In this document: positions 1 through 61,068 of the stretch, one piece after another
Layout of the letters: every line of letters begins with the position of its first letter
Numbering within the stretch: position 1 is the stretch's first letter
Assembly: GCA_005779305.1 (NCBI GenBank)
Contig: SXJR01000346.1
Location: 1-61,068, forward strand
From: Myxococcales bacterium
GTDB lineage: Bacteria; Myxococcota_A; Polyangia; Haliangiales; Haliangiaceae
Length of the DNA: 61,068 nt
Direction of reading: 5' to 3'
The notes under the pieces: model-generated
Told to the model about the DNA's origin: nothing
The model's database searches: none
Seen by the model: only the letters and a program-made list of their open reading frames with translations
Made by a program: the position numbers and the translations under genes

Positions 1-1499
1 GCGCAGCGTAGAGGGATCTGCGCCGTCCGCACCGCCCAGCGCGCGTCGGCCGCGCCCAGCACGCGCGCGACCGCGAAGGCGCGTTCGCGCACGGTGGCGG
101 CGCCGTCGGTGAAGCGATCGGCGGCCAGCGACGCGGTCAGCGGCCCCGGCGGCTGCGCCCGCAGCGCGTCGAGCGCGAGCAGGCGCACGTCCTCGGCCGA
201 GGCGTCGAGACCGGCGCGGATCGCCACCAGCGGATCGCCCTTCTCCAGCTCGCGCAGTGCGGTGAACGCGGCCGCCCGCACCGCGGCCTGGCCATCGGCC
301 AGGGCCTTGCGAATCGCCGGGCGCGACAGGCGCCGGTTGCCGAGGCCGATCGCCTTCGCCGCGGCGGCGCGCAGATCGTGGACCGGATCGCGGCTCAGGG
401 CGCGATCGAGCAGCCCGCGAGCGTCGTCCTCGGGGATCGCGGCCAGGGCGTCGATCGCGGTCGCCCGCACGCTCTGGCTCTTGGGCTTGTGATCGTCGAG
501 ATCGGCGGCCAGCCGATCGAGCTCGGAGCCGGTGACGGCGACGTTGCCGACCGGCTCGCCTTCGGCGCCCAGGGTCAACACCGCCAGCTTGCGCGCGGCG
601 GTGGCCACGATCACCTGCGCGGTCGAGCTCTCGGTGCCCTTCACCGTGCCGGTCACGACGGCCAGGGCCGCGCCCGGGCCGGCGCCGACCTCGACGGTGC
701 GCGGGCGCCGCGCGCTGTCGAGCGGCCAGCTGGCCAGGAGGCCGTCCTCGCCCAGCGACCACAGTCGTCGCGGCTGTTCGCGGCCGGCCGCGTCGAACAG
801 CGCCGGTCCCAGCACCAGCCCGCGCACCGCGCCACCGTGGGCGTGTTCACCCGATCGATCGACCGCCTCGACCTCGCCGGCGATGTAGCCGACGCGGAGC
901 GAGCCGTCGCCGAAGCCTGCCACCACGCGGCCGTCGCCCAGCCCCACCAGCGCGCGGGCCCCGCCCTCGCCGCCCATGGCCAGGTGGCGCACGCCGCCGC
1001 TCTCGAGCACCCAGACGCCGTCGGCGCCGCCCACCACCAGGCTGGAGCCCTCGAAGGTGACCGCGTCGAGCGCGCGCTCGGCCACTGCGTCGCGCGAGAC
1101 CACGACGATGTTCGGCCTGGCCTCGCGCACGGTGATGGCGAGCAGGTGCACCGCGCCATCGACGGTGACCGCGGCGGCCCGCGCGCCGTCGATGGCGAGC
1201 CCGCGCACGCCGGCGCCCAGCGACAGCTCGACGTGTTTGACCGCGTCCTCGCCCGAGACGTCCCAGGCCACCAGCGAACCGTCGGCGGCGCCGGCGATCA
1301 ACAGGTCGTCACCGACGAAGCCGAGCGCGCCGCACGCGGCGCCGAGCGGCAGCGAGCGAGCCTTGCCCTTGCCCCGCGGCACGAGCGAGATCGACGACGT
1401 GACCACGCCCTCGCCGTCCCGCCGGCCACCGGCCGCGATCAAGCGGGCCGACGCCGCGACCGCGAGCAGGCGCTCGAGCTGGGGACCGAACCCGCTCAC
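1..1499 (-). CDS. Beta-propeller plus HEAT-repeat protein, partial (C-terminus off the left edge)
   Basis: About 499 residues are visible from a GTG start. Residues ~1-320 read as WD40-like blades (for example LLIAGAADGSLVAWDV), with repeated G-D-G-S turns and beta-strand spacing. From ~330 onward the sequence changes to alternating amphipathic helices of HEAT type (VRATAIDALAAIP, then AVRAAAFTALREL). No catalytic motif is seen. The GTG start overlaps the TGA stop of the upstream 941-codon HEAT gene as GTGA, so the two are probably translationally coupled and their products act together, likely as a cytoplasmic scaffold. Partner and pathway cannot be told because the downstream genes lie outside the window. 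Confidence 0.75.
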   Translation of the reverse strand, partial: MSGFGPQLERLLAVAASARLIAAGGRRDGEGVVTSSISLVPRGKGKARSLPLGAACGALGFVGDDLLIAGAADGSLVAWDVSGEDAVKHVELSLGAGVRGLAIDGARAAAVTVDGAVHLLAITVREARPNIVVVSRDAVAERALDAVTFEGSSLVVGGADGVWVLESGGVRHLAMGGEGGARALVGLGDGRVVAGFGDGSLRVGYIAGEVEAVDRSGEHAHGGAVRGLVLGPALFDAAGREQPRRLWSLGEDGLLASWPLDSARRPRTVEVGAGPGAALAVVTGTVKGTESSTAQVIVATAARKLAVLTLGAEGEPVGNVAVTGSELDRLAADLDDHKPKSQSVRATAIDALAAIPEDDARGLLDRALSRDPVHDLRAAAAKAIGLGNRRLSRPAIRKALADGQAAVRAAAFTALRELEKGDPLVAIRAGLDASAEDVRLLALDALRAQPPGPLTASLAADRFTDGAATVRERAFAVARVLGAADARWAVRTAQIPLRC

Positions 1500-4321
1500 G
1501 GCCGCCTCCGATCGACGACGCCGGAGCGCGCCGGCGCGGGAACCGCGGCGTGGGCGGGCCGATCGCGCGGCGCCGGAAGGCCGAGCGTGCCCAGCCCGGG
1601 ATGGGCGCGGCGGATCGCCGCCAGCGCCGACACCGCCGCGTTCCACTCGCCGCGCGCCGCGGACGCCGCCAGCTCGCCCAGCACCGGCGTCACCACCGAT
1701 GCGAACCCGGCGTCCTCGATGGCGAGCCCGGCCACGGTCTCGACCAGGCGGCGCTTCGCGACCGAGGACGACAGCGGCCGCTCGGGTTTAGCGCCGGCGA
1801 TCGGGTCGCGCTTCTCGAGCCGGCCCGGCGGCAATCCGAACACCACCGTGCGCAGGAACTGGCGCAGGGCCGCGGTCGCCGCGTCGTCGCCGACCGCCTC
1901 GCCGCGGTGCCGATCCCAGAACAACCGCACCGCGAACAGGCGCACGTCGCGCTCGGCGCTCTCCATCAGCCAGGCCAGGCGCTCGCGCCCGCCGACGCGA
2001 TCGTAGGCGCGGCGGATGATGGTCAGCGCCGCCTCGCGCGACGCCTTGTGCGGGCTCTCGGCGAGGGCGAACAGCCGCGCACCGTCGAGCCAGTCGGCCG
2101 GCAGGGTCGGATCGCCGGCGCCACCCGGCTCGGTTGCGCCGACCAGGAGCTCGACGCCGAGCACACGCGGCTCGCGGAAGCCGCTGGCCGCCAGGCGGTA
2201 GGGCAGCGCGCGATCACCCCAGCGCACCACCTCCTCGCCGACGATCGCGCAGGCCAGCCGCCGCACGTCGGCGCGCGGATCGTCGACGAGCGGCACCACC
2301 CGCGGCATCGGATAGTCGTCGTGGGTCAGACGCGGCGCCAGGCCCACCGCCTTGGCCTCGGCAAGCTGCGGCCCCAGCCCGGGATGGTGGGCGCGCAGGT
2401 ACGTCGACGCGAACGCGCGCACCTGCTCCTGGCTCTTCGGCCCGGTGGCCAGTTCCCACAGCCGCGCCAGACCTCCGGCGCGCGTGCCCGCGCCGGCGTC
2501 GGCCGCGAAATCCTCGACGGTGAAATGCTCGAGCAACAGCCGGTGCGCGAAGCTGTGCAGGTCGGGCTCGGTCGAGCGCGCCAGCTCGAGCAACCAAGCG
2601 AGCCCGATCGCCGACGGCGCCACCAGGTTGCGGTTGCCGAGCAACCGCAGCGCCATGGGGCGCAGGCGCGGCCGCGACACCAGGCCCTTCACCCAGGTCA
2701 CGTCGAGCGCGGCGCCGGCCAGCTTGCCGCCCTCGAGCCAGGCGGCGACGGCGGCGGTGAGCTGCGGATCGTCGAGGGCTTTCTGGATCCAGGCCGCGCC
2801 GATCTCGGTGCCCGACCGCTTGCCCAGCTCCTCGAGCGCCTTGCGGCGCACCTGCCAGTCGCAGCGCTGATCGGCGAGCGCCGCGATCCAGTGTCCGGCC
2901 GGGACGGCGACGCCGGCGGCGGCGTACCACTCGCCGACGAAGCTGCGCTGCTCGGTCACGCCGATGGCCAGCGCGACGAACAGCTCCGCGGTCAGATCGG
3001 CCGGGCGCGCACCTTCCTTGAGCTTGGCGATGGCCATGGCCCGGCTCGGCCCGAATGCGACCAGCCGGATCAGCGCCGGCAGGCCGATCGCCGTCGGGCT
3101 CATCGCCGCGAGGCGATCGACGGCGAAGGCGCCGACATCCTTCTGGCCGACGTTGACCAGCTCGACCAGCTCGGCCACCGCCAGATCGGGCGCGTGGGCC
3201 CGCGCGTACTCGACGGCGAAGGTCGCCACCACCGGCGACGGCGAGCGCAGGAAGCCGAGCACCACCTCGTGCAGGCCGGCGGCGCGATAGCGCGACGGGT
3301 GCAGATCGGCGCGGGCCCGCAGCAGCTTCACCACCAGCTCCTGCACCGGCGCCAGCGTGCGCCGGCCCAGGCGCGCCAGCACGTCGGGCGGCAGCGCATG
3401 CAGCGCCGCGACGTGTTCGGCCTCGAGCGAGGTGACGGCCCACTGGCACACCAGCGGGTTATTGCCCTCGAGAAGCAGGCGCACCAGCGGCGCCGGCGAC
3501 ACCTTCCAGGCGTCGGGGAACGCGCGCTCGGTCAGCGGCGCCGGATCGAACGCCACGGGCCGCTTGGCGCCGCGCATGCGCTTGCGGCCCCAGATCTCCG
3601 ATGCCACCCACGACGACTGGAACCGCTCTCGCCGGCCATAGTGACGGAGCACCTCGACCGCGAACGTGGGGTACGCATCGGGCACGGCCTGCCCGAGATG
3701 GCGCAGCCAGCGCCATGCGCGCCGCTTGAGATAGAGCACGGTGCCGGGGCTGATCTCGGTCTTCCAGTACTCCCCGGTGTCGTGCATCACGTCGAAGCGA
3801 TGGGCGAGCACGCCGAACAGGAGCGCGTCGTGACGCTCCTCGGCCCGCTTGTAGATGGTCTTGGCCGCCTGCCAGACGCCCCAGCCCAGCTTGCCCTCGC
3901 CGAACACGTTCACCAGGGCGGACCGAGCTGGTTCGTCGCCAGCCTCGTATAGCTCGACGAGCAGAGCGCCCAATCGCACACGCGGCGGCATCCACGGCGA
4001 CGCCATCGCCGCCTGCCAGGCCTCCCGCCGCGCCAGCTTGCGCTCGGTGGCGCTCTTGCCGCGCAGCACCTGCTCGTTCACCGACTGACGCAGCCGATGG
4101 ATCGTCATGGCACCCGGCGGCGGCGACGGACGCGCCGCAGCGCCGGCCGGATCGTCGGGGTCGGCGCCGTCGGCGAGCGCGCCGTCGAGCGCGTCCTCGG
4201 GCACGCCGGGGTCGGCGTCGTCACGCGCCAGGTAGCGAACCAGCAACTCGCCGAGCTGTGGGTCTCGCTCGCGCGCTGCGCGCTCGAGGTCGCCGAAGGT
4301 GACGAGATCGCGAGCGCTCAA
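1496..4321 (-). CDS. Large HEAT-repeat scaffold protein
   Basis: A 941-residue protein made almost entirely of helical repeats; typical repeat text is SPVVATFAVEYARAHAPDL and DVRRLACAIVGEEVVRWG. No signal peptide, membrane segment or enzyme motif is seen, so it is probably a cytoplasmic protein-protein interaction platform. The start is TTG at 4321, preceded on the minus strand by AGGGGAA at good spacing; an internal ATG (MTIHRLRQSV) about 70 codons in is the alternative. Its stop overlaps the start of the propeller/HEAT gene by 4 nt. Large HEAT proteins of this sort in Myxococcota often sit beside MoxR/VWA-type operons, but no such gene is in view, so that link is only an idea. Confidence 0.75.
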   Translation of the reverse strand: MSARDLVTFGDLERAARERDPQLGELLVRYLARDDADPGVPEDALDGALADGADPDDPAGAAARPSPPPGAMTIHRLRQSVNEQVLRGKSATERKLARREAWQAAMASPWMPPRVRLGALLVELYEAGDEPARSALVNVFGEGKLGWGVWQAAKTIYKRAEERHDALLFGVLAHRFDVMHDTGEYWKTEISPGTVLYLKRRAWRWLRHLGQAVPDAYPTFAVEVLRHYGRRERFQSSWVASEIWGRKRMRGAKRPVAFDPAPLTERAFPDAWKVSPAPLVRLLLEGNNPLVCQWAVTSLEAEHVAALHALPPDVLARLGRRTLAPVQELVVKLLRARADLHPSRYRAAGLHEVVLGFLRSPSPVVATFAVEYARAHAPDLAVAELVELVNVGQKDVGAFAVDRLAAMSPTAIGLPALIRLVAFGPSRAMAIAKLKEGARPADLTAELFVALAIGVTEQRSFVGEWYAAAGVAVPAGHWIAALADQRCDWQVRRKALEELGKRSGTEIGAAWIQKALDDPQLTAAVAAWLEGGKLAGAALDVTWVKGLVSRPRLRPMALRLLGNRNLVAPSAIGLAWLLELARSTEPDLHSFAHRLLLEHFTVEDFAADAGAGTRAGGLARLWELATGPKSQEQVRAFASTYLRAHHPGLGPQLAEAKAVGLAPRLTHDDYPMPRVVPLVDDPRADVRRLACAIVGEEVVRWGDRALPYRLAASGFREPRVLGVELLVGATEPGGAGDPTLPADWLDGARLFALAESPHKASREAALTIIRRAYDRVGGRERLAWLMESAERDVRLFAVRLFWDRHRGEAVGDDAATAALRQFLRTVVFGLPPGRLEKRDPIAGAKPERPLSSSVAKRRLVETVAGLAIEDAGFASVVTPVLGELAASAARGEWNAAVSALAAIRRAHPGLGTLGLPAPRDRPAHAAVPAPARSGVVDRRRP

Positions 4322-4427
4322 GGCGTTCCCCTGCGAAGAACGCTAACACGCACGCGCGCGCTGTCCGTGCTCCGGACCTGGCAAACGTCACTCCGGATTC
4401 GCGGTAGTCGCGGTACACCCGTAGTTA

Positions 4428-5036
4428 ATGAAGCTCTACTTCACGCCTGGCTTCTGTTCGCTCGCTCCCCACATCGTGCTGCGCGAGCTGGAGCTGCCGT
4501 TCGAGCTGGAGCGGGTCTCGAACCGCACCAAGCAGACCGCCGCCGGCGCCGACTACCGCGAGGTCAGCCCGCTCGGCTACGTGCCGGCCCTGACCCTCGA
4601 CGACGGCACCGTGCTGCTCGAGGTCGCGGCCATCCTGCCCTACCTGGGCGATCAGCGCCCCGACGCCGGCCTGTGCCCGGTCCACGGCTCGATCGCTCGT
4701 TACCAGCTTCACGCCGCCCTCAACTTCATCGCGACCGAGCTGCACAAGCCGTTCTCCTTCCTGCTCGACCCGGCCACGCCTGACACCGTGAAGGAGACGC
4801 TGCGCGCCAAGATCGCGACCCGCCTGGCTCACCTGGCGCAGCGCCTCGCGGGAGACGGTCACGCCGCCGGTCCAACCTACTCGGTCGCCGACCCCTACCT
4901 GTGGACCGTCCTGGGCTGGGCCGGGTTCGGCAAGATCGACCTCGCCGCCTGGCCCGAGCTCACCGCCTATCGCGCCCGCCTCGGCTCGCGGCCAGCGGTG
5001 AAGGCCGCCCTCGCCGCCGAGTCCAAGCGCGAGTGA
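4428..5036 (+). CDS. gstA: Beta-class glutathione S-transferase
   Basis: A 202-residue cytosolic GST expected to conjugate glutathione to electrophiles. The N-terminal thioredoxin-like domain (1-80) starts MKLYFTPGFCSLAPH with the beta-class Cys10; the cis-Pro region is GYVPALTL. The helical domain carries IATELHKPF with His106, matching the Cys10/His106 pair of E. coli GstA, and the N-capping region SVADPYLWTVL. Length matches the family (about 201). The ATG follows a 106-bp gap after the divergent HEAT gene and has no obvious Shine-Dalgarno sequence. The next gene follows after 52 bp on the same strand. Confidence 0.88.
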   Translation: MKLYFTPGFCSLAPHIVLRELELPFELERVSNRTKQTAAGADYREVSPLGYVPALTLDDGTVLLEVAAILPYLGDQRPDAGLCPVHGSIARYQLHAALNFIATELHKPFSFLLDPATPDTVKETLRAKIATRLAHLAQRLAGDGHAAGPTYSVADPYLWTVLGWAGFGKIDLAAWPELTAYRARLGSRPAVKAALAAESKRE

Positions 5037-5088
5037 TTTCTCGCTCCCGGGTCACAAACCGCCATCGAGCTACTCCATCCTTCCACCC

Positions 5089-7215
5089 ATGGGGGATAAC
5101 CAGGAGAACTCGCCGGAGCAGGACGTCGCGCTCGCCAAGCAGGCCTACGCCGCCGGTGATCTGAAGCACGCCCTGCACCACATCGGCTGCGCGCTCGCGT
5201 CCAATCCGATGCACCCGGAGTGGATGCAGGTGCTCAACACCATCGTCGGCGCCGCCCCCGATCCGCTCAAGCTGGTCGAGATCGAGGGCGACACCAGCTT
5301 CATCGACGCCGCCAACCGCGCCTATGTGCTGGCGTGGGTGAGGCGGTGGGACGAGGCCCTCGATCTGGTCACCGACGTCGCCGAGATCCGGCCCGACATC
5401 CCCTACATGCTGTGGTGCGAGTGGTGGCTGTCGCAGCCCGGCGTGCTGACGTCGATGACCCTCGACTCGATCGTCGGCGGCATCGTCGTCGACATCATGA
5501 AGATCGCCGCCTCCTGCCCGGCTCCGACCGCAAAGGACGACCCGCGCCTGCCCACGCTCGAGTCGTCGGCGCGGATCATGACCGGTATCCGCAGTGTCCA
5601 TCAGCGCGAGGGCATGTTGTGGTTCGCCAGCTCGATGGTGGCGCGCCGGCTCGGTCAGCAGGCCGAGGCCCAGCAGTTCGCCCAGCACGCCTACCAGATC
5701 GATCCGTCGTGGAAGTCGGCGATCGGCGTGGCCAACGCGCTACGCGACGCCAAGCAGATCGATCAGGCCGCGCAGTGGTTCCGCAAGGCGCTCGAGCACG
5801 ACAAGTCCGATGTCAGCGCCCACCTCGACATGGGCGACATGTTCCTCGACGCCAACCGGCTCGACGATGCGATGCGCGAGTACGAACACGCCGAGCGCAA
5901 GCAGCCCGATCACCCCTGGGCCACGGCGTCGATGTACTACATTCGCTGGAAACAGAACGGCGATCCCAACCAGAAGCTGGCACTGCTCCGCCTCACCGAG
6001 GGCGGCAAGCGCAACGACCGCGCCCGCGAGCTCTGCGATCTCATCGATCCGCCGGCCCTTTACGTCAATCGCCTGCCCCACCCGGCCGACGCGTCGTCGA
6101 ACGCGCTCAACGACATCTTCCAGCAGATGTTCCAGAACCCGGCCAAGCACCACGGCTCGACGGTCAAGCTGGACATGTCGCACGTCGAGTCGCCCAGCGT
6201 GGTCGCCTCGTTCTGGCTGCAGATGGAGATGTGGGGTCCCCAGGTCGGCTTCGACTACCAGGTCCGCAAGATCCAGGAGCCCGATCCGCGCCAACCCAAG
6301 ACCCAGGTGCCGTTCGTGATCTGGAACTGGGAGGGCACGCAGCCGCGCCCCAACGTGCCTCGCCCCAGCGGCAACGTGGTCCACGCGATCCACGAGCTGG
6401 CCAGTGAACCCTTCAACCTCGACACCTGGCTGCCCATCGCTCAGCGCACGGCCCAGAAGCTCGGCCCCGGCGCGGTGCGCGACCTGCTCGCCACGATGGT
6501 CTACCCGCCGCGCCCGCCCGGCTCCAACTGGCGGGTGCTGGCCTGGGTGCAGCGGGCCCAGATCGCCTCGGCGCTGGTCATCTCTCAGCTCGACAATACC
6601 TGGCACGGCAGCACCCGCCAGCAGGCGCTCATGTCGCTCCTCTACGGTCCCACCGACTGGTCGACGGGCGCGGCCATGGTCGCGCTCGGTGTGCTCGCTC
6701 GCCAGGACCCGCAGATCCGCGGCGAGGTCAACCAGGCGTTCACCTGGATGATGTCGCAGGTGCCCAAGGAGGGTTTCTGCTGCTGGGAGCTGCCGCTGGT
6801 GCAGACCTGGCTGACCTTCCCAGATCTCGACGACGTCACCCGCAAGCGCCTCGAGGACTACAAGGAACGCATCTTCGACAACAAGGTCGGCGTCTCGACG
6901 GTGCACATGTGTCAGATCGAGGCCAAGGTCTTCGACCAGGCCGAGGAGATGCAGAAGGCGCAGGCGGCGCAGCAGCAGATCGCGGCCGGCGGCGGCGGCG
7001 ATCCCGACCCGGTGGTGTTCCCCGGGCAGCGCGTGGCCCGGCTCTCCGACTACGTCGGCCTCATGAAGGGCATGCAGACCGGCAACATGATGGGCGCGCT
7101 CGGTGCCTACGGTCTCGACATGATGGGCTACGCCTCGGTCGCGACCCAGTGGGGCCAGAAGATGGCTCAGGACCCCACGTTGACGGCCAAGTTCTCCGCG
7201 ATGATGGCGCGATAG
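5089..7215 (+). CDS. TPR-repeat protein of unknown function
   Basis: A 708-residue soluble protein. Residues ~10-300 contain tetratricopeptide-like helix pairs (for example QIDQAAQWFRKALEHDKSDV and RLDDAMREYEHAERKQPDHP), suggesting a protein-binding scaffold. Residues ~320-700 are not TPR: they include a DMSHVESPSVVASFWLQMEMWG block and a long helical part with FCCWELPLVQTW, and end in a Gln/Ala/Gly-rich linker and a Met-rich tail. I do not recognise this C-terminal domain. No signal peptide or membrane segment is visible. It lies 52 bp after the GST and may be cotranscribed; a double hairpin follows the stop. Confidence 0.75.
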   Translation: MGDNQENSPEQDVALAKQAYAAGDLKHALHHIGCALASNPMHPEWMQVLNTIVGAAPDPLKLVEIEGDTSFIDAANRAYVLAWVRRWDEALDLVTDVAEIRPDIPYMLWCEWWLSQPGVLTSMTLDSIVGGIVVDIMKIAASCPAPTAKDDPRLPTLESSARIMTGIRSVHQREGMLWFASSMVARRLGQQAEAQQFAQHAYQIDPSWKSAIGVANALRDAKQIDQAAQWFRKALEHDKSDVSAHLDMGDMFLDANRLDDAMREYEHAERKQPDHPWATASMYYIRWKQNGDPNQKLALLRLTEGGKRNDRARELCDLIDPPALYVNRLPHPADASSNALNDIFQQMFQNPAKHHGSTVKLDMSHVESPSVVASFWLQMEMWGPQVGFDYQVRKIQEPDPRQPKTQVPFVIWNWEGTQPRPNVPRPSGNVVHAIHELASEPFNLDTWLPIAQRTAQKLGPGAVRDLLATMVYPPRPPGSNWRVLAWVQRAQIASALVISQLDNTWHGSTRQQALMSLLYGPTDWSTGAAMVALGVLARQDPQIRGEVNQAFTWMMSQVPKEGFCCWELPLVQTWLTFPDLDDVTRKRLEDYKERIFDNKVGVSTVHMCQIEAKVFDQAEEMQKAQAAQQQIAAGGGGDPDPVVFPGQRVARLSDYVGLMKGMQTGNMMGALGAYGLDMMGYASVATQWGQKMAQDPTLTAKFSAMMAR

Positions 7216-7220
7216 GCGCC

Positions 7221-7265
7221 GTGGCTACTCGCGTAGCCACCAAACCGGCGTTCGAAAAGCCGGTT
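7221..7265 (+). terminator. Tandem hairpins after the TPR gene
   Basis: Two stem-loops lie just past the TPR stop. GTGGCTAC (7221-7228) pairs perfectly with GTAGCCAC (7233-7240) around a TCGC loop. AACCGGC (7243-7249) pairs with GCCGGTT (7259-7265) around a 9-nt loop. There is no long T-run, so a Rho-aided or mRNA-stabilising end is as likely as a classical intrinsic terminator. Confidence 0.5.
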
Positions 7266-7316
7266 CACCGTCGAAGATTTCAGCCGGAGCATGAGCGCCG
7301 CGTGTTAACGAAGAAC

Positions 7317-8267
7317 ATGCGCTGTTCGATCGTGACTCGCCTGATCTCCGCCACCGTGCTCCTGTCCGCGTGCGCCGACGACGGCACCGGCGCCGACGAT
7401 CCGCTCCCGCCGCCGCCCGACGGTACCGGCTTTCAGATCAGCATGAACATCACCGTGCCGGCCGGCGAGGAGGCGTGGCTGTGCCAGGTCTCGCGCCTGC
7501 CCTCGCCCGAGTACACCGCCGTCAACCACGTCAAGTCGGTGCAGAGCGACGGCGTGCACCACATGGACGTGATGGCGCTGGCCTTCGCTGGCGTCGAGAT
7601 CCCGGTGGGCACCCACGAGTGTGATGCGCTCTACCGGGACTACCCACAGCTCATGGACGACGGCCTCATCCTCTACGCCGCGCAGCAGGCCGAGCAGGAG
7701 ATCACGTTGCCGCCTGGGACCGTGGCCAGCCTGCCCGGCAGCCTGCTGGTGATGCAGGAGATCCACTACGTCAACACCTCGCCCGATCCGATCGAGGCGT
7801 TCTCCAAGATCAACATCTACGAGTACGACCAGCCCATCACCAACGAGATCTGGGGCAGCGCGGTCCGCGACGTCGACATGGACATCCCGCCCGGCGAGTC
7901 GGTGCAGTGGACCCGCTGCGTGATGAACGACCCCATCGACCTCCTGTTCCTGTCGAGCCACACCCACGCCCTGGCCCGCAAGGTCGAGGTCCGCCTCTTC
8001 GACGGCCACAACGTCGGTGAGATGATCTACGAGAACCGCGACTGGGCCACGCCGGCGCTCAAGGACTTCGGCCAGCAGCCGCTGCACGTGCCGGCCGGTC
8101 AGGGATTCGAGTTCCAGTGCCACTACCGCAACGCCGGCACCGAGACCGTGCACTGGGGCTTCTCGGCCTCCGACGAGATGTGCCAGATCGCGCTGGTCTA
8201 CACGCCGGGCGTGGCGTCGCGGAAGTGCGAAGCGGTTGAAACCTCGGATGGCCTGGGCGTTCCGTAG
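7317..8267 (+). CDS. PHM-like copper type II ascorbate-dependent monooxygenase lipoprotein
   Basis: A 316-residue protein from the ATG that opens MRCSIVTRLISATVLLSAC; Cys19 is the probable lipobox cysteine, so it should be anchored in the periplasm or outer membrane. It has the full set of peptidylglycine/dopamine monooxygenase-type copper ligands: adjacent His81-His82 (DGVHHMDVM), His150 (MQEIHYVNT), the HTH pair His215/His217 (SSHTHALARKVEV) and Met288 (DEMCQIALVYTP). Expected chemistry is copper- and O2-dependent hydroxylation; the substrate is unknown. The frame stays open upstream, but the signal peptide fixes this start. It converges on the PRMT-like gene. Confidence 0.7.
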   Translation: MRCSIVTRLISATVLLSACADDGTGADDPLPPPPDGTGFQISMNITVPAGEEAWLCQVSRLPSPEYTAVNHVKSVQSDGVHHMDVMALAFAGVEIPVGTHECDALYRDYPQLMDDGLILYAAQQAEQEITLPPGTVASLPGSLLVMQEIHYVNTSPDPIEAFSKINIYEYDQPITNEIWGSAVRDVDMDIPPGESVQWTRCVMNDPIDLLFLSSHTHALARKVEVRLFDGHNVGEMIYENRDWATPALKDFGQQPLHVPAGQGFEFQCHYRNAGTETVHWGFSASDEMCQIALVYTPGVASRKCEAVETSDGLGVP

Positions 8268-8281
8268 CCGAGCCTCCAGGC

Positions 8282-8328
8282 ACGGAGGGAGTCCGTCCCC
8301 TCGATCTCTGTGGCCGGTCAGCCGGCCA
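8282..8328. terminator. Hairpins between convergent genes
   Basis: ACGGA (8282-8286) pairs with TCCGT (8292-8296). TGGCCGG (8311-8317) pairs perfectly with CCGGCCA (8322-8328) around TCAG, whose TCA is the stop of the minus-strand methyltransferase gene. The position suits a bidirectional transcript end; neither stem has a clear T-tract. Confidence 0.45.
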
Positions 8329-9505
8329 GGTCGACGATCAGCTGCTCGTGTTTGAGGTTGGACTCGCGCCAGGCGGCGATCGCCACCCGCGCGCCGGGCA
8401 AGACGGCGCATGACGCCGACACGGTGGTGACCCGTCGCTCCCAGTGCGTGCGCGGCGCGTCGGGCGCGTTGGTCAGGACGATGCCCCCGCCGAGATGGGC
8501 GCGGAAGTAGGTCACGATCGCGTCGAGGCGGCCGGGGCGAGTCACGACCAGCTCGCCGTGCACCGGCGCGGCGCAGGCGTCCTCTTCGACCACGGTCAGA
8601 TCGAGATCGTGCAGGAGTAGCGGCTCGGTCAGCACCTCGAACGGGACGTCGCCCAGATCGGTCACGAACGCGCGCGGCGGCAGCGCCGCGATCACCTCCG
8701 CCAGCGGCGCCAGCGCGGTGCCTACGCCCTCGACGCGAGCCAGGGCCGCGAGCGCCGCCTCGCGATCGTGGCCCTGACCGCGGGTGTCGACGCCCACACA
8801 TACGACCTCCAGCCGGTGCGGCACCAGCACGCCGCCCGGCGCGAGCAGCCGCCGGCGCGCGTCGGAGATCGTGGGCAGCACGCCCTCGGCCAGCGGGTCG
8901 TTGCCGAAGATCTCGTGCACGATCACGTCGACCGGCTGCTCCAGCTCGACGTCGCGGCTGGAGCGGCGCATCAGCACCACGTCGATCTCGGCGGCGGCGA
9001 AGACCTGGGCGGCGATGTCGGCGACCGCGGTCTCCTCGATGGCGATCACCTCGCGAGCGCCGGCCCGCGCCGCCAGCACGGAGAGCACGCCCGAGCCGGT
9101 GCCGAGATCGAGCACGCGCTGGCCCGGCGCCGCCACCTCGAGAGCGCGGCGGTAGGCGCTGACCCGGATGTCGTCCGACAGCATCTCGGCGTGGCGGAGC
9201 ACGTCGGCGAAGATGCCGATCACCGGCGGCGCGGCGGCCGAGCCGACCGGCACCAGGAACCCGCACTCGCGCAGGTGCTCCATGCCGCGGTCGAAGTCGG
9301 CCCGGTCGACGCCGAAGCGCTCCTCGACGCGGCCGAGCGCGGTCTCTTGGTCGACCCCGCCAGCGAACGCAAGCAGGGCCAGCAACAGATCGGGGGTCAG
9401 GGCCAGTGGCTCGTGCGAGATCGACGTCTGCCCGATCAGCGCGCCGGTCGGCGTGATGCGCAGCTCGAGCGCGTGCGACGGCGTGAAGCGAGCGGTTCGA
9501 TCCAT
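8318..9505 (-). CDS. PRMT-like SAM-dependent methyltransferase with N-terminal winged-helix/PqqD-like domain
   Basis: A 395-residue protein. Residues ~95-395 carry hallmarks of protein arginine methyltransferases: EMLSDDIRVSAY (helix X/Y motif, 107-118), the SAM loop DLGTGSG (133-139), a double-Glu loop HEIFGNDPLAE with Glu198 and Glu207 nine residues apart as in PRMT1, and a THW loop (PRTHWER) near the C-terminus. Residues ~1-90 read as a small helical/winged domain (LALTPDLLLALLAFAGG...LRECGFLVPV), like the peptide-recognition domains of RiPP maturases. It probably methylates a protein or peptide, substrate unknown. A divergent S1 protease gene starts 184 bp away. Confidence 0.7.
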   Translation of the reverse strand: MDRTARFTPSHALELRITPTGALIGQTSISHEPLALTPDLLLALLAFAGGVDQETALGRVEERFGVDRADFDRGMEHLRECGFLVPVGSAAAPPVIGIFADVLRHAEMLSDDIRVSAYRRALEVAAPGQRVLDLGTGSGVLSVLAARAGAREVIAIEETAVADIAAQVFAAAEIDVVLMRRSSRDVELEQPVDVIVHEIFGNDPLAEGVLPTISDARRRLLAPGGVLVPHRLEVVCVGVDTRGQGHDREAALAALARVEGVGTALAPLAEVIAALPPRAFVTDLGDVPFEVLTEPLLLHDLDLTVVEEDACAAPVHGELVVTRPGRLDAIVTYFRAHLGGGIVLTNAPDAPRTHWERRVTTVSASCAVLPGARVAIAAWRESNLKHEQLIVDLAG

Positions 9506-9689
9506 CCCGGCAGCATATTCCGGACCGGGGCGATCGCGAGGTCGTGCGCACGCTCACTCTCGACGATCAGCGAACGTGCGCTGACGAACGAGTTGCCATT
9601 CGCTGCCGTGTTCGTTCGGGTTCAGATGATCTCGCGCCGTCATCGCGCGTGATACCGGAGAGCTGGGCCGTTCCCCCCCCGGAGCAAAC

Positions 9690-11147
9690 ATGCCAGCCAG
9701 AATCCTCCCCTCGCTCACCCCCCGCCTCTCCACCCTCCTGTTCGCCACCGCGGTCGCCACCGGCGCCGCCGCGTGCGGCGACAGCCCCGACACCGGAACC
9801 TCCGCCGACGAGATCATCGGCGGCGTCCCGGCCCGCAGCGCCAGGCTCAACGCGGTCGGCGCGCTAGGCTACGACGACTTCGGCAGCGGCAGCTTCCGGC
9901 CGGTGTGCACCGGCACCCTGATCGCGCCGACCATGGTGCTCACCGCCGAGCACTGCGTCGACTTCGTCACCGACGCCCCCAGCCAGCTCAAGTTCCTGAT
10001 CGGCTTCGACGCCTACAACCCGGTACGCACGGTGCCGGTGCACGGCGTGGCCATGGAGCAGTCGGACTGGGGCGGCGTGATCGGCCTCGGCATCGACATG
10101 GCGATCATGCACCTCGCCGAGCCGGTCACGAACGTCAGGCCGTTCCCGGTGGCCATCCCCACCGACAGCCAGCTCGACCTGCGCTTCGCCGGCATCGGCT
10201 ACGGCCTGCAGGACTCGACTGGCCGCCACGGCACCCGCATGACCGGCTCGATGACCTTCCAGGCCTCGGGCGGCCGGGTCTTCGAGGCCATCTACGGGAC
10301 GTTCGAGGACTTCGTCGCCGACGCCGCGCGCTTCGGCGTCGACGGCACCACCCCTGAAGGGCTCGCCCTCCTCCAGCAGGCGTGGGACGAGACGCTCCTG
10401 CTCGACAACCGCGTCGAGGGCTGGTTCGGCGGCGGGCGCCACGACGCCCAGGCCTGCTTCGGTGACTCGGGAGGCCCGATCACCAAGGCGGTCAACGGCC
10501 AGCCGACCGTCTACGGCGTGGCCTCGTGGGTGGCCTACGCCGACGAGAACCGCCTGTGTGACCTGGGCGCGGCCTACTCGACCATGACGCCGGTGGGGCT
10601 CGACTTCATCGCCTACGAGACCGCGTGTCCGCTGATCCCGAGGGCCGGCCAGTGTCTCGATCTGACCACCCACCAGCGTTGCGCCACCCCCGAGGAAGGC
10701 GGCTATCGCGAGCTGCTCAACGACTGCAGCGCGCTCGGCATGGTCTGCGGCGTCGACGAGGCCGGCGAGTTGGGTTGCATCGAGGACCCGTGCGAGAGCA
10801 TCGCGCCCGAGGGCCAGTGCGACGGTGACGTCGCGGTGCGCTGCACCAGGCCCGAGGAAGGCCCGCGCCGCGTGGTCTCGACCGACTGTGCCGACCTGGG
10901 CGGTTCCTGCGCCGTGACCGGCGACGGCGTGGAGTGCGTCGGCATCGAGTGCGCCCACGAGGTCTGCACCGAGGGTGTGGCGCTGTCCGACGAGTGCAAC
11001 GACTGCGTCACTGCCGTCTGCGACGTCGATCCCTACTGCTGCACCGTCGCCTGGGACGAGATCTGCGTGGGCGAGGCCGGCGCCGTGTGCGAGGTGACCT
11101 GCCCCGGCGCGCCCGTGATCGCCCCCGGTTCACGCAGCCGCGAATGA
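9690..11147 (+). CDS. Trypsin-like (S1) serine protease lipoprotein with cysteine-rich tail
   Basis: A 485-residue secreted endopeptidase. The signal peptide ends in ATGAAAC with Cys29 as probable lipid anchor. Activation-type IIGG is at 42-45. The triad is His88 (TAEHC), Asp136 (IDMAIMHL) and Ser260 (CFGDSGGP). After ~300 there are two Cys-rich repeats of GQCxD...RC type and a CTVAWDEICVGEAGAVC segment, a tail style common in myxobacterial exoproteins. It should act in the envelope or outside the cell. The stop is one base from the convergent lipoprotein stop (TGAGTCA). Confidence 0.88.
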   Translation: MPARILPSLTPRLSTLLFATAVATGAAACGDSPDTGTSADEIIGGVPARSARLNAVGALGYDDFGSGSFRPVCTGTLIAPTMVLTAEHCVDFVTDAPSQLKFLIGFDAYNPVRTVPVHGVAMEQSDWGGVIGLGIDMAIMHLAEPVTNVRPFPVAIPTDSQLDLRFAGIGYGLQDSTGRHGTRMTGSMTFQASGGRVFEAIYGTFEDFVADAARFGVDGTTPEGLALLQQAWDETLLLDNRVEGWFGGGRHDAQACFGDSGGPITKAVNGQPTVYGVASWVAYADENRLCDLGAAYSTMTPVGLDFIAYETACPLIPRAGQCLDLTTHQRCATPEEGGYRELLNDCSALGMVCGVDEAGELGCIEDPCESIAPEGQCDGDVAVRCTRPEEGPRRVVSTDCADLGGSCAVTGDGVECVGIECAHEVCTEGVALSDECNDCVTAVCDVDPYCCTVAWDEICVGEAGAVCEVTCPGAPVIAPGSRSRE

Positions 11148-11148
11148 G

Positions 11149-12003
11149 TCAGAAGGCACAGTAGTACGCGCCCAGCCCGAGCGATTCGATCGTCCGGGCT
11201 GCGCGCTTGTGCCCGACCAGCAGCGTCTCGAACGCGACACCCTCGTAGCCGGAGCGGTCGAAGACGACCAGGTACGGCCCGCCGCTGCCCAGCTCGAACA
11301 CCGCCTCGAGCGTGGGGATGCCGGGCGTGTGGTCGTCTTCGGACAGATCCAGATCGATGGGGTCGGCGCCGTTCATGAGGTACGCCTCGTTCTCTTCCTG
11401 GTGGGCCAGGTGGTCACCGACGTGAACCAGGAGCACGGCGTGGGTCTTGTCCTTGCGAAGCTGCCGGATGTCGAGTGGGCCCGCGACGATCCGACTCAAC
11501 TCCCGCGCGTGGCCGGGGCCGGTGAGCGGTATCCGCGCCGGCTTCCAGCCTGCAGGCAGCGGCGACGGCAGCACCCAGATCAGCCCGGGCGTCACGGCCG
11601 CGCCGGTCAGAGGGATGACCTCGAGCGGCGTATCGTCGCAGCCGTACTTGATCGTGATCGGCGCTCCTGCGGTGAGCGTCACCGGCGCATCGCCGCCGGC
11701 CGGGATCGCGGTGTACGCCGTGCCCGGCACCAGCGCCGCGGGCGTAGGCACGACGGCGACCGTGCCCGGCGCGTCGGGCGTGATCGCCACCCAGAACGGC
11801 GCCTCGGCCGGCCGGGTCGCGAACGCCGGCAGCGCCAGCACCCCCAGCGGCGTGGAGGCGTCGACGGCCAGCTCGGTCGCCTCCTCGCGCCCGGGTCCGC
11901 CATTGCCCACCGTCTTCCCGCGCGGCGACGATCCGCAGCCTGCGCACGAGGCCACGAGTCCTGCGATCGCGGTCACGAACCAGCTCGGAGAGGCTGTCTG
12001 CAT
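11149..12003 (-). CDS. Lipoprotein of unknown function
   Basis: A 284-residue exported protein starting MQTASPSWFVTAIAGLVASC; Cys20 is the likely lipidated residue. The mature part is rich in beta-strands (LIWVLPSPLPAGW, PYLVVFDRSGYEG) with few cysteines, suggesting one or two beta-sandwich domains. I do not recognise a family. The frame is open far upstream, but the signal peptide and the divergent M28 gene, whose start is 30 bp away, fix this start. The pair probably shares a promoter region. Confidence 0.65.
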   Translation of the reverse strand: MQTASPSWFVTAIAGLVASCAGCGSSPRGKTVGNGGPGREEATELAVDASTPLGVLALPAFATRPAEAPFWVAITPDAPGTVAVVPTPAALVPGTAYTAIPAGGDAPVTLTAGAPITIKYGCDDTPLEVIPLTGAAVTPGLIWVLPSPLPAGWKPARIPLTGPGHARELSRIVAGPLDIRQLRKDKTHAVLLVHVGDHLAHQEENEAYLMNGADPIDLDLSEDDHTPGIPTLEAVFELGSGGPYLVVFDRSGYEGVAFETLLVGHKRAARTIESLGLGAYYCAF

Positions 12004-12033
12004 CCTCGGGATCGTAGTGTATGGTCCGACCCG

Positions 12034-12999
12034 ATGTCGCCGTCTGTTGCTGCCGTCGTTGCCCTGACCGCCATCCTCGCGGCCTGCGGCGGTGACGACG
12101 GCGGCGCCAGCGACGACGCCGCGATCGATCAGGACGCCGGCGGCGACGGCGCGATCGACGCGCCGACCGACGCCGCCGACACCGTCACCTGCGCCAGCCC
12201 CGACGCGTGCGAGTGGCTCGAGAGCTACCTGGGCGAGGTGCTGGGCAAGCTGACCGGCGAACAGCCGGTCTCGCCCGGCGTCACCATCACCCGGCGCGCG
12301 ACCACGAGCCAGCGTGACGTGGCGCGGCAGTACCTGGTCGACGAGCTGACCCGGCTGGGCCTGGCGCCCGCGCTGCACGACTACGGCAGCGGCAAGAACG
12401 TCGTCGTGCACCTGCCGTCGACGACCGGCTCGACCATGCCCCGCATCGTGGTCGGCGCCCACTTCGACGGCGTCGCCACCGGCCCGGCCGCCGCCGACAA
12501 CGGCACCGGCACTGCCATCGTCGTCGCCGCCGCCCGCTATCTCGGCTCGCGGACCACGCGCGACCGCCCCATCGACCTGGTGCTCTTCGATCAGGAGGAG
12601 GCCGGCCTCCTCGGCAGCACCGCCTACGCCCTCAAGCTGCGCAGCGACAACACGGCGGTCGACAGCGTCCACGCCTTCGACATGATCAGCTTCGACGGCG
12701 ACGGCGATGGCGCGCTCGAGCTGTGGAAGCCCGACGCCGGGCTCGAGGCGCAATACCGCGCCCACGCCGGCCCCCGCGGCATCCCGATCGGCGTCAACCC
12801 GACCTTCGCCAGCAGCGATCACGAGTCGTTCGTGCAACGCGGCTTCGCCACCGTTGGCGTGTGCGAGGAGTTCTCGGGCGGCGACTCCAACCCGCACTAC
12901 CACCGCGCCACGGACACCTTCGCCAACGTCCATCTCGCCTACACCACGCGCATGACCCGCCTGCTGCTCGCGATCATCGAAGATCGTTCGATCGATTAG
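12034..12999 (+). CDS. M28-family zinc aminopeptidase lipoprotein
   Basis: A 321-residue exopeptidase exported as a lipoprotein (LTAILAAC, Cys18) with an Asp-rich linker to ~50. M28 metal ligands and catalytic residues are in order: His143 (GAHFDG), bridging Asp155 (AADNGTG), general base Glu188 and ligand Glu189 (DQEEAG), Asp216 (HAFDMIS) and a C-terminal His at 288 or 290 (NPHYH). It should remove N-terminal amino acids from peptides outside the cytoplasm. The ATG lies 30 bp from the divergent lipoprotein start. The stop falls in the palindrome TAGCCGCGGCTA shared with the convergent HEAT gene. Confidence 0.85.
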   Translation: MSPSVAAVVALTAILAACGGDDGGASDDAAIDQDAGGDGAIDAPTDAADTVTCASPDACEWLESYLGEVLGKLTGEQPVSPGVTITRRATTSQRDVARQYLVDELTRLGLAPALHDYGSGKNVVVHLPSTTGSTMPRIVVGAHFDGVATGPAAADNGTGTAIVVAAARYLGSRTTRDRPIDLVLFDQEEAGLLGSTAYALKLRSDNTAVDSVHAFDMISFDGDGDGALELWKPDAGLEAQYRAHAGPRGIPIGVNPTFASSDHESFVQRGFATVGVCEEFSGGDSNPHYHRATDTFANVHLAYTTRMTRLLLAIIEDRSID

Positions 13000-13005
13000 C
13001 CGCGG

Positions 13006-13968
13006 CTAGGCCAGGGCGTCGGCGGCGGCAGCGCGGACCGCGCCGTCCCGGTGCGCCGCGGACGCGGTGCGGATGCGCTCGGCCAGGCGCGGATCGGCCT
13101 TGAAGGTCGCCAGCGCGCGGATGGAAGCGATGGCCTCGGTCGGCGGGCCCGATCCGGCGAGCGCGAGCAGGTGTGCGGTCGCGGTCTCGTCGCGCAGGAG
13201 CGCGAGCGCCAGGTAGCCGACCCGCGCGCGCACGTCGGCGCGGACGCGATCGCACCAGGCGATCAGCAGCGGGGTCGCCGCCTCCACGCGGCTCTCGCCC
13301 AGGGCCAGCGCGGCCGCCTCGGCCCGATCGCCGTCGTCGTCCTCGAGGAAGCCGGCGACGAATCCCAGCGCCGTCTTCGGTGCCAGCGCCAGGATGGAGC
13401 CCAGGCACGCGCCGATCACCGCGGGCTCGCTGTCGCCGACGCGCACCTTGAACCGGAGCAATGCCGCGGCGTCGGGCCGGCCGCTGTCCCCCAGCGACTG
13501 CGCCGCGGCGGTGCGCGCTACCCGCTGGGGATCGGCGAGTAGATCGGCCAGGACGTCGAGCGCGTCGGCGCGGCCCGCGTGCGCGTATGCCAGGCCGCAC
13601 ACGCCGCGCAGCTCGGCGGCGGTGTCCTCGCGTCCGCCCCAGACCGGCTCTTCCTGGATCACGGTCACGCCGCGCACGAACACGTCGTCCTCCCAGCGAT
13701 CGAGCTGATGAAGCGTGCGGGCGACCGCGATCTTGCCGCGACAGCCGGGATCGCGCTCGACCCCGCGCTCGATCAGGCGCCCGAACGCCGGCGCCAGCTC
13801 GCCATACAGCGCGTCGACCTCGCGCGCAGTGATCACCTTGGCCGCGGCGGCGACGAGGATCCCGGTCTTGCTGCGGACGGCGTCGCGCACGACGGTCAGC
13901 TCGACGGGATCTCCCCGCTCCATCCCAGCGAGCTGCGCAAGCTTGTGTTCGAGCGTACGTGCGGTCAC
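13006..13968 (-). CDS. HEAT-repeat protein
   Basis: A 320-residue soluble protein of repeated helix pairs, for example RVARTAAAQSLGDSGRPDAAALL, DRAEAAALALGESRVEAATP and DVRARVGYLALALLRDETATA, typical of HEAT/PBS-lyase-like adaptor proteins. There is no signal peptide or catalytic motif. Residues 1-60 differ (MTARTLEHKLAQLAGMERGD) and may be an N-terminal cap. It is probably a cytoplasmic protein-binding scaffold; no partner can be named from context because it is convergent with the M28 gene and divergent from the M23 gene. Confidence 0.7.
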   Translation of the reverse strand: MTARTLEHKLAQLAGMERGDPVELTVVRDAVRSKTGILVAAAAKVITAREVDALYGELAPAFGRLIERGVERDPGCRGKIAVARTLHQLDRWEDDVFVRGVTVIQEEPVWGGREDTAAELRGVCGLAYAHAGRADALDVLADLLADPQRVARTAAAQSLGDSGRPDAAALLRFKVRVGDSEPAVIGACLGSILALAPKTALGFVAGFLEDDDGDRAEAAALALGESRVEAATPLLIAWCDRVRADVRARVGYLALALLRDETATAHLLALAGSGPPTEAIASIRALATFKADPRLAERIRTASAAHRDGAVRAAAADALA

Positions 13969-14065
13969 GGGAGCGTTACTCAGGCGACGAAGTAGGACAC
14001 GTCGGCACAGCTGGAAACTTGACCACGCAGCGAGACGTGGCCGACGACGTTGATACCATCGTGAG

Positions 14066-15061
14066 GTGAGCCGCGTCGGGACCTGTGCAGGATGTGGCGA
14101 GGCGATCGCCCTGCACCTCGCACGTGCGTTGATCGGCGCCGACGGTCATGTCGACCTTTGGTGCGCGGCCTGCCTCGCCCCGAAGCCCGCGACGATCGAG
14201 GTCGCCGAGATCGCGCCGCCACGGCCCTCGGTCTTCCGCCGCGCCGCGCGCTACGGGATGCCGGTCGCCGGCGTCGGCGTTGCGTTCGCGGCGATGCTGA
14301 GCAGCGCGGCTGTCACGGTGATCGAGAAGCCGGCGGAGCCGGCCGCACCCGCAGCCGCCGCCGAGGCCGCACCCGCGGCCGTAGCCGTGGCCGCAGCCCC
14401 GGCCTCACCCGCCGCGGCGGGTGAGGATGCCGACTCCGATGCCGCGGCCGAAGCCGAGATCGTGCCGCACGAGCCCCACACGGCGATGGCCGAAGGCATG
14501 GTCGAGATCGATCTGGACGAGCTGATGGAGGAGCGGCCCACGCTGCTCGAGTGGGTTCACCCGGTCACCGGCAGCGAGGAGCTCACGCCGGCGCGCAGCA
14601 CGCGGCGCTTCGGCGCCAAGCGGGTCGGCGTCGCCGATCCCAGCCGGTGCGGCCAGGGCCACTGCGGCGTCGATCTCGCCGGACCGCGCGGCCGGCCCGT
14701 GGCCGCGGTGGCGTTCGGCACCGTGGTGCGCGTCGAGCACAGCCTGAACGGTCGCGACGGCCGCAGCGGTCGCTACGTCCGCATCGAGCACCCCGAGGGC
14801 GTCTTCACCTCGTACATGCACCTCGACGCGATCACCGCCGAGCTCAAGGTCGGCGACGAGATCAACGCCGGGCACATCATCGGCACGCTGGGCAAGACCG
14901 GCATCTACAGCGGCGAGCAGCACCTCCACTTCTCCCTCGAGATCCAGGAGAGCCCCAGCCTCCGCTACATCGATCCGGCGCCGTTCCTGGCCGACGCCGA
15001 GGTACTGCCGGTCCCGGTCGACGAGCTCCGCCTCACGCCCGACCAACGCTCGCAGTGGTGA
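14066..15061 (+). CDS. Zinc-ribbon, membrane-anchored M23 (LytM) endopeptidase
   Basis: A 331-residue protein from GTG. Residues 1-40 hold a four-Cys zinc ribbon (Cys7-Cys10 and Cys33-Cys36), which should face the cytoplasm. A hydrophobic helix lies at ~64-86, then an Ala/Pro-rich periplasmic linker to ~130. The C-terminal domain (180-310) has the complete LytM site: His199 and Asp203 (GHCGVD), the YMHLD strand (His252) and HLHFSLE (His286/His288). Expected activity is cleavage of peptidoglycan cross-links. A cytoplasmic zinc ribbon on an M23 enzyme is unusual. Its stop is 4 bp from the convergent UbiB-like stop. Confidence 0.8.
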   Translation: MSRVGTCAGCGEAIALHLARALIGADGHVDLWCAACLAPKPATIEVAEIAPPRPSVFRRAARYGMPVAGVGVAFAAMLSSAAVTVIEKPAEPAAPAAAAEAAPAAVAVAAAPASPAAAGEDADSDAAAEAEIVPHEPHTAMAEGMVEIDLDELMEERPTLLEWVHPVTGSEELTPARSTRRFGAKRVGVADPSRCGQGHCGVDLAGPRGRPVAAVAFGTVVRVEHSLNGRDGRSGRYVRIEHPEGVFTSYMHLDAITAELKVGDEINAGHIIGTLGKTGIYSGEQHLHFSLEIQESPSLRYIDPAPFLADAEVLPVPVDELRLTPDQRSQW

Positions 15062-15065
15062 GCGG

Positions 15066-16754
15066 CTAGCGCTTCTTGCCGCGCCGGCGGTCGCCCCACA
15101 GGTGACCGAGCGCGGCGAGGCCGGCGACGACCAGCATGATCGCGGCCGTGGTCGGATGGCGATCGACCACCAGGAGCGCGGTCGCCGCGCCGAGCAGGCC
15201 GGTGACCACGATGGCCGTGAACAGGCGCCGCCCGAGGCGCTCGGTGGCCAGCGCCAGCTCGGGGTCGCGCGACGCCACCTCGAGCTTGCCCGAGCGCAGA
15301 TCGTCGAGGATGTCGTGGATCTGCCCGGGGAGATCCACCGCGCCGGTGGTCAGCGCCCGCACCCCGCGCATCAGATCGCGGCCGATCCGCCGCGGCCCGA
15401 AGCGGTCCATCATCAGCCTGGTGAAGTACGGCCGCAGCTCGGACCACACGTCGAGCTTGGGATCGAGCTGTTTGCCGACGCCCTCGACGGTCATGAGCGC
15501 CTTGCCAACCATCAGCATCTCGACCGGCATCTCGATGTCGTACTTGACCGCGCCCTGGATGAGGTCGCGGATGAGGCCCGACATCTCGACCTCGGCCAGC
15601 GGCCGCCCCAGGTACTTCTCCGAGAGCTCTGCGACCTCGGCGCGGAACCGGGGCAGGTCGACGCGGCCCTTGGGCCGGCCCATGGCGAGGAGCGAGTCGG
15701 CCAGCCCGGCGGCGTCGCCGGTGACGGCGGCCAGCATGAGCTGGATCGCCTTGTCGCGCATCTCTTCGGACAGCCGGCCGACCAGGCCCAGGTCGATGAG
15801 GCCGAGCACCGGCTCCTGCGCCGTGCCCATCATGATGATGTTGCCGGGATGGGGATCGGCGTGGAAGAAGCCGTCCTCGAACACCATCTTGGCGATCACG
15901 TTGAGCGCGCGGCGAGCGATGCGCGGCCCGGTCTCGGCGTCGCCCGCGGCGACGAAGTCGTCGAGGTGGGAGCCGATGAAGCGCTCCATCACCAGGGCCC
16001 GCTTGCCCGACACCTGCCGGTACGGCTTCGGGAACCGGACCTCGGCGTGGCCCTCGAAGTTGCGGGCGAAGCGCAGCGCGTTGTCGGCCTCGAGCCCGGT
16101 GTCGAGCTCGGCGGTGATGGCGCGATCGAACTCCGACACCATGGCGATCGGCGTGAACGTGCGGGTCTCGGGCACGTACTCCTCGAGCAACCGGGCCAGC
16201 AGGTAGAGCAGATCCAGATCGCGCTCGACGGTGGCGCGGGCCCGCGGCCGCTGCAGCTTGACCACCACGTCGATCTCGGCGGCCCCGGCGCCCTCGGCGG
16301 CCTCGTCCCGGGGCGGCCGCAGCCTCGCCACGTGGACCTGACCGATCGACGCCGACGCCAGCGGCTGCTTGTCGAAGCTGACGAACACGCTGTCGAGGCC
16401 GGTGCCGTAGGCCTCGGTCAGCACCTCGTCGACCTCGTCGGCGGTCATGGGTGGCACGTCGTCCTGCAGCTTCTTGAGCTCGGTGATGACCTCGGCGGGC
16501 AGCAGATCCGGCCGCGTCGACATCACCTGACCGAGCTTGACGAACGACGGCCCCAGATCCTGGAGCGCTTCGCGCAGCCGCACCGAGAACGTCCGAGGCT
16601 CGCCGCTGGGCGGCGGCGCCGGGGCCAGGGGCCCGAGCGGCAACCGCGACACGACCTGCCCGAAACCGTGGCGGACCAGCACCAGCGCGATCTGGGCCAG
16701 CCGCTCGGTGTTCTTGACCGTCCGGACAACGGACACCATGACGGCGCAGATCAT
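15066..16754 (-). CDS. ABC1/UbiB-family atypical protein kinase
   Basis: A 562-residue membrane-associated kinase-like ATPase; relatives support ubiquinone biosynthesis or lipid homeostasis. Family signatures: KxGQ region FVKLGQVMSTRPDLLP (Lys73-Gln76), Ala-rich loop ASASIGQVHVARL, VVVKLQ lysine (~166), FFHADPHPGNI catalytic loop, and DLGLVG in the metal-binding position. Two hydrophobic segments close the protein (LFTAIVVTGLLGAATALLVV and IMLVVAGLAALG), as in UbiB. ATG at 16754 is taken; ATG at 16739 (MVSVVRTVKN) is equally possible. The AhpD-like gene is divergent, 45 bp away. Confidence 0.85.
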   Translation of the reverse strand: MICAVMVSVVRTVKNTERLAQIALVLVRHGFGQVVSRLPLGPLAPAPPPSGEPRTFSVRLREALQDLGPSFVKLGQVMSTRPDLLPAEVITELKKLQDDVPPMTADEVDEVLTEAYGTGLDSVFVSFDKQPLASASIGQVHVARLRPPRDEAAEGAGAAEIDVVVKLQRPRARATVERDLDLLYLLARLLEEYVPETRTFTPIAMVSEFDRAITAELDTGLEADNALRFARNFEGHAEVRFPKPYRQVSGKRALVMERFIGSHLDDFVAAGDAETGPRIARRALNVIAKMVFEDGFFHADPHPGNIIMMGTAQEPVLGLIDLGLVGRLSEEMRDKAIQLMLAAVTGDAAGLADSLLAMGRPKGRVDLPRFRAEVAELSEKYLGRPLAEVEMSGLIRDLIQGAVKYDIEMPVEMLMVGKALMTVEGVGKQLDPKLDVWSELRPYFTRLMMDRFGPRRIGRDLMRGVRALTTGAVDLPGQIHDILDDLRSGKLEVASRDPELALATERLGRRLFTAIVVTGLLGAATALLVVDRHPTTAAIMLVVAGLAALGHLWGDRRRGKKR

Positions 16755-16799
16755 GTCACGATCGGCCGGCCCACGTCGTCTGAGGGACAGGAGGATCGA

Positions 16800-17345
16800 A
16801 TGTTGAAGTGGCTGATCCGGAAGCGCCTGGCGGCGTTCGAGCGCAACTTCCAGTACGACATGAGCTACGCGCGCGACGTGCTCGACGCCGACACCCGCGC
16901 CTTCCTCACCTTCGCGAAGGTGATGGGCATGTCCCAGTACCGCCGCGGCGTGGCTCGCGATCCGTATCACGCCGCCAAGCTGATCGGCGTGCTCAGCGAG
17001 GACTGCGGACCCTGCACGCAGCTGATCGTGACCATGGGCCTGCGCGAAGGCGTCGCACCGGCGACCATCGCCGCCGTGCTCGGCAACGACGAGCAAGCCA
17101 TGACCGACGAGGTCAAGCTGGCGGTCAGCTTCGCGCGCGCGTCGCTCGCCCACGACCCCGAGGCCGACACCTACCGCGAGCAGGTCGTCGCCCGCTGGGG
17201 TGCGCGGGGCCTGGTCTCGCTGGCCTTCGCCCTGGTGTCGGCGCGCATCTTCCCGACCCTCAAGTACGCGCTCGGCCACGGCAAGACCTGCCAGCGCGTC
17301 GTCGTCGACGGCAAACCGGTCGCGGTGCATCGCGCTGCGGCCTGA
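16800..17345 (+). CDS. AhpD-fold / carboxymuconolactone-decarboxylase-like protein
   Basis: A 181-residue, mostly helical soluble protein. The CxxC site is EDCGPCTQL (Cys69, Cys72), the redox pair of AhpD-type peroxidase adaptors, and the following helix (LIVTMGLREGVAPATIAAVL) fits the fold. It may act as a thiol reductase or peroxidase adaptor. An AGGAGG ribosome site sits five bases before the ATG. It is divergent from the UbiB-like gene and 56 bp before the desaturase; these may form a lipid or quinone redox group, which is inference. Confidence 0.7.
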   Translation: MLKWLIRKRLAAFERNFQYDMSYARDVLDADTRAFLTFAKVMGMSQYRRGVARDPYHAAKLIGVLSEDCGPCTQLIVTMGLREGVAPATIAAVLGNDEQAMTDEVKLAVSFARASLAHDPEADTYREQVVARWGARGLVSLAFALVSARIFPTLKYALGHGKTCQRVVVDGKPVAVHRAAA

Positions 17346-17401
17346 CACCATCGTGACCGGGACATGACGGTCGCCGTCGCCGCCTCTGTCAGCCTGGCTC
17401 C

Positions 17402-18427
17402 ATGGAGTTGCGCCCCACCTCCGCGTACGTGCGAGAGCTACGTCCGCTGCTCCCCGCCGAGACCTTCGCGCCGGCCCGATCGCGCCTGTTGTGGCTGCCG
17501 CTCCACCTGGCGCTCATCGTCCTGGGAACCATGGCCATCGCCGCGAGCTGGATCCCGTGGTTCGTGATCCCGGTGGTCTCGATCGGGCTCGGCGTCAGCT
17601 TCGGCGGCATCACCTTCCTGGCCCACGAGACGCTGCACGGCGGCGTGGTGAAGAACCGCCAGCTCCGTCACGCCGTGGGCTGGATCGGTTTCATGCCGTT
17701 CCTGGTCGCACCGCGGCTGTGGATGCTCTGGCACAACCGCGAGCACCACGGCCACACCAACGAGCGCGGCGTCGACCCCGACATGTACCCGATGCTGCCC
17801 GACTACCAGGCCAGCCGGGTGATCCGCATCGTCACCGATCGCTTCGCCCTGGGGGCGCGGCGCTGGACCGGCGTGCTCAGCCTGCTCTTCGGCTTCACCG
17901 GCCAGAGCTCGCAGATGCTGGTGCACGCCCGCCGCCGGCTCGGCATGCGGCCGCGCGACCACCGCGTCGCCATCGCCGAGACCGCGGTCGGCGTCGCGGC
18001 CTGGACGGCGGTGGCGATCCTGGTCGGCCCCCTCGCCTTCGTCTTCGTCTACGTGCTGCCGCTCATCGTCGCCAACTGGATCGTGATGGCCTACATCCTC
18101 ACCAACCACGGCCTGTCACCGATGACCGCGGTGAACGATCCGCTCGCCAACTCGCTCAGCGTCACCGTCCCCCGTGTCGCCGAGTGGCTCAGCCTCGGCT
18201 TCGGCCACCACGTCGAGCACCACCTGTTCCCGTCGATGAGCACGCGCCACGCCCCCCGGGTCCGCGCCCTGCTCGTCCAGAAGTGGCCCGGGCGCTACCA
18301 GTCGATGCCGCTGGGCGACGCGCTGCGGGCATTGCACCGAACTGCCCGCATCTACGTCGACGACGTCACCCTCACCGATCCCAAGAGCGGCGCGGTGTGG
18401 CCGGTCTTGCTGCCGCGGCAATCCTAG
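17402..18427 (+). CDS. Membrane fatty-acid desaturase
   Basis: A 341-residue integral membrane di-iron enzyme. Three His boxes are present: HETLHGG (75-81), HNREHHGHTN (111-120) and HHVEHHLFPSMS (~267-278). Hydrophobic spans lie at ~30-70, ~93-105 and ~195-235, the standard desaturase layout. It should introduce a double bond into acyl chains using O2 and an electron donor. Start is the ATG of MELRPTSAYV. The last codons overlap the convergent RAYT stop: both TAG codons share one CTAG. Together with the CFA operon 32 kb away it could shape membrane lipid composition. Confidence 0.88.
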   Translation: MELRPTSAYVRELRPLLPAETFAPARSRLLWLPLHLALIVLGTMAIAASWIPWFVIPVVSIGLGVSFGGITFLAHETLHGGVVKNRQLRHAVGWIGFMPFLVAPRLWMLWHNREHHGHTNERGVDPDMYPMLPDYQASRVIRIVTDRFALGARRWTGVLSLLFGFTGQSSQMLVHARRRLGMRPRDHRVAIAETAVGVAAWTAVAILVGPLAFVFVYVLPLIVANWIVMAYILTNHGLSPMTAVNDPLANSLSVTVPRVAEWLSLGFGHHVEHHLFPSMSTRHAPRVRALLVQKWPGRYQSMPLGDALRALHRTARIYVDDVTLTDPKSGAVWPVLLPRQS

Positions 18428-19161
18428 GCCCGCGCACCTGGGCTCGGGCCAGGCACCTCGCGGAGCCCGATGAGCGGGTGTTTCCGCCAGCCGACCGTGA
18501 GCAGCCACGAGCGAGCTCCCGACACCGGCAAGGGCTCGTACCCTGGCGGGACGGTGAAGCGCGCCGGCGCGTCGCGCCAGCCGTCGAAGAGGATGCCCGT
18601 CGAGTACGGATCGACGATGGCCCGACGCTGAGCGATGCCGGCCTCGTCCTCGTTGTGGCGGCGCCAGTTGTTGAGCACGTAGGCCAGGGCGCTTCGCACC
18701 TGGCGCGGAGTCCTGAGCTGGACGGCGTGATAGCGCGCAGCGAAGACCTTGCCGCTGCGTCGACGCGCCACGTTGAGCCGTCGCGCTGCCGAGATCATGA
18801 ACGCCCGGACCCCGTTCGACAGGGCCCGCTCGTCGCCGGCCTCGACGAGCAGATGGATGTGATTGCCCTGGATGCTCGTATGCACGATCCGGAAGTCGCG
18901 TCGCCCGATGCACGCCGCCACCGCCTGCCGGACGGCACGATACCCAACAAGTCCCCGGAGTCGCCCGACCTCGCGGACGACCCGAAGCGTCACGTGAACG
19001 GGATGGTGGCGCGACAGCGTCGGCCGCGCCTCGTGCGGTGACCGCTCCCGCGCCGGCTTTCTCGGACGCCCGGCCCCTTTCCGCTTCCCGCCCCACGTGG
19101 GGCGCGGCCGCAGATCCATCTCGATCTGCGGAACACGACCTGGACGCGACGACCGACCCAT
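18424..19161 (-). mobile_element. REP-associated tyrosine transposase (RAYT, Y1/IS200-like)
   Basis: A 245-residue single-stranded-DNA transposase-like protein. The HUH motif is GNHIHLLVEA and the probable nucleophile Tyr lies in VFAARYHAVQL; KRKGAGRPRKPAR at the N-terminus is a basic DNA-contact tail often seen in RAYTs. It is complete and solitary: no TnpB, no terminal repeats, and I found no REP-type hairpin array nearby. RAYTs usually process chromosomal REP sequences rather than jumping as an IS. It has its own A+T-rich promoter. The stop shares CTAG with the desaturase. Confidence 0.82.
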
Positions 19162-19172
19162 CTTGATTCACG

Positions 19173-19201
19173 CTTATATATTCACTTATCACATCTATCA
19201 A
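19173..19201 (-). promoter_or_regulatory. Sigma70-type promoter of the RAYT gene
   Basis: On the minus strand TTGATA (19201-19196) is followed by a 17-base spacer and TATAAG (19178-19173). This is an A+T-rich island inside very G+C-rich DNA, ending about 12 bp before the ATG at 19161, so the leader would be very short. Confidence 0.5.
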
Positions 19202-19248
19202 CCAGGAACCGCCTCCGAGTGCCTCCGTCGCACGTGGGACTGAGCCGG

Positions 19249-20403
19249 TTACCCGTTGGTCGCCAGCAAGTCGCGAACCTCCTGCGCCGTGGGCCGCTCC
19301 TCGCGCGTTCGACGCAGTGCGCGCTCACAGACCTGCGCCGTTCTCGGGAACGCCTCCGGATCCAGCGTCGGGACAGTCCCATGGAGGATCGCCTGCATGG
19401 TTTCCTCCGAGGTCTCTTGCTCGAAGGGATTCGTGCCCGTCGCCAGAACGTAGAGCGTGAGGCCCAGCGACCAGATGTCGGCGCTCGCGTCGACCTTTCG
19501 TGAGAACGCTTCCGGTGGCACATAGGCCCGCGTGCCAACGGCAGCCGCGGCTCGCGTCAGCGCAGCGGCATCAACGATACTGGCGCAACCGAAGTCCAGG
19601 AGGCAGACGAAGCGCGCGTCCTCGCTGGCGCCCTCGGCCAGGAACACGTTTGATGGTTTGATATCGCGATGAACGATTCCGATCGCATGTGCAGCTGCGA
19701 GCGCGCCCGCGACACCGTCGGCAATGAGGGCAAGGTCTGCATCTGTGAAGCGATACGACACCTTTAGAAGCGCGCTGAGATCGCACCCGACGAGGTGCTC
19801 CTGCACGAGGTATCCGATGGCTCGACTGTCGGTTCGACCCGCGCCGTACAGCGCCGGGACGCCAGGATGGCGAAGGTCCCAGAGGGCCCTTGCTTCTCGT
19901 TCGAAGCGACCCTCGACCTCCTGGTCACCCATCAACTCGATCATCTTCACGACTGCTACACGCCTGAACAGAGTGTGCGTTGCCTCGTACACGCGTCCGT
20001 TCGCCCCGCGACCCACGCACGCTCCCAGGCACCATCCTCCGACCTCCAGTTGACTCTGGTCGTCTCGCCCCGCTGGCCTGCGCGGCAGCTTGAGTGGTCC
20101 GATCGAGTGCGTCGATCGCCGGGGGACTTCTCGCCGCGCGTCGTCCAGAAAGAACTCCACGCGGGCACCACTGCGTACGCGCGCGGCCGCCACCTGGCGC
20201 TTCGCGACCATCACCGCCGCAACGCTCGAGTTCTCCGACTCGGCATACAGGCTCTCCAGGCGATATCGCTCGAATTCGCGGCGGCCTGCTGCGACGCCCT
20301 CGTCGTGGCTCCGCGCCACTGGCAACAGCGACATCATCACCACCTGGCACCGTGACCAGGCGGGCTTGCTCCAGCTCCGAGCGAATCCGACCGACGCGAG
20401 CAC
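19249..20403 (-). CDS. Hanks-type Ser/Thr protein kinase (probably 5'-frameshifted)
   Basis: The readable frame encodes 384 residues. The kinase domain spans ~120-384: glycine loop GRGANGRVYE (131-140), Lys153 (VAVVKMI), HRDIKPSN (245-252), DFG (270-272) and GTRAYVPPEAF. It stops right after the domain (EVRDLLATNG), so there is no sensor tail and no membrane segment. The first ~22 residues of this frame look out of register, while a plausible protein sequence continues upstream in another frame to 20650, so an indel near 20335-20365 probably splits one longer gene. If the gene is intact, the internal ATG at 20337 is the likelier start. Base composition is lower in G+C than the neighbours. Confidence 0.75.
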   Translation of the reverse strand: MLASVGFARSWSKPAWSRCQVVMMSLLPVARSHDEGVAAGRREFERYRLESLYAESENSSVAAVMVAKRQVAAARVRSGARVEFFLDDARREVPRRSTHSIGPLKLPRRPAGRDDQSQLEVGGWCLGACVGRGANGRVYEATHTLFRRVAVVKMIELMGDQEVEGRFEREARALWDLRHPGVPALYGAGRTDSRAIGYLVQEHLVGCDLSALLKVSYRFTDADLALIADGVAGALAAAHAIGIVHRDIKPSNVFLAEGASEDARFVCLLDFGCASIVDAAALTRAAAAVGTRAYVPPEAFSRKVDASADIWSLGLTLYVLATGTNPFEQETSEETMQAILHGTVPTLDPEAFPRTAQVCERALRRTREERPTAQEVRDLLATNG

Positions 20404-20650
20404 GAGACTCCTCGTCGAGCGTCGCCATCCAGTCCTCCTCCATCAGGTCAGACTGCGGATCGGCCACCAGCAGTGCGTCCTGGGCCGCCGCCAGCTCCGC
20501 GACGGCACCTTCGAGTTCCTGATACCTCGGCCCTTCGTCCGAGCTGACTGCGGGAGCGAGCCTCGCAACCGATTCCCGCGCACGGTCGCGGAATCGTCGC
20601 GCTGCAGCCATCTGCATCTCCGCGAGCGCGTCGGAATCGGGCGGTGCCAC
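20340..20650 (-). pseudogene. Probable N-terminal portion of the adjacent kinase gene, in a shifted frame
   Basis: From GTG 20650 (or ATG near 20614 with GGAG before it) about 100 residues read as a natural helical protein (VARLAPAVSSDEGPRYQELE, DEESRARVGRIRSELEQARL). The frame then degrades to Arg/Gly-rich text while the kinase frame becomes protein-like. It begins 8 bp after the stop of the OmpA-like gene, an operon-like spacing. It is read here as the 5' part of the kinase gene separated by a one-base indel; a separate overlapping gene is possible but less likely. Confidence 0.45.
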
Positions 20651-20658
20651 GACCCAGA

Positions 20659-21432
20659 CTACGACGCCGGCTGGGCCGCCGCGGCCTTGGTCAGCTTGGG
20701 CAGGTCGGAGAGATCCGGCACCAGGAGCAGCTCGATGCGCCGGTTCTTCTGGCGGCCCTTCTTGGACTTGTTGCTGGCCACCGGATCCTTGTCGGCGTAG
20801 CCGGCGGCGGCCAGCAGCTCGGGCGGGAGACCGGCGCCGACCAGGTACTCGACGACCACGACCGCGCGCGCGCTCGACAGGTACCAGTTGTTCTTGTACT
20901 CGGGCTTGTCGATGGGGACGTTGTCGGTATGGCCGGCGACCAGGATGCGGCGACGGCCCAGCTCCTGGAGCACCTTGGCCACCTTGGTGAGCGTCTTCTG
21001 GCCGGGCTCGCTGAGCTCGGCGGACGCGCTCGGGAACAGCACCCCCGACGGCAGCTTGATCGTCATCTGTCCCTTGCGGAACGCGATCTCGAGATCGCCG
21101 GCGTCGGCCATGCTCTTGAAGCGCGCCTGCAGATCCTCGAACGCAGCGATGCGCTTCTGATCGGCCTCGCGCATCGCCTTCAGCTCGGCGAGGTCGGCCT
21201 CACTCGCCGCCTTCTCGTCGCGGACCTTGGCCAGCTCGCCTTCGGTGGCGGTCTTGCCGGTCGAAAGGCTCGAGATCTCGCCCTCGAGCGCCTTGATCCG
21301 GCCGTCGGCGGTGGCGAGCCGCGCCTCGAGGTCGCCGACCGCCTTCTGATGGGTCGACTTCTTCACGCACGCGCCGCCCGCGGCGGCGACGGAGATCGCG
21401 ATCATCACGGCGAGCACGCGACGGTTGGTCAT
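20659..21432 (-). CDS. OmpA/MotB-family peptidoglycan-binding lipoprotein
   Basis: A 257-residue outer-membrane-type protein. The signal peptide ends AAGGAC with Cys22 as lipid anchor. Residues ~25-115 form a long Lys/Glu/Ala-rich coiled coil (QKAVGDLEARLATADGRIKA). The OmpA-like C-terminal domain (~125-245) carries GHTDNVPID, NNWYLSSARAVVVVEYL and the KGRQKNRRIELL motif typical of diaminopimelate-binding domains. It should tether the envelope to peptidoglycan. Its ATG overlaps the stop of a 40-codon upstream ORF (ATGA), and the kinase 5' segment follows after 8 bp. Confidence 0.85.
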   Translation of the reverse strand: MTNRRVLAVMIAISVAAAGGACVKKSTHQKAVGDLEARLATADGRIKALEGEISSLSTGKTATEGELAKVRDEKAASEADLAELKAMREADQKRIAAFEDLQARFKSMADAGDLEIAFRKGQMTIKLPSGVLFPSASAELSEPGQKTLTKVAKVLQELGRRRILVAGHTDNVPIDKPEYKNNWYLSSARAVVVVEYLVGAGLPPELLAAAGYADKDPVASNKSKKGRQKNRRIELLLVPDLSDLPKLTKAAAAQPAS

Positions 21433-21551
21433 GGCTCCCTCCGCCGCGCAGCATACGCCCTCGGATGGGTGAGCCGACGATCCCCACCTGGAACCTCCGG
21501 CCCCAGGGGCGGTATCGGGTCGGCGCCACCGATCACGAGCGTTGGCGTCAT
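21429..21551 (-). CDS. Small ORF coupled to the OmpA-like gene
   Basis: A 40-residue frame beginning MTPTLVIGGADPIPPLGP, preceded by AGGAG five bases before its ATG and ending in a TGA that overlaps the ATG of the OmpA-like gene. The strong ribosome site and the ATGA overlap argue for translation, perhaps as a leader that couples or meters expression. It has no signal peptide or recognised motif and is rich in Pro, Gly and Arg; the peptide itself may not matter. Confidence 0.4.
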   Translation of the reverse strand: MTPTLVIGGADPIPPLGPEVPGGDRRLTHPRAYAARRREP

Positions 21552-21648
21552 CACGGCTCCTACAGCAAGTGATGGCCGGGCCGATCGCGCCGACGTGGTC
21601 GCCGTCACCGTTCTGGCGCATTCCGCGGGACGGGCCGATACTCGCCAC

Positions 21649-22758
21649 ATGCGCCTCCTCCCGGCGATCGCCTTCCTTCTCGGCGTGGCCGCGTGCGGCT
21701 TCAACCCCAGCGACAACCCGGCCGACGATGACGCCGGCACCAGCATCGACGCCGTCGACGTCGACGCCTGTCTCGCCACCGCCGAGACCTGCGAGGGCAC
21801 CGATCAGGACTGCGACGGCCAGATCGACGAGGGCCTCACCACCGGCGCCCCCTGCGACGGCCCCGACACGGACACCTGCCCCGACGACATGACCATCTGC
21901 AACTCCACCGGGGCGGTGGTCTGCGGCGACACCAGCGGTGACGACGACGTCGAGCTGTGCAACGGCCTCGACGACAACTGCAACGGCGCGACCGATGAGG
22001 GCTTCAACGTGGGCGCCAACTGCGACGGCGCCGACGGCGACGCCTGCAACGAGGGCACCTTCGGGTGCGCCGGGGACGGCCTGACCGCGGTGTGCTCCGA
22101 CAACACCGGCACCATTCCCGAGGTCTGCGACGGCGACGACGACGACTGCGACACCCTGATCGACGACGGCTTCGATTTTCTGGGCGATGAGGCCAACTGC
22201 GGGGACTGCGGCAACGTCTGCATGCAGGTCCTCGGCACCAACACCTGCACCCAGGGCGCCTGCGCACCGAGCTGCATCAACGGCGCCGCCGAGTGCGATG
22301 GCGATCCCGACAACGGCTGCGAGCTGCAGAACACCAACCCGACCTGCAACCCGACCTCGACCAGCATCATCATCGTCAACGGTGACGCCACCGACACCGA
22401 GACCTTCACCGGGAGCGCCGAGACCATCCAGCGCGTGCGCATCCGCGAGAGCAACGGCGCCGGGGACATCGACATCACGGCACGCATCGCGCTCACCAGT
22501 GGCCAGGGCGCCAACTACGATCTCTACGTCCACTGCCGCGGCTGCACCAACCAGCCGCTCACCGACGGCGACAACACCATCGAGGTCGGCCGTGAGGACG
22601 GCGCCATGGACCGGGACATCGAGCTCTGGGTCGAGGTCCGCTACAACGGCACCACGCCGTCGACGTCTTGCGCCCAGTGGAGCGTCACCATCACCGGCAA
22701 CGTCGCGACCGCCAACCGGTGCGGCGACCCGCCGTCGGGCGGCGGCGGCGGCCCCTAG
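21649..22758 (+). CDS. MopE-type cysteine/aspartate-repeat lipoprotein
   Basis: A 369-residue lipoprotein (FLLGVAAC, Cys16). The first ~230 residues hold repeated CxGxDxDCDGxxDEG blocks (DQDCDGQIDEG, DDNCNGATDEG, DDDCDTLIDDG), the putative metal-binding motif of MopE-like proteins in myxobacteria and methanotrophs. The last ~130 residues form a beta-rich domain (ANYDLYVHCRGCTNQPL), resembling pre-peptidase C-terminal sandwich domains. It is probably surface-exposed and Ca/Cu-binding. Its TAG shares CTAG with the convergent lipoprotein. Confidence 0.8.
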   Translation: MRLLPAIAFLLGVAACGFNPSDNPADDDAGTSIDAVDVDACLATAETCEGTDQDCDGQIDEGLTTGAPCDGPDTDTCPDDMTICNSTGAVVCGDTSGDDDVELCNGLDDNCNGATDEGFNVGANCDGADGDACNEGTFGCAGDGLTAVCSDNTGTIPEVCDGDDDDCDTLIDDGFDFLGDEANCGDCGNVCMQVLGTNTCTQGACAPSCINGAAECDGDPDNGCELQNTNPTCNPTSTSIIIVNGDATDTETFTGSAETIQRVRIRESNGAGDIDITARIALTSGQGANYDLYVHCRGCTNQPLTDGDNTIEVGREDGAMDRDIELWVEVRYNGTTPSTSCAQWSVTITGNVATANRCGDPPSGGGGGP

Positions 22759-23495
22759 CGCAGCGGCTTCGCCGGCTCGCCGTCGAGGAAAACCTCGCGC
22801 GAGCCCAGGCGCACGAGGCGGACGCCGTAGAGGTAGCCGTCCACCACCGTCGCGCCCTCGAACTCGCGCTGGGAGCTGAGCTCCAGCAGATACTGCGTCA
22901 TGATCGGATCGGTCGCCTCCACCGCCGCCACCGCGGCCGCGCCGGCTGCGTCGATGGTCATGGTTGCGAGCATTTCTGAGACGCGGAGGCTGACGCTGCC
23001 CCCCACCGGCCCCGGCAGCGACCCCACCGTCACCGATGGAGACCCCACGAACGTGACCGGCGGGTCGAGGTCCATGCCCTCGAGCCCGTGGGCGCGGAAC
23101 ACCAAGGTGCCGGTGGCGGCGTCGTAGGGATCGAAGTCGCCGTGATCGAAGGACACGACGAATCGGGCCAGCCGGTTACGGGCCTCGGAGACCGCCACCT
23201 CGCCGTCCTCGATCGCCTCCTCGAGCTCCATGCGGGTGATGACCTCCTTGTCCCAGTCGAGGGTCGCCGGCTTGATGGCGGCGCTTACCATCTGGATCTT
23301 GGCCGGACGGAAGGCGGCCGGTGGGGCCGCGACGACCACCGCGGGATCGGCGTCCTTGCCCGGCGGGGTGCTGCCCTGGCGAGCGGGCTCCTTGGGGCAG
23401 CCGGTCAGCACCGTGACGAGGAGCGTCAGGAAACTGAGAGGAGTCCTGGTCCAACCAGGCGACTTCACACATCGGCGATGGAGGGACGATGTCAT
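22755..23495 (-). CDS. Lipoprotein of unknown function
   Basis: A 246-residue exported protein. After a long basic N-region (MTSSLHRRCVKSPGW) comes a hydrophobic segment ending LLVTVLTGC with Cys33 as lipid anchor, then a Pro/Ala linker. The mature domain mixes helices (MELEEAIEDGEVAVSEARNR) and strands (GTLVFRAHGLEGMDL, GSVSLRVSEMLATMTI). I do not recognise a family. The start ATG lies 70 bp from the divergent P-domain lipoprotein, so the two may share a control region. The stop overlaps the MopE-like stop. Confidence 0.6.
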   Translation of the reverse strand: MTSSLHRRCVKSPGWTRTPLSFLTLLVTVLTGCPKEPARQGSTPPGKDADPAVVVAAPPAAFRPAKIQMVSAAIKPATLDWDKEVITRMELEEAIEDGEVAVSEARNRLARFVVSFDHGDFDPYDAATGTLVFRAHGLEGMDLDPPVTFVGSPSVTVGSLPGPVGGSVSLRVSEMLATMTIDAAGAAAVAAVEATDPIMTQYLLELSSQREFEGATVVDGYLYGVRLVRLGSREVFLDGEPAKPLR

Positions 23496-23565
23496 CGAGA
23501 TAAGGGTAGCAACCCCACCCACAGTCGTGCTGAAGTCCCCGGCCATAACCGTACCCGAGGTTGAC

Positions 23566-24408
23566 GTGAAGAAAACGACGCTGGGCTCCGACCTCTTCAA
23601 AGTCGCTACCTTCGTTCTCGCCACCACCGCCGCCGCGGCCTGTGGCCCCAGCGTCTCGGGCGACGACGATGACGATGATGGTCCGGGCGGCGACAGCGGC
23701 GTCAACTGCGCCGCACCGGTCGCCGAGGTTTGCGGCAACCTCGTCGACGACGATTGCGACGGTCGCTACGACTGCGACGATCCCGACTGCCACACCAACA
23801 TGGCGTGCACGACGGTCGACGACGACTGCGGCACGCTCGACTCGCCCAGTGCCATGCTCGAGCTCCCCGACGGCGCATGCCCCGAGGACGAGAACCTGCC
23901 CTGCGCCGGATTCGAGAGCGCGCTCAACTTCACCGGGTTCACCGCCGGTCAGGTCCTGCCCGCCGTCGACAAGCTCGAGGGAATCTGCGTGAACATGGAG
24001 CACTCGTGGATGCGCGACCTCGTGGTCTACGCCGAGTGCCCGACCGGGGTACGCGTGATGCTGTCGGACTTCGAGGGCCACTCGGGCGGCCAGGTCTACC
24101 TGGGCATCCCCAACGACAACGACGAGTTCGGCACCCCGATCCCGGGCACCGGCTGGGACTACTGCTGGCGCCCGTCGGCGACCAACCTGCCGTGGATCCC
24201 GTACGCCAACGCCAATCTCCCCGCCACCCTGCCCGCCGGCGACTACCAGTCGTCGCAGCCGCTCAACGCGTTCGTCGGTTGCCCGCTCAACGGCAACTGG
24301 AAGCTCCGCGTCGAGGATCGCTGGGGCATCGACAACGGCTTCATCTTCAGCTGGACCGTCGAGTTCAGCGCCGACCTGGTCGAGGACTGCGCCAGCTGGC
24401 CGGGCTGA
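23566..24408 (+). CDS. Lipoprotein with proprotein-convertase P-domain
   Basis: A 280-residue protein from GTG with GAGG six bases upstream. The signal peptide ends TTAAAAC (Cys26), followed by an Asp run and a Cys/Asp block (DDDCDGRYDCDDPDC) that may bind calcium. The C-terminal half is a P/Homo-B-type jelly roll ending NGNWKLRVEDRWGIDNGF, the hallmark strand of this domain. P-domains usually stabilise or target proteases; here none is attached, so it is probably a secreted binding module. A terminator hairpin follows. Confidence 0.72.
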   Translation: MKKTTLGSDLFKVATFVLATTAAAACGPSVSGDDDDDDGPGGDSGVNCAAPVAEVCGNLVDDDCDGRYDCDDPDCHTNMACTTVDDDCGTLDSPSAMLELPDGACPEDENLPCAGFESALNFTGFTAGQVLPAVDKLEGICVNMEHSWMRDLVVYAECPTGVRVMLSDFEGHSGGQVYLGIPNDNDEFGTPIPGTGWDYCWRPSATNLPWIPYANANLPATLPAGDYQSSQPLNAFVGCPLNGNWKLRVEDRWGIDNGFIFSWTVEFSADLVEDCASWPG

Positions 24409-24435
24409 CCCTCCTTCGCACCCGAGCATGAGGCG

Positions 24436-24460
24436 AGCCGCCGTGGCGAACGGCGGCTTT
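24436..24460 (+). terminator. Intrinsic-type terminator
   Basis: AGCCGCCG (24436-24443) pairs perfectly with CGGCGGCT (24451-24458) around a TGGCGAA loop, then TT. It lies 28 bp after the P-domain gene stop and is one of the few terminator-like stems in the window. Confidence 0.55.
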
Positions 24461-24498
24461 CGCGATCGTGCACCGTCGCATGACCCCAGCTGGCCGGA

Positions 24499-25569
24499 TC
24501 ACGTCACCGCGCGGATGACCTCGAACGCGATCAGCGCGATCACGATCCACTCCAGCAACTCCAGGCGCTGGGTCGCCGACTTGTCGATGAACACCTTCTG
24601 CAGGCTCCACAGCGTGCCCAGCTTGCGGCCGATTCCTTCGTGGAACGGCCGCAGGTGGAAGCGCTCGACCGCCATCCGGTAGAGCCGGGCCAGGTAGTGG
24701 TCGCCGGTCAGCTTGATCGCGTTGTCGACCGCCTCGAGCTCGACCGCGGCGTCGAGGGTGAGCTGGGTGAGGCGCGTGACCTCTCGCCCCCACGGTGCAA
24801 AGAACAAGCGCCAGCGGCTGGCCCGCGAGCGGACCAGCCCGCCGGCATCGCCCACGGCGACGTCGAGATCCTCGTCGACCACGCGGAGCGCGAGCCGCTC
24901 GCAGTTGGCGAAGTCGAGCACGGCCAGGGTCTCCTCGGCATCCCGATCGACGACCAGTGCGGCTTCGCTGTCGATCACCACCAGATCGCTGCGAAGGTAC
25001 GAGATGCGGCGGGCGGTGGCCTCGACGATCTCGGCGGCGGAGAGCGGTGAGACCTCGAGGCGGAGCGCCTCGGCGACCGCCGGCAGCGCCGTCTCCAGCC
25101 ACGCCGCCGCGTCGTCGCCGGGGGTCGCGGCCAGGTGAAAAACCACGTAGCTCTCGTGGTCACCGAGCGGGCGCGGATCGCGCAGCGCCGCCGCCGCGCG
25201 CTGGAGCACGCGCCCGACCACGTCGCGGGCCAGGTCGACGACCGCCTCGCTCTCCGCCAGCGCCACGGCCAGGTCGCGCCACGCCGCCGGCGAGCCGGTG
25301 ACCGCGGCGCACAGCTCGACCGAGACGTGCCCGAAACCGTAGATCACCGCCCGCGGCCGCACGGTGATCGCTCGATCGGACAGCGCCACGTCGACCGGTT
25401 CGAGCTGCCACAGGAGCGGTCGCTGCTCCAGCCCGAACAGGTGCGGCCACTCGCGGCGACGCGGACCGACGATCTGCTGCGTCGTCACCGCGGCGCATGC
25501 GTCCAGGGAGATCGCGCGCGCCACGTCGAACGCATGAAGGATCCACACCTCCGCTTCGAGCTCGACCAT
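24499..25569 (-). CDS. RMD1/DUF155-like membrane-anchored protein
   Basis: A 356-residue protein. The C-terminal third (FHEGIGRKLGTLWSLQKVFI, then RLELLEWIVIALIAFEVI) fits the RMD1/Sif2 (DUF155) family, whose members end in the same RLEW-hydrophobic segment. The middle has GFGHVSVELCAAV and a helical domain. One C-terminal membrane helix (~335-353) would anchor it in the inner membrane, mostly cytoplasmic. Function is unknown in bacteria; yeast and human relatives support mitochondrial translation or meiosis. ATG 25569 is chosen; the frame is open further upstream but loses protein character. Divergent from the VIT transporter. Confidence 0.55.
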   Translation of the reverse strand: MVELEAEVWILHAFDVARAISLDACAAVTTQQIVGPRRREWPHLFGLEQRPLLWQLEPVDVALSDRAITVRPRAVIYGFGHVSVELCAAVTGSPAAWRDLAVALAESEAVVDLARDVVGRVLQRAAAALRDPRPLGDHESYVVFHLAATPGDDAAAWLETALPAVAEALRLEVSPLSAAEIVEATARRISYLRSDLVVIDSEAALVVDRDAEETLAVLDFANCERLALRVVDEDLDVAVGDAGGLVRSRASRWRLFFAPWGREVTRLTQLTLDAAVELEAVDNAIKLTGDHYLARLYRMAVERFHLRPFHEGIGRKLGTLWSLQKVFIDKSATQRLELLEWIVIALIAFEVIRAVT

Positions 25570-25624
25570 GCGCCACCATACCGCGGCCTCCGCGCGCGCC
25601 GCCCGCGCTACTCTGGAAGGGCCC

Positions 25625-26320
25625 ATGACCAAGCGCCACAAGGAACGCCACCGGGTCGCCCGGGTCGGCTGGCTGCGCGCGGCCGTGCTGGGCGCCACTG
25701 ACGGCATCGTGTCGACCGCGAGCCTGGTGCTGGGCGTGACTGGCTCGGGCGCCTCGTCGACGGCGATCGCCACCGCCGGCGTGGCTGGGTTGGTCGCGGG
25801 CGCGCTGTCGATGGCCGCCGGCGAGTACGTGTCGGTGCACTCGCCGGCCGACACCGAGGAGGCCGACCTGGCGCGCGAGCGCCGCGAGCTGGCCACCGAC
25901 GACGTCGCCGAGCATGCCGAGCTGGCCAAGATCTACGTGAGCCGTGGCCTCGCCCCGGCCCTTGCCCGCCAGGTCGCCGACCAGCTCATGGCCCACGACG
26001 CGCTCGGCGCCCACGCCCGTGACGAGCTCGGCATCGTCGAGAGCCAGCGCGCACGGCCGCTGCAGGCCGCCGGCGCCTCGGCCCTGACCTTCGCCGCCGG
26101 CGCGACCGTGCCGGTGCTGCTCGCCGTGGTGTTGCCCGTAGGCGCGCTGACCACCGCGGTGATCGCCTCGTCGCTGGTGTCGCTGGCCGGCCTCGGCGCG
26201 CTCGCCGCTCGGGCCGGCGGTGCCCCCGTGCTCGGCAGCACCGCGCGGGTGCTGCTGTGGGGGGTGGCGGCGATGGGGCTCACCTACGGCGCCGGCGCTC
26301 TGTTCGGCGCCGTCGTCTAG
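25625..26320 (+). CDS. VIT1/CCC1-family iron/manganese transporter
   Basis: A 231-residue inner-membrane protein. The first helices carry GATDGIVSTASLVLGV and MAAGEYVSVHSPADTEEADL, the signatures of vacuolar-iron-transporter-like proteins. A cytoplasmic Glu-rich helical segment (LARERRELATDDVAEHAEL) corresponds to the metal-binding domain, then three more hydrophobic helices follow. It should move Fe2+ or Mn2+ out of the cytoplasm. The ATG at 25625 (MTKRHKERH) lies 55 bp from the divergent DUF155-like start. Its TAG directly abuts the convergent stop (TAGTCA). Confidence 0.88.
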   Translation: MTKRHKERHRVARVGWLRAAVLGATDGIVSTASLVLGVTGSGASSTAIATAGVAGLVAGALSMAAGEYVSVHSPADTEEADLARERRELATDDVAEHAELAKIYVSRGLAPALARQVADQLMAHDALGAHARDELGIVESQRARPLQAAGASALTFAAGATVPVLLAVVLPVGALTTAVIASSLVSLAGLGALAARAGGAPVLGSTARVLLWGVAAMGLTYGAGALFGAVV

Positions 26321-27412
<1,092 letters not shown>

Positions 27413-27529
27413 GGAGAACCTCCCAGCATGAGTCTAGCCGACTGCGCCGGCGGCGTGATATCCAATGGAGTGCGCCAGCCCTGCCGGGTTGGCGTTTTCA
27501 CTTTCGGCCATGCCCGGACAGGAGCCGCG

Positions 27530-28330
27530 ATGACCTCTTCCACACCCGATCCGGGCGACCTGCGCGAGGTCTGGTTCGAGCACGACGGCGCCCGCCTGTA
27601 TGCCGTCGACACCGGCGACGGGACACCGGTTCTGCTGCTGCACGGTGGCCTCGCCACTCACCTCGCGTGCCGGTTGTTCGCGGCGCCGCTCGCGTCGCGC
27701 TGCCGGCTCATCACGCCCGACGTGCGCGCCAGCGGCCGTTCGCTCCATCACGGCCCGATCACCTGGGATCAGCTTGCCGACGACGTCGCCGCGCTCATGG
27801 GCCACCTCGGGCTGCCGCGCGCTGTGATCGGCGGGACCTCGTTCGGCGCCGGCATCGCCGTGCGGGTCGCGCTCCGTCACCCCGACCTCACCGCCGCGCT
27901 GGTGGTCCTCAACCCCGCGTTCGGCGGCGCCGACCTCGGCCTGACGCCGGCCCAGGACGCAGCGATGCAGGCCATGGACGCCGCCGGACAGCGCGCGCCG
28001 GTCGAGGGCATCGAGGTGCTCTTTCCGCTCCTCGCCGGGCTCTCGGCCGAGATGCGGGAGCGCGCCCGCGCTGCCTTCGCCACCTATGACCCGACCAGCA
28101 CCGCGGCTTCGACGCGCTTCATGGCCTCGGGCCTCCAGCCGTTCGCCACCGCGGCCGAGCTTGCCGCGATCCACGTCCCCGCCCTGCTCGTCCCCGGCGA
28201 CGATCCCACACACCCGCCCGCGGTCTCCGACGTCTTCCGGAGCCACCTGCCGCGCTGCACGACGCGCGGCGCCACCCCCTCCGAGTACGCCGCCGCCATC
28301 GCTGACTTCCTCGACGAACACGGGCTGTGA
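27530..28330 (+). CDS. Alpha/beta hydrolase
   Basis: A 266-residue cytosolic hydrolase-fold protein. Oxyanion HGG is at 38-40, nucleophile Ser104 lies in GGTSFGAG, and an acid candidate is in VPGDDPTHPP. The C-terminal region where a GxGH histidine normally sits reads CTTRGATPSEYAAAI with no His, so the triad may be incomplete or completed by another residue. AGGAG lies five bases upstream of the ATG. Substrate is unknown. It converges on the TetR gene with an 18-bp gap. Confidence 0.75.
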   Translation: MTSSTPDPGDLREVWFEHDGARLYAVDTGDGTPVLLLHGGLATHLACRLFAAPLASRCRLITPDVRASGRSLHHGPITWDQLADDVAALMGHLGLPRAVIGGTSFGAGIAVRVALRHPDLTAALVVLNPAFGGADLGLTPAQDAAMQAMDAAGQRAPVEGIEVLFPLLAGLSAEMRERARAAFATYDPTSTAASTRFMASGLQPFATAAELAAIHVPALLVPGDDPTHPPAVSDVFRSHLPRCTTRGATPSEYAAAIADFLDEHGL

Positions 28331-28348
28331 GCGCAGCCCGCGCGTCGA

Positions 28349-28999
28349 TCATGTCCGGGTCGGGATCGGCGCCACCCCCGGGCCCTCGCCCGCCATGGTC
28401 GCGGTGGCGATGCGCACCATGACCTTGCGCACCCGCGCCATGGCCTCGGGCGTGACCTTGCGGCCGTGATCGCACTCCTCGAGCATCAGGCGCACGACAC
28501 CTTCGAGCGCCAGGAGGACGCCACGCATCAGCATCGGATCGGCGTCGGGATGACGCTGGACCAGCAGCTCGACGAGCTGGCCGTGCACCTCCATGCGCTT
28601 GGTGTGCAGCGGCGATTCCTGGCGTGCGGCCTCACCGCCGAGCACGAAGATGAGCCGTCCGAACATGCGGGCGTTGCCCACGTGAGCGTCGACGAAGCGC
28701 TCGACGTGACGGATCGGATCGGGCTCCTGATCGGTGGCGCGTTTGCACTCGTCGTACAGGCGATCGGTGCCCATCGTGTAGAGCGCCATCATCACCGCGT
28801 CCTTGCCGTCGAACAGACGGTAGAACGTGCGGCGCGAGACCCGGCCGGCGGCCAGGATGTCCTCGACCGACGCGGCCCGCGAGCCCTTCTCGGCGAAGAC
28901 CATCACGCCGCCCTGCAGGATCATGCCGCGGGCCTGGGCCTCGCCGATCTGCACGCCCGTGGCGCCTCGGCGGGGCTTGCGGGACATTCCAGGCATCAT
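28349..28999 (-). CDS. TetR-family transcriptional regulator
   Basis: A 216-residue one-component regulator. The N-terminal helix-turn-helix (~35-65) reads VEDILAAGRVSRRTFYRLF, typical of TetR/AcrR proteins; the C-terminal half is an all-helical ligand and dimer domain (MRGVLLALEGVVRLMLEECD). Start ATG 28999 (MMPGMSRKPRRG), with ATG 28987 as alternative. It is divergent from the lipase gene 50 bp away, and that gap holds two overlapping inverted repeats suited as its operator, so it probably represses itself and the lipase. Confidence 0.85.
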   Translation of the reverse strand: MMPGMSRKPRRGATGVQIGEAQARGMILQGGVMVFAEKGSRAASVEDILAAGRVSRRTFYRLFDGKDAVMMALYTMGTDRLYDECKRATDQEPDPIRHVERFVDAHVGNARMFGRLIFVLGGEAARQESPLHTKRMEVHGQLVELLVQRHPDADPMLMRGVLLALEGVVRLMLEECDHGRKVTPEAMARVRKVMVRIATATMAGEGPGVAPIPTRT

Positions 29000-29007
29000 A
29001 CTCGATC

Positions 29008-29039
29008 CCACTTGACGAGTGGTAGACGTTATGTTTACC
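29008..29039. promoter_or_regulatory. Candidate TetR operator between regulator and lipase
   Basis: Two inverted repeats: CCACT-5-AGTGG (29008-29022, perfect) and GGTAGAC-5-GTTTACC (29021-29039, six of seven pairs). A TTGACG (29012-29017) inside the first could be a -35 element for the lipase. The position between divergent genes suits autorepression and lipase control. Confidence 0.5.
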
Positions 29040-29049
29040 TTGAGATCCC

Positions 29050-30366
29050 ATGCTGGGCCGCACCCTCTCGATGGTCCTGCTGGCGACGGTGGCCGCCGGC
29101 GCAACTGCCGGCGATTCCACCGCAAGTGTTCTCAATGACTGGGCTTGTCAGCCGTCGACAGCTCACCCCCGTCCGGTGGTGCTGGTCCACGGCCGTGGCG
29201 GCACGGTCGACGACTTCGGACCGCTGGTGACGTCGCTCGGCGCCGCCGGCTACTGCGTCTACGGCACCAACTACGGCCAGGTCGACGGCCAGGGCCAGTA
29301 CGGCGTCGACCACCTGCGCTACTCGGCCGCCCAGCTCGAGGTCTTCCTCCGCCAGGTCCGGGCCGAGACCGGCGCCACCCACGTCGACCTGGTCGGCCAT
29401 TCGGCCGGCACCGGCGTCATCGCCAACCTGCTTCTGGCCCGAGGCGGCGACGCCTACGTCCACCGCGCGATCTCGTTCGCCGGCCTGCACCATCCCTACG
29501 CCCACGCCGGCGTCCCTGGCTTCCTCGACAACGATCTGTACCTGCCCAACCTCATCGCAACCGCGCGCCTGGTCGATCCCGACATCACGGCCCAGCAGGT
29601 GATCACCGCGGCGCTCGCCGTGTACGCCGCGGTCGGCGGATCGCTGGCCAGCGTCGACGTCGAGACCGCGACCTCGAACTTCGCGTCGGACCTGTTCGAC
29701 CCGGTCTACTGGGCGATGCTGCACGGCGGCCTGTCCGAGACCAGCACCACGTACATCAAGCTTGCCGCCGCCGGCCGCAGCCTTCGCGTCGACGACGCGT
29801 CGCCCTCGGTCTGTTACACCAACATCGTCGGCGTCGCCGATCTGCTGACCGGTCCTTCGGCTGGCTTCCAGGACCCTGCGCCCAACGTCGACAACTTCCT
29901 CCTGCCGACGGCGTCCGACCACGCGCAGATCCTCGCCGATCCGATCGCCATGACCCGCGCCCTCGCGGCGCTGGCGACGACCTGTCCGTACGCCGGCGCC
30001 GGTGACTCCGGCGATCCCGACGACCTCGCCGACGACGGTGACGGCGTGCCCGATGACGGCGACGCAGACGGGGTCCCCGACAGCGGTGGAGGGGGCGTCG
30101 CCGTCGGGGGCTGCTCGGCGTCGGGGCTACCCGCCTCGGTGGTGTTCGGTGTGCTGATCGCGGTGAGCGTGATGCTGCTGGCCCGGCGGCGTCGCCGCGA
30201 GGTGGCCGCCGACACCGTGGACGGGCGCCTCGGTCGTGGCGCGCTCGTGCGCGAGCCCATCGCTCCCGGCAAGTACCTGTGGCGGCGCGCCCGCGCCTCG
30301 CGCGGCGACGACAGCACCATCGGCCTCGACCGCTTCGAGCCGCGCGAGCTCGACACCCCCAGCTGA
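29050..30366 (+). CDS. Secreted triacylglycerol lipase/esterase with MYXO-CTERM-like anchor
   Basis: A 438-residue alpha/beta hydrolase. The signal peptide is ~1-20. Oxyanion HGRGG (47-51) follows RPVVLV, nucleophile Ser118 is in GHSAGTG, and His291 (SDHAQIL) is the probable catalytic His, as in class 2 lipases. An Asp/Gly-rich linker (~318-348) leads to GGC (353-355), a hydrophobic segment (361-378) and RRRRR, the layout of MYXO-CTERM sorting signals. Unusually, ~55 more residues follow the Arg cluster (to 438), so it may instead be a plain transmembrane anchor. Divergent from the TetR gene. Confidence 0.8.
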   Translation: MLGRTLSMVLLATVAAGATAGDSTASVLNDWACQPSTAHPRPVVLVHGRGGTVDDFGPLVTSLGAAGYCVYGTNYGQVDGQGQYGVDHLRYSAAQLEVFLRQVRAETGATHVDLVGHSAGTGVIANLLLARGGDAYVHRAISFAGLHHPYAHAGVPGFLDNDLYLPNLIATARLVDPDITAQQVITAALAVYAAVGGSLASVDVETATSNFASDLFDPVYWAMLHGGLSETSTTYIKLAAAGRSLRVDDASPSVCYTNIVGVADLLTGPSAGFQDPAPNVDNFLLPTASDHAQILADPIAMTRALAALATTCPYAGAGDSGDPDDLADDGDGVPDDGDADGVPDSGGGGVAVGGCSASGLPASVVFGVLIAVSVMLLARRRRREVAADTVDGRLGRGALVREPIAPGKYLWRRARASRGDDSTIGLDRFEPRELDTPS

Positions 30367-30448
30367 CGGCGGCACTGGCGACTCCGGGTTGCACACCTGG
30401 GACTCGCGGCCGCGGTGGGGACGAGGACGGGGACGAGATCCTCGGCAG

Positions 30449-30486
30449 TTGCGCAGGCCGCGCCTTGGTATATAACGTGTATACCA
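30449..30486 (+). promoter_or_regulatory. Promoter overlapped by a 21-bp palindrome
   Basis: TTGCGC (30449-30454), a 16-bp spacer and TATAAC (30471-30476) form a sigma70-like promoter 18 bp before the next ATG. TGGTATA (30466-30472) and TATACCA (30480-30486) are perfect 7-bp arms around a 7-bp centre that covers the -10 element, an arrangement suited to repression. Confidence 0.55.
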
Positions 30487-30493
30487 CTCTCGC

Positions 30494-32089
30494 ATGACGC
30501 CCATCCAGTTCCGCCTCGCATCGTGGTTCAACGCCGCGCTCGTCTGTTCGCTCTTCGCCACCGGGTGCACCGTGGGCGAGGAGGAAGGCGACGAACCGGT
30601 CGGTCTGTCAGATCTCACGGTGGCGCAGAAGACGCCCCGCTACACCGTCATCCGTGACGCCGCGCGATCGCGCGGCGTTCGCAATGCCTACCTCCTCGCC
30701 GGCATCGGCAACACCGAGACCGGCCTGGCCCAGTGCTGGTCGGAGGCGACGTGGGCATGCCAGGGCCCGGCCTCGCCCGAGTGCGGCGGCGGCCCGGTGA
30801 TCGCCGGCTCGGCCGACGGACCGTGCGGCGACCAGCAAGGCGGCCTCGGCATGTTCCAGTTCGACGCCGGCACCTACGGCCAGACGCTGACCCGATACGG
30901 CCAGGGCGTGCTCACCGTCGACGGTCAGATCGGCGCCGCCATCGACTACACGATCAACATGGTCAAGCTCTCGGCCTACACCACCAACGCCGAGACCGAC
31001 GCCAAGGCCCGCGCCTGGATCAACAACTACGATCCGAACAACCCGACGCTGCGTGATCAGTGGGTGAAGACCGTGCTGCGCTACTACAACGGCTGCCAGC
31101 CGGAGTGGAGCTGCTGGTCGCCGCGCTACCAGACCTACAGCGACGGCCTGCGGATGGCCATCGACGAACCCGGCGGCCTGGCCTTCTGGGCGGCCGAGAG
31201 CGGCACCCGCTGCGGCAGTAGCCCCGCCACCGTCGGCGCCATCGACATCAAGTACCGCGCGCTGGGTGGCTGTGGCTCGATCCTGGGCGCGCCCACCACG
31301 GCGGAGAAGACCACGCCGGACGGCGCAGGCCGCTACAGCGTCTTCGAGCGCGGTTCGATCTACTGGCACCCGTCCATCGGTGCCTTCGAGGTCCACGGCG
31401 TCATCCGCGACAAGTGGAAGGACACCGGCTGGGAGGCCGGCCAGCTCGGTTACCCGATCTCCGACGAGTACGAGGTCAGTGTCGGCCGCCGCAACGACTT
31501 CCAGCGCGGCGCGATCGTGTGGAACGCCTCGACCGGCGTTGCCAGCGTGGAGGGCGGGCCGCCGGCCCCGCGCGTGAAGCTGCTCAGCATCCAGTACCAG
31601 GTGCAGGAGACCGGCTACTGGTGCGGCCCGGCCGCGACCCGGGCCGCGCTGTCGGCGCGGATGAACCCGCCCAGCCAGTCGACGCTCGCCCAGCAGCTCG
31701 GCACCACCACCAACGGCACCGACTGGATCGGTCAGGTCACCACCGTGCTCAACAACCGGCTGGGCGCGACCCGCTATCGCACCACCGAGATGCCCAACGA
31801 TCCGCCGACCGCCGCCCAGCGCGATCGGCTATGGACCGACCTGGTACGCAGCATCGACAACAACTACCCGGTCGTCGCCAACATCGTCGCGCCGCCCAGC
31901 AACCACCCGCCCGGGTACCCGAACTCGACCATCTATCACTACTTCACCGTCACCGGATACAACCTGGACACTCGCCAGGTCTTCATCGCCGATTCGGCCA
32001 ACTTCGGCGGCAACCAGCAGTACTGGCTCACGTTCGATCAGCTCGCCACCCTGATCCCGCCCAAGGGCTACAGCGCCTACGCGCCGTGA
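30494..32089 (+). CDS. Lipoprotein with lysozyme-like, LGFP-repeat and C39-like peptidase domains
   Basis: A 531-residue envelope hydrolase. Lipobox FATGC (Cys25). Residues ~50-225 resemble a lysozyme-like muramidase fold (AGIGNTETGLAQCW with candidate Glu75; GGLGMFQFDAGTY). Residues ~245-350 hold LGFP-type repeats (GSILGAPTTAEK, GQLGYPISDEY), which bind cell-wall material. Residues ~360-531 are a papain-like C39-type peptidase: Cys377 (GYWCGPAA), His482 (YHYFTVTGY), Asp500 (FIADSANF). The combination suggests an enzyme cutting glycan and peptide in cell walls, perhaps of prey. Its own promoter carries a palindromic operator. Confidence 0.72.
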   Translation: MTPIQFRLASWFNAALVCSLFATGCTVGEEEGDEPVGLSDLTVAQKTPRYTVIRDAARSRGVRNAYLLAGIGNTETGLAQCWSEATWACQGPASPECGGGPVIAGSADGPCGDQQGGLGMFQFDAGTYGQTLTRYGQGVLTVDGQIGAAIDYTINMVKLSAYTTNAETDAKARAWINNYDPNNPTLRDQWVKTVLRYYNGCQPEWSCWSPRYQTYSDGLRMAIDEPGGLAFWAAESGTRCGSSPATVGAIDIKYRALGGCGSILGAPTTAEKTTPDGAGRYSVFERGSIYWHPSIGAFEVHGVIRDKWKDTGWEAGQLGYPISDEYEVSVGRRNDFQRGAIVWNASTGVASVEGGPPAPRVKLLSIQYQVQETGYWCGPAATRAALSARMNPPSQSTLAQQLGTTTNGTDWIGQVTTVLNNRLGATRYRTTEMPNDPPTAAQRDRLWTDLVRSIDNNYPVVANIVAPPSNHPPGYPNSTIYHYFTVTGYNLDTRQVFIADSANFGGNQQYWLTFDQLATLIPPKGYSAYAP

Positions 32090-32103
32090 CCGGCGCGCTG
32101 TGG

Positions 32104-32313
32104 TCAGTAGGTGCGCGGGGTCGTCGCCACCCAGTAGCCACTGGTCTGTCCCGGCGCATGGAGCGGAGTCACGGTGCAGTCGGTGGTCACGCCGCCGACG
32201 ACGACCGGGGCGACGTCGGCCACCCGCCACATGTCACCGGAGATGTCGGAGCCCGGCTCGTCGAAGTCGGGGACCAGGTCGGGCGCTCCGGGCCGTCGGG
32301 GCCACCGCGGCAC
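32104..32313 (-). other. Possible small or remnant ORF
   Basis: A 69-codon frame from GTG whose last ~55 residues read like natural protein (GDMWRVADVAPVVVGG, TSGYWVATTPRTY). There is no signal peptide or ribosome site, and the frame overlaps the presumed promoter of the next gene. It is probably the surviving C-terminus of a lost gene rather than a working one. Confidence 0.25.
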
Positions 32314-32361
32314 ACCGGCAGGGCGCCGCCGGCACTCGCCGCGGTGGCGTAGACTGGAGCC

Positions 32362-32814
32362 ATGATCCGCACCCTCGCCGGGACGACGCTCGCGCTGGCC
32401 CTGGGCGCCTGCGGCACCGACTTCACCGTGGCCAGCACGCCGCTGGCCGGCACCGTCGGCGGCCAGCCGTGGACGTTCGTGGCCGGCGAGACCAACGCCT
32501 TCCTCTCGGAGGGCGAGAACGACTTCTTCGCCGAGCTCTACGCTGCGACGTTCACGCCCTGTGGCTTCTCCAGCCCCAGCGGCAACCACCTGATCGTCGC
32601 GGTTCCCAAGGAACCGGGCGAGTACGATTTCTCGCTCTCGCTCAACATGACGTTCGTGGTGGGCGGGTCGGAGAACCTGGTCGCCACCGACGGCGTCGTC
32701 ATCGTCGACGAGGTCACCCCGACCCTGGTGCGAGGCGGCCTCCACGGCAAGTTCGACGGCGACAACGAAGTCGACGGCCGCTTCGAGCTGACCGTCTGCG
32801 CCGACACCCAGTGA
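32362..32814 (+). CDS. Small lipoprotein
   Basis: A 150-residue exported protein: MIRTLAGTTLALALGAC with Cys17 as lipid anchor, then a single beta-rich domain (LAGTVGGQPWTFVAGETNAF; HLIVAVPKEPGEYDFSLS; HGKFDGDNEVDGRFELTV). The GTVGGQPWTF opening and the FDGDNEVDGRFELTVC ending resemble small envelope lipoproteins widespread in Myxococcota and Bacteroidota that often carry a DUF label. Function unknown. The stop abuts the convergent outer-membrane gene in the palindrome TGATCA. Confidence 0.7.
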   Translation: MIRTLAGTTLALALGACGTDFTVASTPLAGTVGGQPWTFVAGETNAFLSEGENDFFAELYAATFTPCGFSSPSGNHLIVAVPKEPGEYDFSLSLNMTFVVGGSENLVATDGVVIVDEVTPTLVRGGLHGKFDGDNEVDGRFELTVCADTQ

Positions 32815-33531
32815 TCAGGGCGTGAACACCAGCGGCGTGCGGAAGGTCAAGCCGCCGCTGATCTGCACCGCGCTCACGTCCTCACCCAGCCCGCGGCCCG
32901 CGGCCTCGGCGTAGACGCCGATGGCGTAGGTGCCGAGGAAGAAGCCGCGCGGTTCGATGCCGGCGCCGCTGGCGAACAGCTCGGCGCTGAGGCGGCCGGC
33001 GACGCCGAAGCCCGCCTGCTCCTGCCCGAACGTGTTCGAGCCGATGTACTCGCCACGGCCCGAGGCCCAGGTCCGCCAGTAGTCGCCGTGCGACAGGGTC
33101 TGGCCGACCTCGAGGTAGGCGCCGCCGTAGAGCACGTCGTTGTCGGCCTCGGGCATGGTCGAGTCCTCGGGACCGACCAGGACGGCGCCGAACAGGCCGA
33201 GGCCGATGTCGAAGTTGGTGGGCTGCGGGGACAGCGACGCCCAGTGGATGCCGGCGCGCAGCTCCATGCCGGGGAGGAAGCCGTGGGTGGTGTTGGCGCC
33301 CTGGGCGCCGATGTCGATCCGCAGCGGCATCATGACCCGCGGGCCCGGGCGGCGGCGGTAGCGACGCGGCCGCGACTCCACCGAGGTGACCGGTGGCGGC
33401 GGCGCGGCCTCGGTGCGGCGATCGCGAACCGACCCCTGGCCGGAGGTGACGGGCTTGGCGTCCGCCTGGCTCGCCTCCATGATGATGGCGGCGGTGACCA
33501 GGGAGAGGACGATCTTGGCGAGTCGATTCAT
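32815..33531 (-). CDS. Probable outer-membrane beta-barrel protein
   Basis: A 238-residue exported protein. Signal peptide 1-25 (LSLVTAAIIMEASQADA before cleavage). A short Arg/Pro-rich periplasmic segment follows, then alternating amphipathic strands with Gly/aromatic turns (NFDIGLGLFGAVLVG, DVLYGGAYLEVGQTL, GFFLGTYAIGVYAEA), ending in GGLTFRTPLVFTP. This is the composition of a small beta-barrel. The C-terminal residue is not the usual Phe, so the barrel call is inference. Divergent from the cardiolipin synthase gene, 159 bp away. Confidence 0.6.
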   Translation of the reverse strand: MNRLAKIVLSLVTAAIIMEASQADAKPVTSGQGSVRDRRTEAAPPPPVTSVESRPRRYRRRPGPRVMMPLRIDIGAQGANTTHGFLPGMELRAGIHWASLSPQPTNFDIGLGLFGAVLVGPEDSTMPEADNDVLYGGAYLEVGQTLSHGDYWRTWASGRGEYIGSNTFGQEQAGFGVAGRLSAELFASGAGIEPRGFFLGTYAIGVYAEAAGRGLGEDVSAVQISGGLTFRTPLVFTP

Positions 33532-33690
33532 GGCCGGGAATGATTTCACGGACCGTGCCAGGATTCCCGCCCCGAGATCGACGACGGCGGCGCCCAAGTT
33601 AGCGCCCGGACCCACATCCGGGCGTGAACGTCGGGTAACGGGCGCCCGGGGCGGGCGCACACCTGGCAGGGCCTGGCACAATCGCCGGCC

Positions 33691-35106
33691 GTGAGCTTCG
33701 ACTGGCGCATCGTGACCGCCTTGGCCCTGATCTGGGTGGTCATCGCCGGCGTTGTGATCGTACTCCAGCGACGGTCGGCCGCGGCCACCATCGCGTGGCT
33801 CCTGGTGCTGACGTTTCTGCCCATCATCGGCCTCATCATCTATCGGCTGATCGGACCGCTGCGCCTGGAACGCAAGCGGCTCAAGCGCCAGCTGGGCCGG
33901 CTCGCCGTCGAGGAGGCGACCGGCGCCATGGCCCGCATCCGCGAGGTCTCGAGCGAGGACGTCCAGATCGCGCACGTCGCGATCGATCTCAAGGAGGCCC
34001 CGCCGCTCCACGCCGAGACCGTCGAGCTCTACCTCGACGGCGCCTCGGCCTACGCCGCGATCCTGGCCGCGATCGAGGCCGCGCAGCACCACGTCCACGT
34101 CGAGTACTACATCTGGGAGCCGGACAAGATCGGCACCCAGCTTCGCGATCTGCTCGTCGCCCGGGCCCGGGCCGGCGTCAAGGTCCGCATGCTCATCGAC
34201 GGCACCGGCTCGTCGAGCCTGGGCCGCCGCTTCCTGCGCCCGCTGCGCGACGCCGGCGTCGAGGTGGCGCGCTTCAACCCGGTGTCGCTGCGCTGGATCC
34301 GCACCCGCCGCGTCGACTTCCGCACCCACCGCAAGATCGTGGTGTGCGACGGCCGGATCGGCTTCACCGGCGGCATGAACGTCATGGACGAGCACAGCGC
34401 CACGCTGTCGTCGACCTACTGGCGAGACACCCACGTCCGCGTCGACGGCGCCGCGGTGTGGCCGCTGCAGCGCATCTTTCTCGAGGACTGGCTGTTCGCT
34501 ACCGAGGGATCGCCGCCGATCAGCGCCGACATGTTCCCGACCCCGGGGCCCGAGCGGCGGCACGTGGTCCAGATCGTGGCCTCGGGGCCCGATCACGACC
34601 GGCAGGCGATCCATCGCACCTTCTTCACCGCCATCACCCGCGCCACCCAGCGGCTGTGGATCACCACGCCGTACTTCGTCCCCGACGAGTCGATCATGAC
34701 CGCGCTGTGCACCTCGGCGCTGCGCCGGCTCGACGTCCGCCTGCTCATCCCCCTGCGCGGCGACAGCCGGCTCATCGATCTGGCGGCCCGCAGCTACGTC
34801 CCCGAGCTCATCGCCGCCGGTGTGCAGGTCTACGAGTACCTGCCCCGCTTCATCCACGCCAAGACCTTCGTCTGCGACGACGACCTCGCCATCGTCGGCA
34901 CCGCCAACCTCGACAACCGCAGCTTCCTGCTCAACTTCGAGGTCGCCGCGATGATCTACGATCACGGCGTGGCCGAGCAGCTGGCCCGGGCCTTCACCGT
35001 CGACCTCGCCGAGAGCCGCCGCATCGAGGCCAGCGATCTGGAGAAGAAGTCGCTGGCCCGCCGCTTCGGCGAGGCCAGCGCCCGTCTACTCTCACCGCTG
35101 CTCTGA
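33691..35106 (+). CDS. cls: Cardiolipin synthase (phospholipase D family)
   Basis: A 471-residue inner-membrane enzyme that joins phosphatidylglycerol molecules into cardiolipin. Two N-terminal membrane helices (~6-25 and ~32-52) are followed by tandem HKD motifs: HRKIVVCDGRIGFTGG in the first PLD domain and HAKTFVCDDDLAIVGTANLD in the second, each with the downstream Gly/Asn/Ser residues. Length and order match bacterial ClsA. Start is GTG at 33691. The last 15 bases overlap the convergent TonB-C-like gene. Confidence 0.92.
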   Translation: MSFDWRIVTALALIWVVIAGVVIVLQRRSAAATIAWLLVLTFLPIIGLIIYRLIGPLRLERKRLKRQLGRLAVEEATGAMARIREVSSEDVQIAHVAIDLKEAPPLHAETVELYLDGASAYAAILAAIEAAQHHVHVEYYIWEPDKIGTQLRDLLVARARAGVKVRMLIDGTGSSSLGRRFLRPLRDAGVEVARFNPVSLRWIRTRRVDFRTHRKIVVCDGRIGFTGGMNVMDEHSATLSSTYWRDTHVRVDGAAVWPLQRIFLEDWLFATEGSPPISADMFPTPGPERRHVVQIVASGPDHDRQAIHRTFFTAITRATQRLWITTPYFVPDESIMTALCTSALRRLDVRLLIPLRGDSRLIDLAARSYVPELIAAGVQVYEYLPRFIHAKTFVCDDDLAIVGTANLDNRSFLLNFEVAAMIYDHGVAEQLARAFTVDLAESRRIEASDLEKKSLARRFGEASARLLSPLL

Positions 35107-35700
35107 GCCTCGGGGCCGGTTGATCCACACTTCGGTGGCGACCTTCTTGAGATCGGGCTTCGAGCAGTCCTTGTAGGTGGGACGGACCGAGCCCAGGTTC
35201 ATCGGCCCGCTGCCCCGACAGGGCACGTACCAGTCCTGGCGCCGGCCGGGGAAGCCGACGATCTTGGGCATGGCCGAGCGGGTGCCGACGAAGGTCGATA
35301 ACCACCACGCCGACGGCCACTCGATCTCCCACAGCATCGTGGAGCGCATGGGCCGGCCGGCGCCGTCGTGGGCCGGCTCGAACCGCAGCTTGAACGCCTC
35401 GGAGGCCGCGATCTCCTCGAGCTCGTAGCCGGGCCGCTTGAGGAACTTGAAGCGGGTGACCACGCCGCGCTCGTCGATCTCGAGGAGGAGCCAGGCCTTG
35501 GTCCAGGCGTCGCTGAGGATGGCGTGGTCGCTGTAGGGCGGCGCCCTGGTCTTGACGACGTTGGTCGGCTTCGGCGGCGACGACGGCGGCGCCTTGCCCT
35601 CGAGCACGATCACCTCGCCGAACACCTTGGGAACCTCCTCGGCCCTCGCCCCCCTCGCCACGAACATGGTCACCACGATGACGAGGATGCCGCGGTTCAT
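35092..35700 (-). CDS. Exported TonB-C-terminal-like protein
   Basis: A 202-residue protein with a signal peptide (MNRGILVIVVTMFVARGARA). The core ~65-130 (AWLLLEIDERGVVTRFKFLK then AFKLRFEPAHDGAGRPM) has the strand-helix-strand pattern and the F-x-P-A-x-x-x-G-x-P ending of TonB C-terminal domains, but there is no N-terminal membrane anchor or Pro-rich spacer. A Cys pair lies near the end (VPCRGSGP, KDCSKPD). It is probably a periplasmic protein using the fold for binding rather than energy transduction. Stop overlaps the cls 3' end. Confidence 0.6.
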   Translation of the reverse strand: MNRGILVIVVTMFVARGARAEEVPKVFGEVIVLEGKAPPSSPPKPTNVVKTRAPPYSDHAILSDAWTKAWLLLEIDERGVVTRFKFLKRPGYELEEIAASEAFKLRFEPAHDGAGRPMRSTMLWEIEWPSAWWLSTFVGTRSAMPKIVGFPGRRQDWYVPCRGSGPMNLGSVRPTYKDCSKPDLKKVATEVWINRPRGSEQR

Positions 35701-35802
35701 GCTCGAGGTTACGCACCGCCGGCGGCGCGGCGCCGGAGCCTCTGCTGGCAGGCCCTGACCTCCGCACCACCAGGCGCGGCCCCGGGCTGTCGCACACCGG
35801 AT

Positions 35803-35833
35803 TTGACGATCATCGAATCGACTGCTATCGATG
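35803..35833 (+). promoter_or_regulatory. Candidate ArsR autoregulatory promoter/operator
   Basis: TTGACG (35803-35808), 17 bp, then TATCGA (35826-35831), with an inverted repeat CATCGA (35811-35816) and TCGATG (35828-35833) across the spacer and -10. The ATG at 35840 would be at or within a few bases of the transcript start, so the mRNA may be nearly leaderless. Confidence 0.4.
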
Positions 35834-35839
35834 TAGGCC

Positions 35840-36427
35840 ATGGACACCCGCGACAGCACGGCCGACACGCTCCAGACCTTCCGCGCCCTCGCCGACTCCA
35901 CCCGCTTGCGACTCCTGGCCGCCATCGTCGACCGCCCCCGGTGCGGCCAGGACCTGGCCGCCGAGCTGGGCATCGCGGCGCCCACCGTGTCGCACCACCT
36001 CAAGGTCCTGGGCCGGGCCCGACTGCTCAGCGAGACCCGGCAGCCCCCCTACGTCTTCTATCAGCTCGACCTGGTGGCGCTGCAGCGCGCGGTCAAGGCG
36101 GTCTCGACGCCACAACGGGTTCGCGAACTGGCGCCCCCGGCGAGCGTCGATGCCGAAACCCGCGACGTGCTCCGCAACTTCTTCGACGGCCCGCGCCTGC
36201 GGTCGATCCCGGCTCAGCGCCGCAAGAAGGAGATCGTGTTCGAGGAGCTCCTGCGCCGACTGCCCCGCCGCCGCGAGTACGCCGAGGCCGAGCTCAACCG
36301 CTTCCTCGAGGTCCACCACCCCGACTTCTGCACCATCCGACGCGAGCTGATCATGGGTCGATACATGCAGCGCGACGCCGGCGTCTACCGCCTCGCCGAG
36401 CGCGGTCGAGCCGTCGTCGACGCCTGA
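35840..36427 (+). CDS. ArsR-family regulator with DUF2087 domain
   Basis: A 195-residue transcription factor. Residues ~10-80 form the ArsR winged helix (ADSTRLRLLAAIVDRPRCGQ and ELGIAAPTVSHHLKVLGRA). No CxC metal site of the classical ArsR type is present, so it may not sense metal. Residues ~125-190 match DUF2087 (KKEIVFEELLRRLPRRREYAE, then FCTIRRELIMGRYMQR), a domain common in regulators of this type. An inverted repeat over its promoter suggests autorepression. It converges on the YkvA-like gene (21-bp gap). Confidence 0.88.
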   Translation: MDTRDSTADTLQTFRALADSTRLRLLAAIVDRPRCGQDLAAELGIAAPTVSHHLKVLGRARLLSETRQPPYVFYQLDLVALQRAVKAVSTPQRVRELAPPASVDAETRDVLRNFFDGPRLRSIPAQRRKKEIVFEELLRRLPRRREYAEAELNRFLEVHHPDFCTIRRELIMGRYMQRDAGVYRLAERGRAVVDA

Positions 36428-36448
36428 CGGCGAGGGAGCGGCGATCGC

Positions 36449-37009
36449 TCAGCCGGTGGCGATGCCCGCCTTCTTGAGGCCGTGCTCCGCCATCTTGCGC
36501 AGCTCGATGATGGCGCGCTCGGCGCCGCCCTCGACGACGATCGGCGCGGCCACGTGGCGCTTGGCCTCGCGGCCCACGTCGCCGATCAGGCCGACCCGAG
36601 TGTCGCCGTGCTCGACGATGCGATCGGCGGTGCGGCCGCGGACCGCGCGCTCGGGCAGCTTCGCGACCAGCGCCTCCAGCGGACCGGCCAGATCGTCGAA
36701 CACAGCCTCGACCTGGTCGGCCTCGTCGGCGAGCCCGGCCAGGGCCGGATCGGTCGCGCCCGCCGCCACCGCCAGCTTGGCCGCCAGCCGCAGGACGATG
36801 GCGTCGTCGGCGATGCCCAGGCCCTGGTAGTGGTCGGGGAACATGTCGAGCATGTCGAGTCCGTAGTTGAGCCCGCCGGCCAGGAGCCGCTGCGCCGCCG
36901 GCGGCGTGGCGGCGTCCCCAAGCGCGGACACCACCACCCGCAGATCGTTCGCATACCGATCGACGAACCGCTGCAGGATCGCGACCTTCTCTTCCGCCGT
37001 CGTGCTCAT
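36449..37009 (-). CDS. YkvA/DUF1232-family protein
   Basis: A 186-residue protein with a perfect AGGAGG seven bases before the ATG. Residues ~45-85 (GLNYGLDMLDMFPDHYQGLG then DDAIVLRLAAKLA) match the DUF1232/YkvA pattern, which normally reads I-D-L-I-P-D followed by G-x-x-D-D. In most members this is a membrane hairpin; here it is less hydrophobic, so the location is uncertain. The C-terminal half is helical and basic. Function of the family is not known. Confidence 0.65.
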   Translation of the reverse strand: MSTTAEEKVAILQRFVDRYANDLRVVVSALGDAATPPAAQRLLAGGLNYGLDMLDMFPDHYQGLGIADDAIVLRLAAKLAVAAGATDPALAGLADEADQVEAVFDDLAGPLEALVAKLPERAVRGRTADRIVEHGDTRVGLIGDVGREAKRHVAAPIVVEGGAERAIIELRKMAEHGLKKAGIATG

Positions 37010-37095
37010 CCGGGCCTCCTCGAAGGTGTGCACGGTATCACCTGCGCGTCGACACCCTCCATACCCACGATCGGAATGCGGTACGCTTGCTGCCA

Positions 37096-37602
37096 ATGCC
37101 CGCGTCCAAACCTGCCACCGCCAGGGCCAGCAAGGCCAAGCTCGCCAAGGCCACCCTCGCGGTGCCGTTCGCCACGCTCACCGATCTGCTCGGCAAGACC
37201 CTCGACGACCCGGCCGTCGCCGCGGCGTTCGCGCTGGCGGGCAAGGTCACGATCAAGCCCGACTTCGCCATCGCCAAGGACGCCGGCTTCGACTTCACGA
37301 TCTCGCGCCCGCAGGGCGGGAGTCGCAAGGTGCTGACGTCGTTCTTCCTCTTCCCCGAGGGTCAGGACAAACACCGAGGCTTCGCCGACCTTCCCACCGG
37401 CTTCGTGTGGGGCACTCGCGCCGAGCTGCTCGCCCGGCGCCCCGCCCCGCCGGTGACCTGGAAGATCGGCCCGGGGCGAGTCCCGGCGTCGACGGAGGAC
37501 CCGACCTGGGACCAGTGGACCGTCCACGGACTGCACCTGACCGTGACCTACACCAAGGGCTCGATGCGCCACATCAACGTGCGGCCGGCCCCGGGCGCGT
37601 AG
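37096..37602 (+). CDS. Hypothetical cytosolic protein
   Basis: A 168-residue protein with an Ala/Lys-rich N-terminus (MPASKPATARASKAKLAKAT) and a compact alpha/beta domain after ~25. Conserved-looking segments are VLTSFFLFPEGQDKHRG, GFVWGTRAEL, TWKIGPGRVP and WDQWTVHGLHLTVTY. The arrangement is faintly like small immunity proteins of polymorphic toxins, but no toxin gene is nearby and I cannot assign a family. Start ATG 37096; an in-frame TTG lies three codons upstream. Confidence 0.55.
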   Translation: MPASKPATARASKAKLAKATLAVPFATLTDLLGKTLDDPAVAAAFALAGKVTIKPDFAIAKDAGFDFTISRPQGGSRKVLTSFFLFPEGQDKHRGFADLPTGFVWGTRAELLARRPAPPVTWKIGPGRVPASTEDPTWDQWTVHGLHLTVTYTKGSMRHINVRPAPGA

Positions 37603-37603
37603 C

Positions 37604-38275
37604 TCACTCCGTCCGTTCCACCGGCGGTGCCGGTCCGGTGCCGCGCAGGTCGGCCAGCTCGAACTCGACCTCCGTCGCCCCGGCGAACTCGATGGAATCG
37701 ACCAGGCGCGGGTCGACGGTGAACTCGGCGCTGGCGAGGTGAGTGCGAACGCAGGCCTCGATCGGCAGACTGCCGCACCTGGCCCCGAGCAGGTCGAGTC
37801 GTGGCCCTCCCTGGCGCCGTGACGCGGTACCGCAGCCGACACGTCACGGGTTCCGAGGTCCACACCTTCGCCAGGCACGGGTCGAGCGCAGGTCGCGACG
37901 CCTGGATGCGCGATCGTGCCTGGAAGGTGACCTGCCACGCGTACCTCGCCGAGAGTCCCATGGCGCGGTCGATCACCCAGCCACCGATGTTGGCGGCGAG
38001 GAAGATCACCCCTCCGATGACCGCGAGCGTCACGCCCTTCCTGCGCGGCCAGGTCGTGTACACGTTGGGGCCACCGCCGCGCCCGCTGACGACGACCTTG
38101 GTGCGTGGATCGATCGCGGTCGGCAACCCCATGGCCATGAATGCGGCGGAAACCACGCCGCCGAAGACCTGCAGCAAGACGATCGCGTTGCCGAGCCGTC
38201 CGGCATCTGGAACGCGGTCAGCCACGAGACCAGGGCGCACACGCCAAGCCAGCCGAAGAAGCAGAGGACGGCCAT
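37604..38275 (-). pseudogene. Membrane/periplasmic protein gene with two compensating frameshifts
   Basis: Protein-like sequence runs from ATG 38275 (MAVLCFFGWLGVCALVSWL, first membrane helix), switches frame near 38190-38205 into LGNAIVLLQVFGGVVSAAFM and VTLAVIGGVIFLAANIGGWV (second and third helices) plus a Cys-bearing domain (DPCLAKVWTSEPVTCRLRY), then switches back near 37800-37815 into LDLLGARCGSLPIEACVRTH and ends at TGA 37604. Corrected, this is ~223 residues: an N-terminal membrane part and a TonB/AgmX-like Cys-containing C-terminal domain. It begins 13 bp after the TerC stop, so it is the last gene of that operon. Decay or sequence errors are both possible. Confidence 0.5.
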
Positions 38276-38288
38276 GCGATCCCCGAGT

Positions 38289-39047
38289 CTACGACTTGAT
38301 GTCCTCGACGTGCGGGACCTTGTTGAGGTGAACGATCTTGGTCCTGCGGGTGGTCCGGATGTTGACCATCTCCACGAACACGCTGAAGCCCATGGCGCCG
38401 TAGATGTAGCCCTTGGGGATGTGCACGTCGAAGGCCTCGGCGACCAGGACCAGGCCGATCATCAGGAGGAACGACAGGGCGAGCACCTTCACCGACGGGT
38501 GGCGCTCGACGAACTCGCTGATGCCCTTGCCGACCAGGAGCATCACGATGAGCGCGATCACGTTGGCCGCGACCATCACGCTGATGTAGTCGGTCATCCC
38601 GACCGCCGTGATCACGCTGTCGATCGAGAAGACCATGTCGAGCAACATGATCTGCAAGATCACGCCGGCGAACGTGGCCGTGGCCGCGGCGGTCCCGCCC
38701 TCAGCGTCGTCGGCAGCCTCGAGCTTGTCGTGGATCTCCTTGGTCGCCTTGTAGAGCAGGAACACGCCGCCGCCGAGCAGGATGAGCGCCTTGCCGGATA
38801 GAGCCTTGTCGCCGAGGTGGACCAGCGGGCGGTCGAGCTTCACGATCCAGGAGATCGTTCCGAGCAGGCCGAGGCGGGTGATGAACGCGCCGGCGAGGCC
38901 GAGCTTGCGTGCGCTCTCGCGTCTGTGGGCCGGCAGCCGTCCCGACAGGATCGCGATGAAGATGATGTTGTCGACGCCGAGGACGATCTCGAGCGCGGCG
39001 AGGGTGGCGAGGCTCAACCAGACTTCGGGTGAAGAGAGGAGGTCCAT
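38289..39047 (-). CDS. TerC-family integral membrane protein
   Basis: A 252-residue polytopic inner-membrane protein with about seven hydrophobic helices. TerC signatures: LEIVLGVDNIIFIAIL in the first helix and MLLDMVFSIDSVITAVG in the second repeat half, each with the membrane acidic residues proposed to bind metal. Relatives (TerC, Alx, MeeF/MeeY) export Mn2+ or assist metal loading of exoenzymes. It lies 31 bp after the esterase gene on the same strand and precedes the frameshifted gene. Confidence 0.88.
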   Translation of the reverse strand: MDLLSSPEVWLSLATLAALEIVLGVDNIIFIAILSGRLPAHRRESARKLGLAGAFITRLGLLGTISWIVKLDRPLVHLGDKALSGKALILLGGGVFLLYKATKEIHDKLEAADDAEGGTAAATATFAGVILQIMLLDMVFSIDSVITAVGMTDYISVMVAANVIALIVMLLVGKGISEFVERHPSVKVLALSFLLMIGLVLVAEAFDVHIPKGYIYGAMGFSVFVEMVNIRTTRRTKIVHLNKVPHVEDIKS

Positions 39048-39078
39048 GGGCGACCGATCTCATAGCCCGAGCCGGGCT

Positions 39079-40281
39079 CTACGGCGAACGATCCACGTCG
39101 TGTTCAGGCGTCGGACTCGAGCCTGGCCGGGAGAGCCAGGTACGGAGCAACTCGTAGACCGCCGCCGACCCGAGGAGCTGAAGGTGTCCGGTGCCGTACA
39201 CGATCGACCGATGCTCCTGGGGAAACTCCAGGGTGAGCGCCGGCGTCGGATGGGCGCCCAGCGCGCTGTCGACCGGGACCAGGCCGTCGCTGCGCAGGCG
39301 CGGCGCCGGCTCGGCGGACAGGGTGCCGGCGATCGCGTAGCAGCGAACGCCGGCCGGCAGCGCGAGCGGGCTGCGATCGTCGGGGCGGTGCTCGAAGCGG
39401 TCCCGGCCGTGCCAGTGCTCGTCGACGACGTTGCCTTGGCGCAGCTCGGTGACGCCGGCGCTGCGGATCTTGCCGAGCCGGGCCAGCGGCGCGCTGTAGC
39501 GACTGACGCTCAGCAGGAGATCGATAACGTTGCCACCGCGCTCGAGCGGTGCGCCGTGGTGCGGCGAGCCAACCGTGATCAGGGTGCGCAGGTGCCGGCG
39601 CCACGCGTGATCGGCGCCGGCGTGGCAGGCGCTGCGCGCGACCATGCCGCCCATGCTGTGACCGAGCAGCACGAGGTCGTCGATCGGCACCGGCCAGGCC
39701 GCGACCAGGCCTTCGAGCTGATCCGCGAAGGCGCGGCCGTTGGTCGAGATGTGGAGGCCGGAGTTGTAGTGGAGGTAGATCGGCGTATAGCCGAGGTCGC
39801 GGGCCAGGGCCGCGCCGTGATCGTGGCCGCCCTGCGTCCACTGGCGGTCACTCATCGACGAGCCGTGGACCAGGACCAGCAGCTTGCCCCGGGGCTCGCC
39901 CGCGTGACGGAGACCCATCTCGATCGCCAGTGGGTTCGAGGTCTCGAGCAGGTAGTCGCCGAGCACGCCGTTGAGCGCGGCCAGGATCGCGTCGCGCTCG
40001 AAGCCCGGGGCGCTGGCGCCGAGGAGCGGCGCCAGCTGGGCCAGCGCGCGGTCGACGCCGACGCCGACGAGCCCGGTGACGCCGCGGACGGTGCCGTAGA
40101 CCAGGCCGGTCGCGATCCGCGCCGGGCCGGCGAGCGGCTGGCCGAGAATGGCCGGGCCGCTGGCGATGGTGGCGTGCATCGCCTCGACCAGCGCGGTGAC
40201 CCCGCGGGTGGCCTCGACCGCGAGGCGCCCGGCGCCGCGGAGATCGTCGACATGGCTGCGCGGCCTCCGCGACCCGGTCAT
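39079..40281 (-). CDS. Alpha/beta hydrolase (PGAP1-like esterase/lipase)
   Basis: A 400-residue enzyme. Residues ~1-120 are an unusual helical N-region with Gly-rich hydrophobic text (GPARIATGLVYGTVRGVTGL) that may contact membrane. The hydrolase core has LLVLVHGSSM (oxyanion), Ser209 in GHSMGGMV, an acid candidate in DGLVPVDSAL and His in YGTGHLQLL, a complete triad. The N-terminal layout is like bacterial PGAP1/lipase-class hydrolases acting on membrane esters. Its ATG overlaps the stop of the YkgJ-like gene (ATGA). Confidence 0.82.
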   Translation of the reverse strand: MTGSRRPRSHVDDLRGAGRLAVEATRGVTALVEAMHATIASGPAILGQPLAGPARIATGLVYGTVRGVTGLVGVGVDRALAQLAPLLGASAPGFERDAILAALNGVLGDYLLETSNPLAIEMGLRHAGEPRGKLLVLVHGSSMSDRQWTQGGHDHGAALARDLGYTPIYLHYNSGLHISTNGRAFADQLEGLVAAWPVPIDDLVLLGHSMGGMVARSACHAGADHAWRRHLRTLITVGSPHHGAPLERGGNVIDLLLSVSRYSAPLARLGKIRSAGVTELRQGNVVDEHWHGRDRFEHRPDDRSPLALPAGVRCYAIAGTLSAEPAPRLRSDGLVPVDSALGAHPTPALTLEFPQEHRSIVYGTGHLQLLGSAAVYELLRTWLSRPGSSPTPEHDVDRSP

Positions 40282-40991
40282 TGGACCGCCCGGACGTAGC
40301 AGTGGGCGGCGGGCAACGCCCGCTCGGCGAGGAACGTGACGTAGTCGCGGCGCGACCACGCCTCGAGGCAGAGCAGCACGACGCGCGACAGCGCACCGTA
40401 GTAGTTCGTCCCGATAGGGCGCAGCCCGACCAGAGCGCTGAACTGGTCGGCGAGCTGGGGCGGGACGGTGCGCTGAAGCGGCGTGACGATCTTCTCGATC
40501 TTGCTGGCCCCCGGAGCGCTACAGGCCTCGGCCGGTGACGTGACCAGACTGGTCCCGCAGATGCTGGGACGATCCTCGTAGATCGAGCAGCGCTCGTCGG
40601 CATCGAGGAACACGCACGGCCGGGCGTAGGTGGCCTTGCGGCCGGTCTCGAGCGCGTGGGCCGCCGCCCGCAGCTGCCCGCGCAGCTCCGGCGTGTCGCG
40701 CCCGTCGCGGACCAGGCGGGCCACGATGGGCACCGCCTCGTACAGATACGCGCCCACCATCCGCGAGCAGCACGTCTTGGGCGCGGTGCAGGTGAAACAC
40801 GAGATCACGGTCAGGTGGACCCGGACGTGCTCGACGGCCAGGGCGTTGCTCTCGGTGATGACCTGCCGGGTCGACTGCGAGAGCTTGCCGACGAGTCCGA
40901 GCTGCTCCACGAGCTCACCGAGCGTCGGCCCGGCCTCGGGCCCGAGCACCGGCGCCGGCGCCGCTGTCCGTTTGGTCCTGGGCTTGGGCAT
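40278..40991 (-). CDS. YkgJ-family Cys cluster (metal-binding) protein
   Basis: A 237-residue protein. The family pattern is visible: Cys65-x2-Cys68-x5-Cys74-Cys75 (CFTCTAPKTCCSRM), then CVFLDADERCSIYEDRPSIC, the C-x-x-L-x-x-x-x-x-C-x-I-Y-x-x-R-P motif of YkgJ Zn/Fe-chelating proteins. C-terminal ~80 residues are helical. Some members are suspected Fe-S or zinc proteins; role unknown. Start ATG 40991 (MPKPRTKRTAAP); the frame is open to 41081. First gene of the YkgJ-esterase-TerC operon. Confidence 0.8.
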   Translation of the reverse strand: MPKPRTKRTAAPAPVLGPEAGPTLGELVEQLGLVGKLSQSTRQVITESNALAVEHVRVHLTVISCFTCTAPKTCCSRMVGAYLYEAVPIVARLVRDGRDTPELRGQLRAAAHALETGRKATYARPCVFLDADERCSIYEDRPSICGTSLVTSPAEACSAPGASKIEKIVTPLQRTVPPQLADQFSALVGLRPIGTNYYGALSRVVLLCLEAWSRRDYVTFLAERALPAAHCYVRAVQ

Positions 40992-41084
40992 CAGCGATGG
41001 CCGCAGGATAGGGTCCGACGCCTGTTCACGCCAGAGGAGCTCGGAACGCCCTGATACTCTCAAGAGTTCCAGGCCCCGCACCCC

Positions 41085-43877
41085 TCACTTTCTGATCTGG
41101 CCCAACCAGGCGTCGACCTCGGTCACCTCGAGGTGGCCCTCGCCGTAGCTCTTGACGTACTCGGCGCGGGCGACGCGCGCCAGCTCGAGCGCGCGCGTTC
41201 GCTCGCGGCCGAGCAAGACCAGCGCCTGCGCCAGCGTGAAGCGCGCGGTCGCCACCATCGCCGGGCTCGACTCACCGGCCACGAGCAGGGTGAGTCCCTG
41301 CTCGGCCGACGCTCGCGCCTGTTCCAGGCGGCCGGCGCGCAGGTGGGCGCGAGCCAGGCAGCTATCGAACTCGCCGAGCCCGGGGTGGTCGGGGCCCTTG
41401 CTGGCGACGAACAGCACGCGGCCTCGCGCGCAGTGGTGGACGGCGAGCTCGGGCTGGCCCTGGTCGTTGCCCAGCTCGCCGAGGTTGAACTCGAAGCTGG
41501 CCACGCTGGGGTGCTGGCCGCCCAGGGTCTCCTGCGTGATGCGCAACCCTCGCTCGAAGTGCGCGCGCGCCTCGGCGTGCCGCTTCTGCTGCCAGCGGAT
41601 GTTGCCGATCGCGTTCTCGGCGAGCGCGACGTCGGGATGGTCGGGCCCGTGCACCCGCTGCCAGATGGCGAGCGCGCGCGCCTCGCGCGCCGAAGCTCCT
41701 TCGAGATCGCCGAGCGAACCGAGCAGCCCGGCGATGTTGTGCAACGAGGCGGCGGCGTCGGGGTGCTCGGCGCCGAGGGCTCGCTCGCGGATCGCGAGGG
41801 CCCGCTCCTCGTACGCCAGCGACTCGCGGAGGTTGCCTTCGCCCTCGTACGCCGCCGACACGTAGCTGAGGAGCCGCGCGACGTCGGGATGCTCGGGGCC
41901 GCGCGCTCGCTCGACGATCGGCAGCGCGCGCGCGAGCTCGTCGCGGGCCTGGGCGTGGTGGGCTTGCTGCACGTGGATGAGCGCGGTGCCGCCGAGGAGC
42001 TGGGCCTCGAGCAAGTCGTCACCGCCGGCGCGCTCGATGGCCGCCCGGGCCACGGTCAACAGGCCGAGGCCATCGTCGTACCGCGCCTGCTCGTAGCCGA
42101 CGACAAGCACCAGGCTGGCGTAGATGCGGGCGAGCAGGCGATCGTCACGGGCCCGCGCCGCCCACTGGGCGGCGTCGCGAAGCGTGGCCTCGGCGGCGAC
42201 CGACTCGCTGACACGTTGTTGCAGGATCCCCAGCAGAGCCAGCGCCCGCGCCCGCGACGGCGGGAAGTCGAGCGCGGCCACGTCGTCGACCGCCGCGTGT
42301 GCGGCCTCGAGGGCTCGGCTGTACTGCCCGGTCGTGGTGAGCGCGTCGACCTCGTCGAGGCGAGCCGCGAACACGTCCACGGCCTGGCGCACGGCGGGAT
42401 CCGCGGGCCTTGGAAACGCGGCGGCGAGCGTCGTGATGTCGGCACAGGTGTCGAGGCGCGGCAGGTCGGTCACCGCCCGCGCCGCCCCGTCAACCACGGC
42501 GGCGTCGGCACGGGCGAAGAGCCGGGTCAACGCTGCCACCTGGGTCCGACGTGCGTCGAGGCACGCCATCCGCAGGTCCATCAGCGCCTCCGATTGCTCG
42601 CCGTGCACGCGCGTCGCCTCGCAGGCGCCGGTGTGCATCGCCGCCCATGCGTCCGACCACTCGTCGAGCGCGCGGTCGATGCGTTCGAAGGTGCCAGCGG
42701 CGTACGGTCGACCACTCGCCGCGAACGCGTCGCGGGTCTGCCGCTCGAGCGCATCGTCCCATACTCCCGCCAGCAGTCGCTCGGCGCCTCGACACACCGC
42801 CGGCGACGAAGCGCCGCGCGCCGCCATCCACGCGCCACCGCCAACGACCGCCACCCCCGCCGCCGCGACCGCCACCCAGGGCCACCGCCGCGGTGGAGGC
42901 CGCAGCGCCTCCAGCAGCGCCTGCATCGACGGATGGCGATCCTCGGACCGGGGCGCCAGCCCACGCAGCACCGCGGAGCGCAACCGCGCCGGCACGTCGA
43001 CGTCGTGTGCCGGCGCCTGCACCCGGCCGGCGCAGACGTTGGCCGAGAACTCGTCGTAGCTCTCCCCGGCGAACGCAGGCCGGCGGAAGAGCGCCTCGTA
43101 CAGCGCGATGCAGAACGCGAACTGATCGGTGCGCGCGTCGACCGCCCGCCGCTCGTGCTGCTCCGGCGCCATGTACGCCGGGGTCCCCAGGAGCGCGCCC
43201 TCCAGCGTGATCGTGCCGTCGAGCGGCGTGGTCACCGACAGCCGCCCCTGCGCACCCACGCCTGCGGCCGTCGCCCGCGTGGCCACCAGGCCGAAGTCGG
43301 TGACCCGCACGCGCCCGTCGTCGCCGATCAGCACGTTGTCGGGCTTGAAGTCGCGATGCACCAGTCCCGCCGCGTGCGCCGCCGCCAGCCCCTGCCCCGC
43401 CTTCTCGAACACCGCGGCGACCTCACGCCACGGGCGCCGCCGGGCCAGCCAGGCAGTCAGCGTGGCGCCCTCCACGAGCTCCATGGCGATGAACACCTGC
43501 TCGGCGGCGGTGCCCACCTCGAACACCGTGATGACATTGGGGTGCGAGATGCGCGCCATCGCCTGGGCCTCGCGCACGAGCCGCTGGCGCGCGCCCTGGG
43601 TCGGCACGCTGCCCTCGCTCTCGGGGTGCAGGAGCTTGATGGCCACCTTGCGATCGAGCACCGGGTCGTACGCCGACACCACCAGACCCATGCCGCCGCC
43701 GCCGAGCACGCCGATCACCTCGAACCGATCGAGCTTCTCACCCACGCCCAGCGCGGGACGTCGGGCCCGCGGTCCGGAGTCGGCCGCGACGTGCGGGCGC
43801 GGCGCCGGCCGGTCGAGCAACGTCTTCTCGGTGGCGCTCGGTGCTCGGTCGCCAGATGCCGGATCGCGATCCGTCAT
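41085..43877 (-). CDS. Hanks-type Ser/Thr protein kinase with membrane helix and TPR tail
   Basis: A 930-residue sensor kinase. Cytoplasmic kinase domain ~50-325: GGGGMGLV loop (59-66), Lys81 (VAIKLL), HRDFKPDN (174-181), DFG (194-196), GTPAYMAPEQ (231-240). One membrane helix ~332-352 (WPWVAVAAAGVAVVGGGAW). The long C-terminal part holds helical repeats and, from ~680, kinesin-light-chain-like TPRs (RGPEHPDVARLLSYVSAAYE, LGAEHPDAAASLHNIAGLLG). This is the common myxobacterial kinase-TPR layout. GGGGAGGG lies just before the ATG. Divergent from the next kinase. Confidence 0.9.
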   Translation of the reverse strand: MTDRDPASGDRAPSATEKTLLDRPAPRPHVAADSGPRARRPALGVGEKLDRFEVIGVLGGGGMGLVVSAYDPVLDRKVAIKLLHPESEGSVPTQGARQRLVREAQAMARISHPNVITVFEVGTAAEQVFIAMELVEGATLTAWLARRRPWREVAAVFEKAGQGLAAAHAAGLVHRDFKPDNVLIGDDGRVRVTDFGLVATRATAAGVGAQGRLSVTTPLDGTITLEGALLGTPAYMAPEQHERRAVDARTDQFAFCIALYEALFRRPAFAGESYDEFSANVCAGRVQAPAHDVDVPARLRSAVLRGLAPRSEDRHPSMQALLEALRPPPRRWPWVAVAAAGVAVVGGGAWMAARGASSPAVCRGAERLLAGVWDDALERQTRDAFAASGRPYAAGTFERIDRALDEWSDAWAAMHTGACEATRVHGEQSEALMDLRMACLDARRTQVAALTRLFARADAAVVDGAARAVTDLPRLDTCADITTLAAAFPRPADPAVRQAVDVFAARLDEVDALTTTGQYSRALEAAHAAVDDVAALDFPPSRARALALLGILQQRVSESVAAEATLRDAAQWAARARDDRLLARIYASLVLVVGYEQARYDDGLGLLTVARAAIERAGGDDLLEAQLLGGTALIHVQQAHHAQARDELARALPIVERARGPEHPDVARLLSYVSAAYEGEGNLRESLAYEERALAIRERALGAEHPDAAASLHNIAGLLGSLGDLEGASAREARALAIWQRVHGPDHPDVALAENAIGNIRWQQKRHAEARAHFERGLRITQETLGGQHPSVASFEFNLGELGNDQGQPELAVHHCARGRVLFVASKGPDHPGLGEFDSCLARAHLRAGRLEQARASAEQGLTLLVAGESSPAMVATARFTLAQALVLLGRERTRALELARVARAEYVKSYGEGHLEVTEVDAWLGQIRK

Positions 43878-43920
43878 ACCCTCCCCCAAGGTGAGTATCT
43901 CACGGGGCCCGTGGAAACGG

Positions 43921-44058
43921 CATACGCTGGTCGGGACCCCTGAGGCCGCCCGCACGCTGCGGCGCGCCCGGCCACACGACGCGATCATCGTCGTCACCCG
44001 GATCGTGATGCCGCCCGACGACCCGGCGCTGGGCCTCGACGTCCCCGTTCCGTTCTGA
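43921..44058 (+). other. Coding-like remnant without a start codon
   Basis: A 45-codon stretch ending in TGA reads as natural protein (HTLVGTPEAARTLRRARPHD, then AIIVVTRIVMPPDDPALGLD) but has no usable start in frame; upstream it merges into antisense of the kinase gene. It is probably the tail of a displaced gene between the two divergent kinases. Confidence 0.25.
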
Positions 44059-44118
44059 CCGACGAACGCCGCCAGGCGCTGGCCGGCCAGCGTCGCCAGC
44101 AACGGGCCGGCCGGTCAG
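44055..44118. repeat. Nested inverted repeats between divergent kinase genes
   Basis: A perfect 16-bp palindrome CGCTGGCCGGCCAGCG (44077-44092) is flanked by outer arms CTGACCG (44055-44061) and CGGTCAG (44112-44118). It lies 52 bp before the plus-strand kinase start and may act as a terminator for the relic ORF or as a regulator site. Confidence 0.45.
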
Positions 44119-44169
44119 GGCGCACCTCGCATCCGGCCTGAAGCGATATCATCGGTAGGTGGTGGTGGC

Positions 44170-45759
44170 ATGACCTCGACTGGCCGGCGGACGATCGGGT
44201 CCACGGGGGCCAGCGGCACCGCCGCCACCGACCGGCTCGCGTACCATCGCTTCGCCGCCGAGATGCTGCGAGCCCGCGGCGTCCTGTTGATCGCCTGCAG
44301 CCTGTGGCTGGTGGTCGGGATCGTGCTCGATCTGCTGGTGGTGCCCGTGCTCGGCCGCGGCGGCAGCCTGGTGCCGATGATCTACCGGCTCTGCGCGTCC
44401 GGCTATCAGGCCGCGGTGCTGGTGGTCCTGTTCCGCACGCCGCTGCCGCCGCCGCGGCTGACGGTGCCGCTGGTCGCCGCGATCTTTCCGGTCACGGCGC
44501 TGGCGCTCACCGTGATCAGCGCGCGGGTCGGCGGCCTGACCTCGCCCTATGCGACCGGCCTGTTCGCCATCCTGATGGCGCAGGCGCTGGGGCTGCCGCA
44601 ACACTGGCGGCGCGGTGCGGCCCTGGCGTTCCTGACCGCGTCGATCTACCCGGCCGGCATGCTGTTCATGTCCCGCTTCGATCCGGTGCTGGACGCGCAG
44701 CTGAACGACCGGGCCGCGGTCGCCTCGTTCGTCACCGTGATGGCGGTGGTCGGCGCCTGCGCCGTGCTGGTGGCCTGGGGCGGACACATCGTGTGGTCGC
44801 TACGCCAGAGCGTGTTCGAGAGCAAGAGCATCGGTCGCTACCGGCTGTCGCGCCGGATCGGCAAGGGCGGCATGGGCGAGGTGTGGCGCGCGCTCGACAA
44901 GGCGACCCGCACCGACGTCGCGCTCAAGATCCTGTCGCCCGAGCAGGGCCGAAACCCAGCGGCGATCGCCCGCTTCGAGCGCGAGATCCAGGCCACCGCC
45001 GAGCTCGCTCACCCCGGCGTGGTCCGCATCCACGACTGGGGCGTCACCGACGACGGCGTCTGGTACTACGCGATGGAGCTCCTCGACGGCATCGACCTGG
45101 CCACGCTGGTCAAGCGCCACGGCCAGCTGCCGCCCGGGATGTGCGTGCACATCGGGGTCCAGTGCTGTCACGCGATCGCGCTCGCCCACGAGCGCGGCAT
45201 CGTCCATCGCGATCTGACGCCTGGCAACGTGTTCGTGCTTGCCGGCACCGGCGAGCTCGACCGGGTCAAGGTGCTCGACTTCGGCGTCGCCCGGGTCGGC
45301 GGCGACGACGGCCTGACCCAGGCCGGCGCGGTGATGGGGACTCCCGGCTACATCGCGCCCGAGGTCGTCGCCGGCGGTCAGGCTGGCATCGCCGCCGACG
45401 TGTTCGGCCTCGCCGCGACGATCCACTTCGCGCTCACCGGGCGCAATCCACGTGACGCGGCCGGCAAGCCGCCCTCGGCGCTGGTGGCCGGCGTGCCGCT
45501 CGCGCTCGACGACGTGCTGGTGAGCGCGCTCGATCCTGATCCGGCGCGGCGTCCGGCCAGCGCCGCCGAGCTCGGGTTGCGGCTCGAGGCGACTGGCCTC
45601 GGCCGCGGCGCCGGCGGCTACCGCCTCGATCTACCGCCGACCGACAAGGCACCGACCTTCGCGCTCGAGGCGACCCAGGCCGCCGTGCACGAACCCGAGC
45701 CGGTGACCCACGCCGATGCCCCCGCCGCCCGCAACCGCGGCGACGTCAGCGGCGCCTGA
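44170..45759 (+). CDS. Membrane-integrated Ser/Thr protein kinase
   Basis: A 529-residue kinase with an N-terminal membrane domain of about six helices (~36-62, 70-90, 98-118, 125-140, 150-168, 185-210), an uncommon order since most have one helix after the kinase. The kinase domain starts ~222: GKGGMGEVW (231-239), Lys253 (VALKIL), HRDLTPGN (346-353) with Thr350 where Lys is usual, DFG (370-372), GTPGYIAPEV. The Lys-to-Thr change touches substrate/ATP handling; DFG, HRD and the VAIK-type Lys are intact, so it may still be active. The tail after ~490 is Pro/Ala-rich. Confidence 0.88.
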   Translation: MTSTGRRTIGSTGASGTAATDRLAYHRFAAEMLRARGVLLIACSLWLVVGIVLDLLVVPVLGRGGSLVPMIYRLCASGYQAAVLVVLFRTPLPPPRLTVPLVAAIFPVTALALTVISARVGGLTSPYATGLFAILMAQALGLPQHWRRGAALAFLTASIYPAGMLFMSRFDPVLDAQLNDRAAVASFVTVMAVVGACAVLVAWGGHIVWSLRQSVFESKSIGRYRLSRRIGKGGMGEVWRALDKATRTDVALKILSPEQGRNPAAIARFEREIQATAELAHPGVVRIHDWGVTDDGVWYYAMELLDGIDLATLVKRHGQLPPGMCVHIGVQCCHAIALAHERGIVHRDLTPGNVFVLAGTGELDRVKVLDFGVARVGGDDGLTQAGAVMGTPGYIAPEVVAGGQAGIAADVFGLAATIHFALTGRNPRDAAGKPPSALVAGVPLALDDVLVSALDPDPARRPASAAELGLRLEATGLGRGAGGYRLDLPPTDKAPTFALEATQAAVHEPEPVTHADAPAARNRGDVSGA

Positions 45760-45813
45760 TCCCCGCGGGCATATTGTCGCCGGTCTGGGTCCTGCGGACG
45801 TATCATCGAATGT

Positions 45814-47334
45814 ATGCACATCCGGATCGGACTGATCGCGTCGATGACGCTGGTCGCCGCCTGCAAGGGCAAGTCGACGCCGCTCCCCAAGCTGGCCGAA
45901 CAGGCCCCGGTGATGGCCGACGCGGCCAGGCTGGCAGGTGCCGAGGCCCGAGTCCCCCCGGTGCTGGTCACGATCGCGACCGATGGCGCGCTCGCGGTGG
46001 CCGACGCGCCGCGGACGCCCGACGCGTGGACGGTGCTGAGCACCAAGGCGCCGCGCACCAAGGGGCAGCCCATCGATCTCGCCTCGATCGGTCCGCTGGT
46101 CAAGGAGGCCACGGCGCTCGGGTCGAAGATCGAGCCGATGCTCGCCGATCGCAAGGGCGCGCCTGACGTCGATCTGACCGCGGCGCCCAGCGCCGCCGGG
46201 CTGGACGACGATCCGCCGCCGCCCGAGCCGGAGGAGGAGCTCGAGGGTGAGGACGACGAGTCGGGCGGCATCGGCACGGCCATGGCGCTCGACGAGGGCA
46301 AGATGGGGAAGAAGGACTCCGACCGCGCCGCCGGCAGCTACACGCTGAAACGCGCGGACGATGAGCAGCTGGCCCGCGACCAGGCCATCGCGGCCGCTCG
46401 CAGCGCCGGCATCATCGCCAACCTCGACCATGGCCGGGTCCGCGGCGGGTTCGGCGGCGCCGGCACCGCGCCCGATCCCGAGATGCCGACCCGCGCGCTC
46501 CAGATCGTCGGCCGTGCCGTGTCCGAACGCGATCGCGACCCGCGCGCGCTCATCGTCGCCGCGCCGAAGGCGAAGGCGACCGTGCTCGTCGACGTCATCG
46601 CCGCCATCGGCCCGAGCTTCATCGCCGTCTCCCACCAGAGCACGCTCCGCGCCCTGCGCGTCGGGTTCGAGCTCGACCGCGTCGGCTTCGACTCCATGGA
46701 GGGCGGCGATCGCTGGATCGAGGTCCGCATCGGCGCCGACGCCCTGACGATCGAGGCGGTCCCGGCGCCGCCGCTGACGGTGCCGTGGGCCCAGGGCCCG
46801 CTCGACGCGGCGGCGCTGACCAAGGCCTACGCAGCGGCCCGAACCGAACTCGGCGACCAGCAGCGCCTCGACGTCGACATCCTGGTCGGGCCCGACACCG
46901 ACGTCCAGCGCGCAGTCGACGCGATCGCTGCGCTCGACGCCGCCGGCGCGCTGGCGATCTCGCTGGGTCGCGCCCCCGCCCTCGACAGCCCCGAGGCCGC
47001 CAAGCGCGGCAAGCGCATCGTGCGCGCCACCCTCGGCCAGCCGCAGTCGGTGGGCGATCTCGACCGCGCCATCATCCGCCGCTTCATCCTCGAGAAGAAG
47101 CCGCAGATCAAGGCCTGCTACGAGCAGGCGCTGCTCACCAACCCCGAGCTCGAGGGCACGGTGTCGACGCAGTTCTTCATCGCGCCCACCGGCACGGTGG
47201 CGGCAGCCAGCGCTGCCGGCCTGACCCCCGAGGTCGCCGATTGCGTCGCCACGATCATCAAGGCGATCGAGTTCCCCAAGCCCAAGGGTGGCGGCGGCGT
47301 CCAGGTCAACTACCCGTTCACGTTCCAGCAGTAG
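45814..47334 (+). CDS. AgmX/PglI C-terminal-domain lipoprotein
   Basis: A 506-residue exported protein (MTLVAAC, Cys17). A low-complexity acidic Pro/Glu stretch lies at ~130-160. The middle (~230-370) has two ExbD-like alpha/beta modules (ALIVAAPKAKATVLVDVIAA; RLDVDILVGPDTDVQRAVDA). The last ~95 residues (IIRRFILEKKPQIKACYEQA, GTVSTQFFIAPTGTVAAA, VADCVATIIKAIEFP) match the AgmX/PglI C-terminal domain, a TonB-C relative tied to gliding and envelope complexes in Myxococcus. It should be periplasmic and bind partners of a TolQR/ExbBD-type motor. It follows the kinase by 54 bp. Confidence 0.82.
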   Translation: MHIRIGLIASMTLVAACKGKSTPLPKLAEQAPVMADAARLAGAEARVPPVLVTIATDGALAVADAPRTPDAWTVLSTKAPRTKGQPIDLASIGPLVKEATALGSKIEPMLADRKGAPDVDLTAAPSAAGLDDDPPPPEPEEELEGEDDESGGIGTAMALDEGKMGKKDSDRAAGSYTLKRADDEQLARDQAIAAARSAGIIANLDHGRVRGGFGGAGTAPDPEMPTRALQIVGRAVSERDRDPRALIVAAPKAKATVLVDVIAAIGPSFIAVSHQSTLRALRVGFELDRVGFDSMEGGDRWIEVRIGADALTIEAVPAPPLTVPWAQGPLDAAALTKAYAAARTELGDQQRLDVDILVGPDTDVQRAVDAIAALDAAGALAISLGRAPALDSPEAAKRGKRIVRATLGQPQSVGDLDRAIIRRFILEKKPQIKACYEQALLTNPELEGTVSTQFFIAPTGTVAAASAAGLTPEVADCVATIIKAIEFPKPKGGGGVQVNYPFTFQQ

Positions 47335-47352
47335 CGACTGCCCGGCGCCGCG

Positions 47353-48615
47353 TCAGGGCCAGATCGAGTGGTGGATGACCGATTCGACGACGGACCCGTC
47401 GTCGCGCTCGATCGAGATGCGTTCCGGACCCTCGCGCGCACCCGTGGCGTACGCGCGGTACTCCTTGCTGCGGCTGATCGTGCGCAGCGCCGGTAGACGA
47501 GGCGAACGCGCGAGGGCGCGGACGACGGCGTCGCCGACCCCCGAGCCGTCGCGGGCGCCGATCTTCGTTCCTTCGGCTGGCACCTCACCCAGGTCCAGGC
47601 GCTCGAGCCGCTCGAGGCCCACCGCCTCACGGGCGAGCAGACTCGCAGCCCGATCCGTGACACCCGCGCCGAGGTGGAGCTCGACGAGCGACGGGAACGC
47701 GCCCGACCGCGCGAGGTGCGCGACGCCGCCGTCCCCGATCTGGTGCTGTCCGAACCAGAGCTTCACGGCGGTGCGGAACTCGCCACTCTCGATCAGCCCG
47801 CGGAGCTCCGCCGTCTCGAGCCGACTGGCCCCGAGATCGAGCACGCCGAAGCGAAACGGCACGCGCGGCGCGGGGCGCGGCAGCACCCGCCCCTCGCCCA
47901 GGTTCGCCCGCAGCTCGGCCACGCCGGCCTCGGAAACGTTCGCGCCACGAACGTCGATCAGCTCGAGCCGCAACCCGTCTGCGAGTCTCGCGAGCGCACC
48001 ACAGGCGCTGCCGGCGATCCGTCCGTGGTGGGTCGAGAGCACCCGCAGCCCAAGGAGGTGGCGCAGCTCGAGCGCGAGCCGGGCGACCGCGGCCTCGTCA
48101 TCGAGGAACATGGCCAGCTCGAGCTCGCGCAGGCCCGCGAGGTGCGGCGAGGCGAGGATCGTCGCGTTGTCCTGGAAGTCACTCGGCAACGTGAGCCGGC
48201 GAAGCCTGGCCAGCGCCGGACACGCGGCGAGCTGAGCAGCCTGATTGGGGAAGTACGGGGTACGGTCATAGACCCGGATCGGCGCCGCTCGCATCAGCCG
48301 CGCTGCGTGCGTCGCGAAGTCGGCCGCGCTGCAGGACAGCTCCTCGACGAACCCGCGGCGCACGCCGTAGCTGTGTGGGAAGCTGCGGTCGACCTGGGTG
48401 AAGAACGCGAACGACGGCAGCTTCGCGGCGCGCTCGACGAGCTCGGCGCGCGCCGGATCATCACGCTCAAGCTGGTCGAGCGCGCACGCCAGGCGGATGT
48501 GCTCGCCGCGTCCATCGCCGCGATCGGTGAGATGGCGAGCGAGCTCGAGCCGCGGCTCGTCCTCCTCGGGCGCGGCGAGGATCGCCTCGAAGTACGGGCG
48601 CAGCTCGTCGGTCAC
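47353..48615 (-). CDS. TIGR02996-domain leucine-rich-repeat protein
   Basis: A 420-residue cytosolic protein. The N-terminal ~45 residues (ILAAPEEDEPRLELARHLTD then RGDGRGEHIRL) match TIGR02996, the repeat-companion domain of Myxococcota and Planctomycetes. The remainder is irregular leucine-rich repeats (LAGLRELELAMFLDDEAAVA; LERLERLDLGEVPAEG). LRR proteins of this type are binding scaffolds; the partner is unknown. A short tail (ISIERDDGSVVESVIHHSIW) closes it. Divergent from the small membrane protein gene. Confidence 0.78.
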   Translation of the reverse strand: MTDELRPYFEAILAAPEEDEPRLELARHLTDRGDGRGEHIRLACALDQLERDDPARAELVERAAKLPSFAFFTQVDRSFPHSYGVRRGFVEELSCSAADFATHAARLMRAAPIRVYDRTPYFPNQAAQLAACPALARLRRLTLPSDFQDNATILASPHLAGLRELELAMFLDDEAAVARLALELRHLLGLRVLSTHHGRIAGSACGALARLADGLRLELIDVRGANVSEAGVAELRANLGEGRVLPRPAPRVPFRFGVLDLGASRLETAELRGLIESGEFRTAVKLWFGQHQIGDGGVAHLARSGAFPSLVELHLGAGVTDRAASLLAREAVGLERLERLDLGEVPAEGTKIGARDGSGVGDAVVRALARSPRLPALRTISRSKEYRAYATGAREGPERISIERDDGSVVESVIHHSIWP

Positions 48616-48691
48616 AGTACGAGGATACCGCCGGGCCTGCCGTCAGTCCCTGGCCCGGGCGCGTGACAAGACCCGCGACCGGCGGGAGACT

Positions 48692-49225
48692 GTGGCCGTG
48701 GCGCTTCGCCCCAGCTTCTTGGTCGACCTCCCGATGCCGAGCCGCGAGGCTATCGACGGCCTCGGCGCGCAGCTCGCCGCCGGTGCGCAGCAGCTCCGAC
48801 GCACCCGGGTGCCCGGCGGCGGTGGCAACACCGCGACCCGCGATCACGACCACCTGGTGCTGACCGTTCCTGAGTCGCAACAGCGCCTGTGGTCCCCGTG
48901 GCTCACGATCGACATCGCACCCAGCGACGCCGGCACGCGCCTGTTCGCGAGGTTCAGCCCCCATCCCTCGGTGTGGACGGGCTTCGCCTTCGGCTACCTG
49001 ACCACGAGCGTGGGGCTCGTCCTGTCGCTCATCTTCGCCGGCGCCAAGGCCATGGTCGGAGGCGACCCGTGGCCCTTCGCGATCTCGGCAGCCGCGGTGC
49101 TCGTCCTCGCCGCGATGTGGTCAGCTGCTCGCCTCGGCCAGCGGCTCGCGCAGGCGCAGATGAGTGCACTCCGAGATGAGCTCGAGCGCGCGGTGGCGGC
49201 ATGTCGGACCGGCCGCGATGGCTAA
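48692..49225 (+). CDS. Two-helix membrane protein, unknown function
   Basis: A 177-residue protein read from GTG 48692, which has GGGAG about five bases upstream; GTG 48698 is an alternative. A soluble N-terminal alpha/beta region (~1-95: HDHLVLTVPESQQRLWSPWL, TRLFARFSPHPS) leads to two membrane helices (~100-120 and ~126-148) and a C-terminal Ala/Arg-rich helix. The layout suggests a small inner-membrane protein with cytoplasmic ends. No family is recognised. The stop codons of this and the convergent lipoprotein overlap (CTAA). Confidence 0.55.
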   Translation: MAVALRPSFLVDLPMPSREAIDGLGAQLAAGAQQLRRTRVPGGGGNTATRDHDHLVLTVPESQQRLWSPWLTIDIAPSDAGTRLFARFSPHPSVWTGFAFGYLTTSVGLVLSLIFAGAKAMVGGDPWPFAISAAAVLVLAAMWSAARLGQRLAQAQMSALRDELERAVAACRTGRDG

Positions 49226-50013
49226 CCCGGCTCCTTGACCGTCAGCTTCCACACCTTCTCGGCATGGGGGAGGAAGGCCGGGTTGGCCTTCTCGAACACT
49301 GGATCGGCCTTGTAGTCGCCACCGCCGCCCGTCGCGTCGATGGTCTGGCCACGGAGCACGAACTTCTCGTCCTTCTCGACCAGCAAGACCTTGTGGGTGA
49401 TCGGACTCACATCCGACCGGCAGCCGGCGCTCCACGCGAAGGTCGCCTCGCCGTGGCCATCGGCGTCGAGATCGGTGACCGACCAGGCGCCGACCTGAGC
49501 GTAGATCGAGAGATCGAAGTCTTCGCACTCCTCGACCAGCTCCTTGTAGTCGCGTCCGACCGTCCAGCTCGCGTCGCCCTCGCGGATGGCGTGGGTGGCG
49601 ACCAGGAGTCCGCCGTTCTTCGGCTTCGACTGCAGCGTGATGACGATGGCGTTGGTGCCGTAGCGATCGGTCCACCCGATCACGTGCTGGCGCTTGCCGG
49701 GCAGCTTCAGCTCCTCGAGATCGGCGTCGGTGAGCTCGACCGCGATCACCTTGTCGGAAGCGGTCGGATCGACCTCCTGGGGGACATCGGGGGTCGGCGT
49801 CGGCGCGGTGGGAGCCGCGTCGGGTGAGGGAGTGCCCGCGACCGAGCCGGTGCCTGCGGCGGAAGAGCCTGCCGCCGCAGAGGAGCCAGAGCCGGTCGCG
49901 GCCTCGCCAGTCTTCGCCGCCTCCTTCTTGCTACAGCCCGCGGCCACGAGCAGCAGGGACGCCAGCGGCGCCAGCGGGATCAGGGGGCGGCAGTTCGTGT
50001 TGTTCCTGGGCAC
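49222..50013 (-). CDS. Lipoprotein of unknown function
   Basis: A 263-residue exported protein with a 26-residue signal peptide ending LLVAAGC (Cys27). A long Ser/Gly/Ala/Thr/Pro linker (~30-85) leads to a domain of ~170 residues with strands NAIVITLQSKPKNGGLLVAT and AWSVTDLDADGHGEATFAWS; the last carries a DxDxDG-like calcium loop (DLDADGHGE). One Cys pair (EECEDF, AGCRSD) could form a disulfide. Family not recognised. Its start is 244 bp from the divergent P450. Confidence 0.65.
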   Translation of the reverse strand: MPRNNTNCRPLIPLAPLASLLLVAAGCSKKEAAKTGEAATGSGSSAAAGSSAAGTGSVAGTPSPDAAPTAPTPTPDVPQEVDPTASDKVIAVELTDADLEELKLPGKRQHVIGWTDRYGTNAIVITLQSKPKNGGLLVATHAIREGDASWTVGRDYKELVEECEDFDLSIYAQVGAWSVTDLDADGHGEATFAWSAGCRSDVSPITHKVLLVEKDEKFVLRGQTIDATGGGGDYKADPVFEKANPAFLPHAEKVWKLTVKEPG

Positions 50014-50211
50014 GGCCGGACCTTACGCCAACACGACCGCCGGATGGCCGCGTATCCGCCCGGACCCGGCGCACCCGTAGTCGTCCGGTTCGTATCAGGG
50101 TCCACGCAGCTGGTCTGCTGGACTGGCCATGGTTGGTGATCGCATGTGGGGTCGGCGACCGGGCGGCGCGCTCCCCGCTCGTCAAGGGCGGCGGCGGCGC
50201 GACGGTTCAGG

Positions 50212-50251
50212 TGAAACATGTTTCATTCGAGATCAGGGTGAGCGTACGCTC
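50212..50251. promoter_or_regulatory. Two palindromic operators upstream of the P450 gene
   Basis: TGAAACATGTTTCA (50212-50225) and GAGCGTACGCTC (50240-50251) are both perfect palindromes, 14 bp apart, ending six bases before the GTG. The first contains GAAAC-AT-GTTTC, fitting the half-sites described for PsrA-type TetR fatty-acid regulators. Repressor binding here would block the P450 promoter or start. Confidence 0.6.
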
Positions 50252-50257
50252 CGCGGC

Positions 50258-51604
50258 GTGAATGTCGCCGCCCTGCCCGCCGCCCCGCGGCTCGCTCCCG
50301 TCGTCCCCGGCTGGCCCATCCTCGGCAGCGCCATTCCCATGGCGCGCGATCCGCTGGCGTTCCTGACCGCGGCCTACCGGAGGCTCGGCCCCATCTTCCG
50401 CGTCCGGGTGCCAGGCCGCGTGATCACCATCCTGGCCGGACCGGAGGCCAACCAGTTCATGAGCAAGGACAGCGAGACGCTGCTTCGCTCGACCGAGACC
50501 TGGCAGCCGTTCGTGGGGCTGTTCGGAGCCAAGCACAACGTCATCTCCAGCGACGGCGAGCTGCACTCCCGGCTACGCAAGATCATGAAGCGCAGCCATG
50601 GACGATCGATGGCTGCGCCGCACCTGCCGATGCTGACCGAGGTCGTGCGCGCGGGAGCCCTCGCCCTCCCGGTCGGCCGTCGTGTCGTCGTCATCTCGGC
50701 GCTGCGCCCGATGATCACCGAGCAGCTCGGGCGCCTCCTGGCCGGCCGCGCAGCGGCCGAACGGACCGATGATCTGGTGCGGGTCAACCGCGAGGCCACT
50801 GGCGTGTTCGTGGTCGGCGCACGGCCGGCGTGGACGTTGCGGTTGCCGCGTTACCGGCGCGCGCTGGCGCGGGTGCTCGCCCTCGGCGACGAGGTGCTGC
50901 GTGCCCACCGTGAAACGCCGCGCGACCCGGCGGCGTCGGATCTGATCGACGACCTGCTCGCAGCCGCCGCCGCCGATCCATCGCTTCTGTCCGAGGCCGA
51001 TCTGCGCATGGCCGCGATCGGCCCGTTCATCGCCGGCCTCGACACGGTGGCCAACGCCTGCGCCTTCCTCCTCTACGAGCTCCTCACGCGCGACGACGTG
51101 CGGGCCCGCGTCGTCGCAGAGGTCGACGAGCTCTTCGCCGCCGGGCCGCCCACCCTCGAGGGGCTGCGCTCACTGCGCACGCTGCACGCGGCCGCCATGG
51201 AGGCGCTGCGCCTGCATCCCATCTCGCCGGCACTCGCCCGCAACGCCGCGCGCGACTTCTCGTTCGCCGGTCACGACGTTCGCGAAGGCGACCCCATCCT
51301 CGTCGCGACCGGAGTCTCGCACTTCCTGCCCGAGCTCTGGGATCGCCCGGCGGAGTTCGACCTGCAGCGCTTCGAGGGGCCGCGAAAGCCCGGCGCGTAT
51401 GCACCGTACGGTCTGGGGCCGCACACCTGCCTCGGCGCCAGCCTGGCCGACGTGCAGGTGGTGATCCTGGTGGCGACGCTGCTCCATACCGTCGAGCTGC
51501 GCCTCGATCCGGCTGGATACCGGCTGCGCACGATCCTGTCGCCGGGGCCGACGCCGGACGCGGGCTTCGGGATGACGGTGGTCGGTCAGCGCGCGAACCG
51601 GTAG
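50258..51604 (+). CDS. Cytochrome P450
   Basis: A 448-residue soluble heme monooxygenase. I-helix: [16 protein letters not shown] (oxygen-activating Gly/Asp-Thr). K-helix ExxR: Glu315-Arg318 in [12 protein letters not shown]. Heme loop [16 protein letters not shown] with Cys391; the usual Phe of FxxGxxxCxG is Tyr. Near-N-terminal [19 protein letters not shown] is typical of the CYP51/sterol/fatty-acid type proline-rich hinge. Start is GTG at 50258 just after two palindromes; the frame is open further up but the text there is not protein-like. It converges on the lipid-modification operon with 19 bp overlap, so it may act on the same acyl chains. Confidence 0.88.
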
Positions 51605-52617
51605 TGCGAGACCCACCACTCCTCGCCGCCGCGCCAGCCGAACAGCTCCTCGCACGCCATGAAGAAGATCCGCCAGCGATGGAGCCACCGGTCGGCGTCT
51701 GCGTCGCCGTAGGCCCGGGCCAGCACGCGGCGCACGTCGCCGCGGCGGTCGTCGAGGTTGTCGAGCCAGGCGCGCGCGGTTCGCGCGTAGTGCGTGCCGT
51801 TGACCCGCCAGTGCTCCTCGATCCGGAGGTCGCGCTGGAAATACAGGAGCAGATCGTCGCTGGGCATGATCCCGCCGGTGAAGAACCAGCGACCCATCCA
51901 GTTTCCGGGTTCGTCGTCGGCGACGAACGGGTACGCGGCGGTGCGGTGGCAGAAGATGTGGACGAACAGCTTGCCGCCGGGCGCGAGCCAGCGCGCGATC
52001 CGCGCCAGCAGCGCCTCGTAGTTGCGCATGTACTCGAACATCTCGACCGAGACCACGCGATCGAACGCGCCCTCGGCCTCGAAGGTGTTCATGTCGGCGG
52101 TGATGACGGTGACGTTGGTGAGTCCGCGGCGGCGGCACTCGGCCTCGATGTGTGCGCGTTGCGACGCCGAGTTCGACACCGCGGTGATGCGCGCGAGCGG
52201 CAGCCGGGCCGCCATGGCGAGGGTGAGCGAGCCCCAGCCACAGCCGAGCTCGAGGATCGACATCCCGTCCGCCACCTCGGCGCGCTCCATCGTGAGCGCG
52301 AGCATCGCGTCCTCGGCGTCGTCGAGCCGGTCGACGCCGGGCGGGAAGAAGGCGCTCGAGTACTTGCGGTGCTTGCCAAGGACCAGGCCGAAGAACTCGG
52401 CGGGCACCTCGTAGTGCTGGGCGTTGGCCTTGTCCACCTCGAGCGCGATCGGACTTCCGCGTAGCTCGTCCACGAACCGCTGCTGGGTCCGGCGCAGGTC
52501 GCGCGCGGTGCGCTGCTCGGCGGCGAGCCGGGACCGCAGGAGCCAGTGGATGCCGGTGCGGATCACGGGGTCGGGCAACCAGCCGCGCTCGGCGGCGTCG
52601 ATCGTGCGGGCGAACAT
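51586..52617 (-). CDS. CFA-synthase/coclaurine-N-methyltransferase-like SAM methyltransferase
   Basis: A 343-residue enzyme. The N-terminal helical region and [20 protein letters not shown] with YSSAFFP are shared by the CFA synthase superfamily; the SAM loop is [16 protein letters not shown], and [14 protein letters not shown] lines the active site. It is closer to the plant coclaurine-N-methyltransferase-like subgroup than to classic Cfa, and lacks the Cfa N-terminal domain. It probably adds a methyl or methylene to an unsaturated lipid. TGA of the DUF1295 gene is one base before its ATG (TGAGATG). Last gene of the five-gene operon. Confidence 0.8.
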
Positions 52618-52618
52618 C

Positions 52619-53410
52619 TCAGGCCTCCTCGGGATCGGGCTTCGGGAACCAGGGGACAAACACGCTGGTGGTGCGCTGGTAGGCTCGGTAGTCGTCGCCA
52701 CGGCTGCGCAGCGCCTGGGCCTCGGTGTGGGGGATGCCAGTGACCTTGATCAGGAAGGCGAGCATCACGGCCGGACCGAGGAGCGCGACCCAGCCGTGCG
52801 GCGCGCCCCAGGCGATCGCGACGTAGGCCCACCAGGTGATCCACTCGAAGAAGTAGTTGGGGTGCCGCGAGTAGCGCCACAGGCCGTCGCGGCAGGTCTT
52901 GCCGCGCTGGTCGGCGCGGGCCCGGAACCGCGCCAGCTGGGCGTCGGCGATCGCCTCGCCGCCGACGCCGATCGCCCAGATCACCACGCCGACGGCGTCG
53001 GTCCAGGCGAGCGGGCGATCACCACCCATCGCGATCACGAGCGGGATCGAGAACATCACCGACCAGATCGCCTGGACCTGGAAGAACACGAAGAAGTTGC
53101 GGTTCGCGCGATCGCCCCACGCCGCGCGGAGCGCGCGGTAGCGACCGTCCTCGACGCGGGCGCCGCCCAGGATGCGGCGCCCGAGGTGCCACGCCAGCCG
53201 CGCGCCCCAGATGGCGCCGAGCGCGCCGACCAGCGCGCGCCGCTCGGCGAGCCCATCACCGGCGAGCGCGTAGAGCACCGCCAGCGCCGCGATGGCCGCG
53301 CTCCAGCCGACGTCGACCAGGCTGGCATCGGACCGACGGCGCTGATCCCACCACAGCGCCACCTGCCCCAGCGCCACCGCGCCCCACCCGATCCCGACCA
53401 GCCAGGTCAA
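52619..53410 (-). CDS. DUF1295 (steroid 5-alpha-reductase-like) membrane protein
   Basis: A 263-residue inner-membrane protein with about six hydrophobic helices. The family signature is [20 protein letters not shown], followed by [19 protein letters not shown] and [18 protein letters not shown]. Relatives reduce or isomerise double bonds in lipids or sterols using NAD(P)H. The start is TTG at 53410, whose TTGA overlaps the stop of the CFA gene; no ATG exists early in the frame and the resulting length fits the family. It sits between two CFA-type genes in one operon. Confidence 0.82.
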
Positions 53411-54657
53411 GCGGGCGCTCGCCAGCCCGGGCGCACCAGGTGGAGGTGGTCCACGCCGATGTAACGCTCGCGGAACCCGCCCTCGCAGTAGGCGAGGTAG
53501 TAATCCCAGGCCCGCAGGGTGACGTCGTCGAACCCTTGCGCGCGCGCCTCGTCGAGCCGGGCCAGCAACGCGGTTCGCCACCTCGCCAGCGTGGTCGCGT
53601 AGTGCTCGGTGAGGTCGTCGAGCCGGCGCAGCACGAGATCGCTCGATCGGGTCGCCGCTCCGACCAGCGCCGTCACCGACGGGATGCAGCTGCCCGGGAA
53701 GATGTGGCGCTTGAGGAAGTCGATCTCGCCGGCGGCGCGCTCGAACTCCTGGTCGCGGATCACGATCGCCTGGAGCACGGCCTCGCCCTCGGGACGGAGC
53801 AGACGCTGGATCGTGGCGAAGAAGTCACCGAGGTGGTCGCGGCCGACCGCCTCGATCATCTCGATCGACACCAGCGTGTCGTAGCGCCCCTGCAGGTCGC
53901 GGTAGTCGTCGCGCCTGACCTCGACCCGGTCGGCGAGCCCGGCCGCGGCCACGCGGCGCGTGGCCTCGGCGTGCTGGCGGCGCGAGATCGTCGTGGTCGT
54001 CACCCGGCAGCCGTACCGGCTCGCAGCGTGGATCGCGAACCCGCCCCAGCCGGTGCCGATCTCGACCACGTGATCGTCGGCGCTCAGTCGGAGGATCTGA
54101 CAGATCCGATCGTACTTGGCGCGCTGCGCGTCGGCGAGCGGCTGATCGGGGCGCTCGAAGAGCGCCGCGGAGTAGGTCATGGTCTCGTCGAGGAACAGGC
54201 GGAAGAACTCGTCGCCCAGATCGTAGTGGGCGGCGATGTTCTTGCGGCTCCCGGAGCGGGTGTTGCGGGTGAGCAGCGCATGCGCCCGTCGCATCGGCGC
54301 GGTGGCCAGAGCGAGGCCGCGCTCGAGGCCGTTGGTGACATCGGCGTTTCGCGCCATCAGCCGGATGAGCGCGGGCAGATCGTCGGTTCGCCAGGCGCCG
54401 GCCATGTACTGCTCGCCGAGGCCAAGCGTCCCGCCCAGCGTGGCAGCAACGTAGACCGCCGGGTCCAGCACCTGGACGGTGACCTCCTTGGGGAAGGCCG
54501 GGGTGACGTGCCCGAACCGAGTCACCCCGTCCGGATCGACGATCCGCAGCGCGCCGTCGGCGAGCCGCTGGAATCGCCCGAACAGGAGGCGCCGGGCCAG
54601 GCGCTGCGGGAGCGGGATCGGCGAGGCCAGGGTCAACTCCAGAGGGGACGTGCTCAT
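53407..54657 (-). CDS. cfa: Cyclopropane-fatty-acyl-phospholipid synthase
   Basis: A 416-residue SAM-dependent enzyme that methylenates double bonds of membrane acyl chains. N-terminal lipid-contact domain ~1-130 (GEQYMAGAWRTDDLPALIRL), then NIAAHYDLGDEFFRLFLDET, MTYSAALFE, the SAM loop VEIGTGWGGFAIHA, active-site Glu in SIEMIEAVG, and IFPGSCIPSV, all standard Cfa landmarks. Length is slightly over the E. coli enzyme. ATG 54657 overlaps the stop of the DUF1365 gene (ATGA), and its own stop overlaps the TTG start of the DUF1295 gene. Confidence 0.9.
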   Translation of the reverse strand: MSTSPLELTLASPIPLPQRLARRLLFGRFQRLADGALRIVDPDGVTRFGHVTPAFPKEVTVQVLDPAVYVAATLGGTLGLGEQYMAGAWRTDDLPALIRLMARNADVTNGLERGLALATAPMRRAHALLTRNTRSGSRKNIAAHYDLGDEFFRLFLDETMTYSAALFERPDQPLADAQRAKYDRICQILRLSADDHVVEIGTGWGGFAIHAASRYGCRVTTTTISRRQHAEATRRVAAAGLADRVEVRRDDYRDLQGRYDTLVSIEMIEAVGRDHLGDFFATIQRLLRPEGEAVLQAIVIRDQEFERAAGEIDFLKRHIFPGSCIPSVTALVGAATRSSDLVLRRLDDLTEHYATTLARWRTALLARLDEARAQGFDDVTLRAWDYYLAYCEGGFRERYIGVDHLHLVRPGWRAPA

Positions 54658-55430
54658 GACATCGCTCCATGGGTCCGCGGGTGGTCGTGGACCGGCGCTC
54701 GGCGCAGCCACAGCTGGAGCGCCTGCCAGTAGATCCGGGCGAGCACGGTGCCGGTCATCACCGGGAACCGGGCGAGCACGCCGGCGAGATGGCGGCGATC
54801 GAGCGGGCGCCGCGTCAGCGTCAGGGTCGCGTCGAGCACGACGCCGCTGCGATCGTTGCAGTCCATGTGGACGACCAGGCGCTCGCCAGGCGGCGTGAAT
54901 CGCCAGTCGTAGCCGAGCTCGAGGGGCAGAAACGGCGACACGTGGAAGGCCTTGGCGAAGCGGTGGCGTTGCTTGCCCGCACCGTTCGAGGGCAAGACGT
55001 AGACGTGGCGCTCGTCCCACGGCGTGTTCGAGACCTCGGCGACGATCGCCTCCACCTCGCGCCCGGCGGTGTCCCAGCAGTAGAAGAAGCTGACCGGGTT
55101 CATGGCCAACCCGAGGTGGCGGGCGTGTGTGAGCAGGCCGATCGGTCCGCGCGGACGCGGCGCGCCGGCGCGCTCGACCAGCCCGCGCACCACCTCGGCG
55201 AGCGGCTGCCCGGGCGCGCCGCAGCCGGCGAGATGGTCGGCGCGATCCATCCGCGTCATCGCCGGTCGTCGCACCCCGAGCAACGGCCAGAGCTCGGCGT
55301 CGATCGCGTCGAGCTCGTCGAGATCGAGGTAGCCGAAGTACAGCGGGTAGGTGAACGCGCGCCGGATCGGCGCGAAGCGGCGGTGGCGCACCTCGCCCAC
55401 GTACAGTGCGCTGCGGACGATCCCGTTCAT
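54654..55430 (-). CDS. DUF1365 protein
   Basis: A 258-residue protein of the DUF1365 (COG3496) family: SALYVGEVRHRRFAPIRRAF and TYPLYFGYLDLDEL at the N-terminus, the diagnostic LLTHARHLGLAMNPVSFFYC, then EVSNTPWDERHVYVL and AKAFHVSPFLPLELGYDW. There is no membrane segment except perhaps a C-terminal hydrophobic helix. Chemistry is unknown; it is almost always found next to the FAD amine-oxidase-like and CFA genes, as here, so it should act in the same lipid modification. Both ends overlap neighbours by ATGA. Confidence 0.88.
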   Translation of the reverse strand: MNGIVRSALYVGEVRHRRFAPIRRAFTYPLYFGYLDLDELDAIDAELWPLLGVRRPAMTRMDRADHLAGCGAPGQPLAEVVRGLVERAGAPRPRGPIGLLTHARHLGLAMNPVSFFYCWDTAGREVEAIVAEVSNTPWDERHVYVLPSNGAGKQRHRFAKAFHVSPFLPLELGYDWRFTPPGERLVVHMDCNDRSGVVLDATLTLTRRPLDRRHLAGVLARFPVMTGTVLARIYWQALQLWLRRAPVHDHPRTHGAMS

Positions 55431-56692
55431 GCCACCGCCGCCAGCCGGGCGCCCAGGGCCGCCACCACAGCGTCGGCGGCGCGGTAGCCGCTGCGCACGC
55501 CGTCCTCGTGACAGCCGTAGAACCAGTAGGCGCCGGCGAACCAGGTCCGTCCCGTCGGTGGGCAGACCTCGCGCCACCGTTGCTGGGCCACGTGGGTTGC
55601 GGCGGTGAAGACCGGATGGTCGTAGGTGTACCGGCCGAGCACCTTGGCCAGGTCGACCGCGTCCGGCTCGTTGAGCGTGACGAGGAACCGCTCGCGGTCC
55701 ACGATGCCCTGCAGCAAGCTCATGTCGTAGGTCACGGTCGCGGGCCGCGCCGACTCGGCGTGGACATGGTAGTTCCACGCCGCCCAGGCCCGTCGCGCCC
55801 GGGGGAGCAACGACGTGTCGGTGTGCAGGGTGACGTCGTTGTGCTGGTAAGCGATCGAGCCCACCACGGCGCGCTCGACGGGGGTCGCGTCGGCGAGCAG
55901 CCGCATCGCCTGATCGCTGTGGCAGGCGAGGACGACGTGGTCGTAGCGCTCCACGCCCGCGGCGACCGCGATCTCGACGCCGCCGTCGCGGCGGCGCACC
56001 CGCTCGACGGGCGTGCGCAGGCGGATGCGATCGGCGAACGGCCGGATCAGGCGGCGGACGTATTGACGTGAGCCGCCGGTGATCGTCCGCCACTGCGGCC
56101 GGCGCCAGAGGTCGAGGAAGCGGTGGTTGGCAAAGAACTCGACCAGCGTGCGCGCCGGGAACTGGCCGATCTGACCCGGCGGCGCCGACCAGATCGCGGC
56201 GGCCATGGGGACGAGGAAGCGATCGCGAAACGTCGCCGAGAACCGTTGCCGCGCCAGGTACGCGTCGAGTGTGGTGGTGTGATCGTCGCTGTCGAGCAGC
56301 GACCGCGCCACCCGATTGAAGCGGACGATCTCGGCCAGCATGCCCCAGTGCCGGCGATCGAGCAGGTTGCGGGGCTGAGCGAACACACTCGCGAGGTTGG
56401 TCGCGGCGTACTCGATGCCGGTGGCGTCGTCGCGCACGCCGAAGCTCATCGTGCTCGGCCGCGTGTCCACCCGCAGCTCGGCCAGCAGCGCCGTGAAGCG
56501 CGGGTAGGTCAGCTCGTTGTTGACGATGAAGCCGGTGTCGACCGCGTGGCCGAGCACGTCGACGGTCGCGGTGTGGCCGCCGACGTGAGCGCCGGCCTCG
56601 AACAGCGTCAGGTCATGCTGCCCGGCCTGGAACAGGCGATGGGCCGCCGACAGACCGGCGATTCCGGTGCCGATGATCGCGATGCGCGCCAT
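55427..56692 (-). CDS. FAD-dependent amine-oxidase-like oxidoreductase (COG2907 type)
   Basis: A 421-residue flavoprotein. N-terminal Rossmann motif IAIIGTGIAGLSAAHRL with GxGxxG and Glu ending the second strand (LTLFEAGAHVGGHT). The segment AVDTGFIVNNELTYPRFTAL is typical of this group, and the C-terminal FAD contact is WFAGAYWFYGCHEDGVRSGY. Members flank CFA synthase and DUF1365 and have been linked to oxidation of methylated or cyclopropane acyl chains. First gene of the operon; its ATG follows a long intergenic region, so the operon promoter should lie above 56692. Confidence 0.85.
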   Translation of the reverse strand: MARIAIIGTGIAGLSAAHRLFQAGQHDLTLFEAGAHVGGHTATVDVLGHAVDTGFIVNNELTYPRFTALLAELRVDTRPSTMSFGVRDDATGIEYAATNLASVFAQPRNLLDRRHWGMLAEIVRFNRVARSLLDSDDHTTTLDAYLARQRFSATFRDRFLVPMAAAIWSAPPGQIGQFPARTLVEFFANHRFLDLWRRPQWRTITGGSRQYVRRLIRPFADRIRLRTPVERVRRRDGGVEIAVAAGVERYDHVVLACHSDQAMRLLADATPVERAVVGSIAYQHNDVTLHTDTSLLPRARRAWAAWNYHVHAESARPATVTYDMSLLQGIVDRERFLVTLNEPDAVDLAKVLGRYTYDHPVFTAATHVAQQRWREVCPPTGRTWFAGAYWFYGCHEDGVRSGYRAADAVVAALGARLAAVA

Positions 56693-57159
56693 ACCCGTGT
56701 TGATGTCGGGAGGCCGCAGGTGGATACGGTGTGGCGAGGCGAGGAAGGGTCGAGACTGGCGCGACCGCTAACCCCGTGAACTCCCGGATCAGTCGAGCCG
56801 CGAACAGACGGCCATCGCCAGGACATGCAAGTAGCGGGTGCGCGCCGACCAGAGGTGCGTCGTCTGCCCGAGGATGGTGAAGGAGCGGGACACTCTGCGC
56901 GACGACATGGACGACCCCTTTCCGGGACGTTCAGGTCTTCAGCAAACCTCGGGCCAGCCCTCCAGGTGTGCTCGGTCGCAGGGTTGCGCGTGCCGACGCG
57001 CCGCGTGATGTCGAGCGCGGTCGGCGATGTCGGCACCGCCGAGCCACGCAACTTCCGATGATTCGCCAGATTGCCACGACGTGCCGCGGGGACACGCGAC
57101 CTGACCAGTGCATTCGCCGGCGCACGCTTGCCGGGACGCCTGGCGACTCCCGCGTGCAA
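56693..57159. other. Intergenic region of about 470 bp without a secure gene
   Basis: It should hold the promoter of the lipid operon, but no clear -10/-35 pair or inverted repeat was recognised. Several open frames on both strands read as Arg/Pro/Ser-rich nonsense. The only frame with a plausible ribosome site is the small ORF listed separately at 56789-56908. Confidence 0.5.
56789..56908 (-). CDS. Possible small ORF upstream of the lipid operon
   Basis: A 39-residue frame from ATG 56908 (MSSRRVSRSFTILGQTTHLW) with AAGGGG six bases before the start. It ends about 95 bp before the amine-oxidase gene on the same strand, so it could be a leader peptide of the operon. The sequence is basic with a weakly hydrophobic C-terminal part and no family resemblance; chance occurrence is quite possible. 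Confidence 0.2.
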   Translation of the reverse strand: MSSRRVSRSFTILGQTTHLWSARTRYLHVLAMAVCSRLD

Positions 57160-57414
57160 TCAGGCGCCGTCGGGGGCTCGGCCGCCCCGCTTCTTCTCGC
57201 GCAGCATGAACAGATACAGGCTCTCGACCTTCGCGCGCGCCCACGGCGTCTTGCGCAGGAACTTCAAGCTCGACTGCACACTCGGGTTGTCCTTGAAGCA
57301 GCGGATGTTCACCTGCTGACCGAGCTCAGCCCAGCCGAAGTGCGCCACCAGGTCGGTCACGATCTGCTCGAGCGTGACCCCGTGCAGGGGATTGCGAGGT
57401 TGCTCCGTACCCAT
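57160..57414 (-). CDS. VF530-family small DNA-binding-like protein (DUF2132)
   Basis: An 84-residue protein. The core [20 protein letters not shown] then [20 protein letters not shown] and [20 protein letters not shown] matches the VF530 family closely; members are small helical proteins named from Vibrio fischeri with a proposed DNA-binding role. It ends in a basic tail ([13 protein letters not shown]). ATG 57414 (MGTEQPRN) fits the family length; a longer start at 57468 is possible. Divergent from the GST gene, with starts 52 bp apart. Confidence 0.85.
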
Positions 57415-57466
57415 GGAGAACCCGATGATGCCCACGAGTTCGAGGCGGACGGTAGACTCGTGCGCC

Positions 57467-58129
57467 ATGCCTCTGCCCTGCCTGACCTACTTCTCCTCCC
57501 GGGGCCGCGCTGAGTTGATTCGTTTGCTGCTCGCCGACGCGGGTGTCGAGCACGACGAGATCGCGGTCGGATCCTGGAGCCCGACCGACCTGCCCCCGGC
57601 CTTCGTTGCGCTCCGCGCCTCGGGCAAGCTCGCGTACGGAGCGCTACCGCTGTGGGAGGAGCCCGACGGTTTTCACCTGGTGCAGAGCGACGCCATCCTC
57701 CGCCATCTCGCACGGACCCACGACCGCTACGGCGCGAACCCACGCGAAGCGGCCCGCTGCGACGAGCTCCTCGCCGGCGTCGAGGACGTGCGAGCCGAAC
57801 TGCGCAAGCTCGTGGTCACTCCAGCGCCCGCGCGACCCGCGCTGCGCGAAAAGCTCCACGCCTCCATCCTGCCACGCTGGCTCGGATTCCTCGAGCAACG
57901 CCTGGCCGCCAACGGCGGCGGCGGCGGCTTCGTCGTGGGCACCGAACCATCGGTGGCTGACGTCGTCCTCTGGCACCTCCTCGAGGTGCTCCACGACAAC
58001 GGCATGGAAAGCGCGCTCGCCGACTGCCGATCGCTGGTCCGCTTCTACGCGCGTTTCGGAGAGCGGCCAGGAATCGCGACCCATCGTGCGTCCAGGCGGC
58101 GCTACCCACCCCAGCCGTTCCCCACGTGA
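57467..58129 (+). CDS. Glutathione S-transferase (sigma/mu-like)
   Basis: A 220-residue cytosolic GST. It begins [20 protein letters not shown], the Y-F-x-x-R-G-R-A-E-x-I-R signature with catalytic-type Tyr8, and has [15 protein letters not shown], the glutathione-binding Gln-Ser segment. The C-terminal helical domain includes [20 protein letters not shown]. It is unlike the beta-class GST near the left end (Tyr rather than Cys active site). Start ATG 57467; the frame is open upstream into the divergent VF530 gene. It probably detoxifies electrophiles or lipid peroxides. Confidence 0.85.
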
Positions 58130-58273
58130 CGCCGAGATCGCGTGGTCTCGCTCAGGTCACAGGCGGCGCCGGCGACGTCTCGTGGTCCGTTGATCTTGTC
58201 CGAGACGGCGCGACGCACTTGACGTCCCCGGCGCTCCGGAGTCTGCTCGCGCCACAACCTCAGGGGGGACAAC

Positions 58274-58624
58274 ATGGCGAATGCAGCACTGCTCGTCGGC
58301 TGGTCGCGCTCGCGCAGCGGCCACGAAGCTCACACCGTGACCAAGTTCAACGAGTACATCGGCTACCTCACCGTGCAGGTGATGGAGAAGAAGATCGCGA
58401 GCTTCGAGCCGGTGGTCACCCGCCCGCACGGCGGCGATCTGAACGGCTTCTTCCTCATCCGCGGCGACCGCGCGCAGCTCAACGCGCTCCAGGACACCGA
58501 CGCCTGGAAGGACTGGGAGGTCTGGGGCGCGTATCACATGGAGGGCTTCGGCATCGTCGAGTGCAATCTCGGATCCGAGATCGCGGCGACCATGCAGCGG
58601 TTCGCCAAGCTCGCCGCGAGCTGA
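58274..58624 (+). CDS. Small conserved-looking hypothetical protein
   Basis: A 116-residue soluble protein with GGGGGGAC before the ATG. The text is a regular alpha/beta mix (HTVTKFNEYIGYLTVQVMEK, DLNGFFLIRGDRAQLNALQD, GFGIVECNLGSEIAATMQRF) that suggests a ferredoxin-like dimeric alpha/beta barrel fold, as in small YCII or DUF3303-type proteins. No catalytic residues can be assigned. It stands alone between the GST and the Kazal lipoprotein genes. Confidence 0.6.
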   Translation: MANAALLVGWSRSRSGHEAHTVTKFNEYIGYLTVQVMEKKIASFEPVVTRPHGGDLNGFFLIRGDRAQLNALQDTDAWKDWEVWGAYHMEGFGIVECNLGSEIAATMQRFAKLAAS

Positions 58625-58673
58625 TCGGGGCTCGCGTAGCGCCGCCTGCGCTCCTGCCCTTGAACCTAGGCGG

Positions 58674-59591
58674 TCAGGGGCAGGCACCCGTGTGCCGGAC
58701 CGATGCCTCGGACGACGAGGCCTGGCAGGCGTTCGAGTACGTCTGGCCGTCGCAGCCGCACACCGGCTGATAGATCTCGATGCAAGCCTGGGGCGCGACC
58801 GCGCAGGTGCCGGCGCGGTCGGTCTCGCCGCACGCCGAGCTCTCGGGGAACTGGCAGAACAGCTCCTCGGCGCACGGCACCAGGCCACGGCTTCCGCAAC
58901 GGTCGCCTTCGCGCCCCGCCGTCTTCGCGCGGCACACCAGGACCGGATCGCACGGGTACGGAAGGCCGGTGTCGGGGTTGATCGGTGGAGGGTTGCAGCC
59001 GTCGGCGACCATCTCGCAGCCGACCGTCGATTCACAGTCGCTGGCCGACAGTCCATCGCAGCGATCGCACTCGCGGGTCTCGTCGCTGTGCGAGGCGCGC
59101 GCCGCGGTCGGGCGCGTCGACGGCCGACGGAACGCCACGATCGCGTGCGGCTTGCTCAGCGCGAAGGTCACGGCGCAGCCGGCGCCCGGCGAGCGGAGAT
59201 GCGTGGCGACGTACAAGGTCTTGCCGCTCCGCGAAAGAGAGATCGACGCGACCGTCGCCTCGTAACCGCCGGTGCTGCGGATCCCGGCGCTGTAGAAGAA
59301 GACCCACTCGCGCGAGAAGTCCAGACCGGCGGGCGCGGCGTGTCCGAAGTAGCTGGCGTACGCGGCGCGGCTGGTCAGGACGACGCGGGTCTCGACCTCG
59401 CCGCGATCGCCGAGGCCCTGCGCATCGTCTAGCTCGCGGAACGGGACCGTGAGGTGGTCGGCCTTGCCGTCCTCGGCGAGCGCGTCATCGGAGAGCTCGG
59501 CGTGGAGTTCGTCCTCGTCCGAGAGGACGCAGGCCGACAGTGAAAGAATGAGCAGGAGGGGAAGCGAGAGCAGGCGAACCGTCGACATCAT
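58674..59591 (-). CDS. PrcB-like and Kazal-type inhibitor lipoprotein
   Basis: A 305-residue exported protein. Lipobox LSLSAC (Cys21 from ATG 59591; ATG 59588 is as likely). After an Asp/Glu-rich linker, residues ~95-160 (SREWVFFYSAGIRSTGGYEA, KTLYVATHLRSPGAGCAVTF) resemble the C-terminal domain of protease-complex subunit PrcB. Then comes a Cys-rich region, and the last ~38 residues (CIEIYQPVCGCDGQTYSNAC then HTGACP) form a Kazal serine-protease-inhibitor domain. It is probably a surface protein that restrains foreign or own proteases. Confidence 0.78.
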   Translation of the reverse strand: MMSTVRLLSLPLLLILSLSACVLSDEDELHAELSDDALAEDGKADHLTVPFRELDDAQGLGDRGEVETRVVLTSRAAYASYFGHAAPAGLDFSREWVFFYSAGIRSTGGYEATVASISLSRSGKTLYVATHLRSPGAGCAVTFALSKPHAIVAFRRPSTRPTAARASHSDETRECDRCDGLSASDCESTVGCEMVADGCNPPPINPDTGLPYPCDPVLVCRAKTAGREGDRCGSRGLVPCAEELFCQFPESSACGETDRAGTCAVAPQACIEIYQPVCGCDGQTYSNACQASSSEASVRHTGACP

Positions 59592-59747
59592 CGCGCTCGC
59601 GCAAGCACGGTCCATGCCAGACGCGCGGCGTGACTTCTCGATACGTTGGATACGCATCGCAGCCCGCCCTGCCGGCTCCTCGAGTTGCGAACGAAGCTCA
59701 CCTGGGACGCAATCCTGGATGCGGCAGTGCCTGGACCAGGGCGAACG

Positions 59748-60965
59748 TCAGGTCTCGTCCGCACCGTCGCGGTGCGCACGGCGGATCGCGAACAGCCGCA
59801 CCGCCGGTGCGCCGTCGACGGCAGCGTGGATACCCCGGTCCTCGTGCACGTAGCCGTGTCCCCAGCTGGTGCCGCGCAGCTCGCCGGTGACGAGCACCTC
59901 GCCCGGCGCCGCGTGCACCACCGCGCCGCGCACACAGGCGAGCGCGCGCGCCGCGTCGGGGTCGGCGCCGGGCGCCTCGACTTGCACCGCTGCGCGGCCG
60001 CCGGTGCGCGCCACGAACTCGAGCGCCTGCTCCACGACCTCGAGCGCGGACGGACCCCGGATGACGAGATCGTCGCCAGCGAGCGTGACGGCGATCGCCA
60101 GCGCCGCGGCCTGCCGCGGTGTCGGGCGTCCCCCCTTGGTGGCGGTGATGAACGTCAGCAGGTCGAGCGCAAGCCGATCGGCGTCGCCCAGCATGAACAG
60201 GTGATCATCGCCCGGGTGCACGCGCAGCGTGGCCCCTGGGATCTGGTCAGCGAGGAACTGGCCAGCCGCCAGCGGGACGATGCGATCGCCGCTGCGGTGG
60301 AGCACGAGCGTCGGGACGCGGACCAGGCCGAGCAGCGCGGTGACATCGAGGCGGGTGAGCACGTCCAGGTGCGCGACGACGGCGCCCGGGCTGGCGCTGA
60401 GCCGCTCCCAGCGTGCCCACCAGCGGCGCTTCGCCGGGTCCCCGGCGACGCTCGGGCCGAAGACCTCGAGGGTCCGTCCGGTCCCCCATCCGTCGCGCAC
60501 GGCGGCGGCGACCGCGAGTACGCCAGGGTTGGGGCGGAACACGGCGTAGCCACCGTAGAGCGCCAGCGCCGCGACCCGCTCGGGGTACGTGACCGCGAAC
60601 CGGATCGCGATCGACGCGCCCTCGGAGATGCCGAGCACGACCACCCGATCGGCGCCGACGTCGTCGAGGACAGCCTGGATGTCGTCGCTGCGGTGCTCGA
60701 CCGTCTGCGCCTTCAACTCGGCCACGGTCCGGTCCGACATCCCGGTGCCGCGCTTGTCGAACAGCACCAGCCGCGCGACCTTCGCGAAGCGCATCAGGAA
60801 GCGCGCGCAATCGGGATCGTCCCACAGCTGTTCGATGCTCGAGACGAACCCGGGAACGATCACGACGGTCAGCTCTCCGTCGCCGACGACCTGGTAGCCG
60901 ATGTGGACGTCGCCGCTACGGGCGTAGCGGGTGGTGGGCGGCCTGCCCGGACGCGGCCGAGGCAC
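59748..60965 (-). CDS. Alpha/beta hydrolase with eroded class III cyclase C-terminus
   Basis: A 405-residue protein from GTG. The hydrolase domain (~12-270) starts TRYARSGDVHIGYQVVGDGE, typical of hydrolases fused to adenylate/guanylate cyclases; Ser114 lies in GISEGAS, Asp in HRSGDRIVPL and His in GDDHLFMLGD, a complete triad. The last ~90 residues (AAPGEVLVTGELRGT then YVHEDRGIHAAVDGAPAVRL) align by eye with the final strands of class III cyclase domains (GEVLVS...F-E-D-R-G...G-V-P), but the preceding ~120 residues with the catalytic Asp pair are missing. Hydrolase activity is expected; cyclase activity is not. Confidence 0.75.
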   Translation of the reverse strand: MPRPRPGRPPTTRYARSGDVHIGYQVVGDGELTVVIVPGFVSSIEQLWDDPDCARFLMRFAKVARLVLFDKRGTGMSDRTVAELKAQTVEHRSDDIQAVLDDVGADRVVVLGISEGASIAIRFAVTYPERVAALALYGGYAVFRPNPGVLAVAAAVRDGWGTGRTLEVFGPSVAGDPAKRRWWARWERLSASPGAVVAHLDVLTRLDVTALLGLVRVPTLVLHRSGDRIVPLAAGQFLADQIPGATLRVHPGDDHLFMLGDADRLALDLLTFITATKGGRPTPRQAAALAIAVTLAGDDLVIRGPSALEVVEQALEFVARTGGRAAVQVEAPGADPDAARALACVRGAVVHAAPGEVLVTGELRGTSWGHGYVHEDRGIHAAVDGAPAVRLFAIRRAHRDGADET

Positions 60966-60990
60966 GTCGCGCTTCTCGCTCTACCGCGAC

Positions 60991-61068
60991 ATGCAACGCG
61001 TCGAATCGCGCGAGTGGGTGTCGACGGGGCGCGAGTGGGTCTGCACGCGCTACCGCGACAACGGGTCC
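60991..61068 (+). other. Coding-like fragment at the right edge
   Basis: From ATG 60991 the frame reads MQRVESREWVSTGREWV and onward with a repeated REWV-T unit and is open to the window end. It could be the start of a gene beyond the edge, or read-through from an upstream frame. Too short to assign. Confidence 0.2.

Follow-up and report, generated by a model that had tools for sequence, protein, structure and literature searches.

A Myxococcota PRMT-family methyltransferase with an N-terminal RRE-like domain

The PRMT family is best known from animals and plants, in connection with eukaryotic chromatin and RNA-binding proteins, and its omega-N-methylation of arginine in peptide chains is for the most part regarded as a eukaryotic trait. 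In a 61,068-nucleotide stretch of DNA from a Myxococcales bacterium (the whole of which we call the window), a gene on the reverse strand, at positions 8318 to 9505, encodes a PRMT-like protein with an additional N-terminal domain. What does such a bacterial protein act on, and what might the extra domain contribute?

The PRMT core and its active-site residues

The open reading frame starts with ATG, encodes 395 amino acids (the coordinates include the stop codon), and has coding-type codon usage according to a model trained on the window. Full-length orthologues are present in two congeneric genomes (71% and 68% identity) and, at 56%, in a genome from the same order, all three with the same N-terminal domain; in a third congener, a 70%-identity fragment covering the C-terminal part of the fusion protein lies at a contig end. 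As judged from its coding score and orthologues, the fusion gene is real and conserved. A search for viral relatives gave no match among viral contigs.

Residues 99 to 395 are a PRMT-family methyltransferase, in agreement with the initial annotation, which had proposed a PRMT-like enzyme. In phmmer searches against the PDB, human PRMT8 was matched with an E value of 8.4e-25 over residues 103 to 371 and PRMT1 with 7e-23, and Pfam PRMT_C matched residues 288 to 376 with 34.9 bits (cut-off, 27). Given the PRMT8 E value and a PRMT_C score above the cut-off, the PRMT signal is far beyond chance. Two other assignments were rejected. The Pfam match to the ribosomal L11 methyltransferase PrmA is limited to residues 125 to 201, with the NCBIfam prmA equivalogs far below cut-off, and the PADLOC match to the defence gene mad2 (E value of 6e-11) spans no more than the generic SAM core (residues 108 to 228) and falls far short of the PRMT match in strength.

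The motifs that led to this annotation were all found where they had been placed: EMLSDDIRVSAY at residues 107 to 118, DLGTGSG at 133 to 139 within SAM-binding motif I (VLDLGTGSG, residues 131 to 139; positions 9089 to 9115, reverse strand), the two spaced glutamates, and THW. E198 and E207 lie in HEIFGNDPLAEG, an E-x8-E arrangement in which the glutamates are nine apart, as PRMTs space them in their double-Glu loop (here EIFGNDPLAE; 8885 to 8914, reverse strand). The THW loop (residues 353 to 355; 8441 to 8449, reverse strand) ends the segment APDAPRTHW (347 to 355), whose counterpart in human PRMT8 is APDAPYTHW. Residue mapping on PRMT8 and about 60 relatives showed that H105, M108, R114, E157, E198, E207, H354, and W355 match PRMT residues, the first three corresponding to H45, M48, and R54 of PRMT1. 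The glutamates and THW are retained in the orthologues.

Two segments of the window protein differ from the familiar PRMTs. The double-Glu loop reads HEIFGNDPLAE against SEWMGYCLFYE in PRMTs. In the N-terminal helix region (F99 to R114; 9164 to 9211, reverse strand; aligned with PRMT8 and more than 60 relatives), F99 occupies the second Tyr position of the YFxxY motif and V95 the first, as counted by spacing from H105; the second Tyr is retained in Myxococcota PRMTs that lack the N-terminal domain, such as that of L006. The Tyr-to-Phe change concerns this single motif and not the catalytic glutamates.

The initial annotation had held that a predicted structure lacking the PRMT barrel would speak against it. 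The full-length AlphaFold model (mean pLDDT of 72.6 from an eight-sequence alignment) matches PRMTs and so did not refute the annotation: Foldseek returned PRMT3, TbPRMT7, PRMT8, and PRMT1 with E values of 5e-23 to 1e-21 and TM scores of 0.7 to 0.75 normalized to target length, with an rmsd to PRMT structures of about 10 Å and a pLDDT below 50 for residues 244 to 285, the expected dimer arm, which makes the modeled placement of the arm tentative. AlphaFold, Foldseek, and the PRMT_C match together point to a C-terminal beta-barrel part at residues 286 to 395 (8321 to 8650, reverse strand).

The N-terminal RRE-like domain

The core is preceded by residues 1 to 88 (9242 to 9505, reverse strand), an RRE-like (PqqD-like) winged-helix domain. 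That the protein has an extra N-terminal domain of about 90 residues, as annotated, is borne out by its conservation in the orthologues and by a pLDDT of 83 when it was modeled alone from five sequences. Its identity to the three orthologues is 74, 59, and 51%, against 72, 73, and 62% for the Rossmann part, so that its conservation equals that of the core for the closest pair and is somewhat lower at greater distance.

AlphaFold places strands at residues 6 to 9, 13 to 17, and 23 to 27, helices at 38 to 46, 53 to 64, and 68 to 80, and a further strand at 84 to 86, an order that is nearly identical in the full-length model. The domain thus shows the beta3-alpha3 order by which a 2025 survey strictly defines an RRE (PMC12710340); MarR-type domains are ordered differently. 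According to the same survey, false RREs are known to arise from winged-helix folds and RRE fold searches yield many false positives, and therefore the element order, checked here, matters.

Among the first 40 Foldseek matches of the domain in the PDB, almost all are RRE-bearing proteins, including MccB, TruD, TbtB, TigE, MadB, LynD, ThcOx, and the lasso B1 proteins TfuB1 and TbiB1 with leaders bound. The best of these matches (MccB, TruD, TbtB, LynD, and lasso B1) have a probability of 1.00, yet modest E values, from 2.7e-3 to 4e-2. A YcfD-like arginyl hydroxylase and PKMT1 are also found, with weaker E values of 0.1 to 0.3. In a direct hhalign comparison with a profile of 25 PqqD domains of the same class, the N-terminal domain scored 43.5 with a probability of about 95 (hhalign E values here refer to one pair and not to a database), whereas none of 60 column shuffles scored above 17.7 and MarR scored 27.8.

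At the sequence level, a Pfam search with the N-terminal domain alone gave no match at all; PqqD (PF05402) matched neither the domain nor anything in its own genome, and a sequence search of the domain against the PDB returned nothing significant. Many accepted RREs likewise escape PF05402, and therefore the missing match lowers the case for RRE membership and does not exclude it. A MarR-type DNA-binding domain was rejected: MarR_2 matched two orthologues at E values of 0.03 to 0.14, the element order is wrong, and the hhalign probability is 64, against 95 for PqqD. TAL-effector matches of the domain profile in the PDB cover only residues 27 to 60 and were taken as chance leucine-rich matches; an apparent second copy of the domain in the same genome (best E value of 0.02, with an internal stop) was taken as noise. 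The annotated RiPP-type character of the domain is favored by element order, Foldseek, and hhalign, but not by Pfam. On the predicted structure, the domain has an RRE-like fold.

Distribution and genomic surroundings

The initial annotation had called this set of arginine methyltransferase motifs rare in bacteria. This does not hold for Myxococcota: 63 of 379 genomes have a PRMT-like match at an E value of ≤1e-20, and PRMT-like proteins are thus not rare in this phylum. The fusion itself recurs across Myxococcota. We collected 28 proteins with the same kind of N-terminal domain before a PRMT core. Every one of the 28 retains the two loop glutamates as well as the Trp of THW, and in most the His-Trp pair is intact. 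In a quick tree, whose automatic N-terminal-domain labels are too generous for a few long open frames, the window clade falls together with the Myxococcus sp. CA023 protein, the G474 protein, three others, and a domain-less clade (SH-aLRT of 95). The sister of this group (SH-aLRT of 90) consists of about twenty fusion proteins, most of them from family f14. The two sister groups have homologous N-terminal domains (hhalign probability of 96.4 with separate sets).

Other PRMT-like proteins were also noted. A second clade without the N-terminal domain (SH-aLRT of 99) comprises L017, L064, L138, L204:7533-8735, L208:13136-14338, and L210:1024-2160, and lies in or near lasso clusters in L017, L064, L204, and L210; L204, L208, and L210 each have one gene of the fusion type and one of the domain-less type. 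Where checked (L017, L064, and L138), the double Glu is lost (SDLRG...), and judging from this loop these proteins may modify another group. A third fusion clade with a shorter N-terminal domain (MKLVRLGDLSAAFQPDGAILVRS...) includes L062, L063, L066, L088, L119, L120, and L133 to L137; its loop reads TETFG or SETIG, and in L080 and L081 it adjoins an oligopeptide-transporter-like gene. The PRMT-like proteins of L015 and L016 lack the double Glu and have a small C-terminal helical domain that is RRE-like by eye. Those of Verrucomicrobia/Opitutae (L035 to L039) have an HEQMGD loop, PHW for THW, and no RRE-like domain, and no conserved cluster was seen around them.

Around the window gene, the sole linked partner is a gene for a PHM/DBM-like copper monooxygenase lipoprotein (7317 to 8267, forward strand; Pfam Cu2_monoox_C, E value of 1.2e-9), which lies tail to tail with it; a trypsin-like gene (9690 to 11147) lies on the other side. 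The monooxygenase sequence shows apparent copper ligands (HH, HTH, and a late Met). Among seven genomes of the genus, both genes of the pair are present in G000, G001, G002, and G005 and both are absent from G003, G004, and G006, and the TPR gene adjoining the pair was found in all six congeners searched; in G004 it is followed directly by the trypsin gene. Because they are gained and lost together while the TPR gene stays, the fusion gene and the copper monooxygenase gene make up one accessory block within this genus. Their association does not hold everywhere, since the genome with the order-level orthologue (G031) had no copper monooxygenase match. In G005 (L032, 11826 to 21185), prophage-like genes lie between the two, which are about 14 kb apart.

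The window gene is outside any lasso-peptide cluster. No lasso precursor pattern was found in the window, none of the five window-clade genomes (G000, G001, G002, G005, and G031) has Transglut_core3, and no precursor or other RiPP genes lie beside the window gene or its orthologues. A local precursor was considered and rejected: there is no conserved small or leader-type open reading frame, and the upstream gap is 184 bp (38 bp in L031). Apart from the 75%-complete G000, every congener has a single PqqD gene, and this includes the species without the PRMT. No biosynthetic genes flank the window gene. Elsewhere in the window (50339 to 56692), P450, cyclopropane-fatty-acid-synthase-like, DUF1295-like, DUF1365-like, and amine-oxidase-like genes, assigned by eye, form a block that looks like a cyclopropane/branched fatty-acid cluster.

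Fusion genes of the sister group are often found in or near lasso-peptide clusters. In L076 (G164), PqqD, Transglut_core3, Asn_synthase, the fusion gene, an HPr-kinase-like (HprK) gene, and a nucleotidyltransferase gene occur together, as confirmed by Pfam. Subsets of lasso genes, identified with home-made HMMs and a leader pattern within the stretch read, are near the fusion gene in nine more loci (L078, L204, L205, L209, L210, L212, L214, L070, and L079), and in L205 the fusion and PqqD genes overlap by four bases. No lasso cluster was seen in L207, L208, L211, and L216, and several other loci end too early to show one.

In L076 (core AGGRRRRDGLLTRAPS) and L079 (core AGGVRRRDGINTRAPS), searches with the leader pattern Y-x2-P-x-L...G...T placed a precursor immediately upstream of the fusion gene. 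Both cores are Arg-rich, with RRRR or VRRR in the ring, and have Asp at position 8, as expected for a lasso ring. Arg is present in all nine cores found near fusion genes, of which those in L070, L210, and L214 are 4 to 6 kb away; with Arg assumed at about 8% over 15 residues, this would arise by chance in roughly 5% of cases, which makes it only mildly unusual for high-GC peptides and weak evidence by itself. Because relatives of the window protein adjoin genes for Arg-rich lasso peptides, bacteria may use the PRMT family on arginine in ribosomal peptides.

A different setting is seen in Myxococcus sp. CA023 (L034, 521 to 21172), where an RRE-PRMT fusion of the same architecture (35 to 37% identity) lies in an NRPS cluster with a fatty-acyl-AMP ligase, an MFS transporter, a CmcI-like gene, two cupin-8/JmjC oxygenases, and a 466-amino-acid protein without a Pfam match. 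We regard it as a candidate methylarginine-lipopeptide cluster in a cultured genus. As this relative belongs to an NRPS cluster and other members have unrelated genes as neighbors, the fusion clade is not uniformly RiPP-linked.

Possible substrates and comparison with known systems

We tentatively favor, at slightly short of an even chance, the reading that the window protein is an RRE-fused PRMT and that it acts as an N-methyltransferase on arginine of a peptide or protein whose gene lies elsewhere. Most likely, the N-terminal RRE-fold domain would hold a leader-like segment of the peptide substrate as an added strand, and the bound peptide's own arginine would be delivered to the PRMT active site. 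There, E198 and E207 would grip the guanidinium while H354 and W355 shape the pocket, and the product would be omega-N-methylarginine. The initial annotation had also suggested methylation of a peptide or specific protein; this is indirectly supported by relatives in lasso clusters with Arg-bearing precursors, but the window itself has neither a precursor nor a lasso maturation gene. A broader proposal, which we consider less likely than not, is that an RRE-guided class of bacterial PRMTs methylates arginine in ribosomal peptides of Myxococcota, including Arg-rich lasso rings, and that the window protein, presumably working like its relatives, represents a stand-alone branch whose peptide is encoded elsewhere.

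The lone position of the window gene, with no precursor, no RiPP genes around it, and no lasso machinery in its clade, would also suit a PRMT that acts on one or a few folded cellular proteins and has no RiPP link here. Its winged helix would then be a general protein-binding or dimer domain, comparable to those of the ribosomal oxygenase YcfD and the Rickettsia lysine methyltransferase PKMT1, both represented among the fold matches of the N-terminal domain. However, these matches are weaker than those to RREs, the sister clade is found in lasso clusters, and presence in only four of seven genus genomes is less expected of a housekeeping modification; we consider this explanation rather unlikely.

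A methyltransferase acting on a small-molecule guanidine, such as free arginine or the carrier-bound arginine of a nonribosomal peptide, has a precedent in SznE, a characterized bacterial arginine methyltransferase, a 31%-identical homologue of which led to the saskemycin cluster (PMC12637814). Such a role would fit the Myxococcus sp. CA023 relative, in its NRPS/fatty-acyl-AMP-ligase cluster with two cupin-8 oxygenases. The window gene, however, is not flanked by biosynthetic genes, and a free amino acid needs no conserved domain of a peptide-binding type, which makes this role improbable for the window protein. Because the second domain-less clade has lost the double Glu, the PRMT-like family probably changes chemistry, and this loss within lasso clusters, together with the Tyr-to-Phe change at F99, could hint at a changed acceptor atom in the window protein (carboxyl O-methylation or another side chain), but with both glutamates kept there and in all fusion relatives, and the His-Trp pair in most, we find this very improbable.

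If the favored reading is true, the fusion would give a bacterial PRMT defined peptide substrates and offer a route to methylarginine RiPPs, and RRE-PRMT fusions would serve for comparison in tracing how eukaryotic PRMTs arose. In the open-access literature searched, neither RRE-PRMT fusions nor PRMT-linked lasso clusters turned up, and the 2025 RRE survey does not mention such a fusion in its main text (PMC12710340).

Among known systems, the eukaryotic type I PRMTs (PRMT1, PRMT3, and PRMT8) share with the fusion protein the SAM domain, the H-x2-ML...R N-terminal helix, the PRMT_C barrel, the double-Glu loop with its nine-residue spacing, and the APDAPxTHW loop. Unlike them, the fusion protein is bacterial, has F99 for the N-helix Tyr and HEIFG for SEWMG, and carries the extra RRE-like domain. 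In RRE-fused maturases (MccB, TruD/LynD, TbtB, and ThcOx), a beta3-alpha3 winged helix is likewise N-terminal to the catalytic domain, and lasso B1 and PqqD proteins are discrete RRE forms of the fold found in the fusion N-terminal domain. The fusion protein differs from these maturases in that its N-terminal domain has no Pfam PqqD match, the window has no adjacent precursor, and the catalytic partner is a PRMT.

SznE of streptozotocin biosynthesis is similar by description, as a bacterial enzyme named an arginine methyltransferase (PMC12637814), but it serves a small-molecule pathway, whereas the window gene is in no small-molecule cluster. Finally, the fusion relatives resemble the lasso tailoring methyltransferases (the aspartimide-forming LihM and the C-terminal carboxyl methyltransferases) in being methyltransferases recruited to lasso clusters (PMC13352647). 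Unlike those enzymes, which act on carboxyl groups, the fusion relatives have the PRMT fold with the double Glu, and two of them adjoin Arg-rich cores.
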